Below are positions 1 through 39,360 of a stretch of DNA of 39,360 bases, piece by piece. The DNA lies in the IMG/VR virus record IMGVR_UViG_3300037485_000434, positions 1 to 39,360 of that record; one strand, given 5' to 3'. Made by a program: the position numbers and the translations under genes. Positions within the stretch are counted from its first letter, which is position 1. The number at the start of each line of letters is the position of its first letter. This stretch comes from a virus. The notes below the pieces were generated by a model. It saw nothing but the letters and a program-made list of their open reading frames with translations, did no database searches and was not told the DNA's origin.

Positions 1-127
1 TGTAGACCATAGGCGAAGTCTGCCTTGAAGCACCATCATAGTCAGGTCGTCGAAGGTGTGCGTCCCGCCATTATGCTCCATTGCCGCCTCTAATTCAGGG
101 CGAAAGCGGTCCAAAGTGTCGAGCAAC
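1..127. repeat. Terminal direct repeat, left copy (circular closure)
   Basis: These 127 bases are identical to the last 127 bases of the window (39234-39360). An overlap of exactly 127 is the size expected when an assembler with a 127-base word closes a circular or circularly permuted genome, so the unique length is 39,233 bp. The repeat lies inside a coding sequence that becomes complete when the ends are joined, which supports closure. A true physical terminal repeat of this length cannot be excluded from sequence alone. Confidence 0.95.
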
Positions 128-153
128 TTCCTGACTTCAGTGGTCACACTCAT
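1..153 (-). CDS. GNAT-like virion-region protein, 5' part (gene crosses window ends)
   Basis: This is the amino-terminal part of the 130-residue protein that continues at 39233-38994. The ATG at 153 overlaps the TGA of the 233-residue protein gene as ATGA, so the two are translationally coupled. The first residues are MSVTTEVRKLLDTLDRF, and the frame runs through the terminal repeat without interruption into the right-hand part of the window. The truncation here comes only from where the circle was opened. Confidence 0.85.
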   Translation of the reverse strand, partial: MSVTTEVRKLLDTLDRFRPELEAAMEHNGGTHTFDDLTMMVLQGRLRLWST

Positions 154-851
154 GTCAGCACACGATTGATCGCCATAGTCACAGACGGCGAGGCAGGGGC
201 GTAGGCAGTGGCGGCGTGGGCTTCGAGGAAGCCGTTGGTGCTGCTGGTTGCCCACATGGCTTCAAGGTAGTCACCAGCGGCAAACTGAAACAGGCTGTCG
301 CGGGACACAATTGTCGTAGCGCCGTTGTTATGCAGAGAGCCGACCATTGTGCTGCCGCTTACATTGGTCCCGTTGACTTTGGGCCAGAAGCGCAGTTCGA
401 CAGTAGCGCCGGAGGACGAAGCCATCTGTGCCGTAAACGACAGCCTGTAGAGGCCAGCGTTGGCAAAAACGATCCGAGTCAGGTTTCCTACAGCGCGGCT
501 GATGCCTGTGGCAAAAGCAGGGGCGTCAAACTGGATGGCGTAGGCCGTGTTGGCTGCGGCTGCGGTTACTGCTGTCGCCCTGCCGAACAGCGCGTTACCC
601 ACGCCATAATCGTAGCCTTCTACGGCCAGACGATGCCACGCATCATCTTTTGATACGACAGGGTAGCCGTCCTGATCCCACATGACGAGGCCGTCAGTCG
701 TCGCTTTCTCGCCGCCGATCTGGCGCTGCAACAGCACTGTCTGCGCGTCCACAGAGCCGCTGCTGGCGTCCCGCAGGAAGTTGTGAACATCGGTCGCCCA
801 GCGCGTGATGTTGTCCTTGTTAGGGGACGGGACGATAAAGCTGCGTCTCAC
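150..851 (-). CDS. Virion-associated protein with C-terminal jelly-roll-like domain
   Basis: This 233-residue protein starts with GTG at 851, overlapping the TGA of the nozzle gene as GTGA. The first ~75 residues are a polar helical region (RWATDVHNFLRDASSG). From about residue 95 on, the sequence is a run of short beta-like segments rich in Ala, Thr, Ser and Gly (for example NLTRIVFANAGLYRLSFTAQ and GDYLEAMWATSS). This resembles C1q/TNF-like trimeric jelly-roll domains found at the tips of phage fibres or decoration proteins. Its place directly after the nozzle gene suggests a tail or fibre component. The domain assignment is by pattern only and the precise role is unknown. Confidence 0.75.
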   Translation of the reverse strand: MRRSFIVPSPNKDNITRWATDVHNFLRDASSGSVDAQTVLLQRQIGGEKATTDGLVMWDQDGYPVVSKDDAWHRLAVEGYDYGVGNALFGRATAVTAAAANTAYAIQFDAPAFATGISRAVGNLTRIVFANAGLYRLSFTAQMASSSGATVELRFWPKVNGTNVSGSTMVGSLHNNGATTIVSRDSLFQFAAGDYLEAMWATSSTNGFLEAHAATAYAPASPSVTMAINRVLT

Positions 852-2365
852 CGAATGCCTCCAATTTTGACATTCACCCGCATTGTCCCAATTTGCCAGC
901 CAGCCTCACGGCCCTCAAAGCGCAAAGCAAATTGTCGCCCTCGCGCTCTGACTGGAGTTGGACCAGTCAATGTATAGGGGCCATATGAGGTGGAAGGGAG
1001 GTTCGGCATATCTTGGGTCAGAATAGTCATCGTCACATCGCCAGCGACTTCCTCGTCAGGGTAGAGGTAGTCGATGTAGGCTTGCTTGTCACCTTGGCCG
1101 AGTTCGAGCGGACCAGTCTCGCAATAGGGCGTGATGCCGTCCGTGATGGCGGTTCCGGGCAGTTCGTGGTTGTAGAGTAGCCCATCTGCCGACACCATCA
1201 AAGGGTAAGCAGTGGCGGCGTTGTCCACGGCCACGCTGCGGCCCAGCTTGCCTTTGGTCCAGTGGTTGGCAGAGAAGTCATAGCAAATGTAGGAGTCAGC
1301 TTCCCCAGTGGTGCTGGATTTTGACTGGTATAGCCACCAGACTTCGTTGAAGCCGCGCAGCGAGAAACCGAAGGTTTTGCTGTATTCTGTGTCGCTCAGG
1401 TCATCGTGGAAAAAGTCGATGACATCTGACTCCAACTTGTGCAGCGAGCCGTCATACATCCAAAAGTTCCGCTCTGCCGCCCACATAGCAAAGCGGGCCG
1501 TGGTCACGAGCGAAGTAGGAGAGAGCAACCCGCTGTTGTCGCCCACGCGATCAAAGCCGTAGATGTAGGGCGGGCCGAGGTAGCGCCCAGCGTAGACTTC
1601 GTTCTGACTGATGATGAGCAGTTCGTTCATAATCTGCGTGATCGCCAGCAGAGGTCCAGTTCCGGCCAGTGTGATGGAGCCAGCTTGGTTGGTGGTCGAT
1701 GGCGTCCAGTCAGTGTTGTCTTCCGAGGCAGACCATTGGACGATACGCGGGTTTGTCGCATTGCCGATGCCCATGACGATCCGCTCGTCCGTGACGATGA
1801 AGTCCTGCATATCGGTCGGTGATGTAGAGATGACGAGGGCCGCTGCCGTGCCGACAGTCCACTCGTAAAGTTTGCCTTCGCCACGAAACTGCGCCAGCAG
1901 CTTTTCGCCCCACAGGGCAAAGTCCCACGAGGCAGCAGGAGTTGGGATAGCGCCAGTGAACGTGCGCGGTGTGCCGTAAGTGCCCGCGCCGTAAGCAAAC
2001 GTGCCATAGCCGACTGCAAGACCAGAATCCTTGGCTGCGGGCGTAAACCCAGCAGGAGTGATGGTCGATTTCGCCCCAGAGGAGTCGATATAGTAAAGGG
2101 CGCGGTTCGTGCCGACGACGATATGGCGCACTCCTGTATTGTCGGTCCAAGCAAAAGTGTTGCGCGGCGCTTCGATTGTAGCGTCTGCATAGAGGGCAGT
2201 AATGTTTACGCCTGTGGCAGTCTTGCGGCGCTCCCAGCCACCGATGACGCGAATAGACCCATCTTTCCAGCGAACAAGGTTCGAGTCAGCCCACCGCAGT
2301 TTCCCGCTATAGGCTGTGCCATTCTTGTATAGGCCGGGTTGCAGACTGATAGGCACTAGAGGCAT
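848..2365 (-). CDS. Tail nozzle/hub protein, beta-propeller-like (P22 gp10 / SU10 nozzle type)
   Basis: This 505-residue protein begins with MPLVPISLQPGLYKNGTAY. That opening, followed by RWADSNLVRWKDG..VIGGWERR, is typical of podovirus packaged-DNA stabilisation or nozzle proteins (P22 gp10, T7 gp12-like). The body has many repeated short beta segments with aromatic residues (WALWGEK-like, WSASEDNTDW, MYDGSLHKLESDV), consistent with a propeller. It would plug the portal-adaptor channel as the distal tail tube. The ATG at 2365 has a good ribosome site (AAGGAG), and a minus-strand promoter lies just upstream (2387-2415). The end overlaps the next gene by 4 bases. Confidence 0.8.
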   Translation of the reverse strand: MPLVPISLQPGLYKNGTAYSGKLRWADSNLVRWKDGSIRVIGGWERRKTATGVNITALYADATIEAPRNTFAWTDNTGVRHIVVGTNRALYYIDSSGAKSTITPAGFTPAAKDSGLAVGYGTFAYGAGTYGTPRTFTGAIPTPAASWDFALWGEKLLAQFRGEGKLYEWTVGTAAALVISTSPTDMQDFIVTDERIVMGIGNATNPRIVQWSASEDNTDWTPSTTNQAGSITLAGTGPLLAITQIMNELLIISQNEVYAGRYLGPPYIYGFDRVGDNSGLLSPTSLVTTARFAMWAAERNFWMYDGSLHKLESDVIDFFHDDLSDTEYSKTFGFSLRGFNEVWWLYQSKSSTTGEADSYICYDFSANHWTKGKLGRSVAVDNAATAYPLMVSADGLLYNHELPGTAITDGITPYCETGPLELGQGDKQAYIDYLYPDEEVAGDVTMTILTQDMPNLPSTSYGPYTLTGPTPVRARGRQFALRFEGREAGWQIGTMRVNVKIGGIR

Positions 2366-2386
2366 GGCAGAACTCCTTGATGTCTG

Positions 2387-2415
2387 ACTATAGCCTAAGC
2401 TATGACTTTAGCCAA
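2387..2415 (-). promoter_or_regulatory. Sigma70-type promoter inside the virion operon
   Basis: On the minus strand the sequence reads TTGGCT (2415-2410), a 17-base spacer, then TATAGT (2392-2387). This matches four of six -35 and five of six -10 consensus bases at ideal spacing. It lies in one of the larger gaps of the operon, between the phosphoesterase stop and the nozzle start, with transcription beginning about 20 bases before the nozzle RBS. It would give separate expression of nozzle, jelly-roll and ejection genes by host RNA polymerase. Confidence 0.6.
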
Positions 2416-2418
2416 TAA

Positions 2419-3540
2419 CTAGGATAGACTAGCGGTATAGCGCATCACCTCGCCGCGCTCGCGATGCACAGTGATACATTTCATCGTGCTGCGGCCTGTG
2501 TAGCCAAATCCGGCGGCAGCAGCATCTCTCGTCGTTATAGCCCTGTGGCTCTCCCAGAATATTCCGCCAATGTCTTTGGAACTGTCTTGGTGGATGTGGC
2601 CGGAGTCTAGATACCGCCAGTGTGTACGTCCCCAAATGGGAGCGTAAAGGTCGGCCACTTGCATCGCTAGGCGCTCTGGTTTGGTCTTATCGCCGTGGTG
2701 GGCAGTCAGCATATTGCGGCCAAATTCCCAGACCCAAAGTTTGGCAGGATTGAAGTGGACAGTCACGCGCTCGTCCAGTTCGTAGCGCATGACCAATGCG
2801 ATGGCGAGCATATGGGTAAAGTCCGGGTCATGGTTTCCGGCCAGCACAACAACGTCGATGTTTTTGTGCTTTGCTTTGGCTGCTTCGATCATGGAAACGT
2901 GCGCCCTGACTGCGGCCATTGCAGCTTGAGCAAACCGCCCGTCGACATCAAGGATGTGGCCTGATGTTGGAGTCATGTTTTTGGAGTCGTTTTGGTGGAG
3001 GGTGTCGCCCAAATTGAGGATGATCGCCCTGTCTGTGTAAGGAGCGGCGTGGATGAGGGCAGAAGATGCCTCTAGGAGCCGCTGTGCGGCGATTGCAACG
3101 CTATACTCCGCACCCGTCTCGTCCTTCCACGCCTTCATACCAAAGTGGATGTCAGCGACCAAATAACGGGGCAGCAGATCGTGCGCCACATTGTCAGGCA
3201 TAGGCGCTGGTAGAGGAGTAGGAACAGAGCCAAGGGCTTCTTTGAACAAGTCAGCCCACGGAGTCAGATCATCTTCTGGGCGTTCTGACTTCCAGAAAAC
3301 GCTGTCCCACGATCCAGTTTCCTTGTTCTGGACGCGCCGCCAGCCATGTCTACCCGTATCGGTCGATAGGCCAGTGCTTTCTAGCGCAGACTTGACCCCT
3401 TCATCGGCGTTGAGCCAAGCCTCTGCCGCAGCGTAAGCGCGGCGCACATAGTGCTTGTCAATCTGCAATTCCTTAGCAGCAGCAGTTTTGCTGCCAAGCC
3501 GTTTGACAACCTCGTAGATTTCACGTTGGCGAGGGGTCAT
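2419..3540 (-). CDS. Calcineurin-like metallophosphoesterase with N-terminal HTH
   Basis: This 373-residue protein has an N-terminal helix-turn-helix-like stretch (residues ~1-45: TPRQREIYEVVKRLGSKTAAAKELQIDKHYVRRAY) and a metallophosphoesterase domain from ~125. The metal-binding motifs are all visible: DIH (D130, H132), GD (D179), GNHD (N236, H237), HHGD (H281-D284) and GHIH (H315, H317). Such proteins hydrolyse phosphodiesters, and relatives occur among virion genes of many podoviruses, often misnamed oxidoreductase. The HTH suggests DNA contact. The ATG at 3540 overlaps the Rz1 stop (ATGA). Its location between lysis and tail genes suggests late expression; substrate unknown. Confidence 0.85.
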   Translation of the reverse strand: MTPRQREIYEVVKRLGSKTAAAKELQIDKHYVRRAYAAAEAWLNADEGVKSALESTGLSTDTGRHGWRRVQNKETGSWDSVFWKSERPEDDLTPWADLFKEALGSVPTPLPAPMPDNVAHDLLPRYLVADIHFGMKAWKDETGAEYSVAIAAQRLLEASSALIHAAPYTDRAIILNLGDTLHQNDSKNMTPTSGHILDVDGRFAQAAMAAVRAHVSMIEAAKAKHKNIDVVVLAGNHDPDFTHMLAIALVMRYELDERVTVHFNPAKLWVWEFGRNMLTAHHGDKTKPERLAMQVADLYAPIWGRTHWRYLDSGHIHQDSSKDIGGIFWESHRAITTRDAAAAGFGYTGRSTMKCITVHRERGEVMRYTASLS

Positions 3541-3758
3541 TTACTGCATCCTGCGTCGATCTGCTGGATCAGTAGCGCCCCCGTAACCAAGGAAAGCGGG
3601 CCACCATCCGCCGCCAGCGCCGCAGCATGGGATGTACGGCTCTGCGCCGTGCCATCACAGATCGCGCTGTCGTTCAGCGCGGCGGCGCAGCCACTCAGCA
3701 GCAGCGTCAGGGTCAGGCACAGGCCCAACAGAGTTGATCCTTTTGGAAGTTTCGGCAT
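3537..3758 (-). CDS. Rz1: Outer-membrane spanin lipoprotein (Rz1-like)
   Basis: This 73-residue protein starts at MPKLPKGSTLLGL. A basic N-terminus and hydrophobic stretch end in a lipobox, LLSGC, so Cys23 would be lipidated after signal peptidase II cleavage. The gene overlaps the Rz-like gene (3655-3870) by about 100 bases in another frame, the classic embedded Rz/Rz1 arrangement. Together they would bridge inner and outer membrane in the last lysis step of a Gram-negative host. A longer reading frame begins upstream at 3812, but the internal ATG places the signal sequence at the N-terminus and is preferred. Confidence 0.8.
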   Translation of the reverse strand: MPKLPKGSTLLGLCLTLTLLLSGCAAALNDSAICDGTAQSRTSHAAALAADGGPLSLVTGALLIQQIDAGCSK

Positions 3759-3870
3759 AGCCTTGCAACTCCTCGATTTTCGCTGCTGCCTTCCCTGCTG
3801 ACTTTCCCGCAAACCATGCTGCGAACAAAGTCAGAATGGGCTTCAGCAGCGAGGCAATGAGAGAACTCAT
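3655..3870 (-). CDS. Rz: Inner-membrane spanin (Rz-like)
   Basis: This 71-residue protein has an N-terminal transmembrane segment (SLIASLLKPILTLFAAWFAG) followed by a charged helical region ending in AAEWLRRRAERQRDL. The ATG at 3870 overlaps the holin stop (ATGA). Topology, size and the overlapping lipoprotein gene in a second frame identify it as the inner half of a two-component spanin. It is short for an Rz protein, so the periplasmic coiled coil is only about 45 residues. Confidence 0.75.
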   Translation of the reverse strand: MSSLIASLLKPILTLFAAWFAGKSAGKAAAKIEELQGYAETSKRINSVGPVPDPDAAAEWLRRRAERQRDL

Positions 3871-4034
3871 GCCTTGCGCTTGGCGATCACAGACCAGACT
3901 GCGACAATGATCGTCGCAGCAGCGCCACCAACAGCGGTGGCCGTCTCGCTATCAACCAGCCCTTTGCCGACCAGATAGCCACCAAGTGCGGACGCTAGTG
4001 CGCGGGCGATGCCGCCAACTTCAGAAGCACTCAT
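3867..4034 (-). CDS. Holin, Pam3-gp28-like
   Basis: This 55-residue protein overlaps the endolysin stop (ATGA at 4034) and the Rz start. It has two hydrophobic helices, about residues 7-24 (GIARALASALGGYLVGKG) and 36-50 (GGAAATIIVAVWSVI), separated by a short polar turn with DSETA, and a basic tail (AKRKA). The pattern ALGGYL-x-GKGL-x-D followed by a second helix ending in AVWS matches the Pam3-gp28 family of putative phage holins as I recall it. It would form the inner-membrane lesion that releases the endolysin. Confidence 0.8.
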   Translation of the reverse strand: MSASEVGGIARALASALGGYLVGKGLVDSETATAVGGAAATIIVAVWSVIAKRKA

Positions 4035-4585
4035 TTTTTCATTCCTTTGAGCATCGCCACAATGGCGTGAAAGATCGCAGCCAAGACTGATTCTGCTTCA
4101 GCCTTTTCCGGCGTGGTGACAGTGTGCATATCCGCGCTGACTGGAGTCAGGAACAAGGTCACTTCCGCGTTGCGGCGGTTGACCAGCCCTTTGACGATTT
4201 CGCCCCCAGCCTTGTTCCACATCTTGAACGCAGCAGCAGCGCGGTCTTTATTGCCAGCGTTCAACTCGCGCAGCACAGTTGACTTAGAGAATGCGCCTGT
4301 CCCGATGTTGTAGGCCAATGACACACAGGCTCCGAACTCGTTTGCATTCACTTTTGCCAAGATCAGTGCATCTACTTTGGCAGCAAACGTATCGACGCCC
4401 TGCTTCAGCAGTTCTTCTGCACGTTCTTGCGTGATCGTCATGCCGTAGGCTGGCTTGACGCCAAGATCAGCCGCAGCAGTTGTGCCGTAACCGATAGTCC
4501 AAATGCCTACGATGTCTTGGTAGGCAGTCAGCTTGCAGCCCTCGAACTGCTTAATGAGGTCAATCGTCGCTTGGTTGACGCTCAT
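4031..4585 (-). CDS. Endolysin, glycoside hydrolase family 24 lysozyme
   Basis: This 184-residue muramidase cleaves the MurNAc-GlcNAc bond of peptidoglycan. The T4-type catalytic triad is visible: E15 in QFEG, D24 in AYQD and T30 in GIWTIGYG. LAYNIGTGAF and GLVNRRNAE, typical of the family, follow at about 95 and 135. There is no N-terminal signal anchor, so release probably depends on the holin. The C-terminus (SVLAAIFHAIVAMLKGMKK) adds an amphipathic or hydrophobic tail that is not part of the usual ~150-residue enzyme and may bind membrane. ATG at 4585 overlaps the upstream stop. Confidence 0.92.
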   Translation of the reverse strand: MSVNQATIDLIKQFEGCKLTAYQDIVGIWTIGYGTTAAADLGVKPAYGMTITQERAEELLKQGVDTFAAKVDALILAKVNANEFGACVSLAYNIGTGAFSKSTVLRELNAGNKDRAAAAFKMWNKAGGEIVKGLVNRRNAEVTLFLTPVSADMHTVTTPEKAEAESVLAAIFHAIVAMLKGMKK

Positions 4586-4827
4586 TTCAGCATCGCCATC
4601 TGGATTTCGTCCAACTTTTTTAGGACGTTCGTGAAACCATCCTTGATCTCTTTGAGTTCGCGGTCGTGGCCTTGCTTGGTCAGATTGTATTCTGACTTCA
4701 TAACGGCGATTTCAGTCTCGTGACCTTGCGTCATCTTGTAGTGCATCCAGACGAAAGCCACGATTGGGATCACCGCAAATTGCAGCAGAAGTTTAGCTAG
4801 TTCCATCAGGTCCATCTCCTGCTGCAT
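4582..4827 (-). CDS. Small membrane protein of the lysis cassette (TM plus coiled coil)
   Basis: This 81-residue protein starts at 4827, or less likely at the ATG at 4806; both have a Shine-Dalgarno match (GAGGT and AGGAG). One transmembrane segment (LAKLLLQFAVIPIVAFVWMHY, residues ~10-30) is followed by a charged coiled coil to the end (EIAVMKSEYNLTKQ..DRELKEIKDG). It lies immediately before the endolysin and overlaps it, so it probably takes part in lysis, as an additional holin/antiholin or a membrane scaffold. No family recognised with confidence. Confidence 0.75.
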   Translation of the reverse strand: MQQEMDLMELAKLLLQFAVIPIVAFVWMHYKMTQGHETEIAVMKSEYNLTKQGHDRELKEIKDGFTNVLKKLDEIQMAMLK

Positions 4828-4836
4828 GATCTTACC

Positions 4837-5733
4837 TCAACAAAACACTGATATAAAATTAGAGGAACCACTAGCAGCAGCGCCACCACCGGATGATGTT
4901 CTCATGCCAACACTAGATGCTGTTATTCTTGATGTTGGGAAAAATACTACGCCCTCATCTCCGGGATCATCAGTCAAGCCATATCCGCCCACTACTGAAT
5001 AGTTTGCGCTAGGCATGGCCGTTGTGAAGTTTACTGTATAATTCCCAGTTCCAACTACTGTAACTGATGAAACATTTCCAGACGCACTAATTGTGCCAGA
5101 TGCATTAAATCTTGCCCACGCACGACAAGCATAGATCGGTGCGGTCCCAGTAGCGTTTAATGCAGTCATTACTAGGGATGAGTTAGCAGTGCCAACATCC
5201 CCTGCAATCTCTGCATTAACAAACGCAGTTGTGGCGATCTGAGTCGTATTTGTTGTGGCCGCAGCCGTTGGAGCAGTTGGTGTGCCTGTTAGCGCAGGAG
5301 ACGCTAGGTTTGCCTTGAGGTTATTTGCAGTAGTTACAAAAGCCGTAGTTGCAAGTTGCGTTGTGCTATCTGCGGCGGTAGCGGTAGGAGCAGTTGGTGT
5401 GCCTGTCAGCGCGGGAGAGGCAAGTGCAGCCTTTGCATTAAGCTGCGTCTGGATGGCGGAGGTGACGCCATCGACGTAACCAAGTTCTGCCGCAGTCAGA
5501 GTGGCAGGAATACCAGCAAGGACGTTGAGTTCAGCAGCAGTTGGAGTGACGGCTGTGCCGTCAATCTTCCACAGACCGCCAGATAGGTTTGGCTTGGCTT
5601 TTTGTGCGCCAGTGCCACCAAGGAGCGCATCGACCGCGTCGAGGTCCGCGTTTACTTTAGTCCCCCATGTGTCAGAACTGGCCCCAACTTCTGGTTTGAC
5701 TAGGGCGTAGTTTGTCGTTGTTGTATCAGCCAT
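4837..5733 (-). CDS. Tail fibre-like protein with [13 protein letters not shown] repeats
   Basis: This 298-residue protein opens with [29 protein letters not shown], a start common to phage fibre proteins. The middle has two copies of a repeat of about 45 residues ([14 protein letters not shown] followed by [10 protein letters not shown], residues ~100-190), the repeat known from phage long-tail-fibre proteins (Phage_fiber_2 type). The C-terminal ~110 residues are beta-rich with [20 protein letters not shown], typical of a fibre tip. ATG at 5733 follows GAGGG. The same repeat occurs in the gene at 7041-7769, so the two fibres share an origin. Probably a receptor-binding or structural fibre. 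Confidence 0.82.
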
Positions 5734-5744
5734 CTATTCTACCC

Positions 5745-6629
5745 TCATTCAGACCATGCTGACGTGTCAGCGGCTTGTGGTGTCCAACTGCCAGAGTTGG
5801 CGGTTTGCCCAGACCAAGTAGACCCAGAACTGCTTTGTGCCGTCCAAGGATCAGTAGCCGGAGTCTCTGGAGTCCAGTCTTCACTATCTGCTGACTCATC
5901 TTCCCATTTTTTGCGAGCAAATGCAACAAACGTGAGTTGACTGGTCGTAATTATGGACGCCAGCATAATGCGAGTAGCTGCTGCGCTGACTGGAGATAGT
6001 ATCGGTATGGTTGCGCCGGACTTAAAGATGACATTGGCAAGTGCTGTTACAGAAGACGTAGCAGCCAAAAACGCCGTGCCTAGTTGGACGCGCTGGGCCA
6101 ATGCGGTGAGGGAGGCGGCGCTTTGGATGTCGGACGCGCCTAACAGGACGCGCTGTGCATCAATAGTCTGGCTGGTTATGATGTCGATAGTCGAGGTTGG
6201 CTGTTGCACACGAGTTGCGGCTGCGACAAACGTAGACAAGTTTGAGATGCTAGACGCGGCGTCAGCTATACGCAAGGCGTTGCTACTGACTGAAGTCAGC
6301 GCAGAAATAGTCGCACCTGATAGGTAGATGATGTTGGCAAGTGCCGTTATGGCAAACGTGCCAGTTACGGAAGCCGCCGCTAGTTGGATCAGTTCTGCTG
6401 CGCTTGCTACTGCTACGGCATTTTCAATGTTTGCTGCCCCAAGAAGTACACGTTCAGCAGCAATAGTCTGATCTGTCGTAATTGCAAAAGATGATGCGGC
6501 TGACTGCACACTAGCGGCTGCTACGGCAAAAGCTGACTGGACTGGGATGGCCGCAGCAACGTCAGTAACGTCACCTTCAGCATATCCTGTGATCCAGTAG
6601 TCAGGTTCGACGTAATACGGCGCGGGCAT
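5745..6629 (-). CDS. Repetitive fibre/decoration protein with internal duplication
   Basis: This 294-residue protein is almost free of Cys and rich in Ala, Ser, Thr and Ile. Residues ~57-125 (ERVLLGAANIENAVAVASAA..ALANIIYLSGATIS) recur at ~155-225 (QRVLLGASDIQSAASLTALA..ALANVIFKSGATIP). The C-terminal ~50 residues carry five Trp at roughly ten-residue spacing (DWTP, DPWTAQ, STWSGQ, GSWTPQ, SAWSE), a tail motif frequent in phage fibre-region proteins. It lies between a fibre gene and a chaperone-like gene, so a fibre or baseplate attachment role is likely. ATG at 6629 has AAGGA upstream. Confidence 0.75.
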   Translation of the reverse strand: MPAPYYVEPDYWITGYAEGDVTDVAAAIPVQSAFAVAAASVQSAASSFAITTDQTIAAERVLLGAANIENAVAVASAAELIQLAAASVTGTFAITALANIIYLSGATISALTSVSSNALRIADAASSISNLSTFVAAATRVQQPTSTIDIITSQTIDAQRVLLGASDIQSAASLTALAQRVQLGTAFLAATSSVTALANVIFKSGATIPILSPVSAAATRIMLASIITTSQLTFVAFARKKWEDESADSEDWTPETPATDPWTAQSSSGSTWSGQTANSGSWTPQAADTSAWSE

Positions 6630-6639
6630 GGGCCATTCC

Positions 6640-7041
6640 TTATGTCGGCGCTACGGGCCAGACAACATCATGCGGGAAGCCAGACTGCTGGGAGATGTCC
6701 AGCAAGGCGCGGCGATATGCGGCCCACTCTGCTTGCTTTTCTACAGCCATGTCAGCCCAGCGTAGGGGATTGGAGACAATGGGATCAACCACATTGGTAA
6801 GGATACTATCACGAATTGTACGGGTATTCGCTTCTGCTGCGGAGTTAATTTCTGCCTGTGTCGGCTGGACGTAGGCTGCGGTGTTAACGTCTGAAACCAT
6901 TGCGTCATACAGAGCAACAACATCAAACGCTGCACCAGTGTCCGTTGGATCACAGGTAAAAGGTATCCATCCGTAAATTGGATGTTCAATTTCGCAATCA
7001 ATCAGGCCGTTTGCGATGTGCCTTGCGTTGCGGTAGTTCAT
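6640..7041 (-). CDS. Tail fibre assembly chaperone-like protein
   Basis: This 133-residue protein has YGWIPFTCDPTDTGAAFDV in the first part and ends with AAYRRALLDISQQSGFPHDVVWPVAPT. That last pattern (RR-x-LLD-x2-Q-x-GFP-x2-V-x-WP) is the signature of small phage tail fibre assembly proteins. They help fibres fold or trimerise and are not normally part of the virion. It overlaps the upstream fibre gene by one base (TGATG at 7041-7043), so it is coupled to the protein it would serve. Confidence 0.75.
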   Translation of the reverse strand: MNYRNARHIANGLIDCEIEHPIYGWIPFTCDPTDTGAAFDVVALYDAMVSDVNTAAYVQPTQAEINSAAEANTRTIRDSILTNVVDPIVSNPLRWADMAVEKQAEWAAYRRALLDISQQSGFPHDVVWPVAPT

Positions 7042-7769
7042 CAGGAAATCCTCAAGAAGACAGATATGTATTGATCGTTTCTGCTTAGTGCAACGCTCCC
7101 GTTATTATAACCCGTGTTACCCATAAGCCTCCAAGTTCCACTTGGCTGTCCGTAAACTGTAGCATATCCAGCAGTGCCACTTTGAGTAAATGCGTTTGCA
7201 GGATATAGACTTGATCCGGCAACAGTTGAGCCGGGGCCACGTTGGGTTGCGCCACTCCACATAAAAAAACCATACGACCCAACATCATTATAAGCCAATC
7301 CAGCGGTTGCCGTTCCGACTTGTGCAGTCGTAGGCGCAGCGGCAGATGGCGTCACCCAAGAAGGCGCACTTGCTCCATTTGATTGCAAAATTTGCCCAGA
7401 GGTTCCAGCAGCAGTTGCAGCCAATGTGGATGTGTCGGTTGCATAGGCAACCCCGCCAGCAGCGGTGAACGTGCCGAATGACTTGCCGTCAACAGATGCC
7501 GCATCGCCAGAAATGCTAATGCCCCAAGTGCCAGATGCACCCGTTCCCGTTTTTGATGGGGCATCGTTGGCAATCTCAGCATTCACGAAGGCGGTCGTGG
7601 CAATCTGCGTTGTATTGGTTCCGGCAGTTGCAGTTGGCGCTGCTGGCGTCCCCGTAAATGTCGGAGACGCCAACTCAGCCTTGTCTGTATTCAGATTGAC
7701 GAAGTTGGCGTCCACCTCATTGTGCGTGAGTGGACTACCTTTACCCGCGCGTGTGACGATAGTTGCCAT
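7041..7769 (-). CDS. Tail fibre-like protein, paralogue of 4837-5733
   Basis: This 242-residue protein has GKGSPLTHNEVDANFVNLNTDKAELA at its N-terminus, a common start of phage fibre proteins that mediates attachment to the tail. [34 protein letters not shown] follows and is nearly the same repeat as in the 298-residue fibre; only one copy is present here. The rest is beta-like and Gly/Ser/Thr-rich to a C-terminal NDQYISVFLRIS. The Shine-Dalgarno match is weak (GGA only). It probably forms, with its chaperone, one of the adsorption fibres. Confidence 0.8.
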   Translation of the reverse strand: MATIVTRAGKGSPLTHNEVDANFVNLNTDKAELASPTFTGTPAAPTATAGTNTTQIATTAFVNAEIANDAPSKTGTGASGTWGISISGDAASVDGKSFGTFTAAGGVAYATDTSTLAATAAGTSGQILQSNGASAPSWVTPSAAAPTTAQVGTATAGLAYNDVGSYGFFMWSGATQRGPGSTVAGSSLYPANAFTQSGTAGYATVYGQPSGTWRLMGNTGYNNGSVALSRNDQYISVFLRIS

Positions 7770-7776
7770 GTCAAAA

Positions 7777-8157
7777 TCAATCCAAAGTGATGTCTAGGTC
7801 GCCAGTGGGGACGCGCAGCACATCGCCAGACGCAATCGTTTTCGAGACAGTCAGATCGCCGTAAGCAATCAATGTGCCGCCTGTGACCGCAGTGAAGACG
7901 CCCACGGCAACAATCGTTCCCCATGCGCCGCCAGCGGTCGGAAATTCGACGTTTGCAGTGTTCGACGCTGTGTTACCCGTCACGCTCAAGGAAAACGACT
8001 GGCGGGCGTAGGAAGTGCCGCTGCATTCCGTGCCGCCGCCAGTGTCGGTGGGAGCGACAGTGTAGAGGGCCAGATACCAAGCCGTGGGGCGGGTCACTGA
8101 GGTTGCAGTGAACAGCCACTCAAGCGTGGTGGTTTCAAAGGCGTTTGACAGGCTCAT
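7777..8157 (-). CDS. Gp80-like tail fibre-region protein
   Basis: This 126-residue protein begins MSLSNAFETTTLEWLF, followed by YLALYTVAPTDTGGGTECSGTSYARQSF and further beta-strand-like segments. The combination of an N-terminal helix, a short strand with a Pro-x-Asp-x-Gly loop, and E-C-x-G-x-x-YARQ is characteristic of a small phage structural family often annotated as Gp80-like tail fibre protein. The ATG at 8157 overlaps the adaptor stop (ATGA). Likely a minor virion component at the tail. Confidence 0.75.
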   Translation of the reverse strand: MSLSNAFETTTLEWLFTATSVTRPTAWYLALYTVAPTDTGGGTECSGTSYARQSFSLSVTGNTASNTANVEFPTAGGAWGTIVAVGVFTAVTGGTLIAYGDLTVSKTIASGDVLRVPTGDLDITLD

Positions 8158-8780
8158 GCGACAACTCCCGGCATTGGGGCGCGTAGCGGGCTTCCCGCAT
8201 AACGACGACCAGCTTCAGCGTTAATGACGGACGCAAGCGTTTCGTCATACTCATTCTTCCATAATGCCACACGTTCGTCCTCTTTTAAATAGGCAGGAGT
8301 ATGACGCAGGACAGCGTAGGTGTAGAGGTCGAGATAGTCATCGGCCAGCCACGAAGTGTTGGTCGTCGCAAAGGCAGGGATTTTGCTGTAATAAGTCATA
8401 ATGATCGACCGAGCAGGATTGTCGGTCGCTGCCATAGGGCCGACAAAATACAGGGCGTCATTGGCGATTGTGTAGACTGGCTGGAAAGTGCTGGCGTTTG
8501 CCAGTTTGATGCGCTCGCGTTCGTAAGGCGAGACATACTGCATGGGAGCAGGAGGACTATCAGATGTGATTGTCCGCATCTCCAGATAATTGGTCGGAAG
8601 GGCGATTGAGTCAGCGAGCAAGTCAGCGTTGGCAACGATAACCATACGCTGAATCCGCAGATCGCGGTTCAGGCGGGCGTGGGCCATGTCGATCATGTTG
8701 TCGAGGTCTGCCTCGAACACTGTGTCGCCATTGCGCCAGACGAACCGCGCTAGGTAGGCTTTGAAAGCAGCATAGTTCAT
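8154..8780 (-). CDS. Head-tail adaptor protein (SU10-adaptor-like)
   Basis: This 208-residue, mostly helical protein opens with YAAFKAYLARFVWRNGDTVFEADLDNMIDMAHARLNRDLRIQRM, then IALPTNYLEMRTITSD and a C-terminal helical hairpin (DDYLDLYTYAVLRHTPAYLKEDERVALWKNEYDETLASV). This layout is that of podovirus adaptor proteins (SU10 adaptor, T7 gp11-like), a dodecameric ring between portal and nozzle. It lies between capsid and fibre genes, as expected. ATG at 8780 overlaps the preceding stop. Confidence 0.8.
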   Translation of the reverse strand: MNYAAFKAYLARFVWRNGDTVFEADLDNMIDMAHARLNRDLRIQRMVIVANADLLADSIALPTNYLEMRTITSDSPPAPMQYVSPYERERIKLANASTFQPVYTIANDALYFVGPMAATDNPARSIIMTYYSKIPAFATTNTSWLADDYLDLYTYAVLRHTPAYLKEDERVALWKNEYDETLASVINAEAGRRYAGSPLRAPMPGVVA

Positions 8781-9079
8781 TTCTGATGCACCCTTAGTCT
8801 AGCCCACGTTCCATCGCGTAGTTTCGTTTTAGCATAGATTGCCCACTCGCGCGACCCTACTGATGCGCCGCACTCTTTTGCCCATTGCTGGGCGATCAGG
8901 ACAGGCACTGTGCCAAGGTATTTGCCCCCAGCGGGGCCAGTGTTAGGGCGCAGCGTCTCCGCTGCATCCTTGGCTGCTTCAATGATGCCTTGCACATCTT
9001 GCGTTTTGACGAAGTGAAACTGCGTCCCATTTGGATTGAGATACAGTTTTTCAACGATGGGCGAAGATGGCAGGAACAT
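8777..9079 (-). CDS. Small head-region protein, function unknown
   Basis: This 100-residue protein starts at MFLPSSPIVEKLYLN. The ATG at 9079 follows the upstream TAA by one base and has GAGG eight bases before it; a longer frame from 9154 lies inside the neighbouring gene and is not preferred. The sequence has a central GIIEAAKDAAETLRPNTGPAGGKYLG and an amphipathic C-terminus (REWAIYAKTKLRDGTWARLRVHQK). It lies between the capsid and adaptor genes, the usual place for head-completion or decoration proteins, but I do not recognise a family. Confidence 0.7.
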   Translation of the reverse strand: MFLPSSPIVEKLYLNPNGTQFHFVKTQDVQGIIEAAKDAAETLRPNTGPAGGKYLGTVPVLIAQQWAKECGASVGSREWAIYAKTKLRDGTWARLRVHQK

Positions 9080-9080
9080 A

Positions 9081-9317
9081 TTATTCCTCAATGTACGGCT
9101 TGAGGTAGCCGAGTTTGTTGTAATGCACAGCCAAGTCAGTCGGCAGCTCAACAATGGAGCCGGGGCGGATCAAGGAATCCATGTCGCCGCCATAGGGGCT
9201 GATTGCGCCATTGATGACTTCGTATTTGGCCGTAGCTGGCTTTGTTTGCTTCTTGGAGACGGGTTCTGCTGACGTTACGATTACGACTTCAGCAGCGATT
9301 TCGGGTTGGTTAGCCAT
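9081..9317 (-). CDS. Small protein downstream of capsid gene
   Basis: This 78-residue protein has a polar, Lys/Thr-rich N-terminal half (ASAEPVSKKQTKPATAK-like) and a compact C-terminal half with YGGDMDSLIRPGSIVELPTDLAVHYNKLGYLKPYIEE. The second half has the look of a small beta-barrel or head-fibre base. It is translated from ATG at 9317 (AGGT upstream), after the hairpin at 9339-9360. Position suggests a head decoration or completion protein; no family is claimed. Confidence 0.65.
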   Translation of the reverse strand: MANQPEIAAEVVIVTSAEPVSKKQTKPATAKYEVINGAISPYGGDMDSLIRPGSIVELPTDLAVHYNKLGYLKPYIEE

Positions 9318-9338
9318 AATGCACCTATGCTGGAGGTA

Positions 9339-9360
9339 GGGGCGGCGTTGCCGCCGCCCC
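9339..9360 (-). terminator. Strong GC hairpin after the capsid gene
   Basis: GGGGCGGCG (9339-9347), loop TTGC, CGCCGCCCC (9352-9360) form a perfect 9-bp stem eight bases downstream of the capsid stop on the minus strand. No T-run follows on the minus strand, so it is more likely to stabilise the capsid mRNA 3' end or cause partial attenuation than to be a full intrinsic terminator. A high capsid:downstream ratio would fit. Confidence 0.55.
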
Positions 9361-9368
9361 AGTTGATG

Positions 9369-10364
9369 TTAGGCCGCTGCGCCAGTGGTCGCGTGGATCG
9401 CGCCGTGGGCTTTCTCGTTGGAGACTTTCAGCGTGTATTCGCAATGCACCATGCGGCGCTTTGCGTGACCCGTCTGGGCCAGTTCCGTCTGACGCGGAGT
9501 TTCCAAGAAGGAGAGGCTCGCGTATTCGGGGTCCAGCACATACACCGAGTAGTTGTCTGCTGCGGTGGTTTGCTGGAAGCGGTTCGGGACCACCGAAAGT
9601 TCACCGAAATCCGAGTCATAGATGTCGATGGCGGCAGTCAGACGCTTGTCGATAGCGTCCTTGTAGCGAGTGGCGTTACCCGTGAAGTTCTTCGAGATGA
9701 CGCGCTTGTTGTTGGCGTTAACCATGATGATCGAAGGCGAAGCGCCCTCGTTCCAGCAAGACTGAATGACGTTATTCAGGTTGGTTTCGGTCAAGACAAC
9801 CGCCGTTCCCGGAGTCAGGGCAGCGTTAGGATAACCAGAAGTCGTGCCGGACAGCGTGGGCGCAGCGCCCGATGCACCCAGAACGATGTTGGTCCGCAGC
9901 CAAGCGGGCAGACCAGCAGCCTGACGAGCAGTGCCCGACGAGCCAGCGGCAGCAGCGATGTTCTGAAGCAACATGGCTTCCATATCGCGCTTCATTTCCT
10001 TCAGCTTGATGGCGACCTGAGCGGCCAAACGCTGGACGTTTTCAGCAGCAGCATCGACGGCTTCCGAGGTGTTCGAAACCGACACGATTTTGTCGCTGAT
10101 CTGCGTGTAGTTGCCAAAACGCTTGCCCAGAGTGCCGTTGTCTTCGCCCGGAGCATCGTCACCTTCGATGACGCGGTTCGAGGTCGAGGGCGAGGCCAGT
10201 TCCACAACAGTCCACTCGTGATAAGTGTTGGTTGCGGCGGGGCCGACACCGATAGCAGTCTGGAACGGCGTCTCTTCAGGAGAGATCATCGTGTACTGCT
10301 GTTCGAGGTCTTCACGGATGACAGTGTTGTCATACGTTTCGATGGTTTGTGCATCAACTGCCAT
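9369..10364 (-). CDS. Major capsid protein, SU10/DUF5309-like
   Basis: This 331-residue protein starts MAVDAQTIETYDNTVIREDLEQQYTMISPEETPF. A HK97-fold capsid pattern follows: EWTVVELASPSTSNRVIEGDDAP (extended loop region, ~50-80), NYTQISDKIVSVSNTSEAVDAAAENV..QVAIKLKEMKRDMEAMLLQN (long helix, ~85-140), and a C-terminal half ending in CEYTLKVSNEKAHGAIHATTGAAA. The helix motif ELKRDME is characteristic of the SU10-like capsid family (DUF5309). ATG at 10364 has AAAGGTGA upstream. It follows the scaffold gene directly. No separate protease gene and no obvious delta-domain are visible. Confidence 0.9.
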   Translation of the reverse strand: MAVDAQTIETYDNTVIREDLEQQYTMISPEETPFQTAIGVGPAATNTYHEWTVVELASPSTSNRVIEGDDAPGEDNGTLGKRFGNYTQISDKIVSVSNTSEAVDAAAENVQRLAAQVAIKLKEMKRDMEAMLLQNIAAAAGSSGTARQAAGLPAWLRTNIVLGASGAAPTLSGTTSGYPNAALTPGTAVVLTETNLNNVIQSCWNEGASPSIIMVNANNKRVISKNFTGNATRYKDAIDKRLTAAIDIYDSDFGELSVVPNRFQQTTAADNYSVYVLDPEYASLSFLETPRQTELAQTGHAKRRMVHCEYTLKVSNEKAHGAIHATTGAAA

Positions 10365-10370
10365 GATAGT

Positions 10371-11381
10371 TCACCTTTTCGGTTTGCGGACAAGCATGGT
10401 GGCGGCGATGTCTTCGACGCGACCTGACTTGCGCGCGGTTTCCAGAGCGGCCTTTTGGTTCCGCGCGGATGCCGTTGCAGTTGCGAGATGCTTAGATGCT
10501 CCGGGCCTCATGGTGACTGCTGCCTTGGTCTGTTTCTGCGGTGCGGCTTGCCCTTTGGCCTTCAGTTGCCTGTAGGCGGCGGCGTCAGCCAGCACGAGAT
10601 ACAGCCGATGATCCACGATGTCGGACAGTTCAGCGTCATTGAATTGGTATGCACGAGCGGCGTCTACCATCATTCGCTGGATTTCTGGCCCTTTTACGGG
10701 ATCGCGCAACGCTGGCATTGCTTCTACAAGGCGATGAGCGGCGTCTGCCTTCATCTGATTGAGTTGCTCTGCTTCCTGCTGCTGGAACAGCGCCACAGCT
10801 TGCTGCACTTTGGTTCGCTTCTGCTGAAGTTCACCTTGCTCCGCCCGCCAATTCTCAAGCTGAATGAGGTATTGGGTAGGGTTGGTTTGCTGAAGTGCGA
10901 GGCTAGGCTGCGGTATTTGAGGCTGGAACATCAGGCTCTCGAAGGCTGTAAAGGCTTTCACGAGGTTCTGACGGCCAGAGTTTAACTCCTGCTCCACTTG
11001 GACCTTCAGGCTTTCGGCCTGTTTTTTGGTTTCCGTGGCAACTTGGAGTCGCTTTTCGATTGCTCCTTCACCAGAATAGGCACGTTTCAAGTCAGCGAGC
11101 GTTACTTCTCGACCCTCTCCATCTACTGTCACCGGGATAAGCGTATCGTCGGTTAGTTGGAACGTCTCGAAGTTTTCATCATCTTCATTGTCGGCGTCAT
11201 CGGTGGCGGTGGCGTCTGACTCGGACTGTGAGTCAGAAGTCTCAACTTGGTCTTCTACGCTATTGTCCGCAGCGTCAGCGGTAGTCTCCTCCTCCTTTTC
11301 AGGGTCAGCGGAGACGATCATGGAGGCAGCAATGTCGTCCATCGACATTTTGCCAGTAGGTTGTCCGGCTTCAAGAGCCAT
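10371..11381 (-). CDS. Capsid scaffolding protein
   Basis: This 336-residue protein has a very acidic N-terminal third (EKEEETTADAADNSVEDQVE..DNEDDENFETF), a predicted coiled coil at ~105-240 (TKKQAESLKVQVEQEL..QQKRTKVQQAVALFQQQEAEQL), and a basic C-terminus (ARKSGRVEDIAATMLVRKPKR). This acidic, helical, basic-tailed composition directly before the capsid gene is the standard appearance of podovirus scaffolds; the basic tail would bind the capsid protein. The start overlaps the preceding stop as TAATG at 11381. Confidence 0.85.
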   Translation of the reverse strand: MALEAGQPTGKMSMDDIAASMIVSADPEKEEETTADAADNSVEDQVETSDSQSESDATATDDADNEDDENFETFQLTDDTLIPVTVDGEGREVTLADLKRAYSGEGAIEKRLQVATETKKQAESLKVQVEQELNSGRQNLVKAFTAFESLMFQPQIPQPSLALQQTNPTQYLIQLENWRAEQGELQQKRTKVQQAVALFQQQEAEQLNQMKADAAHRLVEAMPALRDPVKGPEIQRMMVDAARAYQFNDAELSDIVDHRLYLVLADAAAYRQLKAKGQAAPQKQTKAAVTMRPGASKHLATATASARNQKAALETARKSGRVEDIAATMLVRKPKR

Positions 11382-11608
11382 TAGCTTTTCCTCTCATCGA
11401 CCTGCCTTGCGATATTGCGAAGCGTTGCTCGAATTTCATCCACAGCCCTGACTTTGGCGTGGATGTGAGTCATCCTTACAGTATCTTGACTATCAACGGA
11501 ACAAAATTCTGCAAAAGCCTCTGCAACCATCTGGTTGGTGATGTCGGTGAACACCGAATCCTCAAGCAGTTCGCGGGCGCGGCGGGCTTTTGTGAAGGGA
11601 TCAGCCAT
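11381..11608 (-). CDS. Small helical protein between portal and scaffold
   Basis: This 75-residue all-helical protein (MADPFTKARRARELLEDSVF..QMVAEAFAEFCSVDSQDTVR..KVRAVDEIRATLRNIARQVDERKS) overlaps the portal gene end by 8 bases and the scaffold start by 1 base. A GGAG match precedes ATG at 11608. Small helical proteins in this position are common in podoviruses, but no function is assigned. It could be a portal- or scaffold-associated assembly factor. Confidence 0.7.
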   Translation of the reverse strand: MADPFTKARRARELLEDSVFTDITNQMVAEAFAEFCSVDSQDTVRMTHIHAKVRAVDEIRATLRNIARQVDERKS

Positions 11609-13823
11609 TCATCATCACTCCAGCAGGAGGAATTGTGTTTGCTGACTGCGTGGCCTCCGCTGGGGTGGCGGGAGCGGGCGGGGGCGTGATGGGTTCAGGC
11701 ACAGGCGTGTCGTAAGGAGCCATCCTGACTTTTTCCTGCTCCAAAGCGATCTTCTGCTTGTCGATGGATGATTTGGAGGCAGCGATTTCGAGGTCTTGTG
11801 CCATCTTGTCGCGTTCCAGATCGTCCTTGGCAGCAAACTCCAGTGCGCGGATTTGGTTGTCCAGCGCCAGACGGCGCTCCTCTAGCATCGAAGTGACGTA
11901 GAGTTCGCGTTCCTTGAGTTGTGCCTTGATTTTTTCGGCTTCGATCAGCGCAGTGCCGGGGTCAACCACGGGCTGCTGGTTCTCAGCGGCCTGTTGGGCT
12001 TGCTGTGCGAGGACTTGCTCGACTTCCGGCGTGACAGGGGAGAAGTAGCGGCTGACGTTGTAGATGCCATACAGCTTCGTCATGTCTTCGAGCGTGTTGT
12101 AGATGTTGCGGTAGGTCACAATGGGGTTGGACGGACCCAAGGTGGCAACAATCTCTTTTTGCTGCGCTAGGACGCCCTGTAGGCCCGCCAGCTTCTCTGT
12201 TGCCTCGCCAGTGCCTAGACCCACATTGGCCCGCATATACAGCGTAGGATCGAACATGGCGGTGTCTACGGGGACGTAATCGCCGTTCACTTCCATGATC
12301 TGGTCGCGCGGCATATGCCACATGGACAGTTTGAGGATGCCGTTGAAGACAGTCTTCAGGCCCTCTGCAATGTTGCGGGCCATAACTTCGATCTGGCCTT
12401 GCGACATCTGGATCGTGTTCATAGCGGCTTCGCGGGTCGTGGACTGCAAGGCATCGTGGTCGATGCCCATTGCAGCGCCAGTGACGCCGACTTTCTGCTC
12501 AGTGTCTTGCTTGAGGAACTGCAAGAGCGGAAGCATGGACGAGATGGTGGACTGAACCCCAATTTCTTGGATTTGTCCTGCTGCTTTCACACGAATTGGA
12601 GCGCCTACAGCGGGGTTCAGCACATCATCCATGTTCACGAGCGTGTCATGGACGGCTAGGCGGCGGTTGTTTGAGAGGTGGGCGTTGTCAACTGTCGCGC
12701 GGATGAGCGAGGTCATTGTGTCTTGTTCTTGGCGCACAACGTCAAAGATGGACTTGCCGAATACAGTGTTTGGTTCGGGGTCGATTGAAATCAGGCCGAA
12801 TGGGACTTGTGAAGCGCGTTCATGCTGTAGAAGTTCGTAATTCGTGCCGCCTAGCCAGAAGCGGTATAGCTGCGGGATGCCTGTGCCGTCAAGATCGTAG
12901 CGAGCGTAGCATTCTGTGATGAGGACGAGCCGCATCATGCGGTCCATCGACTCCTGCTCCGTAACTTTCATGTAGCCACGGCGATATTCTGACTCGCCCG
13001 CTCCTGCGTAGAGTTCGAGGTCGATTGTGTCGAGGTTGTCGAGTTCGTCAAACGGAAGGCCCATCGCCACAGCATCGCCCACCCGCATTTGGCGGCGGTG
13101 GCCGATGACACGAGCGTCTTCGACGCCGGAGGCGTTTTCGTCGATGAAAAACTCCTCCAAAGGCACGTTTTCGACACGAATGGAGCCATTTTTGACGTAA
13201 AGTGCGATTTCTGCGTCAAAAAGTTGGATTTGAGTGCCGTCCGGCGAGATAATGACGGGCTGCGCCTCGGAAGGCGTCACGGACATAATCATCGCGTCAG
13301 GACGAGAGGATATTCTGTCCAGTTCGTCGGTCGGAATGGCAGTTAGGTCGATGTATTTGACTTCTGTGGCGTCATCGAACCAGAATTTCATCACCCCTAG
13401 CTTCTTCAGCATGGAGTTTTGGATGCAGTCATACAAAGAGCGGTAGCCGTTTGAGCGGAAGAACAGCGAATTGACGAATTTGGACTGCTGCGCCGCCAAA
13501 GCTGCTGACTTTGCGCCGTTGGGGACAAACTCGACGATAGTGTCTGCTTGCAGGAAGATACGCATCAAGGACGGGCGGGCAGAGCGGATCGCATCCCGCA
13601 CTGTCGTCATCACGACTTTGGAGCGGCCATTGACAGTTTGGATGTCAGTCAGGCCATCGTAGTATTTTTGAGCAGTTTCCCATCCGGGCATGAACTGCTC
13701 GTCGATGAAGTTGACGGCAGTGTTGACCAGTGCGCCCAGTTCGTGGGCTGCGTCATCAACAGAAATGGTCTGATCGTCAGCCGGAGGAACCGCGCCGTCG
13801 ATGTTAAAAAGGTCTTCAGCCAT
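11601..13823 (-). CDS. Portal protein (P22-like, large)
   Basis: This 740-residue protein forms the dodecameric DNA channel at the capsid vertex. The N-terminal part has QKYYDGLTDIQTVNGRSKVVMTTVRDAIRSARPSLMRIFL, the usual portal clip/wing start, followed by KKLGVMKFWFDD and HRRQMRVGDAVAMGLPFDEL. SIDPEPNTVFGKSIFDVVRQEQDTMTSLIRATVDN (~330-365) is a conserved portal core. The C-terminal ~120 residues are a helical, Gln/Glu/Lys-rich region and then a Pro-rich tail, consistent with a barrel or core extension. The size is close to P22 gp1 (about 725). ATG at 13823 has GAGGG upstream. Confidence 0.92.
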   Translation of the reverse strand: MAEDLFNIDGAVPPADDQTISVDDAAHELGALVNTAVNFIDEQFMPGWETAQKYYDGLTDIQTVNGRSKVVMTTVRDAIRSARPSLMRIFLQADTIVEFVPNGAKSAALAAQQSKFVNSLFFRSNGYRSLYDCIQNSMLKKLGVMKFWFDDATEVKYIDLTAIPTDELDRISSRPDAMIMSVTPSEAQPVIISPDGTQIQLFDAEIALYVKNGSIRVENVPLEEFFIDENASGVEDARVIGHRRQMRVGDAVAMGLPFDELDNLDTIDLELYAGAGESEYRRGYMKVTEQESMDRMMRLVLITECYARYDLDGTGIPQLYRFWLGGTNYELLQHERASQVPFGLISIDPEPNTVFGKSIFDVVRQEQDTMTSLIRATVDNAHLSNNRRLAVHDTLVNMDDVLNPAVGAPIRVKAAGQIQEIGVQSTISSMLPLLQFLKQDTEQKVGVTGAAMGIDHDALQSTTREAAMNTIQMSQGQIEVMARNIAEGLKTVFNGILKLSMWHMPRDQIMEVNGDYVPVDTAMFDPTLYMRANVGLGTGEATEKLAGLQGVLAQQKEIVATLGPSNPIVTYRNIYNTLEDMTKLYGIYNVSRYFSPVTPEVEQVLAQQAQQAAENQQPVVDPGTALIEAEKIKAQLKERELYVTSMLEERRLALDNQIRALEFAAKDDLERDKMAQDLEIAASKSSIDKQKIALEQEKVRMAPYDTPVPEPITPPPAPATPAEATQSANTIPPAGVMMNG

Positions 13824-13838
13824 TTTCTGCCCTCAAAG

Positions 13839-13973
13839 TCAGCGGTTGTCTACGATGTCTACAAGAATCTGTGACTTCGACTCTGCGACTACGGCGTGTT
13901 TCACATGGTTGATCTTCGCGTAGTATGCGCTGGCCTTGTTGTTCGGGCTGGGCGGCGAGATCGTGACGGCCAT
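13839..13973 (-). CDS. 44-residue protein between terminase and portal
   Basis: This short gene reads MAVTISPPSPNNKASAYYAKI..VAESKSQILVDIVDNR and starts with ATG at 13973, overlapping the preceding stop as TAATG; it ends 15 bases before the portal ATG. The tight coupling on both sides supports it as real despite its length. It is polar and probably helical. No family recognised. The competing frame through 13816-14016 is very Arg-rich and unlike its neighbours, so it is rejected. Confidence 0.6.
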   Translation of the reverse strand: MAVTISPPSPNNKASAYYAKINHVKHAVVAESKSQILVDIVDNR

Positions 13974-14143
13974 TAGCTTTTACCGACTTTGCCGTTGGTA
14001 CGCATGGCTTCTGCAACAGTCTTTTTGACGATAGCTGACTGCTTCACAGGGTCCATCTTCTGCTTACCATCAGACGAAAACATTCCGCCGCTGGTGGGGG
14101 GAAGAATTTTCGGGAAGGGGTTCTTTACGCCGCGAATAGGCAT
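13973..14143 (-). CDS. 56-residue basic protein between terminase and portal
   Basis: The protein reads MPIRGVKNPFPKILPPTSGG..KQKMDPVKQSAIVKKTVAEAMRTNGKVGKS. The chosen ATG (14143) has GGAGG six bases upstream, better than the ATG four codons before. It is rich in Lys and Pro with a helical C-terminus, suggesting nucleic acid or protein binding. It lies between the large terminase and the portal and overlaps the 44-residue gene. Function unknown. Confidence 0.65.
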   Translation of the reverse strand: MPIRGVKNPFPKILPPTSGGMFSSDGKQKMDPVKQSAIVKKTVAEAMRTNGKVGKS

Positions 14144-14211
14144 TTTTGCCTCCAAGTTACAGGTTCAGTTGCGATACTCTACCAGTTAGGCAGCTTTTGG
14201 TCAACGAAGGC

Positions 14212-15633
14212 TCACACAAGTCCGGGCGCAGCCCACTGAAGCGGCTTCTTCCAGCTATTTTTGCCGTTGGATCGACCGACTGCAATGGCCCCGCCGCCAG
14301 CGAAAGTCAGGCAAAGTGCGTCAGCCAAGTTAGGCGATCTGACTCCGCGCTGCTTCATCGCGCCCTTTGACTCGACATCTGCCTTACCAGTCGATGTGAA
14401 GATCGCTTGTGGCTCCGCCAATTCCGACATCAGCTTTTCAGTCAGGTCAAGTTCTTTGGGCAAGACGACATTGCGCTGCTCCAGCCATTCCCTGACTGCG
14501 TACCACAATTCCGCCCGCAACCGCGTGAAGCGGTCTTTCATGGATGGAGACTCAGCAACGTTAACATCAACAGCAGGAAGCCCAAGCTCACGAAGGCGGT
14601 CAGCCACACCAGCACCCAGACCGATGGAATCGACGAAGATGGATTCCGGCCTGTCTTTGTCGGCGGTGCGATCCCAGCGTTCTTTAACACGGCCTGTGAC
14701 GCGCATGAGGTCGGCATCGTACCATTCGATGAGTTCTTCGACATGGTTGTCTGCTCGGATGCAAAAGCCTGTTGGATCGCCTCCGCGTCCGGGGTCCACA
14801 CCCCAAAAACGCTCCGCGCCGCGTAGGAGGTCAACGTCTCTGCCCCATGCGCCATCAATCAACTCCTTGGGGATTACAGTGTCGGCAACGCTTTCAGGAA
14901 ATTCGCCTAAGACTTTGTAGCGGTAGGTGTTCGAGCCTGTGCCGTAAGTCAGGGCAATGTTGTCAACGAAATCCTGCGTCACACGCGAGGAATCAAAAGA
15001 CGACACTTGCTTGGTGAACCATTTGTGCTTCAGCAGAGTGTGCGTTTTGTGAAAGTATCCAGTCGGTCGCGTTGGGTTGCCGATCAGGATGAAGATAGAA
15101 CCAGCCGATGACATTGTGCCTTCTGCAAACTCAAACACGATGTCCGGCACACCGCTTGCTTCGTCCACAATCGCCATCACATGACTTGCGTGGATACCCG
15201 CCAAGGCTTCAGGCGAGTCAGCGCGGGCTGTTCTGAACGAGATAAAGTTGTTGTCGCCGCCCGGAACGCGCCTGATGCGGTCCTCAGTCATCTCAATCTG
15301 GACGCGCAGGAAGTCAGGAAGTTTGGCGATCCACCGCTTCGTTTCTGGAATCAAGCCGTCCTTCAACTGGGAACTGGACGGAGCAGTCACAGGAATCTTT
15401 ACGTCATCACGGAACAGCAAGTAGTGGATGGACAGCCACGCACATAGCGCAGTCTTGCCCACCCCGTTCCCAGATCGAATTGAAATTCGCGTCTCACCGC
15501 TGTCCAAAGCAGCCATCGTCTCGCGCTGCCAGTCTTCGACTTTCTCGACGCCCAAAATCTCAGTGACGAAGAAGTAGCGGTCAACAGCACACCGCGCCAC
15601 TAGGGCAGAGTAAAGATCGTCTTCTTCACTCAC
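14212..15633 (-). CDS. terL: Terminase large subunit (ATPase-nuclease)
   Basis: This 473-residue DNA-packaging motor cuts the concatemer and drives DNA into the prohead. ATPase domain: Walker A SGNGVGKT at residues 54-61, Walker B IVDE with D157 and E158, and motif III IGNPTRPTG at ~184. RNase H-like nuclease domain: D280 in GVDPGRGGDP, D335 in FVDSIGLG, D438 in NLADAL. The length is normal for the P22/Terminase_6 group. Translation starts at GTG 15633, overlapping a 12-codon lysine-rich reading frame by GTGA. The nuclease type suggests headful packaging, which fits the circularly permuted assembly. Confidence 0.95.
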   Translation of the reverse strand: MSEEDDLYSALVARCAVDRYFFVTEILGVEKVEDWQRETMAALDSGETRISIRSGNGVGKTALCAWLSIHYLLFRDDVKIPVTAPSSSQLKDGLIPETKRWIAKLPDFLRVQIEMTEDRIRRVPGGDNNFISFRTARADSPEALAGIHASHVMAIVDEASGVPDIVFEFAEGTMSSAGSIFILIGNPTRPTGYFHKTHTLLKHKWFTKQVSSFDSSRVTQDFVDNIALTYGTGSNTYRYKVLGEFPESVADTVIPKELIDGAWGRDVDLLRGAERFWGVDPGRGGDPTGFCIRADNHVEELIEWYDADLMRVTGRVKERWDRTADKDRPESIFVDSIGLGAGVADRLRELGLPAVDVNVAESPSMKDRFTRLRAELWYAVREWLEQRNVVLPKELDLTEKLMSELAEPQAIFTSTGKADVESKGAMKQRGVRSPNLADALCLTFAGGGAIAVGRSNGKNSWKKPLQWAAPGLV

Positions 15634-15668
15634 TTCTTCTTGCCGGACTTTTTGCTCTTACAAGCCAT
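15630..15668 (-). CDS. Possible 12-residue lysine-rich leader peptide before terL
   Basis: The reading frame MACKSKKSGKKK starts with ATG at 15668, has GAGGAG seven bases upstream, lies within the end of the previous gene in another frame, and stops as GTGA with the terL start. terL itself has only a weak Shine-Dalgarno sequence, so this small frame could deliver ribosomes to the terL GTG by termination-reinitiation. It may equally be chance, because the GAGGAG also encodes Glu-Glu of the upstream protein. Confidence 0.35.
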   Translation of the reverse strand: MACKSKKSGKKK

Positions 15669-16023
15669 CTTCTGTCTCCTCAGTAGGGTCTTCGAAGTCC
15701 TTGCGGTCCCACGCTATGCACACGCGCAAGTCATGGCAAATGAAGGCCAACTTCGTGCAGTAGCCTCGTGATCCGGCTCCAACATCAAACTTGTTCATCG
15801 GAATCGCCAGCATTTCTGCCTTCGTCTCAGGCGTGTTGTCGTAGTATTCGCAGTTTGAGCAAAGCTGACGCCGCGCTTCCTTCTCAGAGATCAACAAGGC
15901 AGCGGCCATCTCGCGCCAATAGTCCTTGTTGGCAGTCGGCATATTGCTTGGAGCCAATGGCCCCAACATCCAGTTGTCGATGGCATTCTGAGTGTTCTTG
16001 GAGTTCTGACTGGCAGAGATCAC
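15658..16023 (-). CDS. Cysteine-rich protein next to terminase
   Basis: This 121-residue protein starts with GTG at 16023 (AAAGG eight bases upstream; an ATG exists at 15969). The C-terminal half has four or five Cys in a spaced pattern (QLCSNCEYYDN, SRGYCTKLAFICHDLRVCIAW), which could bind zinc or an Fe-S cluster. The preceding segment YWREMAAALLISEKEARRQL is helical. Proteins of this type occur near terminase genes in marine and freshwater phages but have no known function. It may assist packaging or regulate it. Confidence 0.72.
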   Translation of the reverse strand: MISASQNSKNTQNAIDNWMLGPLAPSNMPTANKDYWREMAAALLISEKEARRQLCSNCEYYDNTPETKAEMLAIPMNKFDVGAGSRGYCTKLAFICHDLRVCIAWDRKDFEDPTEETEDGL

Positions 16024-16044
16024 AATCTAGCCTTTCGATGGATG

Positions 16045-16083
16045 CCTACGCCCAACTGGCATTTGTGGGCGGTTGGGCGTAGG
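16045..16083 (-). other. Long intergenic hairpin between terminase-region genes
   Basis: CCTACGCCCAAC (16045-16056) and GTTGGGCGTAGG (16072-16083) are a perfect 12-bp inverted repeat around a 15-base loop. It lies in the 120-base gap between the small terminase candidate and the Cys-rich gene. No T-run follows on either strand, so it is not a standard terminator. It may be an RNA processing, attenuation or stability site, or a DNA site read by the terminase. Confidence 0.6.
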
Positions 16084-16143
16084 ACTTTGCGAGCAACAGG
16101 GAGGACTGGTGCAAGCGCAGAATACAAAACTCGGCTACCCTAG

Positions 16144-16536
16144 TCAATCTTTCTTCGCTGACTTCGCCCCTTGCAACTCTGGCAAGTTCAGCGTCCCCGC
16201 CAGCAGACGCAAGTGGTGCGGCAAGGCTCCTGCAACCTCAGAGGTCGAGTCAGCCAATTTCGCTTCTGCACTGACAGTCTCAACGCGCCCATAGGCTCGT
16301 GTGATCGCCATCTCAATCAGCGCCATCTGATTGCGTGGACCCATCCCATTCCACTTCTCCTCGTCGTTCAACATCTCGAACATCTTGAGGACAGCACGGC
16401 GTCCGTTCTCTTTCAGCAACTTCGCGCTTGCAGCGTCTAGCGCATACCTGTCGTGGACAGCAGCCTTGCGGACCTGATCTTCCGGCGACTGCGGCACAAC
16501 AGTCAGTTTGGCATTCGGCAGTGGGCTATCTGACAT
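16144..16536 (-). CDS. Putative small terminase subunit
   Basis: This 130-residue protein starts at MSDSPLPNAKLTVVPQSPEDQ; the ATG at 16536 has GGAGGGA upstream, and the longer frame beginning at 16749 is through non-coding sequence. It is mainly helical: RKAAVHDRYALDAASAKLLKENGRRAVLKMFEMLNDEEKWNGMGPRNQMALIEMAITRAYGRVE. Being the first gene of the virion operon and two genes before terL, it is the best candidate for the DNA-recognition subunit of the packaging motor. No sequence signature proves this. Confidence 0.6.
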   Translation of the reverse strand: MSDSPLPNAKLTVVPQSPEDQVRKAAVHDRYALDAASAKLLKENGRRAVLKMFEMLNDEEKWNGMGPRNQMALIEMAITRAYGRVETVSAEAKLADSTSEVAGALPHHLRLLAGTLNLPELQGAKSAKKD

Positions 16537-16596
16537 GGTTCCCTCCAGTTCCCAAAAGTATAGCGACAGAATGCTGGTGTGTCCACTGGGGACGTA

Positions 16597-16673
16597 GCGC
16601 CAGCGTAGTCCACCTGTAGTGGACTGCGCGTAGGGGATAAAGCCACGCGCATAGGGCATATGGCAATAGCGCG
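16597..16673. repeat. Structured element, copy A (two tandem hairpins)
   Basis: Order: GCGCCAGCGT (16597-16606); hairpin 1 AGTCCAC-CTGTA-GTGGACT (16607-16625); hairpin 2 GCGCGT...ACGCGC (16626-16650) with loop AGGGGATAAAGCC; then a tail with GGGCATATGGCAATAGCGCG. The whole arrangement recurs at 17641-17720 in the same orientation. Hairpin 1 differs in sequence between copies but keeps a perfect stem and a five-base loop, a sign of selection on structure. It lies in the leader of the virion operon. Confidence 0.7.
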
Positions 16674-16752
16674 TTCGTTCATAAAGCCTCGCCCGCGATA
16701 TTGCGCCGAAATTACGCCGGCAAATTTTGTGGTGCGGTTTCGCCCTCAAAGT

Positions 16753-16772
16753 GAACTACTACTTAGTAGTTC
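16753..16772. promoter_or_regulatory. Perfect 20-bp palindrome, operator candidate
   Basis: GAACTACTA-CT-TAGTAGTTC is a 9-bp inverted repeat with a 2-base centre. It is followed by two AAAATTTT tracts (about 16774 and 16789), which may bend DNA. It lies between the phased CTGACT array and the start of the virion operon. The short centre and perfect symmetry fit a dimeric repressor or activator site. No clear minus-strand -35/-10 pair was found near it by eye. Confidence 0.55.
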
Positions 16773-16803
16773 AAAATTTTGCAGCGGAAAATTTTTGAGG
16801 TCG

Positions 16804-16849
16804 CTGACTTGTCCTGACTTGCCCTGACTTTGGCTGACTCACGCTGACT
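16804..16849 (+). repeat. Five CTGACT copies at exact 10-bp spacing
   Basis: CTGACT starts at 16804, 16814, 16824, 16834 and 16844, each unit being three variable bases, CTGACT and T or C. The spacing is constant at 10 bp, one DNA helical turn, so all copies face the same side. The spacer bases vary while the word does not, which indicates a binding-site (iteron-like) array more than simple slippage. Nearby copies continue this loosely (17014/17025 and 17081/17092, both 11 bp apart). Confidence 0.75.
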
Positions 16850-17052
16850 CGACGCATGAAATTTATTGCGAAAAAGTAAAAAATACGAGGTAGCAGCCTG
16901 TTAGGGTGTCAAAATAAAACTGCCCCGCCCGCCGCCACCCCGTGGGGGGGTCGCGCGTCAAAGTCAGCCCTGACTCGGCCTAAGCCCTTGAAATTGCTAC
17001 ATATTCCGTTGCCCTGACTCGGCCCTGACTGGACGCCGCGCATCGCCTGACT

Positions 17053-17070
17053 TGGTTCAAGGTTGAACCA
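17053..17070. promoter_or_regulatory. 18-bp palindrome, operator candidate
   Basis: TGGTTCAA-GG-TTGAACCA is a perfect 8-bp inverted repeat with a 2-base centre, followed by TTTT. The loop is too short for an efficient terminator, so a protein-binding operator is more likely. It lies among CTGACT words in the middle of the control region. Confidence 0.5.
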
Positions 17071-17174
17071 TTTTGCCGCCCTGACTTGGCCCTGACTGGC
17101 CCGCCGCCGCCCGTTGCGTGGCCCTGACTGGCCCGCCGCCCGCCGCCCTGACTGAGGCCTTGCGCGTGATGCGA

Positions 17175-17201
17175 GGGCGGGCGAGGGCGGGCGAGGGCGG
17201 G
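17175..17201 (+). other. G-quadruplex-type tract
   Basis: Six runs of GGG separated by C or CGA lie in 27 bases (three tandem copies of GCGAGGGCGG). This meets the usual G3+N1-7 pattern for an intramolecular quadruplex on the plus strand. The tract is flanked on both sides by GTGATGCGAGG-like sequence. It could stall polymerases or mark an origin. Confidence 0.6.
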
Positions 17202-17276
17202 CGTGATGCGAGGTTAGCCCAACCCTATGACTTGCATAGGCAATGCCAACCCATGACCTGACTTGAGTAGGCCATG

Positions 17277-17348
17277 CCTATGCGGTGCTTAGGCTTGGCC
17301 TATCCATGCCCTCTGCCTGCATGGGCTATACCTATGCGGTGCTTAGGC
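17277..17348. repeat. 18-bp direct repeat pair
   Basis: CCTATGCGGTGCTTAGGC occurs identically at 17277-17294 and 17331-17348, 54 bp apart. The surrounding DNA is full of related words such as GCCTA, TAGGC and ATGCC. Such short exact repeats are compatible with protein-binding sites in an origin or control region. Confidence 0.6.
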
Positions 17349-17640
17349 AATGCCGAATTAGGCCAGATCGGGGGCTTTTGTTCGATTAGTGATAGTAAAT
17401 CCCGACTTTTGCTGCCTATCCATTGCTTAGGCCAGACCTAATGGCCCGCAGAGGCCCGCAGAGGCCCGCCAGAGGGCCAAGCCGCTTGGCCTAGGCCTAC
17501 CCCTATCCCAACCCTGACTTTGCGTTTTGCAGGGTTTGTGCGCGTCTCTGGCCCCTATCGCCCCGCCGCCCGTTAGATCACGCCTCACCGCTTGGCCTTG
17601 GGCTGGAAACGTCAGCCTGATGTGGCCCGCCGCCGAACTC

Positions 17641-17720
17641 GCGCCAGCGTGGGCGGTGGCTATAGGCCACCGCGCGTGGGGATAAAGCCACGCGCGTGGC
17701 GATATTATGGCATTGCGCGC
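17641..17720. repeat. Structured element, copy B (two tandem hairpins)
   Basis: Second copy of the element at 16597-16673: GCGCCAGCGT (17641-17650), hairpin 1 GCGGTGGC-TATAG-GCCACCGC (17653-17673), and hairpin 2 GCGCGTG...CACGCGC (17672-17695, sharing two bases with hairpin 1) around GGGATAAAGC. The tail ends in TTATGGCATTGCGCGCG. Hairpin 2, its loop and the flanks are conserved with copy A. Hairpin 1 is conserved only in pairing. It lies upstream of the AAA+ ATPase gene. Confidence 0.7.
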
Positions 17721-17779
17721 GAGGACGTTCTAACCTATTGAAATTGCTTGGTTATTTTCGGTGTTTTTTGGGGTCGATC

Positions 17780-17809
17780 TTACAAACCATTGAAATCATT
17801 AGATAAAAT
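17780..17809 (+). promoter_or_regulatory. Candidate promoter for the AAA+/DUF7192 pair
   Basis: TTACAA (17780-17785), an 18-base spacer and TAAAAT (17804-17809) give four of six and five of six matches to sigma70 consensus. It lies in the only AT-rich part of the control region and would start transcription about 60 bases before the ATG at 17879, leaving the ribosome site in the mRNA. Confidence 0.4.
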
Positions 17810-17878
17810 GGACTTTGTCCAGGCGTTTTATGGGGGCTTGACTTGTCAATCTTGACTTTGATATTCAGGGGGCGGGCG

Positions 17879-19081
17879 ATGTTGCCCGACCTGCTAGGAT
17901 TGACTGAAATGCACCTGACCAATGCCGATAGGGCCAGCTTGCGCCGCTTGATTGCGGCGCATCCTGACTGGCCCGCCTACCGCCGTTTGCACGGCGTCGA
18001 CACCTCAAGCCTTGGCGCTGCACGCGCCCTTGAAGTCGCCCGCCACCTTGGGATTGACACCGCCCACATCACAAACAAAACAGAGGACACCGCCGCCATG
18101 ACAACGACCCCCACAGCCCCCGCTGGCCTTTTCAACACGACCCGCCCCGCCGCCGCGCCCGCCGTTATGCGGCCCGCCGCCAGCGCCGCCCCTAGCGTCC
18201 AGTCAGCAATGGATGCGCTGATGGCGGCGCTGACCGCTCAACAGGGCGACACCGCCGCCCTGACTGACCTGACCGCCCGTGTCGAATTGCTGGAAAGCGC
18301 CGCGCCCCGCTTGCTTGTGGTAAATCAGGACGGGGCGGCGTGGGGCGCAGAACTGCCCGCCAGCCGCCACCCAATGCTGGAAACGCTCATTCTGACTGTG
18401 GCGGCGCGTGACATCGCGGGCCACCGCATAAACGCATGGTTAGCGGGGCCAATGGGGTCAGGCAAAACGACCGCCGCCCGCATGGCGGCGGAAGCCTTGG
18501 GGCTGGCCTTCGCCCCGATGGGGGCCATGTCGCAAGCGTTCGAACTGATGGGCTTTGTAGACGGCGGCGGCGCATATCACACGACCCCTTTTGTTGAGGC
18601 ATACCGCAACGGCGGGCTTGTGCTGTTGGATGAACTGGATAGCGCCGACCCTACCATAACGCTGATCTTGAATGGCCCGCTAGACAACGGGCGCATGACC
18701 CTGCCCACTGGTGAGGTGATCCACCGCCATCCTGACTGTGCCATCATTGGCGCTGGCAACACGCATGGCAACGGCGCAACGGCGGAATATGTCGGGCGCA
18801 ATCGCCTAGACGGCGCTTTCCTTGACCGCTTTGCTTTTCTGGATTGGGCCTACGATGAGGCCCTTGAAACGGCGCTGGCGGGCAATGCCGATTGGTCGGG
18901 GCGCGTCCAAGCGGCCCGCCGCCGCGCCGCCAAAGCGGGCCTTAAAGTCGCTATCACGCCCCGCGCATCAATTCGCGGCGCGGCGCTTATTCGTGCGGGG
19001 CTGGCCCCTGACGCCGTGGCCCGCATGACTTACTTGCGCGGCCTGACTGACGCCCAAATCCAGCAAATTGAGGTGGCCTAA
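17879..19081 (+). CDS. MoxR/CobS-like AAA+ ATPase
   Basis: This 400-residue protein starts with ATG at 17879 (AGGGGG six bases upstream); a TTG-initiated frame 12 codons longer is less likely. The N-terminal ~45 residues look like a small helical domain (NADRASLRRLIAAHPDWPAYRRL), followed by a long Ala/Pro/Thr linker. AAA+ core: Walker A GPMGSGKTT (K196), Walker B LVLLDELD (D251, E252), sensor-1 IGAGNTHG, and NRLDGAFLDRF as arginine-finger region. This is the CobS/MoxR type that remodels partner proteins. The adjoining gene (TAA directly followed by ATG) encodes the likely partner. Codons are strongly biased to GCC and CGC, unlike the flanking genes. Confidence 0.88.
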   Translation: MLPDLLGLTEMHLTNADRASLRRLIAAHPDWPAYRRLHGVDTSSLGAARALEVARHLGIDTAHITNKTEDTAAMTTTPTAPAGLFNTTRPAAAPAVMRPAASAAPSVQSAMDALMAALTAQQGDTAALTDLTARVELLESAAPRLLVVNQDGAAWGAELPASRHPMLETLILTVAARDIAGHRINAWLAGPMGSGKTTAARMAAEALGLAFAPMGAMSQAFELMGFVDGGGAYHTTPFVEAYRNGGLVLLDELDSADPTITLILNGPLDNGRMTLPTGEVIHRHPDCAIIGAGNTHGNGATAEYVGRNRLDGAFLDRFAFLDWAYDEALETALAGNADWSGRVQAARRRAAKAGLKVAITPRASIRGAALIRAGLAPDAVARMTYLRGLTDAQIQQIEVA

Positions 19082-19945
19082 ATGTTGCGCTTTGACCTGA
19101 CCGCCCCCAATGGCGACCCCATCCCATGCGCCCGCTTTGACGCGCCAGAGGCGCTGGCGGCCTATCTTGCTGGCCCCGTGGCGGCCTATGGCACGACCCG
19201 TTGGGGCGACGACGAAATGTCATTCTATGGGGCCGACCGCGCCGACACCTTGCACCGCGCCCTTTTGGGCGATGTCAAGCGGGTTGCGGCCTCTGACGCC
19301 TTGCTAGACCGCATGGAAAGCGCCGTGGGCTTTGAGGCGCGGCGCTGGCGGACAGTCGATTGCGTGGCGGGCGGGTCGCCCAATGTTCCCGCTTTTCTGG
19401 CGGGGTCGCCCATGTCCATGCGCCGCCGTGTCCGCACAATGGACACCGCCGCCCCGCTGACGATTGCGGTGGAAATGACTGTAAGCGCCAACGCAAAGCC
19501 CGCTGAGATTGCCCGCCGTGGCGCGGCGGCGCTGGCGCTGGCCCGCATTGCCGCCGCCGCCCGCCCTGTGACTTTGTGGGCCTTTTACGGGGCGCAAAAC
19601 TACGGGCAGAACGCCGCTTTTGCGGTCAGGATTGAGACGGCCCCGCTGGACCTAGCGCGGGCCGCTTGGCTACTTTGCTCACCAGAGGCTTGCCGCCGCG
19701 CCGCGCTTTCGACTTGCTGCGTGGTCGGGGGCTGGCCCACAGAGGGCGGCGGGGCGCAATGGATGGATGACCACGCCGCCACAATGGCGGCAATCCTGCC
19801 CACGCTGACGGGGGCCACTGACTTTGTGAGTGTGGCGGGCCTCAACACCACAGAGGGCCGCGAAGCCTTCGCCAGCGACACGGCGGCGGCGGCGTGGGTC
19901 GCATCCATGCTGGCGACCCACGGGGCGGTTGAGCGGGCCGCATAG
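19082..19945 (+). CDS. DUF7192-like protein, likely partner of the AAA+ ATPase
   Basis: This 287-residue protein starts at the ATG immediately after the ATPase stop. Features: AYGTTRWGDDEMSFYGADRADTLHRALLGD (~40-70), DCVAGGSPNVPAFLAGSPMSMRRRVR (~95-120), and an alternating hydrophobic C-terminal half. The W-G-x-D/E, G-A-x-x-A and G-x-P-x-x-x-P-A-F-L-A-G-x-P-x-x-M pattern matches a phage family I know as DUF7192; its function is undescribed. By analogy with CobS-CobT and MoxR-VWA pairs it may be the scaffold or substrate adaptor of the ATPase. No clear metal-site (MIDAS) motif is visible. Very GCC-rich coding. Followed by a terminator. Confidence 0.75.
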   Translation: MLRFDLTAPNGDPIPCARFDAPEALAAYLAGPVAAYGTTRWGDDEMSFYGADRADTLHRALLGDVKRVAASDALLDRMESAVGFEARRWRTVDCVAGGSPNVPAFLAGSPMSMRRRVRTMDTAAPLTIAVEMTVSANAKPAEIARRGAAALALARIAAAARPVTLWAFYGAQNYGQNAAFAVRIETAPLDLARAAWLLCSPEACRRAALSTCCVVGGWPTEGGGAQWMDDHAATMAAILPTLTGATDFVSVAGLNTTEGREAFASDTAAAAWVASMLATHGAVERAA

Positions 19946-19972
19946 GCCCGCCGCCAGCCCGCCGCCCTGACT

Positions 19973-20000
19973 GGCCCGCCATTGGCGGGCCTATTCTTTC
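19973..20000 (+). terminator. Intrinsic terminator after the AAA+/DUF7192 pair
   Basis: GGCCCGCC (19973-19980), loop ATT, GGCGGGCC (19984-19991), then TATTCTTTC. This is a perfect 8-bp GC stem with a short, imperfect T-rich tail 28 bases after the stop codon, separating this unit from the early operon. Confidence 0.6.
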
Positions 20001-20032
20001 GCCCTGCCCCTGCCCGCCGCCCTGCCCGCCGC

Positions 20033-20358
20033 CAGCACCTGACTGGCCCGCCGCCAGCACCTGACTGGCCCGCCGCCCTGCCCCTGCCCGCCGCCAGCAC
20101 CTGACTGGCCCGCCGCCCTGCCCCTGCCCGCCGCCAGCACCTGACTGGCCCGCCGCCAGCCCGCCGCCGCCAGCACCTGACTGGCCCGCCGCCGCCCTGC
20201 CCCTGCCCGCCGCCAGCACCTGACTGGCCCGCCGCCGCCCTGCCCCTGCCCGCCGCCAGCACCTGACTGGCCCGCCGCCGCCCTGCCCCTGCCCGCCGCC
20301 AGCACCTGACTGGCCCGCCGCCAGCCCGCCGCCGCCAGCACCTGACTGGCCCGCCGCC
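20033..20358. repeat. Nine-copy direct repeat array centred on CTGACT
   Basis: CAGCACCTGACTGG begins at 20033, 20055, 20095, 20135, 20171, 20214, 20257, 20300 and 20336. Steps are 22, 40, 40, 36, 43, 43, 43 and 36 bp. Each copy is followed by CCCGCCGCC, with or without an extra GCC, and then usually by CTGCCCCTGCCCGCCGC or a shorter Ala-type GCC spacer. The 14-base core is invariant; the spacers vary by GCC triplets. All GC, with no open gene on the plus strand. It lies between a terminator and the early promoter and could be an iteron-type origin, a regulatory array or a recombination hot spot. It is not a CRISPR array because spacers are also repeats. Confidence 0.85.
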
Positions 20359-20455
20359 CTGCCCCTGCCCGCCGCCCGACCGCCGCCCGCCCGCAGCCCT
20401 GACTTATTGACTTGATATTTAAGCAAGAATAGCAAGAAAGAAGAAAGAAAGACGC

Positions 20456-20483
20456 TTGACAAGATAGTAAGAAAGGCTAGACT
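20456..20483 (+). promoter_or_regulatory. Early operon promoter
   Basis: TTGACA (perfect -35, 20456-20461), 16-base spacer and TAGACT (20478-20483) or the overlapping GACTAT at 18-base spacing. It follows a sharp change from GC-rich repeats to AT-rich, A-tract DNA (20401-20455), which may act as an UP element. Transcription would begin about 20490, ahead of the RBS and ATG at 20524, and serve the whole small-gene and replication operon. Confidence 0.7.
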
Positions 20484-20523
20484 ATAAGGACGAAACTGCT
20501 AGACCCAAGAAAGGGGCAAGACC

Positions 20524-20634
20524 ATGAAAGACCTGAAAGAGTTTCTAGAATTTATGTCGCGGCCTTATGTTTTCGTGCCGTGGATCATCGTTGTTGGCCT
20601 TATTGGTTACGGGCTGGGGAGTGTCGGGCTATGA
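20524..20634 (+). CDS. 36-residue membrane peptide, first early gene
   Basis: The protein is MKDLKEFLEFMSRPYVFVPW followed by a hydrophobic span IIVVGLIGYGLGSVGL, a single transmembrane helix with a charged cytoplasmic N-terminus. ATG at 20524 has AAGGGG upstream and the TGA overlaps the next ATG (ATGA). Being the first product of the early promoter, it may act at the host membrane at the start of infection, for example in superinfection exclusion, but nothing in the sequence proves that. Confidence 0.7.
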   Translation: MKDLKEFLEFMSRPYVFVPWIIVVGLIGYGLGSVGL

Positions 20635-20888
20635 GCGATTACAACGGATGGACCAACAAGGAAACGTGGCTAGTCAACCCATGGCTGGGCGATGACTTCG
20701 CACAGAGAAGCGAAGAAGGCGAGATTGTGACCGCCAGCTTTATCCGCGAGACTGTCGAAGAAATGTGCGAGACAGAAACCAAGAGTGTGGAAGGCCGCTT
20801 CCTGCTTGATCTGTTGAACTGCGCCCTTGGCGCGATCAATTATGACGAACTTGAGCGCCATTATGAGCCAGTGGAGCGCGAAGCATGA
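20631..20888 (+). CDS. DUF7249-family protein
   Basis: This 85-residue protein starts MSDYNGWTNKETWLVNPWLGDDF. The YNGWTNKETWLVNLWL-type start is the hallmark of a widespread family in phages and bacterial mobile elements (DUF7249), of unknown function. The remainder is an acidic helical domain (ETVEEMCETETKSVEGRFLLDLLNCAL) ending in NYDELERHY. The ATG at 20631 overlaps the previous stop and the TGA overlaps the next start. Confidence 0.85.
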   Translation: MSDYNGWTNKETWLVNPWLGDDFAQRSEEGEIVTASFIRETVEEMCETETKSVEGRFLLDLLNCALGAINYDELERHYEPVEREA

Positions 20889-21229
20889 TGCTTTTAACCA
20901 AAGCGAACCTAGCGCGGCTGCGCCGCAACGCTGAAGCCAGCGCCGCCGCTATGGGCGAGGACTTGGGGCATCGCCCTGTTGTCAAGCTGTTCACCCCGTG
21001 GGGCAGCGCCACTTGGCTTCTGTCAGAACTGGACCAAGACGGCATAGCCTTTGGGCTGTGCGATCTGGGCATGGGCGAGCCTGAATTGGGCTATGTTGAC
21101 TTGGACGAATTGACTGCGCTGCGCGGCCCCTTTGGGCTGAAGGTGGAGCGCGATTTGTGGTTTAAGGCTGACAAGACGCTGACTGAATACGCCGATGCGG
21201 CATATATGGCGGGGAGTATTGAAGCATGA
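20885..21229 (+). CDS. DUF2958-family protein
   Basis: This 114-residue protein (ATG at 20885, or the adjacent ATG at 20888) contains KLFTPWGSATWLLSELDQDGIAFGLCDLGMGEPELGYVDLDEL and LKVERDLWFKADKTLTEYADAA. This is the full DUF2958 signature, found on plasmids, integrative elements and phages of Gram-negative bacteria. Its biochemical role is unknown. It is part of the early chain of genes with 4-base overlaps, so co-translated with its neighbours. Confidence 0.9.
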   Translation: MMLLTKANLARLRRNAEASAAAMGEDLGHRPVVKLFTPWGSATWLLSELDQDGIAFGLCDLGMGEPELGYVDLDELTALRGPFGLKVERDLWFKADKTLTEYADAAYMAGSIEA

Positions 21230-21426
21230 GCGCCGACGATAAACTGCAAACTTTTGTGGTGTGTGTGACGCAATATCGCGACTACGAAATCACTGTGAAC
21301 GCGAAAAGCGCGGATGACGCCGAGGTTGAGGCGTTGCAGCGGGTCAAACAGCACGGGGTTGACGCTGTGGGCATCCTGACTGCCAGCAGCATTGAGGCAT
21401 GGGACATAGAGGAGCGCGGGGAATGA
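21226..21426 (+). CDS. Small early protein, function unknown
   Basis: This 66-residue protein (MSADDKLQTFVVCVTQYRDY) has an alternating hydrophobic pattern followed by a helix (KSADDAEVEALQRVK) and a strand (AVGILTASSIEAWDIEE), suggesting a small alpha/beta fold of the type that binds other proteins. It overlaps both neighbours by 4 bases. Similar short proteins occur in early operons of other phages, but no family is named here. Confidence 0.7.
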   Translation: MSADDKLQTFVVCVTQYRDYEITVNAKSADDAEVEALQRVKQHGVDAVGILTASSIEAWDIEERGE

Positions 21427-21641
21427 GCGCCGCTGACAAGATGGCTGAAATGGTAAGCGCAGGGGAAACCCTGCGCGATGCCGCTGGCAACACCTACCTT
21501 GTGCGCGGCTTTTTGGGCCACGGCGCTGGGGCTAAGATCAAACTGATGCGAAACCGCGATGAGGCAGAACGCGAAGTGAGCGCCGATGTCGCTTGGGCGA
21601 TGTGGGCAGAAGGCAACCTGTGGAAAGAGGGCAAGAAATGA
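21423..21641 (+). CDS. Small early protein, function unknown
   Basis: This 72-residue protein starts at ATG 21423 (ATGA overlap), not at the earlier frame start at 21399. It reads MSAADKMAEMVSAGETLRDAAGNTYLVRGFLGHGAGAKIKLMRNRDEAE and ends VAWAMWAEGNLWKEGKK. The central GNTYLVRGFLG..KIKLMRN segment looks like a small beta-hairpin sheet. Function unknown. Confidence 0.7.
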   Translation: MSAADKMAEMVSAGETLRDAAGNTYLVRGFLGHGAGAKIKLMRNRDEAEREVSADVAWAMWAEGNLWKEGKK

Positions 21642-21859
21642 AATGGCTACCCGTGTTTAAGGCTTTGAGTAAGAAAGCACCCCGCGTCTACATCACCGAC
21701 CAGCGGACGCCTGAACAAGAGGCGATGCACAAAGAACAGTTGGCTATCCAAAGTCAGCTTGGTTTTGAACGGGGCGACACCCACCAAAACTGGCTGCGGA
21801 TGCACCAAATCCTGTTGGATCACGAAAAGCGCCTGACTGCGCTGGAGGGCAAGAAATGA
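21638..21859 (+). CDS. Small early protein, helical, function unknown
   Basis: This 73-residue protein (MKWLPVFKALSKKAPRVYIT) starts at ATG 21638, overlapping the previous stop. It is basic in the first 20 residues, then helical and ends in LDHEKRLTALEGKK, a coiled-coil end typical of oligomerising phage proteins. No family recognised. Confidence 0.65.
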   Translation: MKWLPVFKALSKKAPRVYITDQRTPEQEAMHKEQLAIQSQLGFERGDTHQNWLRMHQILLDHEKRLTALEGKK

Positions 21860-22092
21860 CCAACCGCCTAACGCATTGCCAATGCGGGTGCATCTACACT
21901 GAGGTGCGCTGCCCGAATTGCCACTATAAGACGCCCGCCGCCACCATTAAGCAACTGGAGACGGCGCTGGAGAAGGCCAAAAAGGCGCTGCGAAAGATTG
22001 CTGACTTTTCTGAGGCTGATCCAGTCAAATACATTCAAGGCGTGGACGCCATTGCGCTGGACGCGCTGGCAGAACTGGAAGGTGAACTGTGA
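21856..22092 (+). CDS. Zinc-ribbon-like protein with coiled coil
   Basis: This 78-residue protein has five Cys in the first 22 residues: HCQCGC (8, 10, 12) and CPNC (19, 22). Four of these could hold a zinc ion. A coiled coil follows (TIKQLETALEKAKKALRKIADF) and an acidic Leu-rich end. Zinc ribbon plus coiled coil suggests a small nucleic acid or polymerase-binding regulator. ATGA overlaps on the 5' side and GTGA on the 3' side. Confidence 0.7.
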   Translation: MTNRLTHCQCGCIYTEVRCPNCHYKTPAATIKQLETALEKAKKALRKIADFSEADPVKYIQGVDAIALDALAELEGEL

Positions 22093-22331
22093 AACTGTGG
22101 CACATGAGAGGGCCAGAACTGGCCGACCCCGCCGAGCGCCATGCGCTGCTGGCTGACTTGGTGGAAGAACTGCAAGACCGCGAGCCGGAATTGCTGGATT
22201 TAATCCGCAAGATGCTGGACATGACTGAGGCGGTCGAGGTCGAACTAGGTGGCGTGATAAAAGAGCTGCGCGACCAGATCGACGAATTGGAAGACGAGGC
22301 CGAATATTGGCAAGACAGGGCAGGAGAATGA
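22089..22331 (+). CDS. Acidic coiled-coil protein
   Basis: This 80-residue protein starts with GTG at 22089 (GTGA overlap). It is almost entirely helical and very acidic: LADLVEELQDREPELLDLIRKM, and ELRDQIDELEDEAEYWQDRAGE. Possibly a dimeric adaptor or DNA mimic; net negative charge is high. Function unknown. Confidence 0.68.
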   Translation: MKLWHMRGPELADPAERHALLADLVEELQDREPELLDLIRKMLDMTEAVEVELGGVIKELRDQIDELEDEAEYWQDRAGE

Positions 22332-22873
22332 CCCTGCCCCTGACGCAAGAGCAGATCAAGACCGCCCTGACAGTGCAGGGCGGTCGCATCGTATGGGCTG
22401 CAAGAACGGCTGACTTCTACGCTTCCAGCTTTTCCAACGCTTACGACCCAGAGGGGGCCGCAAGACATTGGAACAAGAATAGCGCCGGAAAGGCCCCAGC
22501 ATGGCGATACGACAAGATAAAGGCTGACTTTACTTGCACCGCAATGCTGCGTCAGGTAAGCCTGAAGGCAGCTTGTGCCGCGCTAGGCATCAGCTACGAA
22601 AAACAGACCCTGACAGTGGCACAAGAGCAAAAAGACAAGAGGGAAGATACTGCGCGGGACGTAGTGCTGCGCTGCGTCGAACTGTCTGGCGGTGTGCCAG
22701 TATGGCGCACAAGAACGCGAGACAGCCACCCTAAGACCAGCCAGAGCGTCCTAGATGACTTCAATTCTAGGTATGCTGGCAAACAGGTGAAGCCCCGCAA
22801 GGGGATTTACAAGATCAGCTATAACCAAGTCAGCGAGGCCCAGTTGCGGGCTTGGCTAGAGGAGAAACCATGA
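22328..22873 (+). CDS. Protein with two HNH-associated (WN/FN-AGK) DNA-binding-like repeats
   Basis: This 181-residue protein starts at ATG 22328 (ATGA overlap). Two parts match each other: GGRIVWAARTADFY...HWNKNSAGKAPAW (~17-60) and GGVPVWRTRTRDSH...DFNSRYAGKQVKP (~115-160). The pattern G-x-x-x-W-x-x-R...(W/F)N-x-x-x-AGK is the one normally seen at the N-terminus of phage HNH homing endonucleases, where it contacts DNA. Here it is duplicated and no HNH catalytic residues are present. It may be a free-standing DNA-binding protein derived from a homing endonuclease. The assignment is by eye. Confidence 0.65.
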   Translation: MTLPLTQEQIKTALTVQGGRIVWAARTADFYASSFSNAYDPEGAARHWNKNSAGKAPAWRYDKIKADFTCTAMLRQVSLKAACAALGISYEKQTLTVAQEQKDKREDTARDVVLRCVELSGGVPVWRTRTRDSHPKTSQSVLDDFNSRYAGKQVKPRKGIYKISYNQVSEAQLRAWLEEKP

Positions 22874-23334
22874 CGATGAACAAGACCCCTGCAAAGATGC
22901 AGACCTACCTAAGCAAGCTAGACGCGATGGGCCTAAGCCAAGTCAGGCTGCTGATCCCGCAAGAGGCCGAGGCAGATATGCAGCAGATGGCGGAAGCCAC
23001 GCGCTACAAGTATTTGCAAGGCATCGTGCGGAATGCAGATGACGCCGACCCGCGCCTAGCCGCACTGGCCCAGAGCAATCTGGCTGTCGCAGTAAAGCAA
23101 GACACTGTGGCAAGTTGGCGCAAAGCCCTGACTGCAAGTCAGCATATACTTTTTGATAAAAAGGTCTTGACCATGCAAGAGCATTGGTCGAATATGGTAA
23201 TGGCATCCGCCCGCGCTTCGATGCGGGATGACCCAGAAGCACTACGGCATAGGGCCGAGGCGGCGCTTGCCGCTATCGCCTACAAGAGCGCAAAAGATGA
23301 CCTGATGCGCTACGTCAACGAGGCTACGGCCTAA
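22870..23334 (+). CDS. Helical early protein, function unknown
   Basis: This 154-residue protein starts at ATG 22870 (ATGA overlap with the previous gene). It is almost wholly helical (MQQMAEATRYKYLQGIVRNADD, DPRLAALAQSNLAVAVKQDT, HRAEAALAAIAYKSAKDDLM), with no recognisable motif. It is followed by a 17-base gap and a Shine-Dalgarno site for the next gene. Confidence 0.65.
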   Translation: MTMNKTPAKMQTYLSKLDAMGLSQVRLLIPQEAEADMQQMAEATRYKYLQGIVRNADDADPRLAALAQSNLAVAVKQDTVASWRKALTASQHILFDKKVLTMQEHWSNMVMASARASMRDDPEALRHRAEAALAAIAYKSAKDDLMRYVNEATA

Positions 23335-23351
23335 CAAAAAAGGTATCTGCT

Positions 23352-23795
23352 ATGACCGACGACATCCTGATCGAACTTGGCCCCGATGACAGCATCGTGG
23401 ACTTTGCCCACAAGATCGCTGACCAGCTTTTTGAAAGCCTACGGCTAGAGGTGACAGAGATTGACCAAGCCGCCGAGCCGTTCATCAAGGCGCGGTTTGG
23501 TGAAGACGCCGCCAGCTTCTTGCTGTTGGTGCTAGGCCACCTTGCTGCGGACATGACGCGCTATGCCTCTTACATGGCTGCTGGCATCTATATGTGCGCT
23601 GGAACTGAGGACGCGGAAGGAAACCACGGGCTGGCTAAGGCTGCTGTGCAAGCGTTGCTGCGCGACCAGAAGAAGGCGGCGCAGTTGGGGCTGCTGGCGG
23701 CGGAACTGCGGTCGGAAGAAATTGTGGGGCAACTGGACGCTGGCAAGGATATGCTGGCTGAACTGCTCAAGAAGCACAAAGGGGCGGCGCACTGA
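23352..23795 (+). CDS. Acidic helical early protein, function unknown
   Basis: This 147-residue protein starts at ATG 23352 (AAGGT upstream). It has acidic N-terminal segments (DDILIELGPDDSIVDFAHKI), a hydrophobic core (FLLLVLGHLAADMTRYASYMAAGIYM), and a charged C-terminal helix (LAAELRSEEIVGQLDAGKDMLAELLKK). The hydrophobic region is interrupted by charged residues and is more likely a buried helix than a membrane span. Coupled to the helicase by TGATG. Could be a helicase partner; unproven. Confidence 0.65.
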   Translation: MTDDILIELGPDDSIVDFAHKIADQLFESLRLEVTEIDQAAEPFIKARFGEDAASFLLLVLGHLAADMTRYASYMAAGIYMCAGTEDAEGNHGLAKAAVQALLRDQKKAAQLGLLAAELRSEEIVGQLDAGKDMLAELLKKHKGAAH

Positions 23796-25087
23796 TGATG
23801 ACGCCCTTGCCAACCCAGATCGAAGACGCTGACTTTCTAGTCAGGCAGCGCCGGGCGTGTCTGTTTTCAGAACCCGGCACTGGCAAGACGCTGACTGCCT
23901 TAGAGGCATGGAAGCAAGTAGGGGGGCGGCTCGTTGTAGTCGCCCCGCCTATCGCCCTTGGAATGTGGGCCAAGAACATCGAAGGCCACTGCGGCAAGCG
24001 TGTGCAGCGCATCAAGAGCGGCAGAGACAAGATCGACCCCAAGGCTGACGCCTATGTCATGTCCTACGCTATGGCTGGCAAGTTTGCCTTGCGGCCCGAT
24101 GTGCTGGTGCTGGACGAGGCGGACGCATTGAAGACGCTATCGTCTGAGCGCACCAAAGCTATTTTCGGGGTGCGCTGCAAGATGGACGAGTGCCTAGCTG
24201 ATGGCGTCCCTTACGTTTGGTTTCTGACGGGGACGCCAATCCGGCGCTATGCTGACGATCTATATCCCGTGCTGCAAGCGTTCTGGCCCAATCTGCTACA
24301 GCATTACTTTCGCATTACCTCGCTGTCTGGCTTTCAGCAACAATTCTGCGTGACGCAGATGCGGCGCTTTCATCCGCGCCAGCCCATGAAAGCGACAGTC
24401 ATAGGCAACAAGAACGAAGACCAACTGCGGGACTTCATCTACGGCAACAAGATCGCTGTCCGGCGCACGATGGCGGACGTTGCGGCCTATATGCCGCCCC
24501 TGACTATCCGCCAAGTCATTGTGGACTTCAACAACAGTGAAGAACTGCGTGAGGCAACAGGCGAGGCAGTCTACGCTGGTGAGGCTGACCCGATTATGGC
24601 GAAGGCCCGCAGACTGCTTGGCGTAGCCAAGGCAAACCATGTGGCAGAATATGTCTACGATGTCTGGGAGCAACTGACTTGCCCTGTGCTGGTGCTGTAT
24701 TGGCACAAGGACGTAGGCAACGCGCTGGCGGAGCAACTCAAAAGCAAGAACCAGCTTTTGACCATACGCAAGATCGACGGCGCGACTTCGCAAGACAAGA
24801 GGGCCGAGGCAGAGGCAGACTTCAACGCGCAGCATTGCGACATTCTGCTGGGCCAGATCGCCTCTATGGGTGTCGCCATCAACTTGCAGAAAGGCAGTCA
24901 CTACGCTGTCTTTGCGGAGCGCGATTGGTCCCCCGCAGCCCAAGAGCAAGCCCTGCGCCGCCTCTGGCGCTTGGGGCAGGATACCCATGTGCAGATCGAC
25001 ATCTGTGAGGCAGAGCATCCGATGGACGAGGCTGTAGGCATGGTGGTGACGCGCAAAGGCAAGTCAGCCACCAAGATCATCGACTAA
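23795..25087 (+). CDS. SNF2-like DEAD-box helicase/translocase
   Basis: This 430-residue superfamily 2 ATPase starts at ATG 23795 (or 23798) by a TGATG overlap. Motif I EPGTGKT (K31), motif II DEAD (107-110), motif III FLTGTP (143-148), motifs V-VI in QIASMGVAINLQKGSHYAVFAERDWSPAAQEQALRRLWRLGQ (~350-395). The order and the RLGQ ending are of the phage SNF2 type. It lacks large insertions and is shorter than cellular SNF2 proteins. Expected to remodel or unwind forks or protein-DNA complexes during phage replication and recombination. Confidence 0.92.
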   Translation: MMTPLPTQIEDADFLVRQRRACLFSEPGTGKTLTALEAWKQVGGRLVVVAPPIALGMWAKNIEGHCGKRVQRIKSGRDKIDPKADAYVMSYAMAGKFALRPDVLVLDEADALKTLSSERTKAIFGVRCKMDECLADGVPYVWFLTGTPIRRYADDLYPVLQAFWPNLLQHYFRITSLSGFQQQFCVTQMRRFHPRQPMKATVIGNKNEDQLRDFIYGNKIAVRRTMADVAAYMPPLTIRQVIVDFNNSEELREATGEAVYAGEADPIMAKARRLLGVAKANHVAEYVYDVWEQLTCPVLVLYWHKDVGNALAEQLKSKNQLLTIRKIDGATSQDKRAEAEADFNAQHCDILLGQIASMGVAINLQKGSHYAVFAERDWSPAAQEQALRRLWRLGQDTHVQIDICEAEHPMDEAVGMVVTRKGKSATKIID

Positions 25088-25098
25088 GGGAAGTAAGA

Positions 25099-25407
25099 AT
25101 GCGAGTCAGAGTAAGAAGCGATATTTACAAGTCAGTCAAAGAGGTCGCAGAAGCCTTCGACATGACAGAAGAAGGCGTCTACGGCGCAATCTCACGGGGC
25201 AAAGCAGACTTGATTGGTCTGGGGCAAACTAAGCCAAAGAAAGTCGTCATTGGCCCCGTCGAATTTCGGTCTATGCGTTCAGCCAGTGAGGCACTAGGCT
25301 TACCGCGCAAGGCATATGCCGACATCATCAGTCGCGGTGGAGCAAAAAGAAAAGCGATGCTAGACGAGGCCATTGCCCGCTTTATTGAGAAGGTAACGCA
25401 GCCATGA
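25099..25407 (+). CDS. Tandem helix-turn-helix protein (NUMOD1-like repeats)
   Basis: This 102-residue protein has two similar modules: YKSVKEVAEAFDMTEEGVYGAISRGKADLIGLG (~10-42) and FRSMRSASEALGLPRKAYADIISRGGAKRKAML (~55-88). Each has the NUMOD1 type of short helix-turn-helix that binds DNA in phage homing endonucleases. No nuclease domain is present, so it is probably a small DNA-binding regulator. ATG at 25099 has AAGGGA upstream and ends with an ATGA overlap. Confidence 0.75.
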   Translation: MRVRVRSDIYKSVKEVAEAFDMTEEGVYGAISRGKADLIGLGQTKPKKVVIGPVEFRSMRSASEALGLPRKAYADIISRGGAKRKAMLDEAIARFIEKVTQP

Positions 25408-25619
25408 CTACAGCTACAATCAAGCACGTTATCATCAGAAGTCACGCTGCCTATAGCAGTTCTGACATACCAGAACGATCCGTAAGTCTGACTTGTCCAC
25501 CTTGGGAAAAACCTGATGCAGAGCATACAAGTAAAGCTGTTAAACTCGCTCAAGCGCGCAAAACAGTTGCTCTCGACACAGAGAGACAGCGAGTTAAAGG
25601 CAAGTCTGGAAGAGATTGA
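25404..25619 (+). CDS. Small early protein, function unknown
   Basis: This 71-residue protein (MTTATIKHVIIRSHAAYSSS) starts in an ATGA overlap, as many neighbours do, which supports it. The sequence is polar and basic at the end (QARKTVALDTERQRVKGKSGRD). A second reading frame (25516-25656) overlaps its last third. One of the two may be spurious; both have reasonable starts. Confidence 0.5.
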   Translation: MTTATIKHVIIRSHAAYSSSDIPERSVSLTCPPWEKPDAEHTSKAVKLAQARKTVALDTERQRVKGKSGRD

Positions 25620-25656
25620 GGACTTGGTAAAAAGGCTCTTGCGCGGTGACAGATGA
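25516..25656 (+). CDS. Small helical protein in an alternate frame
   Basis: This 46-residue protein (MQSIQVKLLNSLKRAKQLLS, then TQRDSELKASLEEIEDLVKRLLRGDR) starts inside the previous gene. It looks more like a natural helical protein, with alternating hydrophobic residues, than the overlapping frame does. The Shine-Dalgarno match is weak. It ends with an ATGA overlap to a 22-codon frame. Confidence 0.5.
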   Translation: MQSIQVKLLNSLKRAKQLLSTQRDSELKASLEEIEDLVKRLLRGDR

Positions 25657-25721
25657 CTGCGCTAGGACTGTGGTCTGGGGGGCGCATCCAAGCGGCAATG
25701 GACGTTTTGAAGCAATGGTAA
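25653..25721 (+). CDS. Possible 22-residue peptide
   Basis: MTALGLWSGGRIQAAMDVLKQW begins with an ATGA overlap at 25653. It is the only reading frame in the 130-base gap before the DUF6378 gene. Evidence is limited to the coupling; it may be chance. Confidence 0.25.
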   Translation: MTALGLWSGGRIQAAMDVLKQW

Positions 25722-25786
25722 GTTGACGGACTGCGCTACGGCCCAATCAATAGTAACCAAGCCCCCCGACGAATTTGGAGAGAACG

Positions 25787-26086
25787 ATGGCTTCTGTGCG
25801 CGAGAATATCCTAAGTCAGGCAGCGGATATAACAGCGGGCGACCGCGAGAAAGACTACGGCGATCCGCACGACAACCTGACTAACATGGCGCGGCTCGTC
25901 CAAGCCTACCTGTTCGGAAAGCACAGCATCGAAGTGGACTTGGACTCTGAGGACATGGCTTGGATCATGTTGCTACTGAAAGTTGCAAGGTCGTCTACAG
26001 GTTACAAGCACGACAACTATGTGGACGCCGCAGCCTACGCCGCCATCGCTGGCGAATGCCGAAATACTATCAACGATAGGGCTTGA
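25787..26086 (+). CDS. DUF6378-family protein
   Basis: This 99-residue protein starts at ATG 25787 with GGAGAG upstream; a TTG-initiated frame four codons longer is less likely. It reads MASVRENILSQAADITAGDREKDYGDPHDNLTNMARLVQAYL, and then DLDSEDMAWIMLLLKVARSSTGYKHDNYVDAAAYAAIAGE. The R-x-x-x-YG-x-P-x-x-N start and the LLLKxAR...HxDNxxDxAxYAAI end define DUF6378, common in phages next to replication genes. The all-helical, acidic-residue pattern resembles MazG-like nucleotide pyrophosphohydrolases, so a nucleotide-pool role is possible but untested. Confidence 0.85.
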   Translation: MASVRENILSQAADITAGDREKDYGDPHDNLTNMARLVQAYLFGKHSIEVDLDSEDMAWIMLLLKVARSSTGYKHDNYVDAAAYAAIAGECRNTINDRA

Positions 26087-26112
26087 CAGCCTACAGACTA
26101 CCGCACTACTCT
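26083..26112 (+). promoter_or_regulatory. Candidate internal promoter before the nuclease gene
   Basis: A perfect TTGACA (26083-26088), overlapping the previous stop codon, is followed after 18 bases by TACTCT (26107-26112), a weak -10. The 136-base gap is unusually long for this compact operon and contains no gene, which makes a second promoter for the replication genes plausible. Confidence 0.35.
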
Positions 26113-26222
26113 ATATCCAGACAAACACACACGACACGTTAACTGCTATGACCATGACCAGCGCACCATCGCATCGGCCCCATGTTCAGTCTGTGTTTGT
26201 CCTAACGCAACTGGAGGGCTAA

Positions 26223-27251
26223 ATGGCAATCGACCTATTCAAGTATATCGAAGAAGGTGTCGCGCTGAACAAGTCGGCGTGGCCTTTGCACGGAAGCACG
26301 GACGAGTTTCTTGATCGCAATGCGGTCCTGACCGCTTCCGAAAATCTGCGCTGCTTGCGCGAACTGAAGTTTTCCAAGACCACACCCCGCGAGAGCGACA
26401 AGTGGGGCATGGCAGAGCGCGGCCACGCTGTCGAGGCTTGGGTGGTCGAGCAACTGCGCCGCGCCATGCTGCTGCCCATGTTTGCTGGGGACGAACAGCG
26501 GTCCTTCCTGCACGACGAGAGCGGCCTGTCTGGGACGCCTGACGGCCTTGTGATGGTGGATGGCAAGTGGATACTGCTGGAGTTTAAGTCAGTCGATCCG
26601 CGCACCAATCTGGAAGCGATGACGGCCCCCAAGCCGCAACACGCCGCACAGGTGCAGCAGAATATGTGGCTGCTGGCGATGCACAACTACCCCGTCGAGG
26701 AAGCGATGGTGCTGTATGTGGACGCCTCTGACTTCCAGCGGCACAAGCAATTCAATGTGGCCTATGACGGCGGCGAGACAGCGCAGCGGGCAGAAATCCG
26801 CGCTGCGATCCTGTTCGACACAGATGTGATGGACTTGCCCGCAGAGGGCTTGACCAACAACGGCTGCACCTACTGCGCCTTCAAGGAGGAATGCAGTGTT
26901 ATTCAGGTTGCCAAGGGCGAGAAGCGCAAGGCCGACAAGCCGTCGATGCCCGTCTTCGCCCCGCGCGGCATCACTGAGTCAGTCAGGGAATACGGCTCCA
27001 TCAAGGAGCAGATCAAGGCTTTGGAAGCCCGCGCAGACGATCTGGCGGCTACCATCAAGGAGTATGCAACAGGAGAGAACCAGATGGAGTTCGACACTGC
27101 TGCCTACAGCGTCAAAGTCACGGAAGTGGCTGGGCGTAGGACACTGGACACCAAGGCTTACGAGAAGGCCACTGGGGTCAGTGCAGACGGGTTCTACAAG
27201 GTCGGCAAGCCGTCCGTCCGTCTGGAAGTCACAGCAAAACTAGACATATAG
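26223..27251 (+). CDS. Cas4/RecB-like Fe-S PD-(D/E)XK exonuclease
   Basis: This 342-residue protein has an active site GTPDGLV (D107) and LLEFKS (E120, K122), with the conserved Gln in AQVQQNMW (~143-148). Four Cys are placed as in Cas4/AddB-type nucleases: C44 in ENLRCLREL, then C215-x2-C218-x5-C224, enough for a [4Fe-4S] cluster. A coiled coil at ~255-285 and a C-terminal domain (EVAGRRTLDTKAYEKATG) are as in phage YqaJ/lambda-exonuclease relatives. Likely a 5'-3' or recombination exonuclease producing single strands for annealing. No CRISPR array or cas gene accompanies it. ATG at 26223 with GGAGGG. Confidence 0.88.
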   Translation: MAIDLFKYIEEGVALNKSAWPLHGSTDEFLDRNAVLTASENLRCLRELKFSKTTPRESDKWGMAERGHAVEAWVVEQLRRAMLLPMFAGDEQRSFLHDESGLSGTPDGLVMVDGKWILLEFKSVDPRTNLEAMTAPKPQHAAQVQQNMWLLAMHNYPVEEAMVLYVDASDFQRHKQFNVAYDGGETAQRAEIRAAILFDTDVMDLPAEGLTNNGCTYCAFKEECSVIQVAKGEKRKADKPSMPVFAPRGITESVREYGSIKEQIKALEARADDLAATIKEYATGENQMEFDTAAYSVKVTEVAGRRTLDTKAYEKATGVSADGFYKVGKPSVRLEVTAKLDI

Positions 27252-27267
27252 CCATAGGAGAAAACAC

Positions 27268-27978
27268 ATGGCAAACGAAGTTACCGCATCGCCGTTCGGC
27301 AAACCTGTCGCCCTAGTCAACGCTCAAGCGATGGCAGATGCAGTCACCGCATCCGCAGCGCAGGGGCAACTGGGCGGCGCACCTGACGGCTCCGTCTACC
27401 TCAACTTCACTGGTAAGCGCGGCGTCTACGAGTTCGGTAAGGACAAGGAAGACATCGACGCCAGCGAATTGTGGCTGGTGAACATCGCGTCCTTCGAGGA
27501 TGGCTATGTTTGCTGGAAGGGCGGCAAGACTATCGCCACCCGCATGGCGAACATCTACAGCGATCAGCGCATTCCTGCGCCCGCCGCCGACGAGCAAGGC
27601 CCGTTCAACGCCTCGCAGGGTGAAGGCTGGTTTGCAGCGAAGTCGATGGTCATCAAGTCGCTGGAAGCAGACGACCGCCAAGGCTACTGGAAGATCAACT
27701 CAAAGAGCGGCGTGGCTGTCTTTGCTGACTTGCTCCAGCAAGTCGGTGAGCGCCTCCGCGCTGGGCGTCCGTCTTGGCCGCTGGTCAATCTGGGCAAAGA
27801 GAAGTTTGAAGCCCAAGGCCAGAAGAACTACAAGCCCGTGCTGACTGTCTACGGCTGGCTGTCTGACGCTGCCGTGTCTGAACTGGCGGCTGACGCTGAA
27901 GCAGACATCGACGGGCTGATCCGCTCGTCGGAAGGCGGAGGCGTTCCCGCTGCTCGTCGTCGTCGCGGCGTCCTGTAA
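27268..27978 (+). CDS. Probable ssDNA-binding protein
   Basis: This 236-residue protein has a Thr/Ala-rich start, then GGAPDGSVYLNFTGKRGVYEFGK..ELWLVNIASFEDGYVCWKGGK, a beta-rich core (~40-190) with many aromatic residues, as in OB-fold single-strand DNA-binding proteins, then VLTVYGWLSDAAVSELAADAEADIDG. It lies between the exonuclease and the polymerase, the usual place of phage SSB or annealing proteins. It ends in RRRRGVL and lacks the acidic C-terminal tip of bacterial SSB; an acidic stretch is internal instead. ATG at 27268 with AGGAG. Followed by a hairpin. Confidence 0.7.
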   Translation: MANEVTASPFGKPVALVNAQAMADAVTASAAQGQLGGAPDGSVYLNFTGKRGVYEFGKDKEDIDASELWLVNIASFEDGYVCWKGGKTIATRMANIYSDQRIPAPAADEQGPFNASQGEGWFAAKSMVIKSLEADDRQGYWKINSKSGVAVFADLLQQVGERLRAGRPSWPLVNLGKEKFEAQGQKNYKPVLTVYGWLSDAAVSELAADAEADIDGLIRSSEGGGVPAARRRRGVL

Positions 27979-28014
27979 ATAAAAAATAGCCCCCAGTGAC
28001 CAAACTGGGGGCTA
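27975..28014 (-). terminator. Strong intrinsic terminator on the strand opposite to the early operon
   Basis: Stem TAGCCCCCAGT (27987-27997), loop GACCAA, ACTGGGGGCTA (28004-28014): 11 bp, perfect. On the minus strand the stem is followed by TTTTTTATTT, a good T-run; on the plus strand it is followed only by AGTTAACC. It therefore mainly stops leftward transcription, that is, read-through from the virion operon (ending at 32563) into the antisense of primase, resolvase and polymerase genes. Confidence 0.75.
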
Positions 28015-28068
28015 AGTTAACCTCGGCAGGGAGGTAAGTCTGCTAGGACCAAGGAGGATATTAGTGCT

Positions 28069-29859
28069 ATGGATAAGTCAGGTCAATACAAACTTGTGAC
28101 CACGCACGAACAAGTGCAGCAAGTCATCAAAGAAATCACAGACTCAGGCGCAGTCCATGCGCTGGACTTCGAGACAACTGGGCTGCGGCCCCATGAGGCG
28201 AAGGTGCGTCTGACTTGCATCAGCGGCCCCGCTGGCAACTACGTCATCGACCACTTGCTGTGCAAGCCGTTCGCCTACTACGCCAACGCGCTGGCGGACG
28301 CCTGTCCGTGGGCGGTGTTTAACGCTGGCTTCGAGGGGCGCTGGTTCGACTTCGCCACTGACGGGCCGGACGTTGTGCTGTTCGATGTGGGCGTCATGTC
28401 GAAAGCGAAGCTGGGCGGTCGCCCTCTGTCGCTGGCTGACATGGTGCGGCGCGATCTAAGCAAAACCCGCGACAACAAGCACCTTCAGGTGTCTGACTGG
28501 TCGCAGAAGGAACTGTCGCTGGAGCAGTATGACTACGGCTTCGAGGATGCAGAGGACACCTACAACCTCTACACGATGTGGGCCGCTGCGCTGACAGCAG
28601 AGCAGATGGCGGGCTTCTACGTCCTGAATGACGCATGGCGCGGCACGGCGGAAATGGAAGACACTGGCATGACCATCGACGAGGAGCATCATAGCCGCCT
28701 CATCAATATGTGGTCAGTGCGGCGCGTGGTCGCTGAGAAGGTGCTGCGCCGCTACACCCCGCCGGACATCATTGAGAACCTACGCTCAAAAAAGCAAATC
28801 TCTGACTTCCTGAAGACTGTCATGGACGAGACAAGTCTACGGGCATGGCCCAAGACGGATAAGTCAGAGCAACTCCAGACTGACCGCAAGCAGTTGCGTC
28901 AGGCGTCCTTCCGTTCGCCATACCCATTCTCGCGCTGGCTGGCGGCGATGATCGTGTTCAACCGCGCAGACAAGTATCTAGGCACTTACGGCGAGACGCT
29001 GCTGACGAAGCAGCGGCTTGCTGGCCGTGTCTACGGGCGCTTCAACATCGCTCAGGCCGTCACTGGCCGCTACTCGTCATCGAGCCCAAACCTACAGAAC
29101 ATCCCGCGCAATCCGCTGGTGAGGCGATCCTTCATCGCTCCGCCGGACACAGAGATGGTGCTGGCCGACTACAGCGGCATCGAACTGCGCGTCTTGGCGG
29201 AAGTCAGCAACGACAAGCAGCTAAAGCAAGATGTGATCTTTGGGGACGTTCACGCAGAATCAGCCATCACGCTGTTCAAGGTCGATCCTGCTGAGTTTAA
29301 GGCCCGCCTGAAGGCCAAAGACCCCCGCGCTAAGGAGATGCGCTCAAAGGCCAAGGCATTCAGCTTCCAGCTTACCTACGGCGCTGGCAACGCTGCTCTG
29401 GCTATGGTGCTGCGCTGCTCTGACGGCGAGGCGGCGGAATACGTCGACAAGTGGGCGGCGCGGTATCCCTACGCCTATGCGCTGCGCTTCCAGATGTTCG
29501 ATCAGATGAACGCCACAGGGCTGCTGCCTATCAAATCTGGCCGCACAGTCTACGTCCACAAGAACGAGCGGTCATTGCCAGTGGCGTCGAACTACCCAAT
29601 CCAAGGCGCTGCCGCTGATGTGATGTATCGCGCTGTCACGCGCATGAGTTTCAAAGTCTACGAACTGCCGTTCAAGTCGCGGATGCTGGCGTCGATCCAC
29701 GACGAATTGCTGATGCTGGCAGAGACGGGGCGCGGCGAAGAACTGCGGGAAATTATGGTCGAGGAGATGAGACAGGCTTGGTTAGACATTTTCCCTAATG
29801 CTGAGACGGCAAACCTATCGGAGAGCGCAGTCGGCCAATCGTGGGCGGCAAAGCCCTAA
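28069..29859 (+). CDS. DNA polymerase I-type (family A) with 3'-5' exonuclease
   Basis: This 596-residue replicative polymerase has a proofreading domain with DFETTG (D33, E35), NAGFEGRWFD (~95) and YDYGFEDAEDTY (~160). Polymerase domain: RYSSSSPNLQNIPR from R334, motif A DYSGIE (D367), motif B KAFSFQLTYGAG (~428-440), and motif C SIHDE (H544, D545, E546). The length is typical for phage family A enzymes without a 5' nuclease. ATG at 28069 has AAGGAGG upstream. It precedes the resolvase and primase-helicase. No separate sliding clamp or thioredoxin-binding loop is evident. Confidence 0.95.
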   Translation: MDKSGQYKLVTTHEQVQQVIKEITDSGAVHALDFETTGLRPHEAKVRLTCISGPAGNYVIDHLLCKPFAYYANALADACPWAVFNAGFEGRWFDFATDGPDVVLFDVGVMSKAKLGGRPLSLADMVRRDLSKTRDNKHLQVSDWSQKELSLEQYDYGFEDAEDTYNLYTMWAAALTAEQMAGFYVLNDAWRGTAEMEDTGMTIDEEHHSRLINMWSVRRVVAEKVLRRYTPPDIIENLRSKKQISDFLKTVMDETSLRAWPKTDKSEQLQTDRKQLRQASFRSPYPFSRWLAAMIVFNRADKYLGTYGETLLTKQRLAGRVYGRFNIAQAVTGRYSSSSPNLQNIPRNPLVRRSFIAPPDTEMVLADYSGIELRVLAEVSNDKQLKQDVIFGDVHAESAITLFKVDPAEFKARLKAKDPRAKEMRSKAKAFSFQLTYGAGNAALAMVLRCSDGEAAEYVDKWAARYPYAYALRFQMFDQMNATGLLPIKSGRTVYVHKNERSLPVASNYPIQGAAADVMYRAVTRMSFKVYELPFKSRMLASIHDELLMLAETGRGEELREIMVEEMRQAWLDIFPNAETANLSESAVGQSWAAKP

Positions 29860-29907
29860 ACACTACATCTTGTAGCCACTAGGGGCTGACCCCCCCATAT
29901 TGTGTGG
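29860..29907. promoter_or_regulatory. Pair of NrdR-box-like sequences before the resolvase gene
   Basis: ACACTACATCTTGTAG (29860-29875) and CCCCCATATTGTGTGG (29892-29907) match the NrdR consensus acaCwAtATaTwGtgt at about 12 and 10 of 16 positions. The equivalent bases are 32 bp apart, the three-turn spacing usual for paired NrdR boxes. The rest of the gap (29860-29962) has no gene and ends in an AAGGAGG ribosome site. There is no nrd gene in the window. The match is by eye and tentative. Confidence 0.35.
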
Positions 29908-29962
29908 CTTCACAGATGCCTACAAAACGATCAATATCACAGTTCTGCTAAGGAGGACCACC

Positions 29963-30487
29963 ATGTTCACTATCGGAGTTGACCCCGGATCGCCGCTGAC
30001 TATCGGCGTCCTGTTGGAAGGCAAACCCTACAAATGCTACAGCGGCGAAGAAGTCGCTGTGCAGATCGTCAAGGCTGGGCGCAAGAGCGCCTCTTGGATC
30101 AACCAAGCCGCCCTGATTACCACGATCCTGCGGACGCTCAAGGCACTGGCTGCTGAACACAACTACCAGCCAATGGTCATCATTGAGCGCGTCACGATCC
30201 GCCCTAACGAGAGCCTGAGTGCTGGCGTCCCGTTTGTTGGGTCGATGTTCCTGACAGAAGGCATCTGTTCTGGGCTGAAATTGCCCTACAAGCTAGTGCC
30301 GCCGTCAGTCTGGAAGCCAGCGATGAAAATCCCTGTCACGCTTCAGAACCCCAAGGAGCCAGCACGGCTTCGTGCCATCGAAACGTGGCCGGACGATGCT
30401 GGCTACTTCGCCCGCAAACTTGACCACAACCGCGCTGAGTCGCTGCTGTTGGCAAAATACTGGGAAGACATTGGGTCGAAGCAATGA
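29963..30487 (+). CDS. RuvC-like Holliday junction resolvase
   Basis: This 174-residue protein starts at MFTIGVDPGSPLT (ATG 29963, AAGGAGG upstream; the longer frame from 29900 is not preferred). RNase H-fold active site: D7 in GVDPG, E75 in IIERV, D154 in KLDHNRAE, with E159. The final DHNRAE-x-LLLA motif is that of phage RuvC-like enzymes. It would cut four-way or branched DNA arising during recombination-dependent replication and before packaging. Stop overlaps the primase-helicase start (ATGA). Confidence 0.9.
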   Translation: MFTIGVDPGSPLTIGVLLEGKPYKCYSGEEVAVQIVKAGRKSASWINQAALITTILRTLKALAAEHNYQPMVIIERVTIRPNESLSAGVPFVGSMFLTEGICSGLKLPYKLVPPSVWKPAMKIPVTLQNPKEPARLRAIETWPDDAGYFARKLDHNRAESLLLAKYWEDIGSKQ

Positions 30488-32562
30488 ATATGCACCAAGT
30501 CATCACATCTGCTGACTTGATCGAAGCAGCACTGGACTGGGCTGAGATGGGCGTCCCTGTGTTTCCGACAGGAGACGACAAGCGCCCGCTGACCCAAAAC
30601 GGCTTTTACGATGCAAGCACCAATCCAGATCACATTCGCAAAATGTTTTTGGATGCTGGGAGCCGTCTGCATGGTATCGGCGCAAGGATGGGGGAAGCCT
30701 CTGGCTTGTTCGCCATCGACGCCGACACCTACAAGGAAGGCGAGTCAGGCGAGGCGGCGAAGAAGTATGTCGCTTGGCTAACGCAGTCAGGCTTCATGCC
30801 CAAGACTCGCGTCCATGCCACGCGGAGCGGCGGACGGCACTATATCTTCTCGTCCGACACAGAGTTCCCCAACTGCAAGCCGTCCAAGGGCGTCGAGGTA
30901 AAGGGCGAGGGAGGCTATATCGTCGTTCCCCCCTCTCCGGGATACACTGTGGAGCAGGAAGGCGCTGTAGCGGCCTCTACGGGCCTCCTAGACCATCTCC
31001 GCTCCGCTAGGGTAGCCCAAGCCGCCACGCCCATAGAGGCGCTAAAGAAGAACATCCTGACGGGGGACGACTTCCACGACAGTCTGACCCAGCTTGCGGC
31101 CAAGTTGTCGTCTGCTGGCGAGCCTATGGAGTCTGTGCAAGCCACGCTGCTGGGGCTGATGAACGCCTCGGTCGCCGCCAACCCAAAGCACCCACGACAC
31201 GACCGCTGGGAGCCTATCATGGCGGACAAGAGCGGCGAGTTGACGCGCATCGTCGGCAGCGGCCACTCGAAGTTCAACACAGTCTCGAAGACAGACGGGC
31301 TGCGCGATGCCGCCCCTGTCTGGCTGAAGGAAATGGCTGCGACTATGTTTCCGGCCACACGGATTGAGAACGCGCAGTTGCCCGTGGTGACAGCGGCTTC
31401 CTACGGCGATGACTTTCCGTTTGCGGGCAAGCGCGGCTATTTCGGCCACGAGAAGCTAGACGTTCTGACGGAGGAGTTCATCATGCACCCGATCTACCAT
31501 GCGAGCGAAGTCACGCTGATTTCGGCTGATCCCAAGGCAGGGAAGACGCTGGTCAGTCAGACGCTGGCTATGCACATCGCTGCTGGGCTGAATTTTGACG
31601 ATACGCTGACTGTGACAGAGCGCCGCCCCGTGCTGTATTTCGCTCTTGAAAGCCAGACCGCGATCAGGAAACGTCTAATGGCGTGGAAGAAATACCACGA
31701 CCCAGCGGACGAGAAATACACAGATGAAAAGACGTTCCCGTTCTACACTGTCGAAGAAAGCATCAACCTTCTGGACGAAGCGGCGCGACTTAATCTCGTG
31801 GAGCAGATCAAGGCAGCGGATGCGTGGTGGCTGAAGAAGGGCGAGAAGCACCTTGGCGTCATAGTCATCGACACGCTGACTAAGGCAATGCCCGGAGGCG
31901 ACCAGAACAGCGTGGAAGACACATCGGCGGTGTTCGATGTCATCGCCAAAATCAAAGACGCTGGCATCAAGGCAGCGGTGGTCATCATCCACCACAACAC
32001 CAAGAACGGCAGCGGACCGCGCGGTTCGAGCAACATTCAGGCCGAACCTGACACACTGCTGACTTTGACCAAGAACGAGGAGACTGACCAACTCGAACTG
32101 AAAATCTTGATGGCGCGGTCTATCGACGACGACAAGACGTTCCTGTTCGACATCGTGACTGAGAAACTGGGCATCAGCAATCAGGGCTACGAGATTACAG
32201 CGCCTGTGCTGCTTCCGGGGGCCAAGTCAGTAAACGAGGCAGCGGATGCTGCGTCTGAAATGCTGCGGATCGAAATGATGTATCAGCCGCTCTATGCCGC
32301 TGTCGCGGCCTATGGTGTCGGTATTGTGCCGTTGAAGCGGATGCACGAGCATTTGAAAGAGGCGCTGAAGGATACGAATTTGTATTCGAAGGCTACAAAG
32401 TTGCGGGCTGACGCCGCTGACTTGAGCGCCTTCTTGTTGGGGCTGTTCCCATCGACGGGCAAGAATGTCGCTGGCGGCTACAACGTGATGCTGGAAACAA
32501 AGGAGAACCGCTATGGTTCCCCTCTGGTCACGTTCTTCCGCATCTTCAAGCTAGAGGGCTGA
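30484..32562 (+). CDS. Bifunctional primase-polymerase / RepA-like helicase
   Basis: This 692-residue protein has an N-terminal prim-pol domain (residues ~10-160) with metal-site motif FAIDAD (D79, D81), RSGGRHY (S115, H119) and GVEVKGEGGYIVVPPS (~137). After a linker a RecA-like helicase domain follows (~340-560): Walker A ADPKAGKT (K354, T355), Walker B VIVIDTL, and a VIIHHN motif with GPRGSSNI, as in RepA-type hexameric helicases. It would synthesise primers and unwind the fork for the polymerase. It stops at 32562, exactly one base before the end of the oppositely oriented virion operon. Confidence 0.93.
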   Translation: MNMHQVITSADLIEAALDWAEMGVPVFPTGDDKRPLTQNGFYDASTNPDHIRKMFLDAGSRLHGIGARMGEASGLFAIDADTYKEGESGEAAKKYVAWLTQSGFMPKTRVHATRSGGRHYIFSSDTEFPNCKPSKGVEVKGEGGYIVVPPSPGYTVEQEGAVAASTGLLDHLRSARVAQAATPIEALKKNILTGDDFHDSLTQLAAKLSSAGEPMESVQATLLGLMNASVAANPKHPRHDRWEPIMADKSGELTRIVGSGHSKFNTVSKTDGLRDAAPVWLKEMAATMFPATRIENAQLPVVTAASYGDDFPFAGKRGYFGHEKLDVLTEEFIMHPIYHASEVTLISADPKAGKTLVSQTLAMHIAAGLNFDDTLTVTERRPVLYFALESQTAIRKRLMAWKKYHDPADEKYTDEKTFPFYTVEESINLLDEAARLNLVEQIKAADAWWLKKGEKHLGVIVIDTLTKAMPGGDQNSVEDTSAVFDVIAKIKDAGIKAAVVIIHHNTKNGSGPRGSSNIQAEPDTLLTLTKNEETDQLELKILMARSIDDDKTFLFDIVTEKLGISNQGYEITAPVLLPGAKSVNEAADAASEMLRIEMMYQPLYAAVAAYGVGIVPLKRMHEHLKEALKDTNLYSKATKLRADAADLSAFLLGLFPSTGKNVAGGYNVMLETKENRYGSPLVTFFRIFKLEG

Positions 32563-34680
32563 CTAGCGCGGTCCCTGCGCGGCGTTGAACATAGACGTTG
32601 CCGCCCCTGCTGTGGCAGCACCACCGCCGCTGGTAATGCGCGGAGGCGCAGTTCCGTAAAGATACCGCATGATTTCCACGAGCGCATCTTCAGCTTCTGG
32701 GCCTTGCTTTGCTGCGTAGTTCAGCATCTGGTTCTGGGTCTGCACAGTCCCTGCTTTTTTCGCTTCAACAGCGAGACGGCGAAGCGCACCTTGGGTTGCG
32801 CCTGAAAACAATCGGCCCATCATGCCTTGTCCAGCAACTGTGGTGACGTCAGCGGAATTAGCAAGAAGACGAGACGAACCCACACCTTTTGCATAGTCGT
32901 CGGACATTTTCATTCGTGCAGCATCAACGGCTTTTTCCGTTCCGCTGAACGCTTTGTAGCGTAGGGCAGCATCGTAGAGTTTATCTACTGCCGCGCTACC
33001 AAAGATTGTGTCCAGTTTCTGCGTAAAGGCGGCGTCAAGTGTCGGACCAATTTGGCGGGTAAACTTGACCGCGCCGCCTGACTTATCCAAAAACTTGATT
33101 TGGATTTCGTCACGAGCAGCGCGAGCGACTGCCTGTTTTTCCATGTCCGACATTTTTGCAAAGAGTTTTGCAAAGTCGTCGGCACTGTGCTTACCTTGAA
33201 AGACTTCCACAGCCAGTTTGTTGGCGTTGTCTACGGCAAACTCGTCGGCGTAAATTCTTGTTGCCGCCTTAAACTTTGGGTCTGCGGTCAGTTGACTGTT
33301 CAGCGCATTTTTTATTTCAATAGCGTCTGCTCTGATCCCTTTAGGGATTGCTTTATCCGGCGCAGAATTTGTTATCCGTTCATCGAAAGCCTGTTTCAGT
33401 TCGAGGGCTTCGTCCACAGTCAGGTCAGCTTTACCCGGAGTTCCGGCGTTAGTCATCTTACCAGCTTTGTTGTAGGTCGGCGGGCGGTAGCCAGTAAAGT
33501 TGTCGAGTTCAGCAAGGAAGTCAGCGCGAGCAGACTTTGCCGCGAGACTACCACCAAAGCCGCCGCGAATCTCGTCTCTCAAGTCAGCCACATTTACTGA
33601 AAACCCTTTAGTTCGCATATCTGCCAGTGCAGTATCATAATCAGCGCGAGCGCCTTCGATAATAGCCTGTCGATCTTCTGCTCGTGCTACTTTGCCGTAA
33701 GATGGGCCAATGGCAGCATCTAGATCGTCCATAAGAATGGCCCCAGTGTCACGGGCCACAACAGTATTTGCGATTAGGGGCGCGGACGCTTTTGCCGTGC
33801 GCGGGTTGACGGCTCCTGCGGAAATAGCCGACAAGATCGGATTCAAGTCAGCAATCGTCGCATTTGGCCCAAGAGCGCGTAGCTGCGCGGTTGCGTCAAG
33901 AATATCTACAGGGTTCGTCGCCTCGCGGCCTAGTCCAGCATTTAGCGGGCCACCAAACAATGTTTCTGACGCTTCGCGTTTAGCGGCATCTACAGCGGCC
34001 TGACCAGTCAGCGGAAACACCATGCCGCCTAGCATACCAAGCCCGCCGCCAAGAGCGGCAGACATTGTAGGGTCGCCTTCGCCTGTCGCGGCGGTTTGCC
34101 CAGCGCCTTGCCCAGCGCCAGCTACACCTTGACTTACGCCAGACCCAAGGGCGGTGGTTGCAAAATTTGGAAATAGTTTAGCAAGTCCATATTGTGCTGC
34201 TTTACCAAGGCCAAGCCCAGTTGCAACCGATGATGCTACTTCTGCGCCTGTAGCAGTGTAAGGAGCGTAGGCTTTGCGTTCTTGCGACACAGCCTGTTCT
34301 TTTGCTAGGTTCTGACCAAAGGACTGGCCCCCACCAGTGACAAAACCAAGTGCCGTGTCCAATGCTGACTGGACAACAGGGCGAATCCCCATTGTCGCGC
34401 CTTCCATAGTCGCACCAGCAGTCCGTGGGTCGGTCGCTATTGGATTAGCGCCTCCGGGCAGCATCACGTTCAGCATTGCTTGAGACGCTAGGTCAAAACC
34501 GCTAAGAGGGCGCTTTGCCGCTTCTTCTTGTTTCCGCTTATTTTCTGCGGCGCGGAAACGATTCATCTTTAGCCCTGCTTCTGGGACTTCTTGCGTTGTC
34601 TCCAGTAGCTTTGCTTTGCGCTTTGCGGCAGCGGCAGCGGCGGCAAGGGCAATGCTCATGTCGAGGCTAGTATCGGCCAT
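32563..34680 (-). CDS. Internal virion (DNA ejection) protein
   Basis: This protein of about 705 residues starts at ATG 34680 (GGGGG eight bases upstream), one base after the preceding TAA; a GTG at 34695 five codons upstream is possible. A charged coiled N-terminus (~1-65) is followed by an Ala/Gly-rich region (~130-235: GSGVSQGVAGAGQGAGQ, GGGLGMLGGMVFPL) with glycine-zipper character that could insert in membrane. The rest is helical, with KKAGTVQTQNQMLNYAAKQGPEAEDALVEIM near the end. Size, composition and position as last gene of the virion operon fit an ejection protein such as P22 gp16/gp20 or T7 gp15/16. No catalytic motif. Confidence 0.75.
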   Translation of the reverse strand: MADTSLDMSIALAAAAAAAKRKAKLLETTQEVPEAGLKMNRFRAAENKRKQEEAAKRPLSGFDLASQAMLNVMLPGGANPIATDPRTAGATMEGATMGIRPVVQSALDTALGFVTGGGQSFGQNLAKEQAVSQERKAYAPYTATGAEVASSVATGLGLGKAAQYGLAKLFPNFATTALGSGVSQGVAGAGQGAGQTAATGEGDPTMSAALGGGLGMLGGMVFPLTGQAAVDAAKREASETLFGGPLNAGLGREATNPVDILDATAQLRALGPNATIADLNPILSAISAGAVNPRTAKASAPLIANTVVARDTGAILMDDLDAAIGPSYGKVARAEDRQAIIEGARADYDTALADMRTKGFSVNVADLRDEIRGGFGGSLAAKSARADFLAELDNFTGYRPPTYNKAGKMTNAGTPGKADLTVDEALELKQAFDERITNSAPDKAIPKGIRADAIEIKNALNSQLTADPKFKAATRIYADEFAVDNANKLAVEVFQGKHSADDFAKLFAKMSDMEKQAVARAARDEIQIKFLDKSGGAVKFTRQIGPTLDAAFTQKLDTIFGSAAVDKLYDAALRYKAFSGTEKAVDAARMKMSDDYAKGVGSSRLLANSADVTTVAGQGMMGRLFSGATQGALRRLAVEAKKAGTVQTQNQMLNYAAKQGPEAEDALVEIMRYLYGTAPPRITSGGGAATAGAATSMFNAAQGPR

Positions 34681-34681
34681 C

Positions 34682-37600
34682 TTAGTTACCCCCACTATTC
34701 TGCTGTATGTACTTGGCTTGGTCGGCTGGGCTTAGTTCCGCCCATACGCTAGGCCACTGCTCTGCGGTGATACCATTTGGTACAGGCAAGTTAGCAGGAG
34801 GCGGCTCGAAGCTACCAGAGGCAGGAGGCTCTGCGCTGCCAACCACAGACCGATCAACCGGGCCTTGGTAGAGTTCGAAGTTTTTAGTCATCGTATTGAT
34901 GATTTTTGCTGCTTCTGCGTAGGCCGGATCATTGGTCGGAAGGTCAGTAATTTCGCCCGCTTTCCACGCTTCTTTTACGTCTGGCGGGATACCCATCCAG
35001 TGCCGCGCAAACGTGTCTTCTGTGACGCCAAGTGTGTTTTGTCCAACTTGATAAGGCTGACCAAACTCGTCATAGCGCATCAGGTCTTTAGGCCCGTAAA
35101 GAGCATCCTTCGTGTAGTTCATCTGGAAGGCAGCGTCTTTAACAATGACTTCGCCTTTGAGGTCTTCTGGAGTAGCGAGACGCGACACAGACTCACCAAG
35201 TGCCTTCAAATCAAGGTTTGATACAGGAGTCAGCGTAACCCCAGCTTCTTTTGCTGTGATAAGAGCGTCAAACATGGACTGTGCGCCCAGCGTTCTTACT
35301 GTGGCAAGGAAAGAAGTGCGATCTGTCTGCTGAACAACCCCACCCAGTATGCCAGTATAGAGTTTACCACCCATACCAGTGGTCCAGAAGTCCAGACCAT
35401 TTTTGAACACTTCTTGCGCCGAATTTTCTGCCACAGCAAACTGGCGATCAGCGTAAACATATTCTTTGCTGGCAAGTGCCGCAGCATCTGTTTTTGCTTT
35501 TTCGGCAGTGGCAACAGCGGTATCATAATCTAGTTGTGAGTTTTTCACTGCTTGTTCCGCAGCAGCTAGGGCGGCTTGCTTAGTCTGAGCGTCGACAAAC
35601 TGGCTGCTTTTAGCAATTTGCAAGTCTACAGCAGCTTGTTCATTTGCAAGGTTGGCTGCTTCGACCTCAAGAGTAGCTTTTGCCTCTGCGGTCGGTGCGT
35701 TACCAATTTTTGTTTGGAGATCAAACTGTGCAGCAGCCAAGTCAGTTTTCTTTATCTCAAGGTCGACAGGCGCTGCCTCTGCTGCTGTAGCCGTTGCTTG
35801 CTCCGTAGCTGCTGTGCCAGCGATGGTATCGGCCAAGGTAGCAGTCTGCTGTGCAATGTCTCCCGGAAGCAGTGCTGCTTTCGCCGCATCATTTACAGAA
35901 CCAAACATAGTTCCAAACGCGCCACCAACAGTTCCCGCAGGAGCGCCACCAGTCGCAGGAGCGCCGCCCGCCGCCGTAGGAGCGGTAGCAGGAACAAGGA
36001 CCACTTGCCCATCTGGGCCTAGAGCATACTGCATATTCGGAGGAGCAGCAGGGCCAGTTGCAATGATATTACCTTGATCGTCGTAGCGGGCTTGTCCAGC
36101 CCCAAGTGTGAAGCCAGAGGTAGCCGCAGACGATGCTGGACCAGTGGCGATGACTTCACCATTTGGACCATAGCGGACTTCGCCAGCACCCAGCGTAAAG
36201 CTGGAGTCAGAAGCTGCCGAGGCAGGGCCAGTGGCGATAACTTCGCCATTAGGCCCGTAGCGAACTTCTCCAGCACCAAGCGTAAACTGGGCGTCAGCAG
36301 CAGGAGCGCGATCCTTCATCAAGGTGAAGACATCTTCTTCGCCATTAAGGGCAATGACACGTTCTGCGGCCCGCGCTTGTATGCTTCCCGGCGCAGCAGT
36401 GCTTAGAATGAAACGGGCATCAGCGACATTCTGGTCACGGATGTCTTGCTGCTTTGCTTCTTGTTCGAGCAAAGTCTGATCTGCTTGGATTTTTTGGTAG
36501 GCACTGAGGGCATCGACGCCGCCCTTTTGAACAAGGTCGATGGACTCTTGCGACATATTGCCAGCTTTCATGGCAGTAACCAGCGCATCCGTAGTGGCGG
36601 CATCTTTAAGGCGAGCGTCTTGAGCGTCCTTTTCTACCCGCTTCATCTGGCGCTCATTCAGAACGTCAGTGTAGCTAATCGCCCCAGAAGCAACACCAGC
36701 GGCCATATCGGCGTCACCAGTCTGCGAATAGACCAGCGAGGCAGCGGCCTTGGCTTTCTCTTTTTCACGAGTGTCGAGGACATACTGGCGGCGGCGCGTG
36801 TCAGCGTTTGCAGCGATGTTCGACAGATCGACTTGACCACCTTGCGACAAGGCAGACAGACCCTGACTCAGACCGCGCCAGATGTCTTTGCGGTGCGCCG
36901 CTTTCTCGTCTTCAGCAGCATTCGGATAAAGCGAAGACAGAATGCCTTCGACAGTCTGCGGCAGAGCGCCGCCAGCGTCAGGCCCACCCATAGTGCTGCT
37001 TCCAATATTCATGCCCGCCCCTGCCATTGCAGGATCGTAAGGCTGGCCGCTCATGCGAGCAGCTTCATTGGCGCTTTGCACGGAGTGCGAGACGCCGGGG
37101 CGCAGGAACTGATCTGTAAAGACAGTTGCTGCCGACTGGGCGTCAGGGGATTGGATCAGTGCGTCATAGGCTTTGCGCTCTGGGCCAGCAAACTCAGTCA
37201 TCATAAAGTCGATTTGCGCTTGATCGTCGTTTACGTTCTTGCCATTTTCGGACGCCCACCGCTCGAAGGCAATGCGGCGAGGACCAGTCAACTGATACAA
37301 ACCAAAGCCGCCACGCGACCCCAGAACAGTAGGATCGCGCTCGTTGATTGTCGGGTCTAGGCCGCTTTCCGACCCCATACCAGCGACAATGCCTTCTGCC
37401 ACAGGACGAGAGAAGCCACGTTTTGCAAACTCGCGGATGTAGTATTCTTGGGCGTCAGAGGTTGTCTTAGGCAAAGGCGTCACTGGGGCAATATTGACTA
37501 AGGTCGGCTGCGGCACTGGACCACGCTGCACGGCGTCATCAACTTGGACGCCCTGTCCTTTGAGGATAGGGCTGGCAAGCTGGCTCATCACACTACCGAT

Positions 37601-37684
37601 GCTCGAAGCCTCATCGCCCCGCGCGTTCGCGTAGTCTAGGAGAGCAGCGAGCGGGTTCTTGCTACGGCGAGTGTTCATTGCCAT
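34682..37684 (-). CDS. Internal virion protein with tail-lysozyme domain and tandem repeats
   Basis: This 1000-residue protein has a lysozyme-like domain at ~76-200: EYYIREFAKRGFSRPVAEGIVAGMGSESGLDP (probable catalytic E106), then GGFGLYQLTGPRR, as in phage tail lysozymes that open a path through the cell wall. At ~466-548 there are three close copies of FTLGAGEVRYGPNGEVIATGPA and one diverged copy (ALGPDGQVVLV). Residues ~600-760 are a long Ala-rich coiled coil. The C-terminal domain (~780-1000) is globular. It is likely ejected with the DNA. Good ATG at 37684. Confidence 0.82.
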   Translation of the reverse strand: MAMNTRRSKNPLAALLDYANARGDEASSIGSVMSQLASPILKGQGVQVDDAVQRGPVPQPTLVNIAPVTPLPKTTSDAQEYYIREFAKRGFSRPVAEGIVAGMGSESGLDPTINERDPTVLGSRGGFGLYQLTGPRRIAFERWASENGKNVNDDQAQIDFMMTEFAGPERKAYDALIQSPDAQSAATVFTDQFLRPGVSHSVQSANEAARMSGQPYDPAMAGAGMNIGSSTMGGPDAGGALPQTVEGILSSLYPNAAEDEKAAHRKDIWRGLSQGLSALSQGGQVDLSNIAANADTRRRQYVLDTREKEKAKAAASLVYSQTGDADMAAGVASGAISYTDVLNERQMKRVEKDAQDARLKDAATTDALVTAMKAGNMSQESIDLVQKGGVDALSAYQKIQADQTLLEQEAKQQDIRDQNVADARFILSTAAPGSIQARAAERVIALNGEEDVFTLMKDRAPAADAQFTLGAGEVRYGPNGEVIATGPASAASDSSFTLGAGEVRYGPNGEVIATGPASSAATSGFTLGAGQARYDDQGNIIATGPAAPPNMQYALGPDGQVVLVPATAPTAAGGAPATGGAPAGTVGGAFGTMFGSVNDAAKAALLPGDIAQQTATLADTIAGTAATEQATATAAEAAPVDLEIKKTDLAAAQFDLQTKIGNAPTAEAKATLEVEAANLANEQAAVDLQIAKSSQFVDAQTKQAALAAAEQAVKNSQLDYDTAVATAEKAKTDAAALASKEYVYADRQFAVAENSAQEVFKNGLDFWTTGMGGKLYTGILGGVVQQTDRTSFLATVRTLGAQSMFDALITAKEAGVTLTPVSNLDLKALGESVSRLATPEDLKGEVIVKDAAFQMNYTKDALYGPKDLMRYDEFGQPYQVGQNTLGVTEDTFARHWMGIPPDVKEAWKAGEITDLPTNDPAYAEAAKIINTMTKNFELYQGPVDRSVVGSAEPPASGSFEPPPANLPVPNGITAEQWPSVWAELSPADQAKYIQQNSGGN
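36045..36289 (-). repeat. Tandem ~84-bp coding repeats in the lysozyme-domain protein
   Basis: Three strongly similar units of 28-29 codons and one diverged partial unit encode FTLGAGEVRYGPNGEVIATG-type sequence. The first two units are the closest to each other, indicating recent duplication. Each unit could form a short beta-hairpin with a GPNGE turn, serving as a flexible spacer between lysozyme domain and coiled coil. Confidence 0.8.
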
Positions 37685-37694
37685 GTCGTTTCCT

Positions 37695-38393
37695 TTACAG
37701 TCCCTTGAGGCCAGCAGCGAGGCTTAGGAAGTCCATAACACCGGGCTTATAGCTTCCTGTGGTCGTGGTCGCGTTTGCAAGCGGAGAACCAGACAGAGCG
37801 CCAGTCAGCATCTGCAAATAGTTGGCGGGAGCGCCAGTGAAGTTTGCAAACATTGCCGCAGCATCATTAAGGCGCTGCTGCTCCATCTGCTGCTGTTGCA
37901 GTCCGCGATTCCACTGGTTCGTCTCCAGCGTGTTGCCCATGTTGAAGGCAGAAGTGCCGATATTACCGAGTGTGCCAGCACCAGACAGCATTCCGCTTGC
38001 GCCAGTGAAGCGGTTGCCGATGTCTTGGTTGGCGAAGTTGGCGGCAGTGTTGAAGCCCCCCATACGGAGGTTTGCGGCTAGGTCGCCCATATTGCGCTGG
38101 GCTTCTGAATTGGTTGTCGCTTCTACGAGGCCGTGGCGCGATCCGCCGAAAGCCCCTGCTCGTGCTGCATTCGCAGCATTCTGCTGCTGTTGCTGCTCAG
38201 TCAGGCGGCTCATGTCCGACATGGAGCGGTCGATGACTTCATTCGTGTACGGGTTCATGTACGTCGAAATCCCAGACGCGATGGTCGGGACGTTTGAAAA
38301 TGCGTTGATCGCCCCAGTTGCCGCGTTGCCAGCCCCAGTCAGGGCATTGGCTGCGCCAGCGTAGGCATTGGTATTCGCTCCACCACCAGACAT
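37695..38393 (-). CDS. Internal virion/ejection protein (Gly/Asn-rich)
   Basis: This 232-residue protein starts at ATG 38393 (AAGGAG seven bases upstream); the longer frame to 38477 lies inside the preceding gene. It is rich in Gly, Asn, Ala and Gln, with MSGGGANTNAYAGAANALTGAG, EQQQQQNAANAARAGAFGGSRHGLVEATT and a helical centre. This small, low-complexity, hydrophobic-ended composition is typical of the first small ejection protein of podoviruses (T7 gp14, P22 gp7-like). It would help form the trans-envelope channel. The order of this and the next two genes matches the small, large, large ejection set. Confidence 0.72.
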   Translation of the reverse strand: MSGGGANTNAYAGAANALTGAGNAATGAINAFSNVPTIASGISTYMNPYTNEVIDRSMSDMSRLTEQQQQQNAANAARAGAFGGSRHGLVEATTNSEAQRNMGDLAANLRMGGFNTAANFANQDIGNRFTGASGMLSGAGTLGNIGTSAFNMGNTLETNQWNRGLQQQQMEQQRLNDAAAMFANFTGAPANYLQMLTGALSGSPLANATTTTGSYKPGVMDFLSLAAGLKGL

Positions 38394-38403
38394 GACGTTC
38401 TCC

Positions 38404-38997
38404 TTATTTGGGCCGCGCCACGGGGCGGTTCGAAGCTGTAGGGGCTTTTTGTGCGCCGCTGACAGCAGCAACAACACGACTTAGGACACTGTTAGGGTTG
38501 CTGGCGTTTACGCCGCCCGGAAGATAGGAACGCGGCGTAGCCATAGTGGTGTAAGCGTTGCCACCGCCACCGCCACCGCCGCCGCCACCGCCACCGCCAT
38601 CAGTGTAATAGGGCTGCTGTGCTACGGCTGCTTGCGCCACAGGAGCGCCGTAAGCCATCGTGGGCGCAGCGCCAGTCTGCGGGTTGATGAACAGTGACTC
38701 AATGAAAGCGCGTTGTGCAGGAGGAATCTTGGCAAGGGCGGCTTCGTAAGCGGCATAGGGGTTCAGGTTTGCGCCAGTCGGCACGGCCATCGTAGGCAGA
38801 CCAAAGGCGTTTGCCCCAAGGTTTCCGCTTTCGATGGCAGCAATTTGCCCCGGCGACATTCCGGCGACTGTATCGCCAGTGTAGGCGACAGGCCCAAGTT
38901 GGCCGATTTTCTTCGCCATCGCCAAGTTATCCAGCGCAGCCGCCTTCAACTGCGGGTCAATCGTAGTCTCAGATGTCTTTTTTCCGCCGAGGCTCAT
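38404..38997 (-). CDS. Virion-region protein with polyglycine tract
   Basis: This 197-residue protein has a conserved-looking start (MSLGGKKTSETTIDPQLKAAALDNLAMAKKIGQLGPVAYTGDTVAGMSPGQIAAI), a central part with AYEAALAKIPPAQRAFIESLF, and 13 consecutive Gly at ~132-145 before an Ser/Ala/Pro-rich tail. DPQ..AL..NL..A..ig..p..py.GdtVAgfsp is a frequent opening of podovirus proteins encoded just before the ejection genes. Function unknown, likely internal or structural. The ATG at 38997 overlaps the previous stop. Confidence 0.7.
   Translation of the reverse strand: MSLGGKKTSETTIDPQLKAAALDNLAMAKKIGQLGPVAYTGDTVAGMSPGQIAAIESGNLGANAFGLPTMAVPTGANLNPYAAYEAALAKIPPAQRAFIESLFINPQTGAAPTMAYGAPVAQAAVAQQPYYTDGGGGGGGGGGGGGNAYTTMATPRSYLPGGVNASNPNSVLSRVVAAVSGAQKAPTASNRPVARPK
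38560..38599. repeat. GGTGGC-type microsatellite encoding polyglycine
   Basis: A 40-base stretch of CCACCG/CCGCCG triplets (plus strand) encodes 13 Gly on the minus strand. It should be length-variable by slippage in whole codons, without frameshift, so the linker length can change quickly. Confidence 0.85.
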
Positions 38998-39360
38998 GGT
39001 TCGATGCTCCTAACACAAGTTGTGAACTGCTCTGTCCAGCCGCCGCTGACTAGAACTCTTGACCACCCTTTGCGGCCTGAGAGAGTCAGTTTACAGCAAC
39101 CAGCGTCACGAGCAGCCTGTTCGATTGTCGGTATCGTGTCCACAATCTCAGTCAGGTCGCCCCCTGCGGCAAAGACATGATAATGCTTTTGGCGCGGATA
39201 CTCAACAATTTCAGTGAGGGCGACACTATTATCTGTAGACCATAGGCGAAGTCTGCCTTGAAGCACCATCATAGTCAGGTCGTCGAAGGTGTGCGTCCCG
39301 CCATTATGCTCCATTGCCGCCTCTAATTCAGGGCGAAAGCGGTCCAAAGTGTCGAGCAAC
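38994..39360 (-). CDS. GNAT-like virion-region protein, main part (gene crosses window ends)
   Basis: Joined to 1-153 this makes a 130-residue protein. The visible part contains segments such as GGTHTFDD, LQGRLRLW and VFAAGGDL, followed by a small Cys-containing C-terminal half (GCCKLTLSGRKGW). This pattern resembles a conserved family of short phage proteins encoded among tail and ejection genes that have a GNAT acetyltransferase-like fold; T7 gp13 holds a comparable position. Enzymatic activity is not implied. Its TGA overlaps the ATG of the next gene (38997) as ATGA. In this window the 5' end is cut by the window edge. Function is inferred from recalled family resemblance and position. Confidence 0.7.
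   Translation of the reverse strand, partial: LLDTLDRFRPELEAAMEHNGGTHTFDDLTMMVLQGRLRLWSTDNSVALTEIVEYPRQKHYHVFAAGGDLTEIVDTIPTIEQAARDAGCCKLTLSGRKGWSRVLVSGGWTEQFTTCVRSIEP
39234..39360. repeat. Terminal direct repeat, right copy (circular closure)
   Basis: This is the exact second copy of bases 1-127. It lies within the 5' part of the GNAT-like gene whose start codon is at 153 on the other edge of the window. Confidence 0.95.

Follow-up and report, generated by a model that had tools for sequence, protein, structure and literature searches.

What purpose is served by an 80-nt element that occurs twice, in one orientation, in the junction between the divergent late and early genes of a LUZ24-like phage? 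The window, i.e. the whole 39,360-nt stretch that was analysed (IMG/VR virus record IMGVR_UViG_3300037485_000434), has ends overlapping by 127 bp and is therefore probably a closed genome of ~39.2 kb. The reading preferred here, tentatively and by analogy with related phages, is that the two copies are matched cis-acting DNA elements at a concatemer junction, used for processing into terminally repeated genomes.

The junction and its two copies

The late genes run leftward from 16536 and comprise the candidate small terminase (TerS) followed by TerL, portal, scaffold and capsid genes. The early genes run rightward from 17909, beginning with an AAA ATPase and continuing with a helicase, a Cas4-like exonuclease, a DNA polymerase, a Holliday junction resolvase and a primase/helicase. 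The candidate TerS is named from its position; it has no Pfam or PHROG match and no profile match to the TerS of phage phiM5, and its predicted fold (mean pLDDT 45) is too poor for use. The gene after the ATPase (19082–19945, + strand) matches DUF7192 / phrog_1909, a match which assigns no function. The features of the region are as follows.

14212–15633, − strand: large terminase subunit (TerL)
16144–16536, − strand: candidate small terminase (TerS), first late gene, 130 aa, by position only
16557–16585, − strand: predicted late sigma-70 promoter, TGGACA-N17-TATACT (promoter scan)
16581–16593, no strand: dyad GTCCACTGGGGAC over the late −35 box, repeating GTCCAC of c1 hairpin 1
16597–16606, + strand: c1 5' motif GCGCCAGCGT (box 0, GCGC)
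16607–16625, + strand: c1 hairpin 1 (AGTCCAC 16607–16613, loop CTGTA, GTGGACT 16619–16625)
16626–16650, + strand: c1 box 1-loop-box 2 (hairpin 2), GCGCGTAGGGGATAAAGCCACGCGC
16647–16672, + strand: c1 box 2-box 3 segment, CATATGG core
16890–16965, no strand: block X, a GC-rich C-run/G-run block found in all sub-clades, resembling an annotated phiM5 terminal-repeat end
17641–17652, + strand: c2 5' motif GCGCCAGCGTGG
17653–17673, + strand: c2 hairpin 1 (GCGGTGGC 17653–17660, loop TATAG, GCCACCGC 17666–17673)
17672–17695, + strand: c2 box 1-loop-box 2 (hairpin 2), GCGCGTGGGGATAAAGCCACGCGC
17692–17718, + strand: c2 box 2-box 3 segment, GATATTATGG core
17838–17865, + strand: predicted early promoter, TTGACT-N16-GATATT (promoter scan)
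17909–19081, + strand: AAA_5/MoxR-like ATPase, first early gene, 42% identical to its phiM5 counterpart

The copies, c1 (16597–16673) and c2 (17641–17720), are real direct repeats in non-coding DNA around a silent stretch between the opposing gene blocks, and have in common GCGCCAGCG and, without a mismatch, the 18 nt GGGGATAAAGCCACGCGC. A first-pass annotation had described them as a duplicated two-hairpin element, and its coordinates and hairpin 1 sequences proved correct on re-check. Two copies are indeed present, but the element is larger than described, with hairpin 1 abutting three GCGC boxes. Hairpin 2 and the tail are shared by the copies as claimed; the stem of hairpin 2, however, is essentially GCGC(G)/(C)GCGC with inner pairs partly broken in relatives, and the tail contains the third GCGC box. 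RNA folding z-scores against dinucleotide shuffles are −3.1 and −3.9 for c1 and c2 on the + strand, and −3.0 and −3.5 on the − strand.

As had also been stated, the copies bracket the control region: both are enclosed by the predicted late and early promoters, which point outward and are the only promoter-like sites that the scan gave in this region. The late promoter has counterparts in relatives, with an 18-nt spacer in G011 and as TAGACT in L034. CTGACT / CCTGACTTGGCC repeats are abundant between the copies, at 16800–17530, and occur also in a tandem array and in relatives. This GC-rich array (19950–20390) is built from a 43-bp unit with CCTGACTGGCCC, and the unit differs from phage to phage.

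Homologues and the pairing of hairpin 1

Exact patterns were searched in 2.9 million viral contigs, together with protein-based searches. The element was found in eleven further IMG/VR contigs, all belonging to one LUZ24-like podovirus clade with three sub-clades: the window group (L004, L005, L008, L016, L017, L019 and L032), L034/G008, and G011, G012 and G013. Eight of the eleven (L004, L005, L016, L017, L034, G011, G012 and G013) span both copies and always contain two, in one orientation and in the same divergent intergenic region, 741–1469 nt apart; L008, L019 and L032 carry one copy each. The element sequences of L005 and L017 are identical, and in c2 of L004 the third box is not intact. 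Where the copies are further apart, in L034 and G013, an HNH gene has been inserted, and HNH_3 endonuclease genes lie between c1 and block X in L034 (3353–3901, − strand) and L068 (1818–2339, − strand). A palindrome, AGTCAAACTTGACT, follows both copies in L034 (near 3300 and 4710) and is a possible operator.

No additional clade emerged from a final scan with the c1 hairpin; L099 and most matches of that scan were set aside as chance matches, apparently in coding sequence. No relatives were found in phage and plasmid collections, nor in GTDB genomes by TerL or element pattern. An architecture scan of 2.75 Mb of strands, using a pattern devised after the copies had been seen (a hairpin of at least 6 bp abutting three equal palindromic boxes at 19–23 and 41–44 nt), matched only the c1/c2 sites of the clade and two singletons, and nothing in 0.9 Mb of shuffled control.

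Hairpin 1 of c1 is GTCCAC/GTGGAC in all contigs. That of c2 varies: GGTGGC/GCCACC, GGTGTC/GACACT, GGTGAC/GTCACT (GTCACA in L032), GCACCC/GGGTGC and AGCAAC/GTTGCT. As MAFFT misregisters the arms, the pairing was scored on an alignment made by hand. Over ten distinct sequences 59 of the 60 inner pairs (six per stem) are kept, with two qualifications: the sequences are related, and the arms were chosen to give each copy its best stem, which makes the pairing partly one of construction. The count of 59 was never reached in 20,000 randomisations (maximum 50 when the letters of the 3' arm were shuffled, 56 when whole arms were swapped). Three to four standard pair types occur at five of the six positions, and four pairs still show more than one type when the alignment is re-anchored, by eye only, on the 3' arm. 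Two observations do not depend on the choice of arms. The window, L005 and L016 have almost the same c2, in which one pair is G-C, T-A and A-T while the rest of the stem is fixed. The 3' arm, moreover, adjoins box 1 in every copy, and a stem of at least six pairs adjoining box 1 appears in 1–5% of single-copy shuffles.

Together these comparisons support selection on the pairing of hairpin 1. The first-pass annotation had proposed as much from two copies, with preservation of the stem in homologues as its test, and the homologues do keep the stem. A few G-T pairs, in hairpin 1 of c2 in L005 and L016 and at the fifth box 1-box 2 position in G011, are valid on the + strand only, which suggests that the + strand may be the one that folds.

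The GCGC boxes and their concerted change

The three boxes follow hairpin 1 at 0, 20–22 and ~42–43 nt. Box 2 shifts while the overall span stays nearly constant (r = −0.95; SD 0.48 vs 0.94 and 1.27), where in four copies with GCGCGC as box 3 the reading nearer 43 was taken, the first GCGC giving totals of 40–41. Such a spacing, about two and four helical turns, would suit proteins bound on one face of the DNA duplex.

Between box 1 and box 2 the two copies of one genome are 84–100% identical, compared with 61–72% for the same copy between sub-clades; the box 2-box 3 segment shows no such concert within genomes. The simplest account may be that a single factor recognizes both copies in trans, and recombination between the copies could be another. 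By candidate TerS sequence the clade falls into the same two groups (54–58% identity across them, 77–78% between L034 and the G group), against which TerL is 91–97% identical.

Proposed genome ends and competing readings

The packaging reading draws on the position of the copies. TerL, the capsid protein and the first early ATPase are 42–47% identical to those of the LUZ24-like phage phiM5. Of the named phages, phiM5 matches TerL and capsid best, next to matches from uncultured Manatee Spring phages. Its annotated terminal repeats meet where the ATPase and TerL genes diverge, and c1 and c2 stand in the corresponding junction, between TerS/TerL and the early genes, which holds the terminal repeats in LUZ24, tf and phiM5. 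In LUZ24 and tf the repeats (184 and 186 bp) lie in a non-coding junction with outward promoters on both sides, as predicted here. A motif, GGTGTATCTGGGGAATATCCC, is present at both repeat ends of LUZ24 in one orientation, and in tf the core GATATCcc with palindromes is likewise found at both ends in one orientation; the tf authors noted that the details of end processing need re-addressing (PMC3517423). The end sites of these phages resemble c1 and c2 in being palindromic with an AT core. They repeat one motif at mapped ends, and c1 and c2 are two copies in one orientation that would lie at predicted ends.

There are also dissimilarities. The LUZ24/tf motif is ~20 nt and its repeat 184–186 bp, whereas the element described here measures 80 nt, contains a covarying hairpin and has its copies 0.74–1.47 kb apart. 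There is no sequence resemblance between the two: neither GGGAATATCCC nor GATATCcc is present in c1 or c2, and all that is common is an AT core with GC-rich sequence on either side. The LUZ24 end hairpin, with loop AGATAAAGT, was considered as a homologue of hairpin 2 and rejected, as the GATAAAG loop is not conserved in the LUZ24 genus. Sinorhizobium phage phiM5 (357-bp terminal repeat) also has divergent genes around its junction, but no c1/c2-like element was found in it and its repeat overlaps the small terminase gene. The annotated phiM5 repeat end lies in a C-run/G-run block resembling block X, and the cut might therefore be at block X, between c1 and c2, with another role for the copies; this is the chief objection to the packaging reading. 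The position and the pairing of the copies match known terminal-repeat end sites; their sequence and structure do not. The earlier statement that no described element has this structure holds to that extent: none was found to match, yet position and pairing are those of terminal-repeat ends.

Contigs G004, G008, G011 and G012 (~41 kb) start or stop in or near the place corresponding to the tandem array at 19950–20390. Genome ends at these breaks, near 20150, were considered and rejected because the breaks fall inside the array and the two ends of the window can be joined through their 127-bp overlap.

According to the packaging reading, c1 and c2 would serve as recognition sites, and possibly cutting sites, during genome processing. 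Both might be read by terminase or by some other protein with which the phage processes its DNA. A candidate cut region is the AT core separating box 2 from box 3, and the terminal repeat would span roughly c1 to c2, i.e. ~1.05 kb here and 0.74–1.47 kb in relatives. A more specific version is doubtful: a genome-end signal read partly by shape, in which a cruciform or single-strand hairpin of free sequence is combined with a sequence-specific box array evolving in concert, at the ends of a ~1-kb terminal repeat. Among the packaging sites known to us, none has a covarying hairpin of this sort.

Cruciform origin or packaging sites had been among the functions first proposed, and this option fits best, with packaging preferred and the origin kept as a rival. 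As a replication origin or single-strand initiation site, the folded + strand would be recognized by a primase or an initiator and the silent CTGACT-rich stretch would be the origin. This is unlikely but has points in its favour, namely a non-coding junction rich in short repeats, boxes about two turns apart, and a hairpin of conserved pairing and variable sequence that fits single-stranded DNA, the few G-T pairs favouring the + strand. Sites about two turns apart are typical of iteron-type origins. In c1 and c2, however, only GCGC recurs, the boxes lack common flanks, the intervening sequence differs, and the copies are far apart and direct rather than inverted; neither copy contains three or more near-identical direct repeats of 17–22 bp, and no mapped origin was found in any LUZ24-like phage for comparison. 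The N4 virion RNA polymerase also uses as promoters small hairpins that form on one strand close to the genome ends, but the window has no gene for a giant polymerase of the N4 type. Its longest ORF (34682–37684, − strand) encodes 1000 aa and includes a phage tail lysozyme domain (PF18013).

Leaders of both operons, another early suggestion, are not supported and were rejected: the copies have a single direction where the operons diverge, and both lie inside the two predicted promoters, upstream of each, so neither would be in transcripts from them. Paired regulatory RNAs, pictured as two paralogous small RNAs transcribed from the + strand whose functional parts are hairpin 1 and the TAAAG loop, would account for compensatory changes that include G-T pairs valid on that strand only and for the partly conserved loops CTnTAG and TAAAG. 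They appear improbable all the same. In the window and two relatives, no promoter-like site leads into either copy on the + strand and no terminator-like site lies just 3' of either, hairpin 2 and the tail are predicted to fold differently from copy to copy so that hairpin 1 alone recurs, and the RNAalifold consensus, from an alignment that is imperfect, has an energy of only −3.1 kcal/mol. Rfam gave no match; its sub-threshold hits, with two lncRNA models from eukaryotes, lie outside c1 and c2.

A double-stranded array of operators, through which a phage regulator controls the divergent promoters and in which hairpin 1 is a protein-binding palindrome, would explain why each promoter has a copy upstream, the two-turn spacing of the GCGC boxes and the repetition of GTCCAC in the late −35 region. 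It is, nevertheless, similarly improbable, since a dimer of fixed specificity needs equal half-sites and the hairpin 1 arms of c1 and c2 differ in every genome in which both were read; the copies also share one orientation though the promoters diverge. A mobile or REP-like repeat inserted twice by chance would be a GC-rich hairpin repeat of this kind, but the constant pair of positions that the copies occupy throughout the three sub-clades, and the absence of any other copy from the window, make such an origin highly improbable.

Non-coding elements of uncultured phages are seldom shown to be under selection. The element described here offers a concrete prediction of where the genome ends are located and, if the packaging reading is true, the LUZ24-like group would possess a packaging signal with a part conserved in shape.
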